DNA from: Pseudomonadota bacterium
GTDB taxonomy: Bacteria > Pseudomonadota > Alphaproteobacteria > Micropepsales > Micropepsaceae
Assembly (NCBI GenBank): GCA_021804785.1
Contig: JAJZGY010000001.1
Span: forward strand, 1 to 64,000
DNA length: 64,000 nucleotides
Reading direction: 5' to 3'
Positions 1 through 64,000 of the stretch are shown here, piece after piece. Positions within the stretch are counted from its first letter, which is position 1. Each line of letters opens with the position of its first letter. The translations under genes and the position numbers were made by a program. The notes below the pieces were generated by a model. The model did no database searches, had not been told where the DNA came from, and worked only from the letters and a program-made list of their open reading frames with translations.

Positions 1-328
1 AGTGCTGCATCTGGTGCGGCCCGGTTGTGTGCTGAGTTGCCAGTGCCCGCCGGCCGAGCCTGTCGAAGGTACAGAGGCCCAGGGGGCGTCAGGAGTGGAC
101 ACAAAGAGCCCGCCAGCACTGGCAACTGCCCCGGACGTGTGACGGGGAGGAGGTTACGGACGTTTTCTGGCAGGCAGGCCGTACCCGCGGCCAAGATGCT
201 TGTTGACGACACAGCCCAAGGACGGGCATTTATCGGGTTGTCGCAGCGACCGTCTTGGAAACTTGCGACGGAGTACTGGACTTTTTGGGACTGCAAACCG
301 CCTTAAGGTATTGTATTTCTGGTCTATT

Positions 329-405
329 CGGGGCGTGGCGCAGCCTGGTAGCGCATCTGCTTTGGGAGCAGAGGGTCGCGTGTTCGAATCACGCCGCCCC
401 GACCA
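329..405 (+). tRNA. tRNA-Pro (anticodon TGG), CCA encoded
   Basis: Acceptor CGGGGCG pairs with CGCCCCG, anticodon loop ctttggga with TGG, T-loop gttcgaatc, terminal ACCA. Confidence 0.95.
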
Positions 406-424
406 TAAGGCCAAGGGAGCACAC

Positions 425-730
425 ATGCGCGCGCGTATTTATAAGCCCTCCAAGAGCTCCATGCAGTCGGGTCGAGCCCGCACGAAGGCTTGGTTGTTGG
501 AATTTGAGCCCGAAGGCCCACTCACGCCCGAGCCCCTGATGGGCTGGACGAGCAGTTCGGATACACGCTCACAGGTGCATATTTATTTTGAGACCAAGGA
601 AGAAGCGGTTACCTACGCGGAAAAGCACGGTATTCCCTTTCAAGTGTTCGAACCCCGTCCACACCCCTTCAAGCCCAAATCCTACTCCGATAATTTCCGT
701 TTCGATCGCAAGATCCCATGGTCCCATTGA
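425..730 (+). CDS. ETC complex I subunit conserved-region protein (NDUFS4/18 kDa-like)
   Basis: [29 protein letters not shown]...[33 protein letters not shown]...[12 protein letters not shown], typical of the alphaproteobacterial NDUFS4 family; internal start of ORF 200..730. Confidence 0.9.
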
Positions 731-800
731 GACCAACCACGGCGCCGACGCGGTGTCTTGCCAGGGCGCCTGACAGCGCGACGCGTAAGCCTGATCATTT

Positions 801-877
801 GGCCCCGTAGCTCAACCGGATAGAGCGTCAGCCTTCTAAGCTGAATGTTGCGTGTTCGAGTCACGCCGGGGTCGCCA
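801..877 (+). tRNA. tRNA-Arg (anticodon TCT), CCA encoded
   Basis: GGCCCCG/CGGGGTC acceptor stem, anticodon loop cttctaa, T-loop gttcgagtc, terminal GCCA. Confidence 0.95.
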
Positions 878-966
878 TCCCTTGCTGCGAACGACAGGTC
901 GAAGGACTACCGAGCCCTGCATTGCCGGTCATGGCCCAGTCGGGGGCGGGACCATGACCTGGCTGC

Positions 967-2907
967 TTAGCGCGCTGACAGAATCGTGTCCAGGCTGCGC
1001 GGTCCCGAACCCCCCGGAACCAGATGCGGAAAGCGTTGTCCGCCGTGGTACGTGATCGTGACAGTGCGTAAGGCCTTATTCTGCTCGACGATGAAGGACA
1101 GGGGTTCGGAGTGGCTCATATCATAGTCGAGGGCGCGTTTGAGATCGGTGTTGCTGTAGGCAGTGCCGTTCAGCGCCAGAAGCTTGGTGCCAATTGTCAG
1201 TCCGGCCACGAACGCGGGACTGCCCCATAAAACTCCCGTCAGTTGGTTTTTCCTGTCCACGGTAAAGCCGAGCGAGAAACTGAAATCGGTGAACTTGTAC
1301 ATGTGTTCTCGTGATTTTTCGAAGGGGCTCTCCACCGGGGTATAAACGAGTTTGTATCCACCGCGCGAAATGCCACCGAGTGGCGCGCCTTTACCCGGTT
1401 CGTAAATATGCTGCGTGAGGAAGCCGGCCCAGTCATAGGGCACCACTTCATTGAGGGTGTGCACGATGTCCGCGAACGTATAGGTGCGGGTAATATCGGA
1501 ACCGTTATCCATGCCGAAAAAGAGACGGGCAAAATCGTCGAGCGATTTATGGCCGTGAGTTAGTTTGCGGATCCGCGTGTCGGCGTCGAGCCAAGTCAGC
1601 TGACCCATTGAGTAATAATCCTCTGAGAGCTGGTAGTTCTGCCACGGGATCGGCGCGCGATGGGCTATGATGGGATCATTGGTGGTGTCCTCGACCGAAC
1701 GCCAGGCATGGCCGACGTGGTGCTCATAGATCGCTGCCGTCACGGCAAAGGCATCGAGCGCTTCCTGACGGGTCCAAAGACCGGCGCGAGCCGCAAGTAC
1801 AAAGCCCCAATATTGCGTCTGCCCCTCATACATCCACAGCAGAGAGTCTCTCATCGGCACGTTGAAATTTGCCGTCCAAAGATCGGAGGGGCGACGGAAT
1901 TTTCCGTTCCAGGAATGCGTGTATTCATGGCAGAGAAGATCGCGCGCTGCGATGGTGCCATTCCAATTGACGAAGTAACCCGGGACCGTGCCATCTTCGC
2001 TGGAGCGGTGATGCTCCAGCCCCTGACCGCCCATCTGATTGCTGAGCGACAGAAGAAAATCATAATGGTTGTAGTGATGTGACCCGAAGAGTTTGTAAGC
2101 CTGGATCACGACATTGCGGTGAGCGCGCAGCTGCGCAGGGGTGATCTGCAACAAATCCGGGTTGTCGGCAAAAATGTCGAGATGGACGGGAGCCTTGTGT
2201 CCTGCGGGCGTCAGGTTTTCGCGCAGGAAATAGCGTCCGGCGTCCAGGGGAGAGTCAACCAGCGTATTGAACGTCACCGGCGCAAAGTGCACCACACCGT
2301 CCTGAGTTGAGGCTGTGGTCAGGGCCGTCGCATAGTGCCAGCCTGCAGGAAGCTTCACACTGGCTTGTGTTTCAATATCCCGGCTGAAATATCCTGCCGG
2401 ATATAGCGCAGCGTCCCACCACTCGAGATTGAGCATCGCCGGAGTCATGACGATGCGTCCTTCATCCTTCGTCACAGGCGACAGGAACTGGAAGAAAATG
2501 TCGAGCGCTTTGATGCCTTTGGGTACATCGACATGGAATGCGAAGACATGCACCGGATCGCGCGTCCAGCGTAGGATCTTGCCATCAGCGTGGATGACAA
2601 GGCCGGCAATCTTGTCGATCGGACCGGAGGCATTGTGATTGCCTGGTATCCATTGGGGATACAGCAGTGTCATGGGCCCAGCGTCTGCCACTGGGATGGT
2701 TTCGTGAACGCGGAAAATATGGCGGGCCAGGTCGGTGGCATCGACGTTGATCGCGAGAGTACCGGGATATGCGATGTCACGCGGCGCCGGAATGGGAGCT
2801 ACCGGGGGCGCCGGTTGTGGACTTGTCCCTGGAGATGGAGATGCAGCGGCAAGGCCTGCCGTGGCGCACAGAACAACAGTGCTTGCAAGCAGCGATTGGC
2901 GCAACAT
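967..2907 (-). CDS. M61 family metallopeptidase (glycyl aminopeptidase-like) with C-terminal PDZ-like region, signal peptide
   Basis: HEYTHSWNGKFRRP zinc motif plus LLWMYEGQTQYWG; hydrophobic N-terminus MLRQSLLASTVVLCATAGLAAA; start taken at internal Met. Confidence 0.9.
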   Translation of the reverse strand: MLRQSLLASTVVLCATAGLAAASPSPGTSPQPAPPVAPIPAPRDIAYPGTLAINVDATDLARHIFRVHETIPVADAGPMTLLYPQWIPGNHNASGPIDKIAGLVIHADGKILRWTRDPVHVFAFHVDVPKGIKALDIFFQFLSPVTKDEGRIVMTPAMLNLEWWDAALYPAGYFSRDIETQASVKLPAGWHYATALTTASTQDGVVHFAPVTFNTLVDSPLDAGRYFLRENLTPAGHKAPVHLDIFADNPDLLQITPAQLRAHRNVVIQAYKLFGSHHYNHYDFLLSLSNQMGGQGLEHHRSSEDGTVPGYFVNWNGTIAARDLLCHEYTHSWNGKFRRPSDLWTANFNVPMRDSLLWMYEGQTQYWGFVLAARAGLWTRQEALDAFAVTAAIYEHHVGHAWRSVEDTTNDPIIAHRAPIPWQNYQLSEDYYSMGQLTWLDADTRIRKLTHGHKSLDDFARLFFGMDNGSDITRTYTFADIVHTLNEVVPYDWAGFLTQHIYEPGKGAPLGGISRGGYKLVYTPVESPFEKSREHMYKFTDFSFSLGFTVDRKNQLTGVLWGSPAFVAGLTIGTKLLALNGTAYSNTDLKRALDYDMSHSEPLSFIVEQNKALRTVTITYHGGQRFPHLVPGGSGPRSLDTILSAR

Positions 2908-3158
2908 GATAGCCCCCTTGTCGATGACCGAACACAGTGCCTCTGCTTTATCGTAGCAGGTCAGGCTAAGATCCATCGTGAAACCACCTCGGTTCACGGC
3001 GTCGTGATCATCTGGCGCCCATCAGCGGCAGAACTGTCTGGCCGCCTCCAAGTAATGCGTCCACGAATGCGACGTCAAAACACCCGGTGGGTCCGCACCG
3101 CGTGTCGCTGTCATGGCGCACAGGCCTGTATGATGTGGCGCGATGCAGACAATAACCG

Positions 3159-3962
3159 TCACTTGCCCTGAAAGCGTGGCTCGCGCTTCTCGGCAAAGGC
3201 GCTCACACCTTCCTTCACGTCTGCCGTGGGATTGGCGATCATGACCGCCATAGCTGCATCGTTCAGTGCCCGCTCGAGGCTGGAATCAAGGCCGTGGCGC
3301 ATCATGCTCTTGACGAGGCGGGTGGCGATTGGCGCCCTGGCTGCAATCGCGGCAGCAAGTTCGCGGGTGCGATCGTGGAGTTTGTTTTGGGGCACGACTT
3401 CTGTCACCAGGCCCAGGGTGAGCGCTTCCTCAGCGCTATAGATCTGCGCCAGCCAGCTCATCTTTAGCGCGCGATCAAGCCCCATGGCGCGGGGAAACAG
3501 CCAGGCTCCCCCTTCGTCCGGTAACAGCCCGAAGCGCCCGGAGGTATCGCCAAGCTTGGCATCAGCGCCGGCGATGCGCAGGTCGCAGGCTAGCGCTAGC
3601 GCAAGACCGCCCGCCACCGCATGACCGTTGATCATGGCGATCACGGGCTTGTCCATACGATGCAAGGCGGTAATGACCCGGTGCATGCCCTCGCGCATCT
3701 GTACCGCATGTCCGAGCTGACGGCGGAGATAGTCATCATGTTCCTCGTCGCCTCCGCGGACATCTCCTCCGGCGCAAAATGCACGACCCGCGCCGGTGAT
3801 GATGAGGCAGCGAAGCCGGTCATCTCTCTGATAGGCGTCTAAAGCGTCGACCAGCTCGCTGCACATACGCGAGGTGTAGGCATTGAGGGCGGCAGGTCGG
3901 TTGAGCACGAGCTCACCGATGTGATCGCTGCCGGCAGTGTAAAGTATGGTCTGTCCAGTCAT
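3159..3962 (-). CDS. Enoyl-CoA hydratase/isomerase family protein
   Basis: Crotonase fold signature GAGRAFCAGGDVR ... INGHAVAGGLALALACDLRIAG. Confidence 0.9.
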   Translation of the reverse strand: MTGQTILYTAGSDHIGELVLNRPAALNAYTSRMCSELVDALDAYQRDDRLRCLIITGAGRAFCAGGDVRGGDEEHDDYLRRQLGHAVQMREGMHRVITALHRMDKPVIAMINGHAVAGGLALALACDLRIAGADAKLGDTSGRFGLLPDEGGAWLFPRAMGLDRALKMSWLAQIYSAEEALTLGLVTEVVPQNKLHDRTRELAAAIAARAPIATRLVKSMMRHGLDSSLERALNDAAMAVMIANPTADVKEGVSAFAEKREPRFQGK

Positions 3963-4024
3963 GGCAATGTCCTCGCGCCCAGCCCAGGCCGCAGCATGGG
4001 ACGGGCGCGCGAACATTCCAAGCC

Positions 4025-4552
4025 TCAATCGCGATAGTTATAGCCGGGAGGCGGAGGCGGCGGATAACCCGGAGGGGGAGGGGGGGGCGGCTGGTAGCCT
4101 GGTGGTGGAGGAGGAGGATAGTTATAGGCGTTGGGCGGTGGGGCAGCAACATGATTGCCATGGGCCCTCATGCATTGCACGTAGGCGATGTTATATTCAC
4201 GCTGAGCAGCATACTGGCCCTCGCCCGGATGGGCTGTGGTGGCACCGATTCCGGCACCAGCCGCTCCGCCAACGACTGCGCCGCGCGTATTTCCGACCGC
4301 AGCACCCAGGGCAGCGCCTATTGCCGCTCCTACCAGCGCGTTGGTAGCAGTCCGGCTATTGGCTTCGGAGACTTTGCCAGCCACGCGGTCCGACGCATAA
4401 TGCTGACAATAAACATCGTCTTCCTGGAATTGCGAGAAAGACTTACCTCTACCCGGCATCACCGGAACGGTCGGGCTGAGCGGTTGTGTTACACAGCCTT
4501 CCAGCCCGATCAGGGCTACAAGGCCTACCGCTCCCAACATCATCTTGCGCAT
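4025..4552 (-). CDS. Glycine-zipper lipoprotein with proline-rich C-terminal tail
   Basis: Lipobox-like LEGCVTQP, glycine-rich AxxGAAxGAALGAAVGNTRGAVVGGAAGAGIG, tail of repeated PPPPPPGY. Confidence 0.75.
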   Translation of the reverse strand: MRKMMLGAVGLVALIGLEGCVTQPLSPTVPVMPGRGKSFSQFQEDDVYCQHYASDRVAGKVSEANSRTATNALVGAAIGAALGAAVGNTRGAVVGGAAGAGIGATTAHPGEGQYAAQREYNIAYVQCMRAHGNHVAAPPPNAYNYPPPPPPGYQPPPPPPPGYPPPPPPGYNYRD

Positions 4553-4750
4553 TGCACACCTCTTGCTTGGAGCTAAACGTGGTCCTGCCAGTCTGGTCCG
4601 TCCACAACTCCGAGCACGAACCATCCGCTGGCCAAGCTGAACACGACATGAACGCTAATCAATCTGACAAGGTTTGAGGCAAATCAAGCGCACGCGCAAT
4701 TGACCTCACGTCGCTCTGAAGGCGTAGTAGTAAAAATTCGGGGGAAGATT

Positions 4751-6058
4751 ATGGAGCTTGTTTCGGGGCGTTGGAGCAACTGGTCGGGCGGGGTTCGCTG
4801 TAAACCGCGTCAGGTTATGGCGCCACGCGAGGAAGTGGAGCTTGCCGCGGCCATTCGAACGGCCAGGGGATGCGTACGGGCGCCGGGAACCGGCCACTCT
4901 TTCACGCCCATTTGTACCAGCGATGACACGCTTTTGGACCTTTCAGCGTTTCAGGGGCTAGCCGGCGTCAATCATGAGGCCCAGAGCGCAACCTTTCGTG
5001 CAGCCACACCGTTGTGGGCAGTAGGTCCAGCCCTTCATGCCCAAGGTTACGCCCTGGCGAACATGGGCGACATTGATCGGCAGACTGTCGCAGGTGTTGT
5101 CGCCACCGGCACGCATGGCACTGGCCGCAGCCTGGGAAGCCTGTCAGCCCAGGTGACCGGGTTTCGGCTGATCTGCGCCGACGGTGAAGTGCTCCGCTGC
5201 TCGGCGTCCGAAAACTCCGAGATCTTCGACCTGGGACGGGTGTCGATCGGAACCTTTGGCGTCATGAGCGAGATCACGCTCAGGGTTCTTCCTGCCTACA
5301 AGCTCGTCGAGCACAACTTCGCGCTACCGATTGAGGAACTATTCGAGCGTCTGGACAGCCTCATCGTCGAAAATCGTCATTTCGAGTTTTTCTGGTTTCC
5401 CTATGCCAATACGGCAGTCTGTAAATCGCTGAATCTCAGCACCGCTGAGGCACCAGCTCCCCGTACAGCCGAACAGATGTATGCCCGAGGTGAAGTCAGT
5501 GGGTCATTTGATATGCGAACCTTCATCGCGATCAATGAAGTACTGCCATTCGCGCCCTTTCTGCTTGAGGGCGCACACCGTCTCTGTTCCCGGCTGATGC
5601 CCGGGCCGGACAAGGTGCGTTGGAGTTACGAGATTTTCCCCAGTCCGCGAACGGTGCGCTTCAATGAAATGGAATATGCCGTGGCGTTCGAAGATGGGCC
5701 GGCGTGTCTCAAGCAGATTGTCGATCAGATCCGTGCCAAGCGTATCAATACCGGGTTTCCCATCGAGTACCGCATCGTGAAAGGCGATGACATCGCCTTG
5801 AGTCCATTCTACGGGCGTGATAGCGCGACTATCGCTGTCCACCAATACCGTAAGGTTGACACCACTGCGCTGTTCTCCGCCTGCGAGGAGATATTCAAGC
5901 AATTTGGCGGTCGACCGCACTGGGGCAAACGCCATAGCCGGACCGCTGCCGACTTGGCGCAGATATATCCCCAATATGAGCGGTTTGTGGGCATGCGGGA
6001 AAAGCTTGATCCTCGCGGTCGCTTTCTCAACGCGCATTTGAGGGCGCTCTTTACATAG
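4751..6058 (+). CDS. FAD-linked oxidase, D-arabinono-1,4-lactone oxidase family
   Basis: RAPGTGHSFTPICTSDDTLLDLSAFQGL FAD-binding start; HWGKRHSRTAADLAQIYPQYERFVGMREKLDPRGRFLNAHL C-terminus characteristic of the ALO family. Confidence 0.88.
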   Translation: MELVSGRWSNWSGGVRCKPRQVMAPREEVELAAAIRTARGCVRAPGTGHSFTPICTSDDTLLDLSAFQGLAGVNHEAQSATFRAATPLWAVGPALHAQGYALANMGDIDRQTVAGVVATGTHGTGRSLGSLSAQVTGFRLICADGEVLRCSASENSEIFDLGRVSIGTFGVMSEITLRVLPAYKLVEHNFALPIEELFERLDSLIVENRHFEFFWFPYANTAVCKSLNLSTAEAPAPRTAEQMYARGEVSGSFDMRTFIAINEVLPFAPFLLEGAHRLCSRLMPGPDKVRWSYEIFPSPRTVRFNEMEYAVAFEDGPACLKQIVDQIRAKRINTGFPIEYRIVKGDDIALSPFYGRDSATIAVHQYRKVDTTALFSACEEIFKQFGGRPHWGKRHSRTAADLAQIYPQYERFVGMREKLDPRGRFLNAHLRALFT

Positions 6059-6200
6059 TACGTAAAGATATGAGGGCCGGCCTGCCTATGGCATATGCAA
6101 GGCCTCCTGCGTGACCCGCTTCCAGGATCATGGCCGAGACTGGTGTACTTTGCCGCCACGGCACGGGGCTGGTGCACAGTGCACTGCCGTGCTTTCCGGC

Positions 6201-6575
6201 TTACCGACCGCGGTCCCCCGCTTCCGACGCTGGGGTATCCAGCCGGCGATAGAAGCAGCTTCGTGCGCCTGTATGACAGGCCGGCCCTTTCTGGCGAACC
6301 CGGAAAAGCAGGGTGTCGCCATCGCAGTCGATGCCGGCCTCAACCAGTTCCTGGGTATGGCCGGAGGTTTCACCCTTGCGCCATCTTTCGCTGCGGGAGC
6401 GAGACCAGTAGGTGAGCTGGCCCGTGCGCAGGGTTTCCGCGAGCGTCTGGTAATTCATCCAGGCCATCATCAGAACGTCCCCGTTTTCTGCATCCTGTGC
6501 GATCACGGGGACAAGGCCATCGGCGTTGAAGTTGACAGCGGCGAGGAACGCGCTGACCGATAGGGTGTCGCTCAT
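6201..6575 (-). CDS. hisI: Phosphoribosyl-AMP cyclohydrolase
   Basis: [24 protein letters not shown] ... [18 protein letters not shown] ... [28 protein letters not shown]. Confidence 0.95.
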
Positions 6576-7726
6576 AGCAGGCGCGCCATTCGTTCAAATC
6601 CCTGACCTAGATCGTCTATGAGATCGTCGACGTCTTCGAGTCCGGCATGGACCCGCACCACTGTGCCATCGCCTGGCCACGGCCGCGCAGTACGTACAAT
6701 ATGAGCTGGCGTGATGAGGCTTTCAAATCCACCCCAGGACCAGCCCATACCGAAGAGCTTGAGTCCATCCATGAACGCGGCCAGTGCGGCATGGGACAGG
6801 GGCTTGAGTTCGATGGCAAAGAGGCCGCAGGCCCCCTTGAAGTCACGCTTCCAGATCGCATGCCCGGGATCGCTGTCGAGCCCGGGATGCAGGACCCGCG
6901 TGACTTCCGGTCGTGCCGAAAACCAGCGGGCGAGCTTTAACCCGTTCTGTTCATGGACGGGCAGTCGACGTGACAGAGTGCGCAGCCCCCTTAGTGCCAG
7001 AAATAGGTCATCTGCCGAAGCAAACAGTCCGAGATCGCCGTGGGTATGTGTCAGACGCTCGGCATGGCTGGGATTGGCACAGACATACCCCATCATCAGG
7101 TCGGAATGCCCGCCGATATACTTGGTCACGGACTGAATGGACAGATCGACGCCATACGCCAAAGGTTGAAAATACAGTGGGGTCGCCCAGGTGTTGTCCA
7201 TCAAAACGGATGCGCCGCGGCGATGGGCGACATCGGCAATGGCGGGAATGTCCTGGATTTCGAACGTGAGCGATCCCGGGGATTCACAAAAGATCGCGCG
7301 TGTATTGCTGCGGAAGAGCGCGTCGATGCCGTTGCCGATGCATGGATCGAAGTAGCTGGTCTGCACGCCGTAACGCGCGAGGACGCGGTCACAAAAATTG
7401 CGGGTAGGAAAATAGGCACTGTCGCTGACCAGCAGGTGATCTCCGGCGCGACACACAGCTAGGATTGCGGTGGTGATGGCAGCAAGGCCAGATGGCGTCA
7501 CCACCGTGGCAGCGCCTTGCTCAAGGGCATTGATGGCGGTTGTGAAGCTCTCAGAGGTTGGAGTGCCACGGCGACCATAAACATATGGCGCAGTGCCATC
7601 CTCGAGGGTTTCAAGATCTGGCATCAGGAAGGTCGAGACGCGGTAGACCGGGGTCGATACCGCACCATGATAGCGCGCGGGCTCGCGGCCGAGATGACCT
7701 GTAAGAGTGCCGGGCTTATGGCTCAT
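6572..7726 (-). CDS. metC: PLP-dependent cystathionine beta-lyase
   Basis: Cys/Met metabolism PLP enzyme: [61 protein letters not shown]. Confidence 0.9.
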
Positions 7727-9222
7727 AGATCCACTCCAACGCCGACTTCAGTTGCAACATCTGGCCCCGGGGTAAGGGGCGCCCCCATGCGTTCGCTCAG
7801 GATCGGCCGTAATGGCCGGTCGAACGACCAGATGATTAGGGCGCTGACAAACGCGATGGCAGCGGTGATGAGAAAAAACTCGAATTTGGGTATGTGGTCC
7901 CAAAGCGTCGCCAGCGTGCCGCCAAGAGTACTACCAAGGAATGTCGCGATGAACCAGAAGCCCATCATCATGGACATCACCTGCACCGGTGCCGCACGAG
8001 CCACAAGTGCAAGTCCGACCGGCGAAAGATAAAGCTCACCAAGAGTATAGATCGTGAAAAACGGTAGCAGCCACAGCCAGCTGGCATGGCCATGCGGACC
8101 GGTTACATAGGCCAATCCGGCCATCAAACAGAAGGAGACGCTGAGCAGGGCACAGCCCAGGGCCATCTTGATAGGCGTGGAGGGCTCGCGTCCGCGACGG
8201 GCCTGTTTGCCCCACATCCAGACGAGAAATGGCGTAAAGGCAAATATCATGGCGGGGTCGATGGATTGCGCCCAAGGCGCAGGAATGACAAAATTCACGA
8301 CGCCGGGAATAAAAATCCGATCGGTATAATCGCGGGCCCAAAGCGCGATCGTGATGTATTGCTGCTCATAGCTCATCCAGAAGCCCGTGACCGGTACAAA
8401 GAGTGCTACCAGTGCGAAGATTGCCTTCCAGTCCTGGCGGCTGAGCGGCTGGGCCTTCACCTTGGTGCCGCTCCGGCGGGCACTGGTGACGCGGTCGGGG
8501 GGCAGGTGACGCAATGACATCAGGTAAATCAGAACGCCGATAGAAACCCCGATGCCGGCAGCAAAGAAGCCGAAATGCCAGCCTGCGTTCTGTCCCAAGG
8601 CCACACAGAGGCCATGGCTCGCGGGCCAGTCGTCGGTACACATACGCGCACCCAGTGTGCCGCAAATATAGGGGGCAAGGAAGGCGCCGAGATTGATTCC
8701 GACATAGAAGATCGAGTAGGCGCGGTCGATCCGGTTATCGCCCGGGGCGTAAAGGTTGCCGACCTGGGTCGAAATGTTGGGTTTGAAGGCACCGTTGCCA
8801 ATGATCAGCGCCAGTAGACCAAAGAAGAACAGCGAGGTCTGGGTGAGCATGAATTCACCAGCGATCATCATCAAGCCGCCGGCAACGACCGTATAACGTT
8901 GTCCAGTCAGGCGATCCGCAAGCAGTCCTCCGAAAAATGGGGTGAGATAAACGAGCCCGGTGTAAAGACCAGTGATGTTGGTAGCAAATTCCGTCGGCGA
9001 GAGCGGTCCCAGCAGCCAATTGAATGCACTGCGCACGATCGAAAGCCCAATGACATGTGGCATCGCCTCTGGCGTCAGCAATTGCTGGGTCAGATAGAAG
9101 ATCAGAATCGACGTCATGCCATAATAGGAAAAACGTTCCGCCATTTCGGTCGAGAACAGGCTTGTCAGTCCGATCGGATGACCGAACAGATCACGCTGAC
9201 GCTTGGCCTCATTTTGAGCCAT
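7723..9222 (-). CDS. POT/PTR family peptide MFS transporter
   Basis: FSTEMAERFSYYGMTSILIFYLTQ and GNGAFKPNISTQVGNLYAPGDNRIDRAYSIFYVGINLGAF, family signatures. Confidence 0.93.
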   Translation of the reverse strand: MAQNEAKRQRDLFGHPIGLTSLFSTEMAERFSYYGMTSILIFYLTQQLLTPEAMPHVIGLSIVRSAFNWLLGPLSPTEFATNITGLYTGLVYLTPFFGGLLADRLTGQRYTVVAGGLMMIAGEFMLTQTSLFFFGLLALIIGNGAFKPNISTQVGNLYAPGDNRIDRAYSIFYVGINLGAFLAPYICGTLGARMCTDDWPASHGLCVALGQNAGWHFGFFAAGIGVSIGVLIYLMSLRHLPPDRVTSARRSGTKVKAQPLSRQDWKAIFALVALFVPVTGFWMSYEQQYITIALWARDYTDRIFIPGVVNFVIPAPWAQSIDPAMIFAFTPFLVWMWGKQARRGREPSTPIKMALGCALLSVSFCLMAGLAYVTGPHGHASWLWLLPFFTIYTLGELYLSPVGLALVARAAPVQVMSMMMGFWFIATFLGSTLGGTLATLWDHIPKFEFFLITAAIAFVSALIIWSFDRPLRPILSERMGAPLTPGPDVATEVGVGVDL

Positions 9223-9311
9223 TCATGATCCCTTTCTGAACTTCCCGACCGTGCGAGCGTGCACACTGCGCGCGGGGAAGAAAATGGTTAGACGGCTTTG
9301 TGAGCAACGAC

Positions 9312-9842
9312 TTAGGGGAGGAAGACGTAGCGCTCTTCGCGGGCGTAGGGAATGAAGCCGGCCCGTTGATAGAGTGGCAGGGCGCGTGGGTGATCCAGGG
9401 TGCAGGTATTGACCTTCAGTTTGTTGATCGGCCGGTCCCAGGCCAGAAGTACTGACTGAAACAGGAAATAATGCCCCAAGCCGCGACCGATATAGTCGGG
9501 AACAAGTCCAAAATACGCCAGCTGGCCAGTGGGCATCGGGCGAAAGTCGAATTCCGCCATACCGGCAGGACAGCCGTCGACATAGAGCACGTAGAGAAAA
9601 AGGTTCGGGTCCTGGAGCAGGGCGCTGAGTTCCCCGTCGGACAGCTTTTTGCGGTCAACCCAGTAATGGGCACGGCCAATGGTATCGTAGAGATAGCGGT
9701 AGAAATGAATGGGCGGCGCCGCTGTCCTTAAAATAGCGATCTTTCCGCTCGGGAGCGGCGGCGGCACAATGTCAGGCCGTGCCTTCATGTCGAGAAATGT
9801 GACTACGGTTGGAATGCGTTTGGTATTGGCGCGGTCCCTCAT
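9312..9842 (-). CDS. GNAT family N-acetyltransferase
   Basis: LAYFGLVPDYIGRGLGHYFL acetyl-CoA-binding motif; TCTLDHPRALPLYQRAGF. Confidence 0.88.
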   Translation of the reverse strand: MRDRANTKRIPTVVTFLDMKARPDIVPPPLPSGKIAILRTAAPPIHFYRYLYDTIGRAHYWVDRKKLSDGELSALLQDPNLFLYVLYVDGCPAGMAEFDFRPMPTGQLAYFGLVPDYIGRGLGHYFLFQSVLLAWDRPINKLKVNTCTLDHPRALPLYQRAGFIPYAREERYVFLP

Positions 9843-10693
9843 CCAGTTCGTCCCGTCTCAATCGGCGCCTCAGGGCGCGCTCCCCATTCGGCCCAGGAGC
9901 CGTCATATAGCGCCACCTGCTGTGCTCCGGCCACATTCAGGGCCAGCAAAAGGATGGCCGCGGTGATCCCCGAACCGCAGCTCGTGATCACCGGGCGTGA
10001 CAGCGTGAGATGATTATCGACGAAGAGCGCACGCAGCTCATCCGCGGATTTAAGCGTACAGTCGCCATTGATCAGTTCTGAATAATGGAGGTTGCAACTT
10101 TTGGGTATGTGGCCAGGGCGAACGCCGGGACGTGGCTCGGCTTCTTCTCCGGCAAAGCGGGAGGGGCTTCTGGCGTCCGCAATCTGCGCGCTGCCCGAGG
10201 CTTGGGCCGAAAGAACCTGTGCAAAATCACGGATTAGGCTGTTATCGGGGCGCGGCGTAAAGTGCCGGTAATGTGGTGGTGGCAGCAGGTCGTCGATTGG
10301 TCGGCCCTCCCGCTTCCATTTGGGCATGCCACCGTCCAGAACGACGACGTCACCATGGCCCATGGCCCGCAGCATCCACCAGGCCCGCGGGCTGGAGTAA
10401 ATCCCGGCGCCATCATAAACGACAATAAGATTGCCATCTCCCAGTCCTAGTTTGCGCATCTGGCTGGCAAACTTGGTTGGGGGCGCGAGCATATGCGGTA
10501 ACGCGCTGGTCTCGTCACTGATCGCGTCGATATCGAAAAATACGGCTCCTGGAATATGGGCACTGCCGTATTCAGCGCGCGCATCGCGACCAGCCTGAGG
10601 CAGATACCAGGACGCGTCAGCGACGCGGACATCCGGGGCTTCGAGATGCTCGGCCAGCCAGGCGGTGGAGACCAAGGGAAAAGCGACACTCAT
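9839..10693 (-). CDS. sseA: Sulfurtransferase (thiosulfate/3-mercaptopyruvate type, two rhodanese domains)
   Basis: SWYLPQAGRDARAEYGSAHIPGAVFFDID ... CGSGITAAILLLAL active-site loop. Confidence 0.9.
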   Translation of the reverse strand: MSVAFPLVSTAWLAEHLEAPDVRVADASWYLPQAGRDARAEYGSAHIPGAVFFDIDAISDETSALPHMLAPPTKFASQMRKLGLGDGNLIVVYDGAGIYSSPRAWWMLRAMGHGDVVVLDGGMPKWKREGRPIDDLLPPPHYRHFTPRPDNSLIRDFAQVLSAQASGSAQIADARSPSRFAGEEAEPRPGVRPGHIPKSCNLHYSELINGDCTLKSADELRALFVDNHLTLSRPVITSCGSGITAAILLLALNVAGAQQVALYDGSWAEWGARPEAPIETGRTG

Positions 10694-11724
10694 GCGAAGG
10701 GCAACTCCATGTCGCGCGGCTCGTGGTCAAGCCAGGGTGGCACGGGAAGGCCTTTTTGACGCAGGAAGGCAGGATTGAAAAGTTTGCTCTGATAACGCGA
10801 GCCGGTATCACAGAGCACCGTGACGATGGTGTGGCCCGGCCCCATCTCCTTTGCCAGCCGGATGGCACCGGCCACGTTTATGCCGCTTGAGCCGCCTAGA
10901 CACAGCCCGTCGCGCTGCAGAAGATCGTAAAGGGTGGGCAGCATCTCCTCATCAGAAATTTCATAGGCGTCGTCGATCGGGGCGCCCTCGAGATTTGCTG
11001 TGACCCGGTTCTGGCCGATGCCTTCGGTGATCGAGGCGCCATGTGCATCCAGCTGCCCTGTTTTGATCCAGGAATAGATGGCGGCGCCGAGCGGATCAGC
11101 GGCGACGATCCGAATGTTGGGATCCCGCTCCTTAAGTGCGATCCCCGTACCGGCCAGCGTACCGCCCGTGCCGACCGCCGCGACAAATCCATCGATGCGT
11201 CCCTTGAGTTGCGCATAGATTTCGGGTCCGGTGCCTTCAATATGTGCGGCACGGTTGGCGACATTGTCGAACTGATTGGCCCAGATCGCGCCGCTGGCCT
11301 CAGTGTGGGCGAGGCGGGTCGCCAGACGTCCCGACAGTTTCACGTAATTATCGGGATCACGATAGGGTTTTGCCGGGACCTCGATGACATGCGCCCCCAT
11401 CAGGCGCAAGGCGTCCTTTTTCTCCTGACTCTGCGTCTGCGGGATAACGATGACGGTGCGAAACCCCATGGCATTGGCGACCACAGCAAGTCCGATTCCA
11501 GTGTTTCCGGCGGTGCCTTCGACAATGGTGCCGCCGGGGCGCAGCGCGCCCGTCGCAATGGCAGCGCGAACTATATACAGAGCCGCCCGATCCTTGACCG
11601 AGCCACCCGGGTTCATGAACTCGGCCTTGCCATAGATATCGCAGCCGGTCAGAGCGCTCGCATATCGCAGGCGGATGAGCGGGGTATGGCCTATTGCATC
11701 AAGAGTGTCGTTGCGGATGTCCAT
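10690..11724 (-). CDS. cysK: Cysteine synthase A-like PLP enzyme
   Basis: IGHTPLIRL, KAEFMNPGGSVKDRAALYIV, EGTAGNTGIGLAVVA, GTGGTLAGTGIALKE. Confidence 0.9.
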   Translation of the reverse strand: MDIRNDTLDAIGHTPLIRLRYASALTGCDIYGKAEFMNPGGSVKDRAALYIVRAAIATGALRPGGTIVEGTAGNTGIGLAVVANAMGFRTVIVIPQTQSQEKKDALRLMGAHVIEVPAKPYRDPDNYVKLSGRLATRLAHTEASGAIWANQFDNVANRAAHIEGTGPEIYAQLKGRIDGFVAAVGTGGTLAGTGIALKERDPNIRIVAADPLGAAIYSWIKTGQLDAHGASITEGIGQNRVTANLEGAPIDDAYEISDEEMLPTLYDLLQRDGLCLGGSSGINVAGAIRLAKEMGPGHTIVTVLCDTGSRYQSKLFNPAFLRQKGLPVPPWLDHEPRDMELPFA

Positions 11725-11774
11725 GCGACTTTAACCAGGCTAGGGCCCGACCCTAAGCCCCAGCCTGCTCACCA

Positions 11775-13196
11775 TCAAGCTTTGCCCGCAGCCTTCAGCC
11801 GGGCGAAGGCGTCCAAGGCGCGTTGCCGCCCCGTCGCAAGGTCTACGAGGGCAGTAGGATAACTCGCTCCCAGCTTGATGTTGGCTGCGTCAAGTACCGC
11901 GGCTGGCGCCAGCCACGGGCTGTGGACAAAGCGATCCGGCAGGTGGGCGAGTTCGGGAACGAAGTGGCGGACATAGTGGCCCTCCGGATCGAATCGCTGT
12001 CCCTGCAAAACCGGATTGAAGATACGAAAATAGGGTGCTGCATCCGCCCCGCAGCCGGCCACCCACTGCCAGCTTGCGCTGTTGTTGGCGAGGTCGGCAT
12101 CCACAAGTGTGTCCCAGAACCAGCGAGCACCTTCGCGCCAATCGATCAGGAGGTGCTTGACGAGGAAGGAGGCCGCGATCATGCGCACGCGATTATGCAT
12201 CCATCCGGTATTCCACAGCTGGCGCATCCCCGCATCCACGATGGGGATCCCGGTTTGGCCGCGTTGCCAGAGCGAGAGCTTGTCCGTGTCTGTGCTCCAG
12301 TCAAAGGCGGAAAACCTTGGATTGAGTGGCTCCTCGGGAAGCTGTGGATAGTGAAACAGCAGATGCCAGGAGAACTCACGCCAGGCCAGTTCGGAAAGAA
12401 ATTTCTCGTTACCACGGGCAGCAAGGGGGTGGGCATGCCAGATCTGACGCGGTGAGATTTCACCAAAATGCAGATGCGCGGAGAGCCTTGAGGTACCAGC
12501 GCGTGCCGGCCAGTCTCTGTTCTGCGCGTAATCACTGAGATCGTGATCGAAAAATTCCTTGAGGCGGGCATGAGCCCCGATCTCGCCGGGGTTCCAATAC
12601 CTCGACCAAGCGGCGGCCCAATTTGGCGACCGCGGTAGCAGGCTCCAGGCTACAAGCAGATCCGAGGTGATCGCAGGGACAAAATCCAGCCGCCGTGGAG
12701 CAGGCAGGGGGGCAGGGATGTCGCACTGGCGCAAGGCCTTCCAGAAGGGCGTAAAAACCCGAAATGCCTTGCCCTCCCGCGTTGTCAGCTGCCAGGGCTC
12801 GCGCAGCAGATTACCTGAAAAGCTATGAACCGTGACTCCCGCCGCTGTGAGCTCCGCTTTGAGTGTGCGGTCGCGCGCAACGGCGAATGGATCGTAACAA
12901 CGGTTCCAGTAGATCGCGTCGGCACCAGTTTCGGCAACGACCGCGTTCAGCACGTCCGGGGCGGGGCCGCGGCGCAGCACCAAGGTGCCACCAAGGCGGG
13001 CGAGGCGTTGTGCCAGCGCTGAAAGCGCATGATGCAACCACCAGCGGCTGGCTGCTCCGGTCGACCATTTGGCCGGTGTATTTTCGTCCCATACGAACAG
13101 GCAGACCAGTGGCGCGCCACGTGCACAGGCCGCACTGAGCGCGGCATTGTCGGCAAGACGCAAGTCCTCTCGGAACCAGACGATGGAAGGTGTCAT
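11775..13196 (-). CDS. phrB: Deoxyribodipyrimidine photo-lyase
   Basis: IVWFREDLRLADNAAL; LAWREFSWHLLFHYP; GQTGIPIVDAGMRQLWNTGWMHNRVRMI; WQWVAGCGADAAPYFRIFNP. Confidence 0.95.
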   Translation of the reverse strand: MTPSIVWFREDLRLADNAALSAACARGAPLVCLFVWDENTPAKWSTGAASRWWLHHALSALAQRLARLGGTLVLRRGPAPDVLNAVVAETGADAIYWNRCYDPFAVARDRTLKAELTAAGVTVHSFSGNLLREPWQLTTREGKAFRVFTPFWKALRQCDIPAPLPAPRRLDFVPAITSDLLVAWSLLPRSPNWAAAWSRYWNPGEIGAHARLKEFFDHDLSDYAQNRDWPARAGTSRLSAHLHFGEISPRQIWHAHPLAARGNEKFLSELAWREFSWHLLFHYPQLPEEPLNPRFSAFDWSTDTDKLSLWQRGQTGIPIVDAGMRQLWNTGWMHNRVRMIAASFLVKHLLIDWREGARWFWDTLVDADLANNSASWQWVAGCGADAAPYFRIFNPVLQGQRFDPEGHYVRHFVPELAHLPDRFVHSPWLAPAAVLDAANIKLGASYPTALVDLATGRQRALDAFARLKAAGKA

Positions 13197-13329
13197 GCGG
13201 AGATTACGCGCGAACAAGACCATCGGATCAATCACCAAAGGCAGTCTGAAATATCGCGTCATGGGTGTTCATAACAGGGAGGTCCACACAAGGCTGCCAC
13301 TTTGACACTGTTGTTGGAGGTTTTTATGC

Positions 13330-14518
13330 GTGGCCGCCGCTGCCACTTCTGATACAAAGCAACACCAGCGGCGGAATTTGTCGGTCCTGAGCCTCATGGC
13401 CGGACTGATGGGCAATGGTCTTGAGTGGTATGATTTTGGCCTTTATGGCTACTTCGCGCCACTGATTGCGGTTCGCTTTTTTCCCGCGCATGAGGCGTCC
13501 TGTCGCTCATCGCCGCCTATGCTGGCTTTGCCGTCGGATTTGCCATGCGGCCCTTCGGTGCCCTCTTTTCTGGTCTCATCGACGATCGCATGGGACGGCG
13601 CACGGTTCTGGTCGCCTCAGTTGCCCTCATGGGTCCGGCGACGACCGCGATCGGCTTGCTCCCGAATTTCCGCATGGTCGGGCTGTGGGCACCCGCTCGT
13701 CTGCTCCTGGTGCGTCTCTTCCAGGGCTTTCCGGTGAGCGGCGATTTCACTGGTTCGGTGTCCTGTCTGATTGAAACGGCGCCAGCGAACCGGCGAGGTT
13801 ATGCCGGTAGTTTTGCCAACATTGGCTCCACCGGCGGCTGTCTGCTCGCCGCAGCGATGGCCGCGGTGACCATGGCGCTCATCCATAATCACCTCTCCTG
13901 GTCTTGGGCCTGGTGGATTCCGTTCCTGGGTGCGGGCTTACTGCCGTGCTTGCCCTGTGGCTACGTCGGCACCTGCCGGAGTCGGCCTACGAACCGGATC
14001 CACCCGCGCCGACGGATACTCCGCCTCTGCTCAAGGCCTTTTGCACGCGCCCGCGTATTCTTATGTTCGTCATGCTGCTACCTCGGGTTATGGCGTCGTC
14101 ATCCTTGTGGTACCCGTGGCGGGATTACAGAGTGGCACAAGCCTGCGGCGACGTACGCTTTGCTCATCGCTTTCGGTGGCTTTCTGTAACGGCTTATGGT
14201 TTCTTCGCGCTGGCTCTGAAGGGAACAATCGTCGCAGTCGCTGTCGTCCAGCCAGGCTTTGGGGCTACGCTGGGGGGTATGGGGGTAGCGCCAGCGATGC
14301 TGGCCGAGGCGTTTCCCGGAGAATTCCGGCTAATGGCATATTCGCTTGCCTTCAATTTTGGTTTAGGACTCCGGGGGGGTACCACACCTCTGATCGCCAG
14401 GGTTCTCATCGATGCCTCGGGCGTGACTTTGGTACCTGCATTTTATCTCATGTTCGGAGCGTTCCTGGCCATGTCTCTCTACTTCATGCCGGACCGAAGG
14501 CGCGAACCGTTATTGTAA
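13330..14518 (+). pseudogene. Multiply frameshifted MFS transporter of metabolite:H+ symporter (MHS) type
   Basis: Homologous-looking segments spread over all three forward frames: GNGLEWYDFGLYGYFAPLIAVRFFP (frame 1), AAYAGFAVGFAMRPFGALFSGLIDDRMGRRTVL (frame 3), VLALWLRRHLPES (frame 2), GYGVVILVVPV (frame 1), TEWHKPAATYALLIAFGGFL (frame 3), GVAPAMLAEAFPGEFRLMAYSLAFNFGLGL (frame 2). Confidence 0.88.
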
Positions 14519-14591
14519 GACGGCTGGAGATTGTCTCAGAGCGAAGGCATGCCATTGCCAGGATTCACGACCATGCTGGAGATAGCAGACC

Positions 14592-15158
14592 ATGACTGAC
14601 AACGCACCATTGCGCGCCCATGAACATCGTGAGCACGCCGAGCATGCCGCCAAGGAGGGGGACATGTTCATTTCACTGGTGTCTATCACCATCGCCATTC
14701 TGGCGGTGATTGCCTCGGTGGCGGGCAGCCTTGAAACCATCGAAGTCAGTCAGGTCATTACCTTGTCGAGCGAGGCCGTTCTGCGACAGGACCAGGCTAC
14801 CGATGCGTGGTCGCAATATCAGGCTAACAGCATCAAAAAACACGTCTATGACGCAGCTGCCCGCCTTTCATCCTCGGCGTCGTCGGCTCTTGCCACGCTG
14901 TCAAAAGTCCAGGCCGCAAAACAGGACGAGGTGAGGCAGCGCGCCCTTTTGGCTGAAGCCGAACGTGACCATCTGATGGCAGCAAGTGAGCGCCACGAAG
15001 TCAATCATCGTTGGCTGGCCGCCGCGGCCAGTATTGTCGAAATCGCGATTGCGATCTCTACGGTGGCCATTATTACCCGACGACGTACGTTCTGGATCGC
15101 GGCAATGGGCCTTGGTGTCATCGGGTTGGCCATGCTGACCGGTACCTATCTCCTCTAG
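14592..15158 (+). CDS. DUF4337 family membrane protein
   Basis: HEHREHAEHAAKEGDMFISLVSITIAILAVIASVAGSLET ... DQATDAWSQYQANSIKKHVYD, resembles DUF4337. Confidence 0.8.
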   Translation: MTDNAPLRAHEHREHAEHAAKEGDMFISLVSITIAILAVIASVAGSLETIEVSQVITLSSEAVLRQDQATDAWSQYQANSIKKHVYDAAARLSSSASSALATLSKVQAAKQDEVRQRALLAEAERDHLMAASERHEVNHRWLAAAASIVEIAIAISTVAIITRRRTFWIAAMGLGVIGLAMLTGTYLL

Positions 15159-15253
15159 CAGAAGATGTGAGCGATCGATCGTAACGCGAACGCGCTGCAC
15201 CGCGCCGGCCTTTAAGTGATGGCCGGGACTCTGGACGCCTTGCCAAGGGAGCA

Positions 15254-16264
15254 TTGACCACGACGGCTCGCGGTTTTCCACATCAGGACACGATCGCTCT
15301 AGAACTGAGGGCTCCTGGACCCCGCAGAGGTACAGGGCGGGGGATGTCCCTCGCGGTGTTCTTACTGGTGTCGGGGCTTGTTGGGCACTGCACGATTGGC
15401 GAAGCGGTCGGACAAACGCTGGCACCACCTGTTATGGCCACCACGATGTGGATGGAGGGTGTCGTCTGGCGGGCCGCGCCAGCTGTGCGGCTAACCATGA
15501 CTGCAGGCTTGAGATCTCTGGCACCTGTCAAGGATCAGGGTGCACGTACCCGCGGCACCAAAGCTGCGGTCGCGATAGTGATGGATGATCTCGGGCCAGA
15601 TGTGACAGCGACGCGCCAGGCAATTTCCCTTCCTTCTGAAGTCACCATGTCCTTTCTTCCCTATGCGCCCGATGTCGCTGAGCTTGCGCGCGCGGCAGAA
15701 GCGCGCGGACATGAGGTGATTGTGCATGTTCCCATGCAGCCGCTTGGTCCCGAAAATCCTGGGCCCATGGCATTGGGGGTAAATCTCAGCGCCGCGGAAA
15801 ACCAGCGCCGCCTATCCTGGGATCTCTCCCGGGTTCCGGGTGCCGATGGCATCAACAATCACATGGGAAGCCGCTTTACCGCCGACCGAACGGCGCTTGT
15901 GCCGGTGCTTGAGCAATTGTCCAAAACCGGAGATTTCTTTTTTGATTCACGTACCACTGCACGCACTGTGGTCGTTCCCCTGGCGCGAGCCTTGGGGATT
16001 TTGAGTGCTGGTCGAGATGTCTTTCTCGACGACATCCAGCGTAAGAGGTACGTGCTCGGTCAGTTACGCCTCCTAAAGCAGGTCGCAGTGCGCAACGGGG
16101 TTGCCATCGCCATCGGCCATCCTCATCCCGCAACGATTCAGGCAATCCGCTGGTGGCTTGCGCATCAGCGCGGTCTGGACTTTGTACCGCTGCACACGGC
16201 GCTGCGTCTTAAAACACGCAAGGCTCTGCATGGGACGGTAAGACAGACGCGCCGCCGCGACTGA
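15254..16264 (+). CDS. Divergent polysaccharide deacetylase family protein
   Basis: VAIVMDDLGPDVTATRQAISLPSEVTMSFLPYAP ... EVIVHVPMQPLGPENPGPMAL ... INNHMGSRFTAD; possible TTG start at 15254 or ATG at 15344. Confidence 0.88.
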   Translation: MTTTARGFPHQDTIALELRAPGPRRGTGRGMSLAVFLLVSGLVGHCTIGEAVGQTLAPPVMATTMWMEGVVWRAAPAVRLTMTAGLRSLAPVKDQGARTRGTKAAVAIVMDDLGPDVTATRQAISLPSEVTMSFLPYAPDVAELARAAEARGHEVIVHVPMQPLGPENPGPMALGVNLSAAENQRRLSWDLSRVPGADGINNHMGSRFTADRTALVPVLEQLSKTGDFFFDSRTTARTVVVPLARALGILSAGRDVFLDDIQRKRYVLGQLRLLKQVAVRNGVAIAIGHPHPATIQAIRWWLAHQRGLDFVPLHTALRLKTRKALHGTVRQTRRRD

Positions 16265-16298
16265 TTAGGGCAGCAGGCCGCGGCGCCTCGGTCGGAAC

Positions 16299-17825
16299 CT
16301 AGCGTCCCTGTGCCACAGCGTAGCGCGTTGCCTCCTCGGCAGCGGCCAGTAGCGCCTTCGCCTTGTTGACGCTCTCTTCGTACTCCGCCTGCGGGACGCT
16401 ATCTGCGACCACGCCACCACCAGCCTGAACATACATCGTACCGTCCTTGACCACGGCGGTACGCAAAACAATACAGGTATCCATCGAACCGTCTGCAGCA
16501 ATGTACCCTACGGCGCCGGCGTAGACCGCACCACGCTTGTCGCGTTCGAGTTCATCTATGATCTGCATTGCGCGGATCTTGGGCGCGCCGGAGAGGGTGC
16601 CAGCCGGCAGACCTGCGGCCAGAGCATCAATGGCATCAAGCTCCGGTCTGATGCGTCCCTCCACGTTGGAGACAAGATGCATCACGTGACTGTAGCGCTC
16701 GATGAAAAAGCTGTCCGTAACTTTGACGGCGCCAGTTTGTGCGACACGTCCGACATCGTTTCGGCCCAGATCGAGCAGCATGAGGTGTTCGGCACGTTCC
16801 TTGGGATCTACCATCAGCTCATGGGCCAGCGCCTCATCTTCGGCCAGGTTTGCACCGCGCCGCCGTGTGCCCGCGATTGGGCGGATGGTGACCATGCCGT
16901 CGCGCAGCCGGACGAGAATTTCCGGGCTTGAGCCCACAATGGCAAAGCCCGGAAAGGCCAGATGATAGAGGAAGGGGGAGGGATTGAGGCGTCGCAAAGC
17001 GCGATAAAGGGCGATTGAGGGCAGCGCAAACGGTCGGCAAAAGCGCTGGCTGGGAACGACCTGGAAGATGTCACCAGCACGAATATAGTTTTTGGCAACT
17101 TCCACCATCGCGAGATATTCTTCGCGGGTTGTATTGCTCTGTGCTGCTACACCAAGGGGGAGGTTGATACCTGCCGCCGACGTGGATGGCAAAGGCCGTT
17201 CGAGTTCGGTGAGAGCCTCGTCGATGCGGGCGCGGGCGCGGGCGTAGGCCGCCGCAGCATCAACCCCGGCGCGTGGCCACACGGGCGTGACCAGTGTGAT
17301 CTCATCACGCACAGTGTCAAAGACCGCAGTAAGCGTGGGCCGCATCAAGATGGCATCAGGAAGACCGAGCGGGTCAAATTTGGGCTGGGACAGCTTTTGC
17401 GGTTCGATCAAACGTACCGTGTCATAGCCGATATAACCGAAGAGTCCGACCGCCATGGGGGGCAGGCCCGCTGGCAGGTCCATGCGTGTGGACACGACCA
17501 GCCGCCGTAGCGCCGCCAGAGGATCCTCCGCGGGACTGTCGGGAACAAAGGCGTCAGGATTGTCCTCGGCGCTGTGATTGATTTCCGCCTTGAGCTCGCG
17601 CAGACGCCAGATCAGATCCGGCTTCAGGCCGATGATGGAGTAGCGGCCGCGGCTTTCTCCACCTTGTACGCTTTCCAGAAGAAAAGCATTATCGCGGTTC
17701 TGCGCAAGTTTGAGATATACGCCGACCGGAGTCAAAAGATCGGCGACAAGCCGGCTAAAGACGACCTGCGGCTTTCCTTCGCCATAGGCTTTTGCAAAGG
17801 GCGAAAAGTCCGGTTCAATGGCCAT
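16299..17825 (-). CDS. trpE: Anthranilate synthase component I
   Basis: LLESVQGGESRGRYSIIG; GDIFQVVPSQRF; IAGTRRRGANLAEDEAL; ERYSHVMHLVSNVEG; LPAGTLSGAPKIRAMQIIDE. Confidence 0.96.
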   Translation of the reverse strand: MAIEPDFSPFAKAYGEGKPQVVFSRLVADLLTPVGVYLKLAQNRDNAFLLESVQGGESRGRYSIIGLKPDLIWRLRELKAEINHSAEDNPDAFVPDSPAEDPLAALRRLVVSTRMDLPAGLPPMAVGLFGYIGYDTVRLIEPQKLSQPKFDPLGLPDAILMRPTLTAVFDTVRDEITLVTPVWPRAGVDAAAAYARARARIDEALTELERPLPSTSAAGINLPLGVAAQSNTTREEYLAMVEVAKNYIRAGDIFQVVPSQRFCRPFALPSIALYRALRRLNPSPFLYHLAFPGFAIVGSSPEILVRLRDGMVTIRPIAGTRRRGANLAEDEALAHELMVDPKERAEHLMLLDLGRNDVGRVAQTGAVKVTDSFFIERYSHVMHLVSNVEGRIRPELDAIDALAAGLPAGTLSGAPKIRAMQIIDELERDKRGAVYAGAVGYIAADGSMDTCIVLRTAVVKDGTMYVQAGGGVVADSVPQAEYEESVNKAKALLAAAEEATRYAVAQGR

Positions 17826-17832
17826 CGCCCGT

Positions 17833-19722
17833 TTACGACCCCGTGCCCATAACCGTTCTTAAGTTCTGTTGATTGATGCTCACGCCCGCATGTACGCGCG
17901 CGGCCTGTGCAAAGAGGCTCGGTATGTCAGCGCCGATCTGTTGTCCCAGCTGGTTCTTAAACTCCGCATACTGAGGCATTTTTTGGACGAACGGCGGTGG
18001 GTGGGCCACACCAGTTATGCGCGCTATGATGAAACTCTTGCCATCGGCGGCATTGCCCATCACGGCGCTACCTGGCGGCGCAGAAAAAATTGCGCTTAGC
18101 AGCCTTGCCGGAAAGAGTGCTGAGGCCTGCCCGCGCTGCAGCCCCGGGCTGTGAACGACCGTGACCTTAAGGGCTTTGGCAATCGGACCGAGGCTGCCGT
18201 CATGGTTGGCTGTTGCTGTGAGGCTCGTCACCTTGGCAAGCAGATCGGCGTCAGTCTTGACGATGGTCCAGTCGTGCAGCGCCGTCTTTCGAACCTGTGC
18301 GAGCGGCTTCAGTTTGGGCGGTTCTATGCCACTGACCTTGATCACATAGGCGCTGCCGTCGCTGGTCTGAAACGGATCGCCCACGACGCCCACTTCGGCG
18401 CGAAAGGCCTGAGTAAGAAACTGTGGTGACGCTGGCAAAGCGGCTTTGCTTCCGTCCGGTGTGAGGCCCTGGGAATCGACCGCCTTGATATGCACAAGCT
18501 GCATACCGGCGGCCCTGGCCGCTTCTTCGAGCGTATCTCCACTTGCCTGGGCATCTTCGAACTTGTTGATGATGTCGCCGACCTTCTCATTGGCAAGCTG
18601 CTGGCGGGCCTGGGCCAAGAGCTCCGGCTTGACCTCATCGAAGCTTTTGTTGATGGCCGGCGTTATCGCGGTGACCTTGAGGAGGACATAGCCAAAGGTG
18701 CCTTTGACGGGTTGTGATACCTGACCTGGCTTCAGACTGAAGGCAGCCTTGCCACGGGCTCCACCCAAATCCTTTTCGCTGACCGAGCCCAGATCAATGT
18801 CACTGGATTTCAGGCCGCGTGCGGTGGCCAGATCCCCAAAGCTCAATCCCTTACCCAGCCGCTTGGCCGCCGCGGCGGCAGATTTTTCATCGGGAAAAGT
18901 AATCTGCTCTACCGTGCGTTTTTCCGGCACCTGGTACTTGTTGAGGTTGAGTTCATACTCGCTGTGCAGCTGCCGCTGCGTAACCTTGATACCGGGGGCA
19001 AGACTTTCGGGTGTCATCTCCGCATAGGTCAGTTCACGAAATGCCGGGGTCGAGAAGTTCTGCGGATGGGCCTTGATGAAGGCTTCCAGTTCGCTGTCGC
19101 TGGGTGGTGTCACCGGACCGATGGCAGAGGGCGCAACCGTGACATAGGAGACCGCGCGAGCCTCGTTCAGATAATCGAAAATCGCCCTGGCATAGCCGTT
19201 GGGAACTTGAAGTCCATCTGAGGTTGCCGTCAAAAGCTGGGTGCGCGCGGTATCGGCTCGCACTGCCGCAATGAAGCTCTGCTCAGTGAAGCCCGAAGCG
19301 GTGATGATCTGCAGAAATCGCTGGTGATCGAAATCGCCGTTGGGTCCCTCGAAGGCAGGAAGCTCGCGAATCTGTGAGGCCACATCCGAATCGGTCGCGG
19401 TCAGCCCGAGCTTCTGTACCACGAGGTCGATCGCGGTTCGGCTGATCATGCGCTGCAGCACATCCTGCGGCAGTCCCATGGCTCTGGCCTCACTGGGGGT
19501 TAGCGGCGTGCCGGCCCTGGTGGACTCGTTTTTGAGCTCGGTCGAGTATTCGCGCTGGAAATCGGCCTGCTCGATCTTGATCCCGCCAACGGTTGCCACC
19601 GAGGTGTCGACATCGCCACGGAAGATGTCGGCGATGCCCCACACTCCGAAACTCAGCGCCAACAAACCCAGGAAGATCGAAGCGACCCAGGACTGGGCGA
19701 AGCCGCGCATTTTTTGAAGCAT
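17833..19722 (-). CDS. ppiD: PpiD-like peptidylprolyl isomerase / SurA N-terminal domain periplasmic chaperone
   Basis: MLQKMRGFAQSWVASIFLGLLALSFGVWGIADIFRG; parvulin region SFGDLATARGLKSSDIDLGSVSEKDL. Confidence 0.9.
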   Translation of the reverse strand: MLQKMRGFAQSWVASIFLGLLALSFGVWGIADIFRGDVDTSVATVGGIKIEQADFQREYSTELKNESTRAGTPLTPSEARAMGLPQDVLQRMISRTAIDLVVQKLGLTATDSDVASQIRELPAFEGPNGDFDHQRFLQIITASGFTEQSFIAAVRADTARTQLLTATSDGLQVPNGYARAIFDYLNEARAVSYVTVAPSAIGPVTPPSDSELEAFIKAHPQNFSTPAFRELTYAEMTPESLAPGIKVTQRQLHSEYELNLNKYQVPEKRTVEQITFPDEKSAAAAAKRLGKGLSFGDLATARGLKSSDIDLGSVSEKDLGGARGKAAFSLKPGQVSQPVKGTFGYVLLKVTAITPAINKSFDEVKPELLAQARQQLANEKVGDIINKFEDAQASGDTLEEAARAAGMQLVHIKAVDSQGLTPDGSKAALPASPQFLTQAFRAEVGVVGDPFQTSDGSAYVIKVSGIEPPKLKPLAQVRKTALHDWTIVKTDADLLAKVTSLTATANHDGSLGPIAKALKVTVVHSPGLQRGQASALFPARLLSAIFSAPPGSAVMGNAADGKSFIIARITGVAHPPPFVQKMPQYAEFKNQLGQQIGADIPSLFAQAARVHAGVSINQQNLRTVMGTGS

Positions 19723-19840
19723 GGGGGCATCCGATAGTGACGATGAAAGCTCGCTGATGATAGGGAGGGCCCCTCATGGCGGCAAGGAGCAGTGCCGTCA
19801 AGGGTTCGTATGGCCGCCGGGCCGAGCAAAGGGGGATAGA

Positions 19841-20608
19841 ATGCGGGCTTTGATCGCTGGAAACTGGAAAATGCATGGCACGAGCCAGGCACTGGACGAG
19901 GTCCGCAAGCTGGCGGCCAAGGCTCAGGACCTGGCGTGTGAGTTGCTGCTCTGCCCCCCGGCGACCCTGCTGGAGCGGGCGGTTGCGGCAAGCGGCGGGC
20001 GTCTTGCCATTGGCGGACAGGATTGTCATTGGGAGCGCGCCGGCGCCTTCACCGGCGATATATCCGCCGCCATGCTGGTGGATGCGGGAGCGCGTGCGGT
20101 CATCCTCGGCCACTCTGAGAGGCGGCAGTTCCACGGCGAAAGCAGTACCCAGGTTCAGAACAAGGCCAGAGCCGGGCAGGAGGCCGGGCTCATGACCATC
20201 GTCTGTGTCGGGGAAAGCGAGGCAGAGCGCCAGGCTGGCCAGGAGAAGGCTGTGGTCGGTGAGCAGCTGGCGGCGAGCCTGCCCCCCCTGAGCGACCCCC
20301 AAAACTGCGCGGTGGCCTATGAGCCGGTTTGGGCCATCGGCAGCGGTCGCACGCCGACGCTGGAGGAGATTGCGGCAATGCACGGTTTCATCCGCGAGGG
20401 ACTATGTCGGCTTCTGGGCCCTGCTGGCGAGGCAATGCGCATTCTCTATGGCGGTTCGGTCAAGCCGGCCAATGCGGTTGAAATCCTGGCAACCGCCGAA
20501 GTCGGCGGGGCGTTGGTGGGCGGGGCAAGCCTCAAGGCTGACGATTTTCTGGCCATCGCGCGGGCGGTGACGGGTAAAATTAACCAAGACGCGCCCACAG
20601 TTCGTTAA
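19841..20608 (+). CDS. tpiA: Triose-phosphate isomerase
   Basis: MRALIAGNWKMHGT; VILGHSERRQFHGE; AYEPVWAIGSGRTPT; YGGSVKPANA. Confidence 0.97.
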   Translation: MRALIAGNWKMHGTSQALDEVRKLAAKAQDLACELLLCPPATLLERAVAASGGRLAIGGQDCHWERAGAFTGDISAAMLVDAGARAVILGHSERRQFHGESSTQVQNKARAGQEAGLMTIVCVGESEAERQAGQEKAVVGEQLAASLPPLSDPQNCAVAYEPVWAIGSGRTPTLEEIAAMHGFIREGLCRLLGPAGEAMRILYGGSVKPANAVEILATAEVGGALVGGASLKADDFLAIARAVTGKINQDAPTVR

Positions 20609-20662
20609 CTTGGCACTGCCAGCGTGGGCACGAGGCGGAATGCCCCGTCGGGCCCCGGCGAG

Positions 20663-21613
20663 ATGATGGCACGGATTTCCTACGAGAGTGTCGACACGCT
20701 GATTTACGATCCGGTGGCCTCTAACAGGGCGGCGACCCGTTCGGCGTTGCTCACACTCGGCTTTCGCCGTATCGAGACTGTGGCCAGTATTGATGCCCTG
20801 AATGATCATCTGCAGCGCCGACCTCCGGATCTGGCGATATGCGAGGTTTCCGGTGTTCAGGATCCCCTGTGCGGGACGATACAGGAGGTGCGGCAAGGTC
20901 TGTCAGCCTATAATCCCTTCCTCGTGGTGATTGTTACTGCCTGGGGCAATGCGGGGAGCCTCGTGGGTAATGTCATCAATTCGGGCGCGGATGATCTTCT
21001 GCTGCGGCCGTTTTCGACCGCGACGCTTGAAGCGCGCATCCGTACCCAGGTGGAGCGCCGAAAGGGCTTTGTCATCACCAGCGATTATGTAGGTCCTGAT
21101 CGGCGACGCAGCAGCCACCGCGCTGGTCCGACGGAGCTCCTTCAGCCCCCTAATTCGCTAAAGATGAAGGCCAAGGAGCGCGTTGCCGAAGACGTGGTGG
21201 CCGAACGGCTCAATCGCGAGCTTAAGGCGGCACGCGAAATCTTGACCACGGAGAAACTGCGGCGCGAAGCCTTCCAGATCTGCGTGCTGTGGCGTCTGAT
21301 GCAGGGGGGCGTCCCACAGGCAGAGGCGCAATACGAGGTCGACCTCATCCGCCTCGCCGAGGTCACAAGGAACCTCTCCCGGCGGGCCCGCGATACTGAC
21401 TTCGAGGAGGCGGTGGTCTGGTGTGACAAGGTGCTGGGGGCGATTGAAGGCCTGCAGCTGGGGGTGGACCGCAATGCCTCAATGCACCTGCTCGGCCACG
21501 CTGCCTTGAACCTCATGCGGCTGTTTTCGCCAGAAAAATCCGCGGAAGAGCGTCTCAATGAGTTGGATGCCACGGTGGCGATGATCCGCTCCCGGCAGGC
21601 GCTGGCCAGCTAG
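20663..21613 (+). CDS. Response-regulator receiver-like protein with atypical receiver domain
   Basis: Receiver-like beta/alpha pattern TLIYDPVASNRAATRSALLTLGF ... PDLAICEVSG ... VVIVTAWG ... DDLLLRPFSTATLEARI followed by DYVGPDRRRS. Confidence 0.75.
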   Translation: MMARISYESVDTLIYDPVASNRAATRSALLTLGFRRIETVASIDALNDHLQRRPPDLAICEVSGVQDPLCGTIQEVRQGLSAYNPFLVVIVTAWGNAGSLVGNVINSGADDLLLRPFSTATLEARIRTQVERRKGFVITSDYVGPDRRRSSHRAGPTELLQPPNSLKMKAKERVAEDVVAERLNRELKAAREILTTEKLRREAFQICVLWRLMQGGVPQAEAQYEVDLIRLAEVTRNLSRRARDTDFEEAVVWCDKVLGAIEGLQLGVDRNASMHLLGHAALNLMRLFSPEKSAEERLNELDATVAMIRSRQALAS

Positions 21614-21624
21614 CGGCTGCCCCC

Positions 21625-22005
21625 TTACTGCGCCATCAGCGCCTCGCATTGCGACAGTTCTTGCTGACGTACACGTTCCACGGTCTGGGCGGTGAAGCCA
21701 TTGGTCGTGGCGTGTTGGGCGGCATTGGCCGCCGCCTGATGGCAGAAACCCATGGCTGAGGCGCTGCTTTCGGCCGCCACGCTGGTGGACTGGACTGTCG
21801 CAGTAGGTCTCGCGCCTGGGCTCGCCGCCGCACTGCTTTGCGTGGTGGCGCCATAATCTGCCTGGGTGGTCTTACTGCTGGGTTCCCACAGGCGCGCAAC
21901 GTGGTTCCAATCTGCATTGGTACAACCGCAAAGCCCCAACAGAAGAACACTTGTGGCTCCGGCCCGCCAAACGCTTTTCACCCCAGGAGACATGCACCAC
22001 CTCAA
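21625..22005 (-). CDS. Hypothetical lipoprotein-like protein
   Basis: N-terminal hydrophobic segment with lipobox-like LLGLCGCTNAD; no family recognised. Confidence 0.5.
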   Translation of the reverse strand: MRWCMSPGVKSVWRAGATSVLLLGLCGCTNADWNHVARLWEPSSKTTQADYGATTQSSAAASPGARPTATVQSTSVAAESSASAMGFCHQAAANAAQHATTNGFTAQTVERVRQQELSQCEALMAQ

Positions 22006-22212
22006 AATTTGTCGGTTGCGGGTCGTGAATTTAGGCCATCACGCGGCAAGCATAAGCGAAGAGTAGTCTAGCCCAACTGTAAAATTCGCAGGGCTATAAC
22101 TTTTCGTTACCCCAAACGGACCGGGCAGGCCACACCCTCCGCCGTTCGGACGAGGACTTCCCAGGGCCGACGCTTTCGTCTAAGACCCCCTTCGAAAGTC
22201 CCCGGAGCTGCC

Positions 22213-22608
22213 ATGTCCACCGTCCTCATCATCGTCCAGTTGATCGTGTCGGTCGCGTTGGTGATCATCGTACTCATGCAGAAGTCCGAGGGCGGAGCTC
22301 TGGGTATAGGCGGTGGCAGTGGCGGCGGCCTCTTCACACCGCGCGGCGCCGGCGACGCGCTGACGCGTCTGACGGCGATTTTGGCGGTACTGTTCTTTGC
22401 GACCTCGATGGCCCTGACCCTCTTGGCCTTGCACCGCCGGCCGCAGCATTCAATTCTCGATTCGACTCATGCCAACCCGATCTCGGCTCCCGTTCCCAAG
22501 GCTCCAGGTAGCGGCAATGCGCCGCCTGGCTCCAAATCTCTCGTTCCCGCCGTTCCTGGCGTGCCACAACCCCCGGCTCCGGCCAAAGCGACCAAGCCCC
22601 CCAAGTAG
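22213..22608 (+). CDS. secG: Preprotein translocase subunit SecG
   Basis: MSTVLIIVQLIVSVALVIIVLMQKSEGGALGIGGGSGGGLFTPRGAGDALTRLTAILAVLFFATSM. Confidence 0.95.
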   Translation: MSTVLIIVQLIVSVALVIIVLMQKSEGGALGIGGGSGGGLFTPRGAGDALTRLTAILAVLFFATSMALTLLALHRRPQHSILDSTHANPISAPVPKAPGSGNAPPGSKSLVPAVPGVPQPPAPAKATKPPK

Positions 22609-22642
22609 TCCGGGGGCGCAGTCGATCGCGGATTTTGCGTGA

Positions 22643-24337
<1,695 letters not shown>

Positions 24338-24377
24338 GAGCGTCAGAAGCCTACGCGAGCAGGGCCAGAGGCAAGCC

Positions 24378-24407
24378 GCTTGGGCTCGTGTTCTGGTCAG
24401 CCCAAGC
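24378..24407. repeat. Perfect 9-bp inverted repeat with 12-nt loop (gcttgggct ... agcccaagc)
   Basis: Read directly from sequence in the pyrG to DUF3126 intergenic region; no U tract. Confidence 0.55.
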
Positions 24408-24484
24408 TTGACCCGACGGGATGGGCCGTGCCAGTTGAGACGGCGCCAAACGGTTCTGCCGCGTCAGGGGCGCGGGGCAGGGCA

Positions 24485-24748
24485 ATGGTGCGACGTGCTG
24501 TCGACAAGGAGATCAGTTTGACCCGTAGTGAAATCTGGCGTCTCGAGAAGTATCTGCGCAATTTGTTTCGCCTCGATACCATTACGGTGGTCGAGCGCCC
24601 CAAGCAGACCGATTCTGTTGAGGTTCATGTCAATGGTGAATTCATTGGCGTGATCTTCAAGGACGAAGAGGATGGCGAAACCTCTTACGCCTTCAACATG
24701 GCCATCCTCGAAATGGATCTGCCACCGGCCCCAGCAAGCCGCAACTGA
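24485..24748 (+). CDS. DUF3126 family protein
   Basis: LTRSEIWRLEKYLRNLFRLDTITVVERPKQTDSVEVHVNGEFIGVIFKDEEDGETSYAFNMAIL, conserved alphaproteobacterial small protein. Confidence 0.85.
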   Translation: MVRRAVDKEISLTRSEIWRLEKYLRNLFRLDTITVVERPKQTDSVEVHVNGEFIGVIFKDEEDGETSYAFNMAILEMDLPPAPASRN

Positions 24749-24760
24749 GCGGTCTGAGCT

Positions 24761-25516
24761 TCAGTGCGAGGCGGACGTAAATTCGGCCAAAAGCTGCCCA
24801 ACACCCTGTGCGATCTCTCGCCACTGGCTTAAATAGGCCCGTTTGAAGCGATAGCTGAGGACGAGATCGTGTCCGAGGCGCAGGTCGCGCATGCAATCGG
24901 GAGCAAGGTCGGTGGCGGCCATGCGCCAACAGCGCAGCACTATGGTCCGGCCATGGTATACGCCCACGAACAGGTCCTGGCCTCTATAGCCATTATCGCT
25001 GCGGAAGCTGTATTGGGTGAGACCAAAGGGGCCGGCCTGACCCTGCGGGCGAGTGACGAAGGTCAGGAGCACTCTGCGCAGTTGTGCAGGCTCGGACAGT
25101 GCCAGGTCATCGGCCCAGATGCGCAGATGCACCACCTGCGAACGAGCGCTGTCATCTGCGAATTGGTGTGCCTCAGCCAGGCTGAAGCCACGAAAATCCG
25201 GCATCAGCGCAGCAAGCGATACGCGACGGTGTTGGCCGCCCTGTCGCTCGGCCGAATAAACGATGTAATTGGCCGGGATGAGAAATCGTTTGCCGCCAAC
25301 ACTGAGAGGCACCGGCCGGGTGACCGGAGTGGGATCCGGCCGGGATTGAATCCAGGCAATCGGAGCCGGAAGAATATAATACAGTAAAAATAGTGCAAAA
25401 ATAGCGATGACAATCAGGCCAAACCAGAGCAGGGTCGGCCAGCCAGAATGCGATTGTACCGTTTTAGGGCATTCGCAATTCTGTCCTGACCCGCTGAGCG
25501 CGATCATCCTGCCCAC
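24761..25516 (-). CDS. Hypothetical single-pass membrane protein
   Basis: TM segment TLLWFGLIVIAIFALFLLYYIL followed by soluble domain; no family recognised; start uncertain. Confidence 0.6.
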   Translation of the reverse strand: MGRMIALSGSGQNCECPKTVQSHSGWPTLLWFGLIVIAIFALFLLYYILPAPIAWIQSRPDPTPVTRPVPLSVGGKRFLIPANYIVYSAERQGGQHRRVSLAALMPDFRGFSLAEAHQFADDSARSQVVHLRIWADDLALSEPAQLRRVLLTFVTRPQGQAGPFGLTQYSFRSDNGYRGQDLFVGVYHGRTIVLRCWRMAATDLAPDCMRDLRLGHDLVLSYRFKRAYLSQWREIAQGVGQLLAEFTSASH

Positions 25517-25708
25517 TCCAATCTGTCTCTACAATGCACGGACTGCCCCCAGGGTGCGAGTGCAGAGGCCGCCGAGCTGACAATTCCGCGCAGGCGTTGC
25601 AGGAAGTCCTCGCCCGCTATCGCCTGACACCCGCAGCCGAGGCCCAGGGCGACATCATGGCATGGGATGTGCACCAAACCTGGGACGCAGTACCAAAGCG
25701 GGAACCCC

Positions 25709-26002
25709 ATGAAAGACCTTGTGATCCTACTCTTCGCCATTGCAAGCGGGCTTTGCGCATCAGGAATTGTCGCCAACATTTATCGCCTGTTCGGCCGCAA
25801 ACCCGAAACCTTAACAGGGCGGGCAGGGTATCTTGCGGTCATGACCGTGGCCGGGCCGAGTGTACTCTTTGATAAATCCATACGACACTGGCGCGCCCAG
25901 GGTGGCTCGCCCCTCGCACTCCTGATTGCCGTGGCAGTATCCGGCTACTGGAGCTTTGCCATCGGTCTTTTGGTGCTCTCACTGCGTCTCAGCATTCATT
26001 GA
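25709..26002 (+). CDS. Small multi-TM hypothetical protein
   Basis: MKDLVILLFAIASGLCASGIVANIYRLFGRKPETLTGRAGYLAVMTVAGPSVLFDKSIRHW ... three hydrophobic segments. Confidence 0.7.
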   Translation: MKDLVILLFAIASGLCASGIVANIYRLFGRKPETLTGRAGYLAVMTVAGPSVLFDKSIRHWRAQGGSPLALLIAVAVSGYWSFAIGLLVLSLRLSIH

Positions 26003-26029
26003 GACGCCCGCCAGACCGCCGCTGTGGTC

Positions 26030-26770
26030 TCACAACACCGTGAGCATGCTCGCGACGAGGGGGTGGCGCACAATATCGGCGTCCGAGAGGCGAACGACAG
26101 CAATAGCCGGAACCTTCTCAAGACGTTCCGCCACTGGACCCAAGCCGGACATGCCCGGCAACAGATCAGTTTGATCCGGATCTCCGGTCAACACCATGGT
26201 AGAGCGCCAGCCCAGTCGTGTCAGCAGCATCTTGATCTGGGTATAGGTGCAGTTCTGAGCTTCATCGATCACCACAAAGGCGTCATTCAGGGTGCGTCCG
26301 CGCATATAAGCCACCGGAGCGATTTCGATGATATTATCGGCAAGCAGTGCCTTCAGGCGCTTGTTTCCAACCCGCTCGGTCAGTGCGTCGTAGAGCGGCC
26401 GCAAATATGGCGCGAGCTTTTCCTGCAGATCTCCAGGCAGGAAACCCAGACTTTCGCCCGCTTCCACCGCCGGACGGGAGAGCACAATGCGGCTTACCCG
26501 GTTCTGCTCCAGTGCTTCCACAGCCTTGGCAATGGCAAGATAGGTTTTGCCAGTTCCTGCCGGGCCTAAGGCAACCACGAGCGAGCGCTCGTCGATGGCA
26601 TCAAGCAGTGTCTGCTGTGCCGGGCTGAGGGCCCGGACATTTTTGACGTATTTGCGATCCCGACCATCATCGTCGCGCGGGCTCCAGCCCGGAGAATGCG
26701 GGAATAAGGGGTGTACTTGTGCAGTTTCGTGAAGGTCGCCCTGATTGCGGCGCGTGGAACGCTTGGCCAT
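26030..26770 (-). CDS. phoH: PhoH family protein
   Basis: VVALGPAGTGKTYLAIAKAVEAL; VVIDEAQNCTYTQIKMLLTRLGWRSTMVLTGDPDQTDL. Confidence 0.94.
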   Translation of the reverse strand: MAKRSTRRNQGDLHETAQVHPLFPHSPGWSPRDDDGRDRKYVKNVRALSPAQQTLLDAIDERSLVVALGPAGTGKTYLAIAKAVEALEQNRVSRIVLSRPAVEAGESLGFLPGDLQEKLAPYLRPLYDALTERVGNKRLKALLADNIIEIAPVAYMRGRTLNDAFVVIDEAQNCTYTQIKMLLTRLGWRSTMVLTGDPDQTDLLPGMSGLGPVAERLEKVPAIAVVRLSDADIVRHPLVASMLTVL

Positions 26771-27129
26771 GACTACTCCTGGTCGATGACAAAAGGATCG
26801 CAACGAACGCAAAGATACGGCCCGGAGCAATCCTGGCTGATATCACGGATGTAGACGCGCAATGTGTATCTAAGATAACGGCAAACGGGGCGTGATGAGG
26901 TACGGCGAAGAACTCGCTGCCAACCTTGGTGATGGACACAGTGCGCCAAGGCACCCGTTCCGCCCCTCTCCGTGCTCGCGAATCAATGAGCACTGTCTAA
27001 GCGTAACGTCTTTGCTTGTACCCGTCTTGCCCGGAATGATGGCCCAAACCGGTCTCTTGCATCCCCGAAGCTCGCCAAGCCGTCATTTGCCTGCCAAAAT
27101 GCTGCCGGTGAAATAGTGGAAACTGACCT

Positions 27130-27660
27130 ATGCCTCTCTATGCCATTGATGATATCCAGCCGGAACTTCCCGAGGGCCGGGACTTTTGGGTTGCGCCTGA
27201 TGCCACGCTGATCGGAAGGGTACGCCTCCAGAGGCACGCCAGCGTCTGGTTCGGCGCGGTACTACGAGGTGACAATGACTGGATTACGGTCGGCGAGAAC
27301 AGCAATGTGCAGGACCTGTCGGTTATTCATACCGATTATCATCAGCCCACGACGATAGGCCGTGATGTCACGGTAGGGCACAATGTGATCCTTCATTCCT
27401 GCACCATTGGCGATGGCTCGCTGATCGGAATGGGCTCGGTCATCCTCAACGGAACTGTGATCGGCAAGAATTGCCTTATCGGCGCCAATACCCTGATACC
27501 AGAGGGCAAGATAATTCCGGACGGAGCAATGGTACTCGGGCAGCCGGGACGGGTGGTACGCACGCTCAACGAGACTCAATTGGCTGTACTCAAGGCCTCG
27601 GCAGAGGTTTATGTGCACAATTACCAGCGCTTCCGGGATCGGCTGAAGTTGATTGCCTAG
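27130..27660 (+). CDS. Gamma-class carbonic anhydrase family (left-handed beta-helix hexapeptide) protein
   Basis: [90 protein letters not shown]. Confidence 0.93.
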
Positions 27661-27699
27661 ACAATTTGCCAATGCACAGCGCACCTTGCGGAGCTGATT

Positions 27700-30408
27700 T
27701 TGGGGAAGGGGGGTGGAGTGGCTTTGCGGCTCAAAAGAAAGATAACAGGACGTTTTGTCATGAGACTGAGATTTGCGCTCACGCTGTGGGCGATCTTGGC
27801 GATAGTGTCAGCGGGAACCGCCGCCGCAGCGGCTGGTGCGCCCAAAGGGCGCCTTCCAACGCTCGCAATACCCACCCATTACAGTCTCACCCTGACTATT
27901 GATCCGAAACAGGCCGGATTTCACGGTCACGACGAAATCAGCATCGTGACTGCACACCCTCTGACGTCGCTTTGGCTCCACGGGCAAGGCCTCAGCATTG
28001 AGCGCGCATCGGTACGCTTGGCCAGTGGCCAGACGATTGCGGCCCATTACCAACAGGTAGACCCATCAGGTGTCGCCCTGCTGCGCTTTGCGCAGTCCCT
28101 GCCGGCAGGGCGGGCCACACTTCTGTTCGACTATCATGCCCCCTTCAGTCACGTATCCAATGGGCTGTCCCGGATCGTGCAGAAGAGAAACGCCTATGCG
28201 GTCTCGCAGTTTGAGGCTGACGGCGCGCGACGCATGTTTCCATGCTTCGATGAGCCGGGTGACAAGGCCATATTCTCCCTGGCCATCAACGCGCCGAAGG
28301 GCGACGTGGTGATTACCAACAGCAAAGTCACGTCAAGAAATGCAACAGGCGGCGGCATGGTGCACTGGGTCTTTGCCGACACGCCAAGTATCCCCCCCTA
28401 TCTCCTGAATCTGGATGTGGGTCCATTTGACGTCATCAACATAGGATTCATTCCTGCCGACAAATGGCGCCACTATCCTCTGGCGTTGCGTGCCATAGCC
28501 CCCAAAGGCGAAGCATGGCAGATGCGCTACGCCCTATCCTTCACACCAAAACTCGTCCTTGCGCTTGAGCGCTATTTCCAGATCGGCTTTCCCTTCAGCA
28601 AACTGGACATAATCGCAGCTCCCGACTTTGCTGCGGGAGAAAGGGAAAATGCTGGAGTAATCACACTACGCGGACGCTTCTTGCTTATGGGGCCTCACGC
28701 ACCGCTTATACAGCGGCGCGACAGCCTTCTGGCGCAGGCGCGTGAGCTGACGCAGCAATGGTTCGGTGACCTGGTAACGCCGCTGTGGTGGAACGATAAC
28801 GCTATCAAGGAAGCTTTTGCCGGCTGGATGTCGGCAAAGCTCTCCAACTGGGTCATGCCGGATTTTGCATTATCGCGCCACACTCTCGATGGCGGACTTA
28901 AGGCAATGGACCGCGATCAATTGCCCGCGGTGCGTGCGATCAACCATCGCGTCAACAGCGTTGCTGACGCAACCCCGGTTTATGATGCAGGCACCCGACA
29001 AAAAGGGGCTGCGATCCTGGCGATGGTTGAAAATTACGTCGGTGCTGAGCCCTGGCAGCGGGCCGTGCATGCATTTTTGCTAAAATATGCCGGCCATACT
29101 GCGACCCAGGCGGATTTCATCGCGACGATCGCGGCAGTGACCCATCATCCAGAACTGATTCAGACGCTTCGCAGTTACCTGAACCAGCCCGGCATACCGG
29201 ACATGAGCGTTGTCACGCGCTGCAGCGAATCTCCGGTGCTGACGGTTGTGCAGTCGATGTATGCGCCGGTCGGGCTCATGGTATCTGACCGGCAATGGCA
29301 GGTGCCAATGTGCGTGTCGGATGGCAAAGCTGCACGGCGCTGCCGCATAATCGGTCGAACCGCAGACATTCACCTGGGCAGCATCTGTCCTGCCTACGTC
29401 ATGCCCAATGCGCTCGGACTGGGCTATTATCGCTTCACCTATGACAGCCGGGGCTGGGATAGGCTGCTCAAGGCAGCACCCAAGCTGGATGCGGCAGACC
29501 AAATCACCCTCTTTGCCAATCTGCAGGCGGCGCAGGGGGCTGGCCAGCTTGATCCCCGAAAGTTTTTTGAGGCGGTTAAAGTGTTGGCGCCAAGCGCCAG
29601 GTGGGACCTGATCCAATTGATGCGACGGGCGCTGCGGGCAGACCGACTGAACTTGTTGCAGCCGGCAGACATGAATGCGTATGAAACATTCATCCGCAAG
29701 AGTTTTGGTCACAGACTGGAGCGACTCACGCTGCGGAACTTCGGTTCACCGAGCGAAATCTTGACCCGCGCGGCACTGGCGCAGATCCTGATTGTGGAAG
29801 GACATGATCCGCACACTCTTGCCGTACTCGCGAAGGCAGCCCGCGTCTATGCCGCCTCGGATGGGCACAATCTCGGAGTGTTGCCACCCAGCCTGGCCAG
29901 ACTGGCGATGCGGGCAGGGGTCATGGTGTATGGTTCCGCCTTCGCGAATTCCCTGATCAATGGCTTTCTGGCGTCGCCGGATGATTATTTTCACCGCAGC
30001 GTCATTTACGCACTGATGGGATCAACGGATCCAAATCTTCTTAAGGGATTTTTTGATCTGTCATTGTCTCCGCAAATGAACACGAGTGACATACGCTACC
30101 TCTTTGCCGATGCGAGCAACCAGCCGGTAGCCCGCGCGCAACTATGGAGCTGGTATAAGGAACACTATCAGTCGCTCGTAACGCGTATTTCCGGAGAAGG
30201 TATGCTGGTCGTGCCGAGTCTCTTCAGCAACGCCTGCAGTACAGATTTGAAAACGCAGCTGGCAGATTTCCTGGGGCCTAGAGCAAAGACGATCCCCGGG
30301 CTTTCTCACACGTTGATGCTCGCCGAGCAGCGCATTGATCAGTGCATTTCCTTGCGCGAGTCAAAAGGCCGGGAAATTCGCGAAGCGCTGCTCGCTGCGG
30401 CTCGATAA
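27700..30408 (+). CDS. M1-family aminopeptidase-like protein with N-terminal signal peptide and ERAP1_C-like C-terminus; active-site residues replaced
   Basis: QFEADGARRMFPCFDEPGDKAIFSLAINAPKGDVVITNS and QQWFGDLVTPLWWNDNAIKEAFAGWM are M1 signatures; HExxH reads RELTQ, GAMEN reads GEREN. Confidence 0.88.
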   Translation: MGKGGGVALRLKRKITGRFVMRLRFALTLWAILAIVSAGTAAAAAGAPKGRLPTLAIPTHYSLTLTIDPKQAGFHGHDEISIVTAHPLTSLWLHGQGLSIERASVRLASGQTIAAHYQQVDPSGVALLRFAQSLPAGRATLLFDYHAPFSHVSNGLSRIVQKRNAYAVSQFEADGARRMFPCFDEPGDKAIFSLAINAPKGDVVITNSKVTSRNATGGGMVHWVFADTPSIPPYLLNLDVGPFDVINIGFIPADKWRHYPLALRAIAPKGEAWQMRYALSFTPKLVLALERYFQIGFPFSKLDIIAAPDFAAGERENAGVITLRGRFLLMGPHAPLIQRRDSLLAQARELTQQWFGDLVTPLWWNDNAIKEAFAGWMSAKLSNWVMPDFALSRHTLDGGLKAMDRDQLPAVRAINHRVNSVADATPVYDAGTRQKGAAILAMVENYVGAEPWQRAVHAFLLKYAGHTATQADFIATIAAVTHHPELIQTLRSYLNQPGIPDMSVVTRCSESPVLTVVQSMYAPVGLMVSDRQWQVPMCVSDGKAARRCRIIGRTADIHLGSICPAYVMPNALGLGYYRFTYDSRGWDRLLKAAPKLDAADQITLFANLQAAQGAGQLDPRKFFEAVKVLAPSARWDLIQLMRRALRADRLNLLQPADMNAYETFIRKSFGHRLERLTLRNFGSPSEILTRAALAQILIVEGHDPHTLAVLAKAARVYAASDGHNLGVLPPSLARLAMRAGVMVYGSAFANSLINGFLASPDDYFHRSVIYALMGSTDPNLLKGFFDLSLSPQMNTSDIRYLFADASNQPVARAQLWSWYKEHYQSLVTRISGEGMLVVPSLFSNACSTDLKTQLADFLGPRAKTIPGLSHTLMLAEQRIDQCISLRESKGREIREALLAAAR

Positions 30409-30567
30409 TGTGCCATTGTCAAGGCAGCCACGTTTTGACTTGTGGATCGTGCTGGTTATTACAGTTTAAAACGCATGCTGAATGTACTGCGGCGTGTAGC
30501 GCTGGTCCATTTTTTCATAATATATGTAGTCAAAATGTCATCATTCTCTTAAGTCTATAGATAACCC

Positions 30568-31473
30568 ATGTCGCGGCTGAACTATCATCACTTGCGCTAT
30601 TTCTGGGCAATCGCCAGCAGTGGCAGTCTGACACGAGCTGCCTCTCAGTTGAATGTTTCGCAATCTGCGCTATCGGCCCAGCTGAAGGCACTGGAAGATC
30701 AACTTGGTCATCCACTCTTCGAACGTGTGAGTAAAAAACTCATATTGACGGAAGCCGGGCGAATAGCCCTGGATTATGCCAATACGGTGTTTCAGGCTGG
30801 CGATGAACTGGTTGGAACACTGCGTGATCGTCCACGCACCAGCCGCCAGGTTCTGCGTGTTGGCGCTTTGGCGACCCTATCAAGAAATTTTCAGCTGGAA
30901 TTCCTGCGTCCGATGCTCGGACGCGACGATATTGAACTTGTGATCCGTTCGGGCACCATGCGCGAACTACTGCAGGACCTGCAGGCGCATAGCCTCGATG
31001 TGGTTCTCGCCAATCGCGCGGTTCAGCGCGATGCCACCACCGCCTGGCACAATGACCTGATTGCTGAAGAGCCGGTCAGCCTAATAGGGCGCCCAGGACG
31101 CCGGGGGCGTGCGTTTCGATTTCCTCAGGATCTCAAGACTACGCCCGTGCTGCTTCCAAGCCTCGACAGCGAAATGCGAATTGCCTTCGACCGTATTCTG
31201 GCGGATGCGGGCATCCGACCTATCATTGAGGCGGAAGTCGACGACATGGCAATGTTGCGTCTTCTCGCAAGGGAAAGCCACGGCCTGACGCTAGTTCCTC
31301 CGGTTGTGGTCCAGGACGAGTTGCGAGCGGGAGTGCTTAAAGAGCGCTTCCGCCTGCCACAGCTGCGTGAGCGCTTTTATGCCATTTCGCAGAGACGACG
31401 ATTTCCTAATCCAGCGCTCAAGGTACTGCTGTCGCGGGCACCTCTGGCACATCGCGCCTCTGTGCGTGGCTAA
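30568..31473 (+). CDS. LysR family transcriptional regulator (NhaR-like)
   Basis: LNYHHLRYFWAIASSGSLTRAASQLNVSQSALSAQLKALEDQLGHPLFERVSKKLILTEAG helix-turn-helix. Confidence 0.92.
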   Translation: MSRLNYHHLRYFWAIASSGSLTRAASQLNVSQSALSAQLKALEDQLGHPLFERVSKKLILTEAGRIALDYANTVFQAGDELVGTLRDRPRTSRQVLRVGALATLSRNFQLEFLRPMLGRDDIELVIRSGTMRELLQDLQAHSLDVVLANRAVQRDATTAWHNDLIAEEPVSLIGRPGRRGRAFRFPQDLKTTPVLLPSLDSEMRIAFDRILADAGIRPIIEAEVDDMAMLRLLARESHGLTLVPPVVVQDELRAGVLKERFRLPQLRERFYAISQRRRFPNPALKVLLSRAPLAHRASVRG

Positions 31474-31514
31474 CGCCGTTCACTGGGCCCGTGTGGGTAG
31501 CGCAATCCGACCTC

Positions 31515-33302
31515 TTAATATACACGGGCCTTGGGTTTGATGTACTCGATGTCGTTCGACAGCGTATAACTGTGCACTGGACGATAGTCGATGCTGACAT
31601 CTCCGGATTTGATGTCGAGCCAAGCCAACGTATGCTTCATCCACTTGGTGTCATCACGTTCCGGAAAGTCTTCCCGCGCGTGCGCACCGCGGCTTTCCTG
31701 GCGATTGACGGCACCAGCTACGGTGACGGCGGCAAGGGCAACAAGATTTTCAAATTCGAGGGTCTCCACTAGGTCCGAATTCCAGATCATCGAGCGATCA
31801 GACACGCGAACGTCATCCTTTGCGCGATAGATCTCCGCAATTCGCCGCTTTCCGGATTCCAGAGTCTCTCCCGTCCGAAATACCGCAGCGTCTTCCTGCA
31901 TCGCGCGCTGCATCTGCATACGTAATTGCGCGGTCGGCGTGCTACCGCTGGCATGACGCAGCCGATCCAGTCGCTCCAGCGCTTCCTGCCCAGCATCCTT
32001 GCGCAGGGCCGCCTGCTTTTGATTGGGCGCGAGGTTCTTGGCACATTGCATACCTGCGGCCTTACCAAACACTACAAGGTCGATAAGAGAATTAGAGCCG
32101 AGACGGTTGGCGCCGTGAACCGACACGCAGGCGGCTTCGCCAACCGCCATCAATCCGGGAATTACGGTGTCGGCATTGCCGTCTTTCAAAGTCAGTGCAT
32201 CTCCCATGTAGTTGGTCGCGATACCACCCATATTGTAATGCACCGTGGGAAGCACGGGGATGGGTTCCTTGGTGACATCGACCCCAGCAAAAATGCGTGC
32301 GCTTTCAGAGATGCCGGGCAGTCGTTCATGGATGATCTTGGGATCAAGGTGGGAAAGATGCAGATGAATGTGATCCTTGAGAGGTCCAACGCCACGACCC
32401 TCGCGAATTTCCATGGTCATGGCCCGGCTAACCACGTCACGCGAGGCCAGATCCTTGGCACTGGGGGCGTAACGCTCCATGAAACGCTCACCTTGCGAGT
32501 TGGTCAGATAACCACCTTCGCCCCTTACCCCCTCTGTGATCAGAACACCGGCACCATAAATACCAGTGGGGTGAAACTGCACGAATTCCATGTCCTGCAG
32601 CGGGAAACCAGCCCGCAGCACCATAGCGTTACCGTCTCCGGTCTGGGTGTGGGCTCCTGTGCATGAGAAGTATGTGCGTCCATAGCCGCCGGTCGCAATG
32701 ATGACACGGTGGGAGCGGAAACGATGGATGGTTCCGTCATCGAGATTCCAGGCCATCAATCCGCGCACTGCGCCGTCTTCGACGATCAGATCGAGGGCGA
32801 GGTATTCAATGAAGAAGTTGGTGTCATGCTTTACACACTGGCCATACAGCGTGTGCAACATCGCATGGCCGGTACGGTCGGCCGCGGCGCAGGTACGCTG
32901 GACGATTCCCTGGCCAAAATTCGAGGTCATGCCTCCAAAGGCGCGCTGATAGATCTTGCCGTCCTCGGTACGGCTGAATGGCACACCAAAATGTTCAAGT
33001 TCGTAAACCGCCTCAGGCGCATTTCGGCACAGAAATTCTATGGCGTCCTGGTCGCCTAGCCAGTCTGAGCCCTTGACGGTGTCGTACATGTGCCACCGCC
33101 AGTCGTCCTCGCCCATATTGCCAAGCGAAGCCGCAATCCCGCCTTGCGCCGCCACGGTGTGACTGCGGGTCGGGAATACTTTGGTGATGCAGGCAGTTTT
33201 GAGCCCACTGGCAGCCGCTTCGAGAGTGGCCCGCAAGCCGGAACCTCCAGCTCCAACTACGACAACGTCATAGGTGTGATCGATGATCTCGTAAGCGGTC
33301 AT
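31515..33302 (-). CDS. sdhA: Succinate dehydrogenase flavoprotein subunit
   Basis: [57 protein letters not shown]. Confidence 0.97.
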
Positions 33303-33321
33303 GGCGTGAGGTCCAAATTTT

Positions 33322-33696
33322 TCAAAGCGCGATGCGGTACATGGCGAATAGGCTTGCCGCGGCTACGGCCCAGGCGAATGCCTTATTGAGGACTAGAAGA
33401 ATGATTTTTTTTCCATCGTGATGGACGTAATCCTCGATCACAACCTGTACGCCAAGCTGCATGTGGACAACGGAGGCAATAACAAACAGCACCATCAGAA
33501 CCGCGGACACTGGGGCATGCAGAAAAGCCAGCACCTGGTCACGCGACGCACCGACGAGATTGAGCATGGAAAAACCCAGCCAGCACGACAAGGGCACAAG
33601 AGCTGCTGCGCTTACCCGCTGGCGCCAGAAATGCTCCACCCCTGAATGGGCGCTGCCCAGTCCTTCGACCTGGGAAAGCGGGGTGTGATAGGCCAT
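33322..33696 (-). CDS. sdhD: Succinate dehydrogenase hydrophobic membrane anchor subunit
   Basis: [45 protein letters not shown] ... [38 protein letters not shown]. Confidence 0.93.
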
Positions 33697-34112
33697 CACG
33701 TACCTCCGAACAAGAACAGGCCGTCGAGATAAAAGCCCCCGGCCAGAACGATGGAAAGAATGATGATCGCAACGCTTAGCCGATTGGCAAAGCGCGGCGC
33801 AAAGCCATAGCCGAAATCCCAAGCCAGGTGGCGCACGCCGTTGAGCAGGTGATAGCAAAGCGACCATACGAAGCCGAACACAAAAAACTGCCCGATCCAG
33901 GTGAAGACCAGGTCGCCAAAGGTGGCATAGGCATCCGGGCCGCTGGCCAATGCCATTAGCCACCAGGCGAGACCCGCCAGACCAATGCTCAGTCCGACAC
34001 CGGTCGCGCGATGCACGATCGAGGTCATCATCGTCGGGCTCCAGCGATAGATCTGGAGGTGGGGTGAAAGCGGGCGCTGACGCGCCCCGGAGCGAACGGC
34101 GTTATCGGCCAT
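33696..34112 (-). CDS. sdhC: Succinate dehydrogenase cytochrome b556 subunit
   Basis: RPLSPHLQIYRWSPTMMTSIVHRATGVGLSIGL ... HLLNGVRHLAWDFGYGF. Confidence 0.95.
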   Translation of the reverse strand: MADNAVRSGARQRPLSPHLQIYRWSPTMMTSIVHRATGVGLSIGLAGLAWWLMALASGPDAYATFGDLVFTWIGQFFVFGFVWSLCYHLLNGVRHLAWDFGYGFAPRFANRLSVAIIILSIVLAGGFYLDGLFLFGGT

Positions 34113-34331
34113 GGAAACTTCCGGAAAGCTGGACAAACCGGGGCGGAGTGTAGGGGCCTAAGCCCTCAAGTCAACGTGCGGATGAAGACAGGATGAGCCG
34201 GGCCTTGCCGTCGGATTGTCGCACCGAAGGCACCCCAACCTCGGCTCGGCCCTAAATTGTCCCTAGGGTCAGGGGCGCTGATTGCCTCTGGTGCCTTGCG
34301 GCCACATCGAGAATCCGGCACTGCTGTAAGC

Positions 34332-34988
34332 ATGATCCCGGTCCGCATTGCGCCGTCCATCCTGTCCGCAGACTTCGCGCAACTCGGCGCGGAAGTGGCA
34401 GCTGTCGATGCGGCAGGTGCCGATTTCATCCACATCGACGTGATGGACGGCCACTTTGTGCCCAACCTCACCATCGGCCCCTTGGTGGTTCGCGCTCTAC
34501 GTCCCCATAGCCGCAAGAGTTTTGATTGCCACCTGATGATTGCCCCAGCGGATCCCTATATCGAAGCCTTTGCCGAGGCTGGCGCAGACATCATTTCGGT
34601 CCACCCCGAAGCAGGTCCGCATGTACACCGTACACTGCAGCTGATTCGAAGCTTGGGAAAGTCTCCGGGGATCGTCCTTAATCCGGCCACGCCGATCCAG
34701 GCGATCGATTATGTCCTTGATCTAGTCGATCTGGTTCTCATCATGAGCGTCAATCCCGGATTCGGCGGGCAAAAATTCATTGACGGTCAGCTGCGCAAGA
34801 TCGAGGCAGCGGCTGAGCGTATCGCCAAGACCGGCCGCCGGATCGCGCTTGAGGTCGACGGCGGGATCACGACCGCTACAGCTCGTCAAGCGGTGTCCGC
34901 TGGCGCAGATGTGCTGGTGGCGGGCACCGAAGTGTTCAAAGGGGGCAGGGGTCATTACGCCGCGAATATCGCGGCTCTGCGCGGATGA
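34332..34988 (+). CDS. rpe: Ribulose-phosphate 3-epimerase
   Basis: [70 protein letters not shown]. Confidence 0.97.
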
Positions 34989-36712
34989 ACGAGGTGTTGA
35001 TGGGCGCGGAGCGCCATGTACCGAAAGCACCAGGCGCCGCCCTGCCGCTGGCGCTCGTTCCAGAGCTTGCCGCGGCCGAGGCGGACCGTCTCATTACGCC
35101 ATGGCGAACAGCCTGGCGGCGTAACTGGTTCTATCGCCGGTTGCTGAAGGGTGAGCTGTGCGATCGGCTTCGCTACCAACCGTCTGATCTGCTGCCGCGC
35201 CAGCTCGAACGTGCCGAAATGTTGCTGCGCGGACGCTTTATGTTTGGTACGCAAAGCGTTGAAATGCAAAGTGGTTCTATATTTGACAAGCCGGCGCCGT
35301 CGGCGGCTTGGGCTCGGGCATTGCACGCCTACGAGTTCCTGCCGCCACTTGCCAATGCTGGCGGCGAACCGGCCCGCGTCCTGGCGACTAATCTCATCGC
35401 GCAGTGGCTTAAGCGCTACCGGCGGTATCGTGAACCGCAGTGGCAGACCGAGGTGACGGCCCGCCGGCTGATCAACCTCTTCGTGCATGGACGTTTTGTG
35501 ATTGCCAACTCGGATTTGGTGTGGCGGTCTGGACTCTTCGTGTCGCTGCATGAGCAGGCACGGCTGCTGGCACGTATCGCCCACAAGGCTCCGGAGGGCT
35601 TGGCCCGCCTGGAGGCTGCTGCAGCACTAACGCTGTCAGGAGCCTGCCTTGATGACGCGCCCGGGCGGTTAGGCCAGGGTTTGGCGAGATTTGAGGCGGA
35701 AATTGCGGCACAGATCCTTCCAGACGGTGGCCATGTGGATCGCTGCCCGGAAACCTTAATGCATGCTTTTCGGTACCTGGTGATGGGGATCGAGGCTGCC
35801 CAGGCGATGTCCCACCCCGTACCGCCCAGCCTTTTGTCCGCGCGCGACCGCATGGCGCCAATGCTGCGCTTTTTCCGCAATGGGCAGGGAACACTTTGCC
35901 TCTTCCACGGTGGTCATGAGGGGGACCGCGGTACCCTTTCGTCACTTCTGCAACGCGACGAGGCGGGCGGGATGCCGTTCGGCTTTGCCCCCCACTCTAA
36001 GTTCCAGCGGCTGACTGCCGCTAAAAGCTTTGTGGTGATGGATGTTGGACCTTTTCCAACCGGAGTCTATGCCAACGCTGCCCATGCCGGATGCCTGGCC
36101 TTCGAGTTCAGCTCCGGAGCCCAGCGTCTGGTGGTAAATTGCGGCAGCAGTCCAAATTGGGATGGGGCGCTGCGATCGACAGCGGCTCACTCGACCGTAA
36201 CCGTGGCCGATACCTCCATGGGCCAGGTTTTGCGCTGGGAATTTGCCAGTCGCCGGATCGGGCCGCGCCTCCTGGGCGGGCCCGATCACGTCGACAGCGA
36301 ACGCCAAGAAGCAGCACAAGGAACCAGCGTTTCTGCCAGTCATGACGGTTATTTGCATCGCTTTGGGTTGGTTCATGCCCGACAGCTCAGCCTCTCTGCA
36401 GATGGCACCAGGCTCATCGGCAAGGATCGCTTGCTCCCCAAGGTGACGCGCCGGCGGCGATGCCAGGTTGCGGCACGGTTCCATCTTCATCCCGACATCC
36501 GTGTCTCTCAGGCACAAGGCGGCGGGTTGTTGTTGAAGCTCCCGGGCGGGGAGGGGTGGCGCTTTCGCTGCAGCGGTGAACCAGCGATCGAAGACAGCAT
36601 CTATGTCGGAACTGAGACGCCGAGACGCTGCGAACAAATCGTCCTGACGGGTGAAGTGGGCGGCGAAACCCTGGAGCTGGTCTGGATGTTTGAACGGATA
36701 AGTGTGGCATGA
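34985..36712 (+). CDS. Heparinase II/III family protein
   Basis: NLISNHLL-type N-terminal domain and C-terminal heparinase-like [30 protein letters not shown]. Confidence 0.88.
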
Positions 36713-37431
36713 CGCAGGCGTCCTGGTACTGGCGCGCCCGCGTAGTCAGTGCCTATATCGCAGCACGTTTTCGGCCGCTGCCCAAACTACATGACCGGCA
36801 GTGCAACATCTGCGGTTTTCATGGCCCGTTCGGACCCGGCGGAAAGGGTACGCGCAACGACGCAAGGTGCCCACGCTGCCGTTCTGTTGAACGTGATCGG
36901 TTGTTCAAATTATGGCTTGATAAAGAGCCTCAATCGCTTGAACAAAAAGATATTTTGCATTTTGCACCTGAGCGCAGTCTGACCTCCTTGGTTCGACCCC
37001 TTGCGCGCCGTTATCGCACTGCGGATATCGCCCCAGGTCGAGCCGATCTGGTGTTGAACATTGAACGGCTTGAATTGCCACCGGCAAGCGTAGAGGCCGT
37101 CATTTGCGCCCATGTGCTTGAGCATGTTGACGACGCCAAGGCGCTTGGTGAACTTTACCGTATACTGGTGCCAGGTGGCCTCGCGGTTATTTCCGTGCCC
37201 ATCGTTGAGGGGTGGTCTGCAAGCTACGAAAATCCTGCAGTCATCACGGCACAGGAGCGCGCGCTGCATTTTGGCCAGTGGGACCACGTCCGCTATTATG
37301 GAGCCGACTTGCGCGACCGTATTCGAGCGGGCGGGTTCTCTTTGCGCGACTTCACCGCGAGCCCGAGCGAGGGCGTGCGTCATGGCCTGATCCGCGGCGA
37401 TACTCTCTTTATTGCGCAAAAACCGGGCTGA
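36709..37431 (+). CDS. Class I SAM-dependent methyltransferase with N-terminal zinc-ribbon-like Cys pairs
   Basis: CNICGFHGPFGPGGKGTRNDARCPRCRSVERDRL; ICAHVLEHVDDAKALGELYRILVPGGLAVISVPI. Confidence 0.85.
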   Translation: MTQASWYWRARVVSAYIAARFRPLPKLHDRQCNICGFHGPFGPGGKGTRNDARCPRCRSVERDRLFKLWLDKEPQSLEQKDILHFAPERSLTSLVRPLARRYRTADIAPGRADLVLNIERLELPPASVEAVICAHVLEHVDDAKALGELYRILVPGGLAVISVPIVEGWSASYENPAVITAQERALHFGQWDHVRYYGADLRDRIRAGGFSLRDFTASPSEGVRHGLIRGDTLFIAQKPG

Positions 37432-37548
37432 TGCATGCGACACGGGAGCCCGGTTGGCGGGCTCATCGCGTTCCGACGTTGCAGCCCGAGGGGTGGGTTG
37501 CTATTCAGGACATGATATGAATCGGCCGTAAGGCCCAGGAGTTGTTCC

Positions 37549-38343
37549 ATGGTGCAGTTTACTTTGCCGCGTGGTAGCGAGCCCAAGCCGGGCAAGGTGT
37601 GGCCGGGACCGACCACCTCTAATGGCAAAAAACCCAAAAGAACCAAGGATTTTCGGGTATATCGCTTCAACCCAGATGAAGGCACCAACCCGGCCATCGA
37701 CACCTATCGAGTGGACCTCGAGAATTGCGGGCCGATGGTGCTTGATGCGCTCATTAAGATTAAGAATGAAGTCGACCCGACGCTGACCTTCCGCAGGTCC
37801 TGCCGTGAAGGAGTTTGTGGCTCCTGCGCGATGAATATTGATGGCAAGAATACGTTGGCCTGCACCAAGCCCATCAGCGAGATCTCCGGCTCGGTTAAGG
37901 TCTACCCTTTGCCTCACATGTCCGTAGTCAAGGACCTGGTGCCTGATCTGAACAATTTCTACGCTCAGTATGCCTCCATTGAGCCTTATCTGCAGACCAA
38001 GACCCCGACACCGGAAAAGGAATGGCGTCAATCTCCCCAGCAAAGGGAGAAGCTGAACGGGCTTTACGAGTGCATCCTCTGTGCCTGCTGTTCGACATCA
38101 TGCCCGAGCTACTGGTGGAATTCGGAGCGCTACCTGGGTCCGGCGGCGCTTCTACAGTCCTATCGCTGGCTCGCTGACAGCCGTGACGAGGCCAAGGGGG
38201 AGCGCTTGGACAGGCTCGAAGACCCCTTCCGTCTTTACCGCTGCCATACGATCATGAACTGCGCCAATACCTGCCCCAAGGGACTTAACCCGGCCGAGGC
38301 CATCGGCGAGATCAAACAGCTTCTGGTCAAGCGTAGCGTCTGA
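37549..38343 (+). CDS. sdhB: Succinate dehydrogenase iron-sulfur subunit
   Basis: [58 protein letters not shown]. Confidence 0.97.
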
Positions 38344-38437
38344 AGGTCCGTCCCTGCCATTTGGCAAGATGGGCCAGTGTTCGCAGGGTCAGCTCTGCGC
38401 GCGGCGTTGAATTTGCGCGCGTCGCGGTGAGAACCTC

Positions 38438-38611
38438 TTAAAGCTCCACCATATCAAAGTCGGACTTGGGGGTCCCACAGAGCGGGCAAACCCAGTCGTC
38501 GGGAATGTCCGCCCAACCCGTCCCGGGGGCGATGCCTTCGCCGGGATCGCCCTTTTCCTCACTGTAAAGATAGCCGCAGGTGCGGCATTGCCAGGTTTTG
38601 TAAGCAGCCAT
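38438..38611 (-). CDS. Rubredoxin (57 aa), not in supplied ORF track
   Basis: Hand translation [57 protein letters not shown]: two CxxCG/CxLCG iron-binding pairs. Confidence 0.95.
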
Positions 38612-38672
38612 CAATAAGCGGTGCGTGCACCGTCCCTCACAGCAACGATCGGCCCCGCTGTCACAGGGCGAC

Positions 38673-39947
38673 CTATTCCATTACATAGCGTATCGGTATG
38701 GATTTGGGCCCGGAGACGAAATTCGCTTCTACCAGCCTTGGGGTTCCGCTTAGCTCCACGGATTTCAGACGCGGCAGGAGTTCTTCCCAAAGGATGCGCA
38801 TTTCCATTCGCGCAAGATGTTGACCGAGACAGACATGGGCGCCATAGCCAAAAGCGATCTGCTTGTTGGGATTGCGGTCAACTTTGAAAGCAAAGGGATC
38901 CTCAAACACGGTCTCGTCACGATTGCCGGAGGGGTAACAGAGCATGAGCCACTCACCTTTGGCCACCGGCTGACCTGATATCTCGGTATCAACGGTCGCG
39001 CTCCGCATGAAGTGCTTCACGGGTGTCACCCAGCGAATGGTTTCCTCGACAAAGCTTGGGATCAGAGAAAGATCAGCCTTGAGCTTGGCGAACTCCTTGG
39101 GGTTTTCAGCCAGAGCCCACAACCCGCCTGCTGTGGTATTGGAGGTGGTGTCATGACCGGCCGCTGCCACAATCGTGTAATAGCCCATGGCTGCGCGGTG
39201 GCTGAGTGGTTGGCCCTTGATTTGGCCATTGGCAATGACGCTGGCCACATCCTCGCGTGGGTGGACTCGGCGGTCCTCGGTCATGGCCTCGAAGTAACTG
39301 GTGAAGTCCTGAACCGTCGCAATGAGGCCCATCAGCATTTCGTTGGAGTCGAGAGGTGTTGCGCCCAGACGATTCATCTCCGGATCGGAGGTCCCGAACA
39401 GTTCCTGTGTCAGTTTGAGCATGCGCGGTTCGTCCTCAGGCGGAACGCCAAGGATCTGCATGATCACACGCAGCGGATATAAAAAAGCTATGTCTCGAGC
39501 AAAATCGCAGTTGCTTCCCAGTGAGGCCATTTTATCAACAGTCTGTCGCGCCAGATCGCGAATGCCTTGTTCCAGCTTACGGATGTTCTGGGGCAGGAAC
39601 CATGCTTGGGTCAGTTTGCGATGATCGAAATGGTCGGGATTATCCATCTGCACCAGTGAATAGACCAGATGTGGCGAGCCGCCGGTTAGCGCGCGCACCT
39701 TCTGGTCAGCTTCCTGTGTTGTCAGCGTGGTCGGCCGATCACCGTTGTGAAAAATCTCATTCTGACGCTCGACGGTGAGGATATCGGCGTGGCGGGTGAT
39801 CGCGAGGAAGGGATCGTACCCGGGAAGTTCAATGCGCCCGATAGGCATATTGTGGCGCAGCCAGCGAAACGCCTCATGCAGGCGCGTGTCGTCGGCATAG
39901 GCCTTGGGATCAACGATATTGGTAGCAATTTCAGCAGGAACAGTCAT
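38673..39947 (-). CDS. Cytochrome P450
   Basis: [19 protein letters not shown]-helix, EETIRWVTP Exx[19 protein letters not shown] heme loop. Confidence 0.96.
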
Positions 39948-40022
39948 CGCGGCTTCTCGACAGATGCGGACCAAGATTGTGCCGTCAGCCTCAACAGTGC
40001 AAGTGTGCCGTTGCGGCAGCTT

Positions 40023-40883
40023 TCAGGCGTTGCCAAGTACTCGGTTTCCGGCCCGCAGTCGCAAGATCTGCCAAAGCGCCGCGCTGGCCAGATTTGTGAG
40101 CCAGCTCTGTGCGGTAAGACCGCAGGCTTTGGCCACCATCTGCACTAGTTTTCTGACGTGATGGCGGCGGTAAAGCGCCACGGCCGTTGCGTTATAGGCC
40201 CGCGAATAGCGTGAGCGGTTATAGGGCGTGCGTGGAACATCTGAAGACGCCACGTTGGCACAGTAATAGGCATAGGCCAGCTCGTCGTCGTCAGATTCCT
40301 GAACGCGTGTGAAGGCCAGATAGAGCTTTTTCCATACCGGCAGATCTGCTTCCGGCTGTGCGTTCAGGGTCTCCAGAAACAGACGGTAATGACGGAATTC
40401 ATCCGCCGCAACGCGTCCGGCAATTTCCTTCAGCACTGGCTCATTGGTCGCGTCGCGAATGGCACTGTAATAGGAGGAAGTGCCACATTCGACGACGCAA
40501 CGCGCGATCATTTCCCCTCGACGAGAGCCCCGCACTGAGACCGTGTCCTGATTGGCAAAATGCGCTGGACGGTAGCCCGCGCGAAACCGGGAAAAGGCAT
40601 CCTGAAAATTAAATGTCGGATCGGCCATTTCCGCCCAGCGTCCAAGCACCAGACCATGCTGGATTTCTTCTTGTCCCCAACGGGCAAGGTCATGCAAGGT
40701 CTGGGCCGGACCTTCCTGAAACACCCGGGAAAGATAGGTTACGTAATCGGGAGCGTTATATTCTACGAGCGAGGCGGCCTTGACCGCAGCCAAAAGGCGC
40801 GCATCGACCTTGCTTGCATCGAATTTGTCCCAAGCAACGTCGTCCAGGCTCCAACCGCCGTGATAGATCGTGCCGTTCGTCAT
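40023..40883 (-). CDS. Ferritin-like/acyl-ACP-desaturase-like diiron carboxylate protein
   Basis: Paired EEIQH and DEFRH motifs with upstream Glu (VEYNAPDY, VECGTSSYYSAIRD) in a helical protein. Confidence 0.75.
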   Translation of the reverse strand: MTNGTIYHGGWSLDDVAWDKFDASKVDARLLAAVKAASLVEYNAPDYVTYLSRVFQEGPAQTLHDLARWGQEEIQHGLVLGRWAEMADPTFNFQDAFSRFRAGYRPAHFANQDTVSVRGSRRGEMIARCVVECGTSSYYSAIRDATNEPVLKEIAGRVAADEFRHYRLFLETLNAQPEADLPVWKKLYLAFTRVQESDDDELAYAYYCANVASSDVPRTPYNRSRYSRAYNATAVALYRRHHVRKLVQMVAKACGLTAQSWLTNLASAALWQILRLRAGNRVLGNA

Positions 40884-40965
40884 GGCTGTCCATCCATGTT
40901 TGTGCCCTATCCTTTATGAAGGAGAGCTTAGCAAATTCGTCCCCCCCAAGGAAACCGACGGCGCA

Positions 40966-41378
40966 TTACTGTATTGACAGGTAACCCTGTAACAGTTCCA
41001 GGGCGTTCAGCGTTGCAACCGCCTTTTGCCGGGTGGTCTCGGATTTGGCTTGCAACACGTCCTCATGGGCGTCCTTCAGACGGCGTTCCACATCTTGCAG
41101 CGACACGGAAGCCAACGGAAACGCTTCCTCGGCCAGAATTGTTGCCTTGTCATTGGTCACTTCGGCAAAACCGGCCATCACAAAATAGCGCTCGTCACCC
41201 TTTGGTCCGGCCTTAATGTCGATCATTCCGGGCTTGAGCGTCGAGATGACTGGAGCATGGCCAATGCCGACACCGAAATAGCCTTCGCTGCCGGGCAGGG
41301 TGATCATCTCCGCATCCCCCGACAGCAACAGCCGTTCGGGGGAGACAATATCAAAGGGAATTTTCTCTGCCATGGCCA

Positions 41379-41379
<1 letters not shown>
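40966..41379 (-). CDS. atpC: F1 ATP synthase epsilon subunit
   Basis: KIPFDIVSPERLLLSGDAEMITLPGSEGYFGVGIGHAPVISTLKPGMI. Confidence 0.96.
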
Positions 41380-42839
<1,460 letters not shown>

Positions 42840-42967
42840 TCATCGTGTGGTGCGATCGGCCCCAGCCTGGGCACCAGCGAACTTACTCGCATTTTGGCAC
42901 ATCCATTTTTCCAGTTGTTGCCATCGTGTTCGGTGGCAAGGCCGGTCCTGCGGTCTGCTGTGCCTAT

Positions 42968-43846
42968 TCAGACCGCTTCCGCGCCCGATATGATCTCGAT
43001 CAATTCCTTCGTGATCATGGCCTGGCGCGTGCGGTTATACTCCAGTGTTAGTCCGTCGATCACTTCGCCCGCATTGCGCGTGGCCGAGTCCATGGCGCGC
43101 ATTTTGGAACCAAATTCTCCTGCCACGTTCTCAAGCAGCCCACGGAAGATCTGTACCGAAATATTGCGTGGCAGAAGTTCAGCGAGAATTGCAGCTTCAT
43201 CCGGCTCATAATCGTACACGACCTTTGCCGGTCCAACTGCCACGCTCTCATCGATGGGCGCAGGAATAAGACGCTGTGCGATGGGTTGCTGACTCATGAT
43301 CGATTTGAACTGCGAATAGAGCATGGTGCAGATGTCAAACTCGCCATTGTCAAACATTTCCAGAATGCGCTCGCTGATCCTTTGTGCATCGGCGAAGCTG
43401 ATACGGCGAACGCCCATAAAGTCGATGGTGTCCACGATCATGCTGCCATACTGACGACGCAGCTGGTCACGCCCCTTGCGTCCAACACAAAGAATGCGCA
43501 CGTCTTTGCCGTCGCTGACGAGTTCGGCGATCTGTCGGCGGGCAAGGCGTACGATGTTGGAATTGAAAGCGCCGCAGAGGCCACGATCGGCGGTCATAAC
43601 GACGACCAGATGGCGCTGGCTGGCGCCGGTGCCGATCAGCAGGCGCGGACCTGCCGGGTTGTCACGCATCCCCGAAGCAAGTCCGGCGATGACGCTGGCG
43701 AGCTTCAGCGCATAGGGACGGGCTGCTTCGGCCGCTTCTTGCGCACGGCGCAGTTTCGAGGCCGCAACCATTTGCTGCGCCTTGGTGATTTTACGGATCG
43801 CCTTCACGCTTGCGATACGTTTACGGAATGTGATGAGACTGGGCAT
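42968..43846 (-). CDS. atpG: F1 ATP synthase gamma subunit
   Basis: [95 protein letters not shown]. Confidence 0.98.
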
Positions 43847-43855
43847 ACCCGGTCC

Positions 43856-45388
<1,533 letters not shown>

Positions 45389-45439
45389 GCTCGTTTTCCT
45401 CGTGCCATATTGGGGGCTGCACTAACGCGCAGCCAAATA

Positions 45440-45994
45440 CTATCCGCGCATAGCCACGCGCAATGCGTTCAGCTTGGTGCGCAGGCTTGAATCAATCATC
45501 CGCGAGCCGACTTGAACCACCAAGCCGCCGAGCAGTCCCGGATCAACCTGGGTAGCAAGACGGGCCTCCCGTCCCAGCTTGGCGCTCAATGCCGCCTTGA
45601 GCTGACCAACCTCGTCATCATTGAGGGGGCGGGCACTAATAACCTGCGCCTGTACTTCGCCGCGCTGGCGGGCAAGCCGTGCCTCATAGGCACGGATCAC
45701 ATCGGTAATTGCAAACAGACGGCGGCGACGCACCAGCGTCAGGATAAATTGCCGGGTTAATGGTGCCGCCTGCATGCGCTCCAGAATGGCAGTCATTCCT
45801 TTGGTCTGCTCATCACGGCTGAACACCGGGGCCCGGACCAGGCGACGCAGGTCCTCGCTCTCTTCGATCATGCCGCGCAGGGCGGTCAAATCCCGTTCCA
45901 CCTGCTCGACAACGCGCTCTTCCTGAGCGAGTTCGAACACGGCCGTGGCGTAACGCCCGGCCAGGCCCTGATCAAGTGAGAGTTCTGTCGCCAC
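45440..45994 (-). CDS. atpH: F1 ATP synthase delta subunit
   Basis: GLAGRYATAVFELAQEE ... VDPGLLGGLVVQVGSRMIDSSLRTKLNALRVAM. Confidence 0.95.
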   Translation of the reverse strand: MATELSLDQGLAGRYATAVFELAQEERVVEQVERDLTALRGMIEESEDLRRLVRAPVFSRDEQTKGMTAILERMQAAPLTRQFILTLVRRRRLFAITDVIRAYEARLARQRGEVQAQVISARPLNDDEVGQLKAALSAKLGREARLATQVDPGLLGGLVVQVGSRMIDSSLRTKLNALRVAMRG

Positions 45995-46332
45995 TGGCGC
46001 CCCTCTGTCGGTGGCCGCCCAGGAATCACGCGGCCGATGCTAACGCTTGGATTGATTGGAATATTTAGGCTGCGTGGCAGATCGGTAATCTGCGACGCGC
46101 GAGGCACTTAGCATGAGGGTGTGTCAGGTGCAACAATCTGGCGGGCTGGAAGCATAGCCGCGGCGTCGCGCCGCTCTCCATTGCCTTTGTCCGGGGCGCC
46201 CCCCAAAGCCTGCATGAGCCCGCAAAATTGGCCGCCCCCCTTGGGCTTGGCTCGGGGTCCGGCGTATCCTTGCCCCTCACCGGTTGCCGCGCCAAGCGGA
46301 TGGCCCCAATCCCCTCAACCAAGGACGAGTTC

Positions 46333-46911
46333 ATGCTTCCCCGTTTGCAGATTGTCATCGCCAGCACCCGGCCGGGCCGCATAGGGCCGGCAATAGCCCA
46401 TTGGTTTCATGGCTTTGCCATCAAACATGGGCAGTTCGACGCCCACCTCGTCGATCTCGCCGATATTGGTTTACCGCTCTATGACGAGCCCAATCACCCC
46501 ATGCGCCGGCAGTATACGAAGGATCACACCAAGGCGTTCAGCACCCTGGTGAAAGCGGCGGATGCCACGGTGTTCGTCAGTCCCGAGTATAATTATTCGC
46601 CTCCCCCCAGCCTTGTGAACGCGATCGACTACCTCTTTTGGGAGTGGCAATACATGCCGATTGGCGTGGTGTCCTACGGAGGGGTGTCAGGCGGCCTACG
46701 GGCGGCCCAGGCGCTCCGGCTCATGGCCTCGACCCTGAAGATGGTGCCGCTTCCGGAAGGCGTAGCCCTGCCCAACGTATTCACTCAGATAAAGGACGGG
46801 GTTTTTGCCGCCAATGAGCTCAATGAGCAGGGCGCTGCGGCACTATTGAACGAGATGCAGAAATGGACCTCAGCCCTGGCGGGGCTGCGTGCCGGGATCC
46901 GTGCTCTTTAG
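46333..46911 (+). CDS. NADPH-dependent FMN reductase family protein
   Basis: LQIVIASTRPGRIGPAIAHWF; VFVSPEYNYSPPPSLVNAIDYL; VSYGGVSGGLRAAQ. Confidence 0.92.
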   Translation: MLPRLQIVIASTRPGRIGPAIAHWFHGFAIKHGQFDAHLVDLADIGLPLYDEPNHPMRRQYTKDHTKAFSTLVKAADATVFVSPEYNYSPPPSLVNAIDYLFWEWQYMPIGVVSYGGVSGGLRAAQALRLMASTLKMVPLPEGVALPNVFTQIKDGVFAANELNEQGAAALLNEMQKWTSALAGLRAGIRAL

Positions 46912-46943
46912 CCCACGGTCCGGATGGTCGTACCGAGCCTCTC

Positions 46944-46985
46944 CGGTATTCCCCGGACCGCCGCCTCGCGGCTGGGGAACGCCGG
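46944..46985. terminator. Possible bidirectional hairpin terminator between converging genes
   Basis: ccgg-ta-ttcccc ... ccgcctcgcgg ... ggggaa-cg-ccgg inverted repeat located between the stops of the FMN reductase and lepB; no clear U tract. Confidence 0.4.
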
Positions 46986-46993
46986 GGAAATGC

Positions 46994-47776
46994 TCAGTCG
47001 ACCGCATGAAACAGCCGCGACAGGCGAAACGCACCCAACCAGCCATCACGTGAGGCGTTCAAGAAGTCATAGGAACCGAGTATCAGATCAGCCTGACCAA
47101 TGACGTTGGCGACCGGAACGAAGCCCAATCCCCCCTGAGAGCGAGGCACGCGACTATCCAGGGAATTGTTGCGATCGTCGCCCATCATGAACAATTCTCC
47201 CTTGGGAACGACATAAGGCTTGGTGTTGTCCAGGACGTCATTGTTCTCCCATTGGAAAATGGCGTGGTGCACACCACCCGGCAAATATTCGATAAACTTG
47301 GGCACGCGCACATAGGCCCCGCTCTCGGTTTCGACCCGACCCGTCCCATCAGGCTTTCGTACGACCTCGGTACCATTAATGAAGAGCCTGCCATGAACCA
47401 CTTGAATGCGGTCTCCGGGAAGGCCGATCACGCGTTTGACCCAGGCTTCCTTGTGACCCACTGGGTAAAAGACGACGACGTCACCACGATGGGGTATGCG
47501 GCCAAATAGCCGCCCCTTGATGTCGGGAAAGAGGCCCCAGCGTACCGAGTAGTGGCTGTACCCATAGGCGAATTTTGCCGCGATGATGGCATCGCCAATG
47601 GCCAGCGTCGGTTCCATCGACCCTGAAGGCACATAGAACGGCTCTGCAATGGCCGTGGTGGCAAGGAAGACGAGGGCAATGGCCGCGACCGGCTCGCGGA
47701 GCCAGCGCAGAACAGCCACAACGCGTTGGCCAAAGGGATGGGCGAAGATCCGCCGCGTTGATTGCTGCCAATTCAT
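46994..47776 (-). CDS. lepB: Signal peptidase I
   Basis: PFYVPSGSMEPTLAIGDAIIAAKF; RGDVVVFYPVGHKEAWVKRVIGLPGDRIQV; MMGDDRNNSLDSR. Confidence 0.97.
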   Translation of the reverse strand: MNWQQSTRRIFAHPFGQRVVAVLRWLREPVAAIALVFLATTAIAEPFYVPSGSMEPTLAIGDAIIAAKFAYGYSHYSVRWGLFPDIKGRLFGRIPHRGDVVVFYPVGHKEAWVKRVIGLPGDRIQVVHGRLFINGTEVVRKPDGTGRVETESGAYVRVPKFIEYLPGGVHHAIFQWENNDVLDNTKPYVVPKGELFMMGDDRNNSLDSRVPRSQGGLGFVPVANVIGQADLILGSYDFLNASRDGWLGAFRLSRLFHAVD

Positions 47777-47899
47777 ACTTTTAGATCTCCAGAGGGGGGC
47801 GCCAGAGCGTACACATGCAAGGGCATATGACCGGAGCAGGGGGGAATACAAGAGCAAGCTTCTTGACCTTTCGCCAGCATCCTGCCACAGCCGGCCGCC

Positions 47900-48262
47900 A
47901 TGATCGAATTGACCCAGGAATTCGGCTTTGATGCCGCTCACTTTATGCCGCACCGGGAGGCGGGAGATCCCTATCGGCGGATGCACGGTCACTCCTTTCA
48001 CGCAGAGGTCACGCTGAAAGGAGAGGTCGATGCAGCCACGGGCTGGGTCCGTGACTTCGCGGAGATCAAGGCGGTCCTTGATGAGCTCCGCAGCACGTTG
48101 GATCATTGCCTTCTCAATGAGCTGCCCGGGCTGGAAAATCCCACCCTGGAAAATCTGGCCTGTTTCATATTTTCTTCGATGAACACCCAGCTTCCTGGGG
48201 TAGTGCGCGTACGTGTGTCCCGGCCATCCTATGGCCAGTCCTGTGTCTACGAGCCTCGCTGA
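47900..48262 (+). CDS. queD: 6-carboxytetrahydropterin synthase
   Basis: [55 protein letters not shown]. Confidence 0.94.
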
Positions 48263-48726
48263 TGGCCAAACGTCCGGCGAAATCCCTTACTCAGCTCGGT
48301 CGGGTGGTTCCGGTCCCGGACTCACCGGATCGGGCCGTGCTTGAGGCCGTACCAAACCGGCACCGGGATGTGAATTATGTCGCCCGGTTTACGGCGCCGG
48401 AATTCACCAGCCTTTGTCCGGTTACCGGTCAGCCAGACTTTGCCCATTTCGTGATCGATTACGTGCCAGACAAGTCGCTGCTCGAGTCCAAATCGCTGAA
48501 GCTTTTTCTCTTCAGTTTCCGTGCCCATGCCGATTTTCACGAGGCCTGTACCATCTATATCGGCAAACGCGTTGTTTCCGCGATCAAGCCGAAATTTTTG
48601 CGGATCGCAGGCTTTTGGTATCCCCGCGGAGGCATACCGATCGACGTATTCTGGCAGACCGGCAAGCTCCCGGCTAATCTGTGGTTGCCCGAGCCCGGGG
48701 TTGCACCCTATCGCGGCCGCGGCTGA
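48262..48726 (+). CDS. queF: NADPH-dependent 7-cyano-7-deazaguanine reductase
   Basis: [52 protein letters not shown]. Confidence 0.97.
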
Positions 48727-48854
48727 TAAATTCTTACCAGGTGTAATGCCAAAGGCATCTGTAGATCCTTGCCATAACTTGTGTCGGCTGGTTTGCCATG
48801 GTCAGAACCGGACGAACACGCCATGATGGTCAACATTCGAATGAGGACCCCTCA

Positions 48855-49394
48855 ATGGCCAAATTCCACGATCAGATTGATGATGTGCTTGCCAAATTCA
48901 TCACGCGCCAGCGCATGTTTTTTAGCGCTAGCGCGGCAGAAGAGGGGCGCGTTAACCTTTCGCCCAAAGGAATGGATTGTCTGCGCATCCTCGGACCTCA
49001 GCGGATCGCCTATCTGGACCTAACTGGCAGCGGCAATGAAACCTCTGCACATATGGAGGCCGGGGGGCGTCTCACGCTGATGTTCTGCGCCTTTGATGGC
49101 GCTCCACTCATTCTGCGTGCCTATGGCATGGCGCAAATCCATAGGCGGGGCAGTCAAGATTATGAGGAATTGCTCGGACACTTTGTGGAACATGTCGGGG
49201 CACGTCAGATCGTAGATATGCAGGTACAGTCTCTGCAAACGTCGTGCGGATATGCGGTACCACTGATGAGCTTTGAGGGACACCGGCCCAACCTGTTGCG
49301 CTGGGCTGAAACCAAGGGCGAGGACGGGCTCAAAGACTATCGCCGCGCGCACAATCGGGTCAGCATTGACGGTTTGCCGACAGGTTGGGATTAG
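48855..49394 (+). CDS. Pyridoxamine 5'-phosphate oxidase family (flavin-binding split barrel) protein
   Basis: FHDQIDDVLAKFITRQRMFFSASAAEEGRVNLSPKGMDCLRILGPQRIAYLDLTGSGNETSAHM. Confidence 0.87.
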   Translation: MAKFHDQIDDVLAKFITRQRMFFSASAAEEGRVNLSPKGMDCLRILGPQRIAYLDLTGSGNETSAHMEAGGRLTLMFCAFDGAPLILRAYGMAQIHRRGSQDYEELLGHFVEHVGARQIVDMQVQSLQTSCGYAVPLMSFEGHRPNLLRWAETKGEDGLKDYRRAHNRVSIDGLPTGWD

Positions 49395-49981
49395 ACCTCT
49401 GCGAGGCGGGCGCAGGCGTCGTGCCGATGACAGCGGACGAGGTGGTCGTTGACCATGCCGATCGCCTGGGCAAAGGCATAGACGATGACTGGTCCGCAGA
49501 AATTGAAGCCGCGCTGTTTCAGCTCTCGGGCAAGAGCCTCGCTCATGGGGTTTTGAGCCGGAATGTCGGCAAGACGGCGATAGCGATGCTGAACTGGCTT
49601 GCCGTCTACATGTTTCCAGATAAGTTCGGAAAAGCCCCCCGGCTCCTTTTCTTCAATCTCAAGCCAAAGGCGGGCAGCCTTGATTGCGGCATTGATCTTC
49701 GCCTTGCTGCGAATGATCCCGGCATCTTGTAACAGCTGTTCGACTTTGCGCTGTTCATATCGGGCGATGCGGTGAGGATCGAACCCGTCAAAGGCGCTGC
49801 GGAAATTATCCCGTTTGCGCAGTATTGTGATCCACGCCAGTCCGGCCTGAAACCCGTCCAGAACAAGCTTCTCATAAAGCGCACGTGCATCGAACTCGGG
49901 AACGCCCCACTCCTGATCGTGATAGGCGATATAAATTGGTTCTTTCTCCGACCATGCACAGCGAACAAGAGCATCCGTCAT
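49391..49981 (-). CDS. tag: DNA-3-methyladenine glycosylase I
   Basis: RCAWSEKEPIYIAYHDQEWGVPEFDARALYEKLVLDGFQAGLAWITILRKRDNFRSAFDGFDP. Confidence 0.96.
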   Translation of the reverse strand: MTDALVRCAWSEKEPIYIAYHDQEWGVPEFDARALYEKLVLDGFQAGLAWITILRKRDNFRSAFDGFDPHRIARYEQRKVEQLLQDAGIIRSKAKINAAIKAARLWLEIEEKEPGGFSELIWKHVDGKPVQHRYRRLADIPAQNPMSEALARELKQRGFNFCGPVIVYAFAQAIGMVNDHLVRCHRHDACARLAEV

Positions 49982-50234
49982 GCTGCGCACACCTGATAGA
50001 AAGATACTACCAAGAGGTTCGCAGCTTTGGCTATCCGCTCTATGAAGCGCAGCTGATATTCACACGTCATGCTGACGACACTGCTGCACTGGACGCGATG
50101 GGAGCAGGAGCCCCGCCTCGAGCGTAGTGCCCGTTGCCCAGCTTTCAGTCCAGCTTTGATCAAGGCCTGCGGGTAAGGCATTCCGTTTATCCCAATGTCC
50201 GGCCACTGCAAGCTTGAAGGATTGAGGACGCAGG

Positions 50235-51041
50235 TCAAGCAAAAAGCCAGGTAGGTCTTGCCAACCTCAGTTCAACGCCTGCAGCAGTGAGCACGCCGGT
50301 GGCCGTCTCTTCCAGTCGGTCGAGACGAATGAGCGCGAAGCCATCGCGGCCGGTCACAGAGATAAGTTCACCGATGGTTTTTTCTCCGGCCGTGACCGCG
50401 GTTCCAGCTGGCGGAAGGTCAGCGCCGGCCGAAACAGCCAGCAGACGCTTGCGGGCGGTGCCACGATGTTTCATCCGCGCAGTGAGTTCCTGCCCAACAT
50501 AGCAGCCTTTGGTGAAGCTGACGCCATGCAGTTGCTCAAGATCGCCATCCAGGGCGAACATGGCATCAATACCAAAATCCTCACCTTCAGGAACGCCGAG
50601 GGCGCGGCGATGGGCATGATAGGGCTCAAGCTGACCCACGCCCGGCGGGGTCTCCGCCTCGGCCACGATGGACCTGATCCCCAACTGCGGCAGGCGCGGA
50701 TCAGCAAAGGAAATTCCCGGAAGGGTTTCTCCCTGCCAGGCAGCGAGCACCTTCAGCTGGGGTCGCAACTCGATCTCGACCCTGGCGCGCAGTCTGTACA
50801 TAGTCAGCCTGCGAACCATCGCCTCGGCCCTGCTTCTTGGACAGTCCAGCAGCACAGCACCGTCGCCCTCAACGATCAGAAAGTCGAACAAGATCTTGCC
50901 CTGGGGCGTAAGGAGGGCCGCATAGAGCGCAGAGGCTGGTGAGAGCTGCTCCATGTCGTTGGTTATAAGCCCCTGCAGCAGGCTGCGGGCATCAGCCCCG
51001 GCGAGTGCAATGACAGATCGATCGTCAAGAAGCGCAATCAT
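50235..51041 (-). CDS. ygfZ: YgfZ/GcvT-like folate-binding protein (CAF17 family)
   Basis: LLQGLITNDMEQLSPASALYAALLTPQGKILFDFLI; TKGCYVGQELTARMKHRGTARKRL. Confidence 0.94.
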   Translation of the reverse strand: MIALLDDRSVIALAGADARSLLQGLITNDMEQLSPASALYAALLTPQGKILFDFLIVEGDGAVLLDCPRSRAEAMVRRLTMYRLRARVEIELRPQLKVLAAWQGETLPGISFADPRLPQLGIRSIVAEAETPPGVGQLEPYHAHRRALGVPEGEDFGIDAMFALDGDLEQLHGVSFTKGCYVGQELTARMKHRGTARKRLLAVSAGADLPPAGTAVTAGEKTIGELISVTGRDGFALIRLDRLEETATGVLTAAGVELRLARPTWLFA

Positions 51042-51111
51042 GGTGCAAGAGGTAATGCCTGCCGGCCCACTTGCCAAGCGTGCTTGACATCATCCTTCCA
51101 GCGCAGGATGC

Positions 51112-51870
51112 ATGAGTGCGAGCAAGCCAAGGGCCGTCCCTGTGCGTTACTCCGATCAATGGCAGCCGAGCAAGGTGCGGATTTCAGGTTCCGGTCGGCC
51201 CCGGGTGCCGGGGCGCCGCGGCGCTCTGGCGCCTGGTTCAACCGGTGTCGCCCTGATGCTCGCGCGCTGGTATGCGGGCATGTTGCCGCGGTATGCTCAT
51301 GGTACGCTCCTCGACCTTGGCTGCGGAGAGGTGCCATACTATGAGCTTTACCGTGCCCATGTCCGCGAAATCCTGTGCACTGATTGGACGAAATCGCTTC
51401 ACGCAACAACACATCTAGATTTTGTATCAGATCTCGAGACGCATGTGCCTCTCGCCGATGGTTCAGTCGACACCGTGATTCTGGCCGATGTGCTTGAGCA
51501 TGTTTATCAGCCCAAGCATGTGATTGCAGAAATCTTCCGTATACTGCGTCCTGGTGGGGTTGCCTTCATCCATGCGCCGCTGCTCTATGTTGTGCACGAA
51601 GCTCCCCATGATTACTTCCGCTATACCCAGTTTGGTATGAGCCGCATGGCCGAGGAGGCCGGCTTCACGATTGAAGCGCTCACACCTTTAGGTGGCAAGT
51701 TCATTGCACTTGCGGATGTTATGGGCAAAGTGCTGCAGGGTGCTAGTCTGATTGCGGGCGGGTTATGGGCCCGTGGGCTGCAACGCGTTGCGCTGGCGCT
51801 GTCCCGCGATCCACCTGTGAGCAAAAAATTTCCTATCGAAATTGCCGCCGTACTCAGGAGAGTTTCATGA
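51112..51870 (+). CDS. Class I SAM-dependent methyltransferase
   Basis: LLDLGCGEVPYYELYRAHVREILCTDW; VILADVLEHVYQPKHVIAEIFRILRPGGVAFIHAPLLY. Confidence 0.88.
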   Translation: MSASKPRAVPVRYSDQWQPSKVRISGSGRPRVPGRRGALAPGSTGVALMLARWYAGMLPRYAHGTLLDLGCGEVPYYELYRAHVREILCTDWTKSLHATTHLDFVSDLETHVPLADGSVDTVILADVLEHVYQPKHVIAEIFRILRPGGVAFIHAPLLYVVHEAPHDYFRYTQFGMSRMAEEAGFTIEALTPLGGKFIALADVMGKVLQGASLIAGGLWARGLQRVALALSRDPPVSKKFPIEIAAVLRRVS

Positions 51871-53210
51871 CCCATCGCTTTGACCTGATTATTGATGGTG
51901 GCATGGTGGCAACACCAGGTGGCATCGTCGCGGCAGACATTGGGGTTTCGGGTGGCCGTATTGCCCAGATTGGATCCCTAGGATCGTCGCAGGCAGTGAA
52001 CCGCTACAATGCGTCTGGACTGCATGTGCTGCCAGGTGTGATTGACAGTCAGTGTCACTTTCGCGAGCCGGGTAACGAACATAAGGAAGATCTCGAATCC
52101 GGCAGCCGCGCGGCCGTTCTTGGTGGTGTGACGGCGATTTTTGAGATGCCCAACACCAACCCGCCCACAACCACGCGTGCGGCCCTTGACGACAAGCTCT
52201 CTCGAGCCCGCGAACGCATGCATTGTGATTATGCATTCTATGTTGGCGCTTCACCGGCCAATATCGGGGCGCTATCGGCGCTGGAGCAGGTCCCAGGAAC
52301 TGCCGGCGTAAAAGCTTTTCTGGGGTCCTCGACCGGAACGCTTTTGCTCGATCGTGATGAAGATATTTTGGCGGCTCTAAAGGCTGGCCACCGGCGCATG
52401 GCGGTTCATTCAGAAGATGAGGCTCGCCTAAATGAGCGCAAATCCCTGCGCGTTCCCGGCGATCCGCGTTCGCATCCGCTTTGGCGCGACGTTGAGGTTG
52501 CCCGCCGCTGTACGGAGCGCGTACTCGACCTTGCGCGCAAGGCGGGACGACGTGTGCACATTCTTCATGTAACCACTGAAGAAGAGATAGAGCTACTCGC
52601 ACAGGCACGCGATGTTGCCACTGTGGAGACGACGCCTCAGCATCTCACTCTGTCGGCACCGGAGTGCTATGAGCGTCTCGGTACCTACGCTCAGATGAAT
52701 CCGCCCATACGCGAGTCCCGGCACCGAGACGCACTGTGGCGCGCCGTAGAGCAGGGCGTCGTGGATGTTATTGGCTCCGATCACGCACCCCATACGCGGG
52801 CCGAAAAGGATAAGTCCTATCCCGACACGCCGTCTGGCATGCCGGGGGTACAGACCCTAGTCACGATCCTTTTGAACCACGTTAATGCCGGACGGTTGTC
52901 GCTGGAGCGATTCGTTGACATCACCAGCACCGGCGCGGCCCGCACTTTTGGCATTGTCGGCAAGGGCCGGATCGTACGCGGCTACGATGCGGACTTTACC
53001 ATCGTTGACCTCAAGGCGAAGAAGCGGATTGAGAATTCGTGGATTGCAAGCAAATGCGGCTGGACGCCGTTTGACGGGATGCAAACAACCGGCTGGGCAG
53101 TCGCCACCATCATTCGCGGCCAGACCGTCATGCGCGATGGGGCGCTGCAGCTTTCTGGCGCAGGAGCCCCGGTCCGCTTCCTTGAGACGCTGGAACCTCA
53201 AGGCACGTAG
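51867..53210 (+). CDS. pyrC: Dihydroorotase (multifunctional-complex type)
   Basis: LPGVIDSQCHFREPGNEHKEDLESGSRAAVLGGVTAIFEMPNTNPPTTT; DVIGSDHAPHTRAEKDKSYPDTPSGMPGVQTL. Confidence 0.87.
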   Translation: MTHRFDLIIDGGMVATPGGIVAADIGVSGGRIAQIGSLGSSQAVNRYNASGLHVLPGVIDSQCHFREPGNEHKEDLESGSRAAVLGGVTAIFEMPNTNPPTTTRAALDDKLSRARERMHCDYAFYVGASPANIGALSALEQVPGTAGVKAFLGSSTGTLLLDRDEDILAALKAGHRRMAVHSEDEARLNERKSLRVPGDPRSHPLWRDVEVARRCTERVLDLARKAGRRVHILHVTTEEEIELLAQARDVATVETTPQHLTLSAPECYERLGTYAQMNPPIRESRHRDALWRAVEQGVVDVIGSDHAPHTRAEKDKSYPDTPSGMPGVQTLVTILLNHVNAGRLSLERFVDITSTGAARTFGIVGKGRIVRGYDADFTIVDLKAKKRIENSWIASKCGWTPFDGMQTTGWAVATIIRGQTVMRDGALQLSGAGAPVRFLETLEPQGT

Positions 53211-53234
53211 CAGCGCAGATACGTATTGGACGTT

Positions 53235-53504
53235 TTAGTTCAGAGAATATTCGCCGTCTGCAAGTTTGAGTTCTCCGGGGCCTATCAAACCTCTTGCGGC
53301 GACGCGTACCGAGTGCAATTTGCCGTCGATGTGGCCGCACCAGAAATGAAGAAATCTGTTGAGGACCGGAAATTTGGGCGCCTGGTCGAATTCCTGCCAG
53401 ATGAAGCTTTGCAACACGGCTGGATGATCCGGCATGTGATAGAGGATCTCTGCGGTCGTCAGACTGTAACCGCGTAAGGACCTTTCGAATGTACGCATCG
53501 ACAC
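53235..53504 (-). CDS. Usg family protein
   Basis: FERSLRGYSLTTAEILYHMPDHPAVLQSFIWQEFDQAPKFPVLNRFLHFWCGHIDGKLHSVRVA, characteristic of small alphaproteobacterial Usg proteins. Confidence 0.88.
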   Translation of the reverse strand: MSMRTFERSLRGYSLTTAEILYHMPDHPAVLQSFIWQEFDQAPKFPVLNRFLHFWCGHIDGKLHSVRVAARGLIGPGELKLADGEYSLN

Positions 53505-53728
53505 CTCGCAGTTTGCTTGCGGCCGATGGCTTCATGCATCGGCGCGCTTATTTCAATCATGCCCCGATTTGTGTAACTAAATGCTTGCCCGACAGAGCCG
53601 CGGCTGTCGAGACTTGACAGACGCAAAAGAACGCCGAAAAGGCCGATTCAGACTGTATCTTGACCTACGCGGTAAATTGCGTTGCCCTGCCGATGACGAT
53701 TTAGCAGCACTCGGACAAAGGAAGTGCC

Positions 53729-54721
53729 ATGAGTGACAAATTCCGCGCCCTCTTGATCGAAAAAACCGGGGATACGCAGAGCGTATCGGAACGGGAGCTG
53801 AGCCGCAGCGAGCTCATGGACGGAGATGTTACGGTTTTGGTGTCGCACTCGACCGTGAACTACAAAGATGGCCTCGCGCTGAGTGGGCGCTCGCCGGTGG
53901 TACGTCGTTTCCCCATGATTCCCGGGATCGATCTGGCAGGAACCGTGGAAAGCTCAAGCCATCCGCGGTTTCACGCCGGCGACAAAGTGCTCCTCAATGG
54001 TTTTGGTCTGGGTGAGACGCATTATGGTGGCTATAGCCAGGTGGCACGGGTCCGTGGGGAGTGGCTCGTCAAGCTGCCGCAGGCCTTCACCCCGGCCCAG
54101 GCCATGGCAATCGGAACCGCGGGTTATACCGCCATGCTGTCGCTTTTGGCCCTGGAGGATGCCGGCATCCGTCCACAGATGGGACCGGTGCTGGTCACCG
54201 GGGCGACGGGCGGAGTGGGCTCCGTTGCGGTGGCATTACTGGCAGCAAGTGGCTTTGAGGTACATGCGGTTACCGGTAAGGCCAAGGAAGAGGGCTATCT
54301 GCGCGGCCTCGGCGCCCAGGTGATCCTGCCGCGCGAGGAGCTTTCGGGCCCACCCCGCCCGCTGGCCAAGGAGCGTTGGGCTGCTGCCATCGACAGCGTT
54401 GGGTCCTCGACTCTCGCCAATGTCCTGGCATCGATTCGTTACGGAGGGGCGGTCGCTGCCTGCGGTCTGGCCCAAGGTATGGATCTGCCGACCTCGGTTG
54501 CCCCCTTTATCCTGCGCGGCATTTCGCTCCATGGCATCGAATCGGTGCACATGGCGATGGCACGCCGCGAGCTGGCCTGGAAGCGCTTGGCCGAGGATCT
54601 GGATCGAGCCAAACTCGACGCCATGACCCGGAATATTGGTCTTGGCGACGTCGTGACGGCAGGTAACGAGATCCTGGCCGGTCAGGTGCGCGGCCGCGTC
54701 GTAGTCCAGCTGGCCGCGTAA
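53729..54721 (+). CDS. acuI: MDR family NADPH-dependent oxidoreductase (AcuI/YhdH acrylyl-CoA reductase type)
   Basis: STVNYKDGLALSGRSPVVRRFPMIPGIDLAGTV; GAGHR-equivalent VLVTGATGGVGSVAVALLAASGFEVHAVTGK. Confidence 0.9.
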   Translation: MSDKFRALLIEKTGDTQSVSERELSRSELMDGDVTVLVSHSTVNYKDGLALSGRSPVVRRFPMIPGIDLAGTVESSSHPRFHAGDKVLLNGFGLGETHYGGYSQVARVRGEWLVKLPQAFTPAQAMAIGTAGYTAMLSLLALEDAGIRPQMGPVLVTGATGGVGSVAVALLAASGFEVHAVTGKAKEEGYLRGLGAQVILPREELSGPPRPLAKERWAAAIDSVGSSTLANVLASIRYGGAVAACGLAQGMDLPTSVAPFILRGISLHGIESVHMAMARRELAWKRLAEDLDRAKLDAMTRNIGLGDVVTAGNEILAGQVRGRVVVQLAA

Positions 54722-54752
54722 GGCAGCGGGCGGCAGGGGAGCGGCACTAGGA

Positions 54753-55409
54753 ATGGATTTTCTTGTCCTTATTGGCTCAGGGATTTTGATTGGGCTGATC
54801 CTTGCTGCTCCGGTAGGGCCGGTGAACCTCATTTGCATTCGCAGAGCTTTGCAATATGGGCCGGTCAACGGCTTCGTTTCCGGCCTTGGCGCGGCGATGG
54901 GGGATGGCTTTTTTGCGGCCATTTCCGCCTTCGGCGTGACTGTAGTGGCGCGGCTAATCGAGGGCTTTTCCACACCTCTGCAAGTGGGCGGCGGTGTCTT
55001 GCTGCTGGCCTTCGGTCTTCACACCTATTTGTCCCAGCCACTGGCGTCCAAGGATGACGACCAGTCTGTCCCGCGCGAGGCGGCGCTTCCGTCCTCTCTG
55101 GTGCGTGCCATGGCATCGACCTTTGCCCTGACCGTAACCAACCCGGCAACTCTCTTCGGTGTTGCGGCCTTGTTTGCGAGCCTCGGTGGACTAGCCGGAG
55201 AGGGTGCGAGCTATCTTGATGCCGCCGTGGTGGTGGGCGGGGTGCTGGCCGGCTCAACGCTTTGGTGGTTTACGTTAACCGCCATTATCGGGCTGTTTCA
55301 TGCCCGCATTGATGGGCGCGTGATGCGCATTATCAACCGAGCCAGTGGCTTTGCGGTTGCGAGCTTCGGCTTTGGGGTTCTCGTTCATCTTCTGTGGAAG
55401 TTGCTTTAG
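54753..55409 (+). CDS. LysE family translocator
   Basis: GILIGLILAAPVGPVNLICIRRALQYGPVNGFVSGLGAAMGDGFFAAISAFG. Confidence 0.9.
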   Translation: MDFLVLIGSGILIGLILAAPVGPVNLICIRRALQYGPVNGFVSGLGAAMGDGFFAAISAFGVTVVARLIEGFSTPLQVGGGVLLLAFGLHTYLSQPLASKDDDQSVPREAALPSSLVRAMASTFALTVTNPATLFGVAALFASLGGLAGEGASYLDAAVVVGGVLAGSTLWWFTLTAIIGLFHARIDGRVMRIINRASGFAVASFGFGVLVHLLWKLL

Positions 55410-56043
55410 ATAAGATCGCAAAATCGTCGCCGGCGACACGCGCTAGCACGAACCGGGACACAGATGCAGGCAGAGACGTCCCTCAGCGCTGCGTGGCTCA
55501 AACGGTATCAACCGCCTCCAAATTCGGAGGCCAGTTCAGTCTCTTCATCCTACTCCACGGCCTCATAATGATGGGCAGCGGCAATGCGTTCATAAACAAA
55601 GTCAACGTGGCGAAAATCTCTCTTGCGGATATAGCGTGGGGAGGTCTTTTGGCAGGCGCGTAGGTGAGGGGAAGGCCAATGGCAAAATGTGTCGGGCGGC
55701 AAGGCACGATGCAGTTGAGCGCGTGACCCGGGGGCTCTTCGGCACTGTTCCTAAGATGTCGGATATGACGCTCAATGACACGCTCAAGGATAGGGCGGTG
55801 CGAGCCAATGTATGTGGTTCGCTCGCAAAGTTCCTAACCGAGGATCTTTTTGGACCGCGAGGGAAGTAACCTGGTTCGCGCGCGTTCGCCGCGTCGATCT
55901 TTGGCGTGACAAAACTCGGACACCGCCAGCGATGGAGATCCAAAAGAATTGCATTAGACATCAGTTCTCTGTCCTCCTCGATGCGAACGAGCTGCGGACC
56001 TTGCCTCTATGGTTTGCATTTTTGAGGTGTTGCATACACTCTG

Positions 56044-56061
56044 TCTACGCATTTGCGTAGA
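56044..56061. repeat. Perfect 7-bp hairpin tctacgc-attt-gcgtaga immediately upstream of the next gene
   Basis: Read directly from sequence, about 10 nt before the proposed GTG start at 56072. Confidence 0.55.
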
Positions 56062-56071
56062 GGGGTAGCAG

Positions 56072-56815
56072 GTGGCAGGCGAGGAACAATCAGACAACGA
56101 AATATACACGCGGACCGGTACTGAACCAGACAACCGTTTGGAACGACGCATGGTGATGCTGGGAACCGCCGGCCTCGTGGCCGCCGCAACCGCAGGAGCT
56201 GCGCAGGCGACGACTGCACCAACGGGTTCTAAGACTCGGCGCTGGCAGCCACAGTTCGAGGGCGCAGATCGCTGGCTCGATCTGCCAAACACCCAACACC
56301 GTATGGTGTTTGACGTGCTTACGCCCAAAGGGACGATGGCAGCGCTCGAATTTGCCGATAATTTTTTTGCAACCAATCTCTCGGCCTATAGTCTGCACCC
56401 CAGTGCGCTCGGCGTAGTCATTGTACTACGGCATATGGCGACGCCATTTGGATATAATGACCGCATCTGGACAAAATATGGCACCGCATTCGCGGAGAAG
56501 CTTCAATTGGACGCAAAGACTGCGATCGAAGCTGTACACGGCAATCCGTTCAACGCGGCGCCATCCTCAGCGGCAGAGAAGAACCAGGCACCAACGTTGC
56601 AATCCCTTGCGCATAAGGGGACCCGTTTTGCGATCTGCGGCATGGCCACCGCGGGGATCGCAGGTATGGTGGCAAAGTTCGTTGGTGGCAATGCCGAGCA
56701 GATTCACCACGAGTTCGCGACAAACCTTATCGACAGGGCACTCATGGTCCCGGCCGGAATCGTTGCCGTCAATCGGGCACAGGAGCATGGCTATTCGCTG
56801 GCTTATGTAGGTTAG
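56072..56815 (+). CDS. DsrE-like protein with Tat-like twin-arginine N-terminus
   Basis: RLERRMVMLGTAGLVAAATAGA signal region; HRMVFDVLTPKGTMAALEFADNFFATNLSAYSLHPSALGVVIVLRHMATPFGYNDRIWTKYG resembles DsrE-fold proteins; GTG start after aggggt. Confidence 0.6.
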   Translation: MAGEEQSDNEIYTRTGTEPDNRLERRMVMLGTAGLVAAATAGAAQATTAPTGSKTRRWQPQFEGADRWLDLPNTQHRMVFDVLTPKGTMAALEFADNFFATNLSAYSLHPSALGVVIVLRHMATPFGYNDRIWTKYGTAFAEKLQLDAKTAIEAVHGNPFNAAPSSAAEKNQAPTLQSLAHKGTRFAICGMATAGIAGMVAKFVGGNAEQIHHEFATNLIDRALMVPAGIVAVNRAQEHGYSLAYVG

Positions 56816-56828
56816 GGTCTGGTTCTAA

Positions 56829-57548
56829 CTAATGCGCGTGGTGTCGTGACTGGCTGCGTACAATCGCGATCAGCTTTTGCAAATCTGCAAAATCAATGGC
56901 ACCCGGGACGAATAGGTCTCCCACGAGCAGTCCCGGCGTACCCTGAAGCCCAAGCCCCCGGGCTTCCGCACGAATGCGGGCGAGCGTGCCATTGATCGCG
57001 GCGTCATGGGCCCGCAGGTCGGTGTCTAAACGCTTGAGACTGATGCCGGCCTGGCGCAACGCCTGGCGAACTTGCGGCACGCTACTCAGACGATCCGGGG
57101 TAGAGAGGAGTGCCTGGTGGGCAATGAGATACTTGCCCTGATACTGTGCCGCCAGTGCCGCCCGCGCGGCATAGGTTGAGACTGGCCCGAAGATTGGCCA
57201 GTCCTTGAACAAAACTCTTACGTCTGAATCAGTCTTGACCAAACGCTGAAAGTCCGGCGCCATCACCCGACAATAAGGACAGTTGTAGTCCATATATTCG
57301 ACCAGGATGATGCTGGCTCGCGCTGAACCAAGCCCCGGCATCTGGGGTGGAGCGAGAATTTGCGCCATCCCGGCTGCACTCACTTCTGCCACGGCCTGAC
57401 GCCGTCCGGCAGCTCCTGCCGGCGCCGTCAAAACCATGATGCCTAAAAGAAGTGAAGCCAGAACGCGCACAAAACTCCTCCGATCCCGGATGTGGATCTC
57501 CACCGGGTATGACAAAGCCTGGGGGCGACCACCGCGGACCCGCATCAT
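56829..57548 (-). CDS. DsbA family thiol:disulfide protein
   Basis: IILVEYMDYNCPYCRVMAPDFQRLVKTDSDVRVLFKDWPIFGPVS ... GLQGTPGLLVGDLFVPGAI. Confidence 0.93.
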   Translation of the reverse strand: MMRVRGGRPQALSYPVEIHIRDRRSFVRVLASLLLGIMVLTAPAGAAGRRQAVAEVSAAGMAQILAPPQMPGLGSARASIILVEYMDYNCPYCRVMAPDFQRLVKTDSDVRVLFKDWPIFGPVSTYAARAALAAQYQGKYLIAHQALLSTPDRLSSVPQVRQALRQAGISLKRLDTDLRAHDAAINGTLARIRAEARGLGLQGTPGLLVGDLFVPGAIDFADLQKLIAIVRSQSRHHAH

Positions 57549-57556
57549 GAATAAAA

Positions 57557-58333
57557 TCAGAACACGACGTAGCCGCCGTCGATCACGAAAGTGTCAGCGG
57601 TGTGATAGCGCGAGGCGTCTGAGGCAAGATAGACCGCAATACCGGAAAAATCCTCCGGTTGTCCCCACCGGCGCATGGGAACACGCGGTATAACCTTTTC
57701 GGAAAAAACAGGATTGTTCTGGGCACCTTCGGTCATTTCGGTGGCGATCCAGCCCGGTGCAATCGAGTTGACCCGGATGCCGTAGCGCGCCAGTTCGACG
57801 GCAAGAGCCCGTACCATGGACAGGACGGCGCCCTTGGAGGCGCCATAGGCGGCATTTCGGGCGGCGCCCTCGATACCGGCTGTCGAGGCCACCGCGATCA
57901 TGGATCCACCTGGATCGCCCGCTTTGGCACGCGCTGTCATGTGACGGGCAGCTTCACGAAAGGTCCAGAACACCCCGTCCTCATTGACCGCATGGACCTT
58001 GCGGAAAAGCTCTGTGGTCATCTCGGTGATCGGAGCGCCACCACCGATGCCGGCATTGGCTATAACACAATCTATGCGGCCGAAGTTCGCCACCGCGGCT
58101 TGCATGCCGGCACAGACCTCATTTTCCTTGGAAACATCAACCCGTCGCGCATTGACCTTGCGTCCGTAGCTGCGAAGCTTCTCAAGGGCTGTGGCGTTTT
58201 TGGCCTCATTGAGGCCCCAGATCTCGACATCTGCGCCAGCGGCTGCCAGCCCTTCTGCCATCCCAAGTCCGATCCCGCCATTGCCACCGGTCACGAGCGC
58301 ACATTTGCCGCTCAAATCAAATGCCTTGAACAT
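57557..58333 (-). CDS. SDR family oxidoreductase
   Basis: ALVTGGNGGIGLGMAEGLAAAGADV; VIANAGIGGG; YGASKGAVLSMVRALAVELARYGIRVNSIAPGWI. Confidence 0.95.
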   Translation of the reverse strand: MFKAFDLSGKCALVTGGNGGIGLGMAEGLAAAGADVEIWGLNEAKNATALEKLRSYGRKVNARRVDVSKENEVCAGMQAAVANFGRIDCVIANAGIGGGAPITEMTTELFRKVHAVNEDGVFWTFREAARHMTARAKAGDPGGSMIAVASTAGIEGAARNAAYGASKGAVLSMVRALAVELARYGIRVNSIAPGWIATEMTEGAQNNPVFSEKVIPRVPMRRWGQPEDFSGIAVYLASDASRYHTADTFVIDGGYVVF

Positions 58334-58415
58334 GGTTCCTCTCCAATGCGTCTGGAAGTGAAGCTAGTGGGGCTTGTGGCTGTCGTCCAGCGCGCCAAAC
58401 TGCAGCCCGAGGCAT

Positions 58416-58865
58416 TTACTGTGGTACGGCAAGACCCAGATGCAACCGGGCGCTGGTCGAGATCATGCGACGGGTTTCCTCCCAAAGGTCCGGGGGCAAA
58501 CTTGTGCGTTCGAACCACGTTGCGTCCATGGCATCGCTGGCGGCCTTCGCCCTGTCGCCCATGGCCCGGGCGCCATAATCGATCAGGACGTAGTGTCCCG
58601 CACCGCCGAGTGAGGCTGCGTCGACGATTTCGGCAACGCCGGCCAGACCCAGGATCTCGACCTCGAGACCGGTTTCTTCGCGGATTTCCCGGCGCAGGGC
58701 GTCTTCCAGGCGCTCTCCACGCTCCACCCGGCCTCCTGGCAGGCTCCAGTGGCCGGCCCGAGGGGGGTTGCGGCGCCGGATGAGGAGCACCTGACCTTGC
58801 TTGTTCCATATCACTCCGGCCACGCCTACGGTGATCTCGGCTGGCAGGGGGGGAGTCATGCACAT
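58416..58865 (-). CDS. NUDIX hydrolase
   Basis: LPGGRVERGERLEDALRREIREETGLEVEILG Nudix box. Confidence 0.95.
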   Translation of the reverse strand: MCMTPPLPAEITVGVAGVIWNKQGQVLLIRRRNPPRAGHWSLPGGRVERGERLEDALRREIREETGLEVEILGLAGVAEIVDAASLGGAGHYVLIDYGARAMGDRAKAASDAMDATWFERTSLPPDLWEETRRMISTSARLHLGLAVPQ

Positions 58866-59018
58866 CTCCTGTCACTGACCCGCACTTGCAGCGGTTGTAT
58901 CTAGGCTTTACTTCAAAACGCGACTATTGGTGCTCTCGATGCGGTTGGCCCAAGATTTGCCATTGCCGCACCGCAAGATTATTCGAGATTAAACGGGACA
59001 CAAGGAAGGGACTGGCCC

Positions 59019-59528
59019 ATGAAGGGTGCGACAGCGTGGCTTGGACTTCTTGGGTTGGCGCTGACGTTGGTGCTTGCACCCGCGAGCGCGGCGGTATCGC
59101 CCTCTTTGAGTGCTGCTGCCAATACTGCATTTCTAAAGAGCTTTGCGGGGCAAAAAGGTGTTTATGTCACCAACAGCGGGGTCGAGATCAAGGTACTCCA
59201 CAACGGCTTTGGCAAGCGTCCCAAAGCCACCGATAGGGTTATCGTCAATTACACCGGAAAATTGATCAACGGTGAGGTGTTTGATGAAACCGAACCGGGT
59301 CTGCCGGCGACTTTCACCGTGGATGAGCTAATTCCAGGCTGGACCGAGGCGCTACAGCGGATGCGCGAAGGCGATCACTGGGAGATCGTGATACCCGCTC
59401 ACTTGGCTTATGGCGTGCGCGGTGCTGGAAATGCCGTGCCACCGAACCAAACCCTGGTCTTCGATTTAACGCTGCTAAAGGTGTTGCCACCAGAACAGCA
59501 TTCTGGCGGCCAATCTGGCGGTCACTAG
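59019..59528 (+). CDS. FKBP-type peptidyl-prolyl cis-trans isomerase with signal peptide
   Basis: VIVNYTGKLINGEVFDETEPGLPATFTVDELIPGWTEALQRMREGDHWEIVIPAHLAYGVRGAGNAVPPNQTLVFDLTLLKV. Confidence 0.95.
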   Translation: MKGATAWLGLLGLALTLVLAPASAAVSPSLSAAANTAFLKSFAGQKGVYVTNSGVEIKVLHNGFGKRPKATDRVIVNYTGKLINGEVFDETEPGLPATFTVDELIPGWTEALQRMREGDHWEIVIPAHLAYGVRGAGNAVPPNQTLVFDLTLLKVLPPEQHSGGQSGGH

Positions 59529-59607
59529 GCGCTGGACTTACTGCGGATCATGCCTGCTTAGGTGAGGCATTTGCATGATCGGCGTCCGTTGAAGGAATGA
59601 ACCGTCG

Positions 59608-62262
59608 ATGCTGCGACGCTGGTTTGCCAGGCTGCCTGGAGGTGCATTGCGCATTGCCGTCGCGCTTGCACTTGTAGTCAGTGCGTCATTTTTGTTCTGG
59701 GCTAGTCGTGACTATGAAGTTATCGCCCCGGACTGGGACGGTCAGGTGCGCGGTATCGCCTATAACCCGTCGCACTCCTTTACCCTGCATCAGGCCGAAC
59801 ATGTCTCCTCGCGGCGCATCAATCGCGATATGGCGCAGCTCTCCACTATCACGGCGCATATCCGTACCTATACGGTTGCTGGCGGCATGGCGCTTGTACC
59901 CGAAATCGCCCGTCGTTACGGTATTACCGTGTCCTTGGGTATCTGGATCGGGCCAGATCTCGCAGCAAACCAGCAGCAGATTGAGCGCGGAATAAAAGTC
60001 GCGCTTGCCAACCGCCGGGTTGTTGATCGCGTGTTTGTCGGCAACGAGGCTATTTTGCGGGGCGATGTGACGCCCCATCAGCTTAACGGTTACATCCGAG
60101 AAGTGCGGGCGGCGCTTCCCAATCGCATCAAAGTATCGACCGCCGAGCCTTGGTCAACCTGGCTCCTCAACCCGGATCTGGGACGTTACGTTGACTTCAT
60201 CACGATTCATTTGCTTCCCTATTGGGAAGGCGTCGATGTTCATGGCGCGCTGGTCTTCGATGAACATGCTTATGACCATATCCGTCAGGAGTTTCCTGAT
60301 AAGCCAATTGTCATTGGTGAAACCGGGTGGCCTTCCGAGGGCCGGACACGTATGGCCGCTGAGGCATCACTCGCCAATCAGGCCTGGTATATCCGTAACT
60401 TTGTCCAGCTGGCCCTGAAAAAAGGGTACGATTATTACCTGATGGAGGCGTATGACCAGCCTTGGAAATACGCCAATGAAGGTGCCGTCGGCGCCTATTG
60501 GGGGATGTTCGATGCCACCGGCCATCCCAAATATCCCATGCAGGGTATGCTGCGCAGCTTCCCGCAATGGCGTAGCTATTCGCTAGGCGCAGCTATTTTG
60601 ACCCTGCTGCTTGGCCTGATGATCCTGGGACGAATGCCGCGAGTGCGCCAACCGGGTTATCTCGTGATGGGGGGCCTTGTTGCCCTGATTACTACGGGGC
60701 TGCTGTTTCTCATCGAAGCAACCAGCCTCGAATATATCGAACCCGGGGATCTGGTGATGATCGTTGCCATGATACCGCTCGTGATCCTGGCCTGTATCGT
60801 GATCATTACGGAAGGGATTGAACTGGCCGCCAGTCTGTGGCGTGTCGAGCGCCGGGCACTTCTCGCCGCTTTTCCCGCTGAGCCGCCCCGGGTGTCGATA
60901 CACGTACCTTGCTACAACGAGCCGCCGGCGATGGTCATTGAGACCCTCGACGCGCTGGTTCAGCTGGATTACGAGAACTTTGAAGTTATCGTACTGGATA
61001 ATAATACGCCCGATGAGGCGACGTGGCGGCCGGTAGCCAAGCACTGTGAAACCCTTGGTCCACGCTTCCGCTTTGTTCACATCGACAATCTGAAGGGGTT
61101 CAAGGCTGGAGCTCTCAACCGCGCACTCGAGTTGACCGATCCCGCGGCCAGCTATGTTGCTGTCATCGACAGCGACTACAAGGTTGAGCCGTTCTGGTTG
61201 CACCGCGCGATACCTTATTTTGCCAGCGACGACATCGTACTGGTCCAGGGCCCGCAAGACTATCGTGATGCTTCGTCATCGACATTCAAGAAACTCTGCT
61301 TTGAGGAATACCGAGGCTTCTTCCAAATTGGCATGGTGGAGCGTAACGAACACGATGCCATCATTCAGCATGGCACCATGACCATTGTCCGCAGGGACGC
61401 GCTCATGGAGGTCGGAGGCTGGAGCGAATGGTGCATCACCGAAGATACCGAACTGGGTCTGCGTCTTTTTGAGGCTGGATATAGCGCAGCCTATTTGCCT
61501 GACAGCATGGGCAGGGGTCTGACGCCAGATACTCTGGCAGCGTTCATGAGCCAGCGTTATCGTTGGGTTTACGGCGCGATGCAGATCATGAAGCGTCACA
61601 CACGAGCCATCTTCCTGGGACGCACGCGTCTGTCGTGGGCGCAACGATACCAGTTCCTGTCCGGCTGGCTGCCTTGGATTTCGGATGGGCTCAGCCTCAT
61701 TGTCACACTCTTTGCCCTTTTGTGGACCTTCTTGATGGCAGTTAGCCCAGGATATTTTGATGTCCCCATGGCAACATTGTCGGCGGCGGCACTGGCACTA
61801 TTTGCTGCCAAGAGCCTGAAGACGCTGCTGCTCTATCCCCAGAAAGTCGGGTCCGGCATTATCGGCGCGCTGATGGCATCGACGGCAGGTCTTGCGCTCA
61901 CCCACACCTGCGGCAAAGCCGTGATTGCAGGCGTATTCACCTCGAAGCAGCCGTTCTTACGTACCCCCAAGTGTGAAGATCCAGCAGCGATCGGACAGGT
62001 TTTGCGCCAATGCTGGCAGGAATGTGTGCTGTTGACTGCACTGTTGAGCGGGATTGCGTCAATGATCCTGGTGACGATGCCGCAGAGTATGCGTGGGTTC
62101 AATGATCCGGCGTCCGTGTTGTGGACCAGCATGCTGGCCATCCAGTCGCTGCCTTATCTTGCGACAGTGATAACGGCCGCCATCAGCGCCTGGTCCTATG
62201 GCCATCCTGGACGTAAGAAAGCTCCGGCTTTGGACAGTTCGGAACTTGCCGAGGCGGCCTGA
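59608..62262 (+). CDS. GH17-like glycosidase/transglycosylase domain fused to GT2 processive glycosyltransferase
   Basis: GH17 part: VFVGNEAIL and IVIGETGWPSEGRTR; GT2 part: CYNEPPAMVIETLDAL, VIDSDYKVEP, TEDTELGLRLFEAGYS, QRYRWVYG; multiple TM helices. Confidence 0.92.
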   Translation: MLRRWFARLPGGALRIAVALALVVSASFLFWASRDYEVIAPDWDGQVRGIAYNPSHSFTLHQAEHVSSRRINRDMAQLSTITAHIRTYTVAGGMALVPEIARRYGITVSLGIWIGPDLAANQQQIERGIKVALANRRVVDRVFVGNEAILRGDVTPHQLNGYIREVRAALPNRIKVSTAEPWSTWLLNPDLGRYVDFITIHLLPYWEGVDVHGALVFDEHAYDHIRQEFPDKPIVIGETGWPSEGRTRMAAEASLANQAWYIRNFVQLALKKGYDYYLMEAYDQPWKYANEGAVGAYWGMFDATGHPKYPMQGMLRSFPQWRSYSLGAAILTLLLGLMILGRMPRVRQPGYLVMGGLVALITTGLLFLIEATSLEYIEPGDLVMIVAMIPLVILACIVIITEGIELAASLWRVERRALLAAFPAEPPRVSIHVPCYNEPPAMVIETLDALVQLDYENFEVIVLDNNTPDEATWRPVAKHCETLGPRFRFVHIDNLKGFKAGALNRALELTDPAASYVAVIDSDYKVEPFWLHRAIPYFASDDIVLVQGPQDYRDASSSTFKKLCFEEYRGFFQIGMVERNEHDAIIQHGTMTIVRRDALMEVGGWSEWCITEDTELGLRLFEAGYSAAYLPDSMGRGLTPDTLAAFMSQRYRWVYGAMQIMKRHTRAIFLGRTRLSWAQRYQFLSGWLPWISDGLSLIVTLFALLWTFLMAVSPGYFDVPMATLSAAALALFAAKSLKTLLLYPQKVGSGIIGALMASTAGLALTHTCGKAVIAGVFTSKQPFLRTPKCEDPAAIGQVLRQCWQECVLLTALLSGIASMILVTMPQSMRGFNDPASVLWTSMLAIQSLPYLATVITAAISAWSYGHPGRKKAPALDSSELAEAA

Positions 62263-62291
62263 ACAGTTGGAAGATAACCCTGTCGCAAATA

Positions 62292-63701
62292 CTAAAGCGC
62301 CAGGACCTTTCCGGGATTGAGTATATTATTGGGATCCAGCGCGCGCTTCAGAAGCGCCATGGTGCCAAGTTCAGCCGACGACTTATATCGGGTTATCTCC
62401 AAGACCTTCATCACGCCAAGGCCATGCTCGGCGCTGATCGATCCGCCGAAATCGGCTACAATGTCGTGCACGATCCGGCTGATTTCCTCCCACCGAGCAA
62501 GAAACGCAGCGCTGTCGGCTCCCACGGGTACCGACAGGTTAAAATGAAGATTGCCATCTCCTATGTGACCAAAGGGAACGGGACGGATTCCGGGTACCAG
62601 TGCCCGCACCCTTTCTTCGGCTAGCTCAAGAAAGTCCGGTATCCGGGAAAGCGGCACGGAAACGTCGTGCTTGATCGATCCGCCTTCATATTTTTGCGCT
62701 TCAGACATGTCCTCCCGCAATCGCCACAGCGCTAACCGCTGTGCTTCGCTGTCGGCAAACACAGCGTCTTCAACGAGTTTCTCCTGCGATGCGGAGACAA
62801 GGGCCGTCTCAATGCTTTCACGCAGGGGAATCTGCGCGCCGCTCTGAGCTTCGACAAGCACATACCATCCGTGAGGACTGGTAAGCGGATCCCGTACACC
62901 TTGCATATGTCGCAGAACAAATTCGAGTCCAATCCGGGGCATAATCTCAAACGCCGTGATTAAACCTCCGGTAGCAGCGTTAAGGCGATGAAGGAGATGA
63001 ACTGCAGCAGCCGGGCCCGGAACCGCGCAAAGCGCTGTCACGTGCTGGTCGGGCTTGGGATAGAGCTTGAGCACTGCCGCAGTGATTATGCCAAGCGTAC
63101 CTTCAGCGCCGATAAACAGGTGTTTGAGGTCGTAGCCAGTGTTGTCCTTGCGCAAACTACGCAGCATGTTGAGCACGGTACCGTTGGCAAGCACAGCTTC
63201 AATACCCAGTACCTGTTCACGGGCATTGCCGTAACGCAGCACGTTGACACCACCTGCGTTGGTCGAAAGATTGCCACCAATGGTGCAGCTGCCTTCGGAG
63301 GCAAGGCTGAGCGGGAAATAGCATCCCACTGCGGCGGCGGCCTGCTGTACTTCAGCAAGGATGGTACCGGCCTCCACCGTCACAGACATGGTTTGGGAAT
63401 CGATTTGACGGATGGCGTTCATGCGTGCCAGCGATAGCAGTATCTCCCCGTGAAACGGAATCTGACCGCCGACCAGGCCAGTATTTCCTCCCTGCGGTAC
63501 AACAGCAGTTTTTGTTTGATCGCAGAGCGACAGAACTGCTGCGAGCTCCTCTGTGCACTTGGGTCTGATGAGGAGTGCACAATGGCCGTGATAACGTCCA
63601 CGCCATTCCTCGAGATGAGGTGCGATCTGCTGTGGATCTTCAGAAAATCCATCAGCACCGAGAATGGCTTTGAGCCGCTCTAAGGTGTCGGTCGCTATCA
63701 T
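62292..63701 (-). CDS. FAD-binding oxidoreductase (GlcD/D-2-hydroxyacid dehydrogenase type)
   Basis: AVVPQGGNTGLVGGQIPFHGEILLSLARMN; GGNLSTNAGGVNVLRYGNARE; FGHIGDGNLHFN; SAEHGLGVMK. Confidence 0.94.
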   Translation of the reverse strand: MIATDTLERLKAILGADGFSEDPQQIAPHLEEWRGRYHGHCALLIRPKCTEELAAVLSLCDQTKTAVVPQGGNTGLVGGQIPFHGEILLSLARMNAIRQIDSQTMSVTVEAGTILAEVQQAAAAVGCYFPLSLASEGSCTIGGNLSTNAGGVNVLRYGNAREQVLGIEAVLANGTVLNMLRSLRKDNTGYDLKHLFIGAEGTLGIITAAVLKLYPKPDQHVTALCAVPGPAAAVHLLHRLNAATGGLITAFEIMPRIGLEFVLRHMQGVRDPLTSPHGWYVLVEAQSGAQIPLRESIETALVSASQEKLVEDAVFADSEAQRLALWRLREDMSEAQKYEGGSIKHDVSVPLSRIPDFLELAEERVRALVPGIRPVPFGHIGDGNLHFNLSVPVGADSAAFLARWEEISRIVHDIVADFGGSISAEHGLGVMKVLEITRYKSSAELGTMALLKRALDPNNILNPGKVLAL

Positions 63702-64000
63702 GAAGCATCCTTAGGTGCGGCCGCGCGTGTCAGACGGTCATTGATCGCTTCGCCCAGCCCGTGGGCGGGGATGGGTACAACTGCGATCTTTGCCGACACC
63801 GCGTCAGCGGCGCGCAGCATTGCGAAAAGATTGGCTGCAGCCTCGCGCAGATCTGCCCCTGCGCTCAAGTTGAAGACATGGCTGGCGCCGGAAGGAAGAT
63901 CGCCTCCAAAGCCTATCAGTGCCTCACTGCTATCGACGCTGCGCGCACCAAGACGCAACTTCGCTTTGGGTGCGTAATGACTGGCCAGCTGACCGGGGGA
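63698..64000 (-). CDS. L-threonylcarbamoyladenylate synthase (Sua5/TsaC type), C-terminal part; 5' end outside window
   Basis: SPGQLASHYAPKAKLRLGARSVDSSEALIGFGGDLPSGASHVFNLSAGADLREAAANLFAMLRAADA...GLGEAINDRLTRAA; reading frame remains open to the window edge. Confidence 0.88.
   Translation of the reverse strand, partial: SPGQLASHYAPKAKLRLGARSVDSSEALIGFGGDLPSGASHVFNLSAGADLREAAANLFAMLRAADAVSAKIAVVPIPAHGLGEAINDRLTRAAAPKDAS

Follow-up and report, generated by a model that had tools for sequence, protein, structure and literature searches.

The gene considered here raises the question of whether a secreted M1 aminopeptidase homologue that lacks key residues of its active site is still useful to the cell, and which part of the protein carries that use. 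It lies in the window, the whole stretch of 64,000 nucleotides that was analysed. An earlier note on this DNA had described it as a probable pseudoenzyme.

The gene, its fold and its altered active site

The M1 gene begins with ATG 27760, stops at 30408 and encodes 882 aa. The earlier note had read an intact frame of 902 codons. The frame is indeed intact, but its start is almost certainly ATG 27760 and not TTG 27700, because the N-termini of the close orthologues in genomes G020 and G005 align there. A similar hydrophobic leader is present in both of these orthologues, and the window protein is presumably exported to the periplasm, as far as a leader judged by eye can indicate. The features of the gene, all on the plus strand, are as follows.

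27760..30408, +, pseudo-M1 aminopeptidase gene, 882 aa, with Pfam M1_N, Peptidase_M1 and ERAP1_C; start matched by orthologues
27760..27834, +, putative signal peptide, residues 1-25 (MRLRFALTLWAILAIVSAGTAAAAA), assigned by inspection
27835..28413, +, domain I, residues 26-218 (Peptidase_M1_N), from Pfam with approximate boundaries
28207..28215, +, QFE motif, residues 150-152, site for the substrate N-terminus; retained in the window, QFG in G020
28414..29199, +, domain II, residues 219-480, former catalytic domain, extra constraint lost
28636..28650, +, GEREN, residues 293-297, replacing GAMEN (sequence and alignment)
28741..28755, +, RELTQ, residues 328-332, replacing HELTH; both zinc His gone, Glu329 kept
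28801..28812, +, AIKE, residues 348-351, replacing WLNE; Glu351 kept in the window, Gln in G020
28996..28998, +, Arg413 (cga) in the TRQKGA segment, replacing the catalytic Tyr
29200..29439, +, domain III, residues 481-560, model-based with approximate boundaries
29440..30405, +, domain IV, residues 561-882 (ERAP1_C), from Pfam with approximate boundaries

The Pfam domains M1_N, Peptidase_M1 and ERAP1_C match in that order with 99.2, 131.4 and 116.1 bits, far above their cut-offs of 25.8, 27.7 and 38.2 bits. In phmmer, puromycin-sensitive aminopeptidase and ERAP1 match the protein across almost its full length. Domain order and the four-domain fold place it in the ERAP1-like subfamily of MEROPS family M1. 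Structure modelling, which the earlier note had proposed, yields a confident AlphaFold2 model with an intact four-domain M1 fold (pLDDT 91.2, pTM 0.91, 57 sequences in the alignment). Foldseek gives a TM score of about 0.91 to ERAP1, ERAP2 and IRAP, and 0.91 to 6t6r. The TM score to open-form ERAP1 (6mgq) is only 0.82 and the model corresponds to the closed ERAP1-like form; the alignment behind it is dominated by active enzymes, and the shape of the predicted pocket is not informative on whether the pocket is open or closed. Given this confidence and these scores, the scaffold is predicted to be whole. Pfam and NCBIfam matches alone would label the gene an aminopeptidase.

All residues and codons cited in the earlier note are confirmed in their places. 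At the HExxH(18)E zinc site the window protein reads RELTQ(18)E. Arg328 (cgt, 28741-28743) and Gln332 (cag, 28753-28755) take the places of both His ligands, while the third ligand, Glu351 (28810-28812), is retained. The exopeptidase motif GAMEN (G-x-M-E-N) reads GEREN, with Ala-Met replaced, and Arg413 stands in place of the catalytic Tyr. The claim that all catalytic signatures are replaced holds for both His, for Ala-Met of GAMEN and for Tyr, but is too strong as a whole, since the general base Glu329, Glu296 and Asn297 of the GAMEN motif, the QFE motif and Glu351 all remain. To our knowledge, no M1 enzyme works without both His and the catalytic Tyr, and the window protein is probably devoid of aminopeptidase activity.

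A single loss at an orthologous locus

Of the 96 genomes of the order that were searched, 29 contain a match with an E value of 1e-60 or lower. The alignment holds the window protein and 29 further orthologue sequences, two of which are fragments from one genome. The zinc site is readable in 28 order-wide orthologues, and exactly one of the 28 is defective like the window protein. This orthologue, from G020 (JA6.bin32), is 77% identical to it and has RELTQ, GETES and the change of Tyr to Arg, so that the RELTQ/GE.E./Tyr-to-Arg pattern, which the earlier note suggested looking for in related genomes, does recur. It has lost further residues, QFE reading QFG and Gln standing in for the Glu that serves as third zinc ligand, and the set of site residues kept therefore differs between the two proteins. 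Sequencing or assembly error is rejected as the source of the changes, because the independent genome G020 carries RELTQ and the change of Tyr to Arg in different codons (window/G020 cgt/cgc, cag/caa and cga/cgc).

The orthologue of G005 (Alphaproteobacteria bacterium REEB323; loci L004 and L133) resembles the window protein in its signal peptide, its upstream neighbours and its 70% identity. It differs in that GAMEN, HELTH, LNESFA and FDAITY are all intact, and it is predicted to be active. In the tree, the window protein and that of G020 are monophyletic (100/100) and G005 is the sister of this dead pair (100/100). The dead form is carried by only these two species, both uncultivated and related to each other. 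Some 80 loci from other phyla, more distant than these, all have HExxH wherever the stretch is covered. An Eremiobacterota M1 homologue (L106, about 4745-7550) has an intact HExxH and a degenerate GAMEN (SALEQ), possibly a separate change of specificity. The exact DNA pattern for RELTQQWFG occurs solely in the window's genome in a sample of 395 genomes of the class, from which G020 is absent. Genome G005 also contains a second, partial M1 C-terminus with 66% identity to the window protein on a small contig (G005:C495:2-340), which may come from a strain variant or from contamination (8%).

The gene order gamma-carbonic-anhydrase-like gene, M1, SdhA is the same in every inspected locus that is long enough; the G005 contig stops after M1 and only the upstream neighbours are comparable there. 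The flanking genes in the window are the following.

27130..27660, +, gamma-carbonic-anhydrase-like protein, conserved upstream neighbour, from locus comparison
31515..33302, minus strand, SdhA, conserved downstream landmark, from locus comparison

The SdhA landmark fixes the orthology of the M1 loci. The only other M1 protein in the window's genome is PepN, with an intact site (TIGR02414, 1220 bits), and no active near-duplicate of the window gene is left in this genome, which is 96% complete. No 16S gene turned up in a search of the same genome. With the locus orthologous, the gene order conserved and no active near-duplicate present, genome comparison shows that the enzyme, as predicted from its motifs, was inactivated in place a single time, in the ancestor shared by the window species and G020, without a local duplicate. 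Two other differences were seen around these loci. SdhC and SdhD of the window (33322-34136) share only 60 to 68% identity with their G020 counterparts, whereas SdhA next to them in the same operon shares 98%, a marked contrast. In G005 (L133, 6179-7525) an extra FAD-dependent oxidoreductase-like gene lies between pyrG and the homologue of the gene at 24380; it is absent in the window and in G020.

Selection after inactivation and the displacement of constraint

A codon model on three taxa puts omega at 0.109 for both branches that follow inactivation and at 0.098 for G005, and a relaxation test on the three species finds no difference between the dead branches and that of G005 (LRT 0.36). An omega of 1 on the dead branches is rejected with an LRT of 539, at a cost of 270 log units. 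Three trios of active orthologues have omega values of 0.119, 0.076 and 0.119, and the dead pair falls inside this range. The dN/dS measurement called for in the earlier note thus gives 0.11 after inactivation, no higher than in active orthologues. Neutral simulation over the same dS (a total of about 1.3 since the split of window and G020) predicts 25 to 29 stop codons in each lineage and an identity of 15%; the dead pair has no stop in 2 x 882 codons and 77% identity. Most neighbouring genes evolve more slowly, with omega values of 0.01 to 0.09. One other neighbour, at 24761-25516, encodes a conserved unknown protein with no NCBIfam match; its omega of 0.19 makes it faster than the pseudoenzyme, and it keeps to the same gene neighbourhood throughout the genus.

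When outgroups are added in a quartet, omega is about 0.27 to 0.29 on the stem, 0.10 on the dead branches and 0.05 on G005, and the dead branches appear to have roughly twice the freedom of the G005 branch (LRT 4.4 to 4.6); support is weak, and the stem value and the lower G005 value are indicative only, because dS to the outgroups is saturated. These values fit, without proving it, a phase of rapid change when the site was lost and a return of constraint afterwards.

Catalytic residues are thus lost in an intact gene in two species, and purifying selection followed the loss. That the window protein is a pseudoenzyme, with metal and catalytic residues lost and the gene still under selection, is well supported at the level of sequence. 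The view in the earlier note that an uninterrupted gene of this kind points to selection for a role other than peptidase gains support from the low omega, the intact predicted fold and the pattern common to window and G020.

The remaining constraint has a distinct distribution. Among 25 active orthologues 105 alignment columns are invariant, and nine of these, with G005 agreeing, changed jointly in the dead pair (211, 295, 300, 328, 332, 348, 408, 413 and 850). Six of the nine lie in or adjoin catalytic motifs (295, 328, 332, 348, 408 and 413), and column 300 is three residues past GAMEN. In active trios the active-site segments are the most constrained part of the protein; omega there is 0.018 and 0.038 for the closer trios and 0.085 for the distant one. 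The same segments have omega 0.083 in the dead pair, against 0.106 for the remainder. The clearest sign comes from comparing domains. In the dead pair, differences occur in domain II at 1.23 times their rate in domains III-IV, whereas this ratio lies between 0.19 and 0.78 in every one of the 276 active pairs; against active pairs of similar identity Fisher p is 4e-8 to 0.012, the pairs being mutually non-independent. Longest unchanged runs lie mostly in domains I-II in active pairs. The two longest of the dead pair lie elsewhere in the protein.

29203..29328, +, residues 482-523, run of 42 residues identical in the dead pair, domain III; 0 nonsynonymous and 17 synonymous differences
29971..30078, +, residues 738-773, run of 36 residues identical in the dead pair, domain IV; 0 nonsynonymous and 19 synonymous differences

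Unchanged runs of this length are unexpected by chance (permutation p 0.003), and together the two contain 36 synonymous and 0 nonsynonymous codon differences. The longest run identical across window, G020 and G005 is not significant (p 0.15). Recombination as the source of the two runs is rejected, because synonymous divergence within them is ordinary. The comparison shows that, in the dead pair, the weight of constraint on the coding sequence has passed from domain II, once catalytic, to domains III-IV.

Proposed role and relation to known pseudoenzymes

Catalysis was lost and yet the protein is strongly preserved, which suggests a second job that does not need catalysis. The reading that we favour, at somewhat better than an even chance, is that of a selected periplasmic pseudoenzyme, inactivated in place, whose role is non-catalytic binding, probably via domains III-IV. 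A single-copy secreted M1 aminopeptidase of the ERAP1 type lost its active site at its own locus before the two species parted. The losses that they share comprise the two zinc His, Met of GAMEN and the catalytic Tyr, and the four-domain fold that is left has remained under strong purifying selection. The second, non-catalytic role that selection would maintain today may already have been present in the active ancestor. Most likely the protein, once exported, would bind a periplasmic partner (a protein, a long peptide or an envelope component) without cutting it. The contact would be made by domains III and IV, with segments 482-523 and 738-773 taking part. We put at slightly under an even chance the fuller claim that a hidden function in domains III-IV of an exported M1 protein outlived catalysis, the enzyme having died in place with no duplicate nearby and selection having passed from the active site to a surface used for binding.

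The main rival places the working part in the old active-site cleft, which would bind peptides or protein N-termini uncut, as proposed for yeast Tma108 (PMC11266112). The closed ERAP1-like form of the model, the QFE motif, Glu296, Asn297 and Glu329 of the window protein, the identity of segment 326-346 in the dead pair and the low omega that the active-site segments still have are all consistent with it. G020, however, lacks the N-terminus anchors (QFE to QFG, Asn of GAMEN to Ser), which speaks against N-terminus binding as a function common to the pair. Segments 346-360 and 391-420 diverge within the pair as well, and constraint on domain II is down relative to domains III-IV. The distribution of constraint points to domains III-IV rather than to the old site for peptide N-termini, and we consider cleft binding unlikely, at roughly one chance in five. 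A remodelled pocket (Glu294, Glu296, Arg328, Glu329, Gln332 and Arg413) that runs a zinc-free reaction or holds another metal is improbable. Such a changed enzyme would explain why both species have Glu294, Arg328, Gln332 and Arg413 although the codons have diverged, and why Glu296 and Glu329 are retained. Against this, the new residues are retained in 7 of 9 cases, no higher than the 77% background, adjoining pocket residues diverge (Glu351 to Gln, Arg or Thr at 295), and domain II is the less constrained part.

Another rival has the protein regulate an active M1 enzyme of its own cell or serve as its partner subunit, as alpha-MPP does with beta-MPP; such a role is common among pseudopeptidases (PMC11266112). 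The sole candidate partner, PepN, is only 24% identical and of a different subfamily, which makes such a pairing very improbable. PepN is cytosolic, whereas the window protein has a signal peptide. Least credible of all is a decaying gene met before its first stop codon. Catalytic residues are still being lost in G020 and the dead form is confined to two species, as decay would have it, and the earlier note had named intact orthologues together with relaxed dN/dS as its mark. The first half of this is seen, in that the other orthologues have intact sites, but dN/dS has not risen to neutrality, which excludes simple decay; codon models and the absence of stops refute it in both lineages.

Should the favoured reading of a periplasmic binding protein be correct, comparison of the dead pair with its 70%-identical active sister would directly expose a non-catalytic role of M1 proteins. 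Catalysis was lost at an orthologous locus while this sister survives, so the shift of constraint can be measured. Functions of M1 proteins beyond cutting become a testable comparison, pointing to domains III-IV.

The ERAP1/IRAP (oxytocinase) and puromycin-sensitive type of M1 enzyme shares the four-domain fold with the window protein over its whole length; the latter differs in lacking the HExxH zinc histidines, GAMEN and the catalytic Tyr, and in being bacterial with a signal peptide. TAF2 also has a non-catalytic M1-like domain, but is a nuclear TFIID subunit and very distant. The pseudoenzymes described so far are mostly duplicated copies of a gene that is active. Our literature search found no bacterial M1 pseudoenzyme and nothing specific on in-place pseudoenzymes or TAF2. 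The pseudometallopeptidase is a kind already known; within the literature searched, a bacterial, exported, in-place M1 pseudoenzyme with a measured displacement of constraint appears to be new.

For M1, a 2024 review of metallopeptidase pseudoenzymes gives only yeast Tma108 (PMC11266112). Like the window protein, Tma108 is an M1 homologue classed as a pseudopeptidase, and it acts by binding (PMC11266112). It differs in keeping HExxH and all zinc ligands, with one substrate-binding residue missing, and in being eukaryotic and ribosome-associated. In Gone early (M13), inactive ADAMs (M12), FtsHi (M41) and alpha-MPP (M16), metal and general-base residues are replaced and the intact fold is kept for binding or assembly (PMC11266112), which is the feature they have in common with the proposed pseudoenzyme. 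These proteins belong to other families and are mostly eukaryotic gene duplicates, whereas the window protein is an in-place bacterial conversion.
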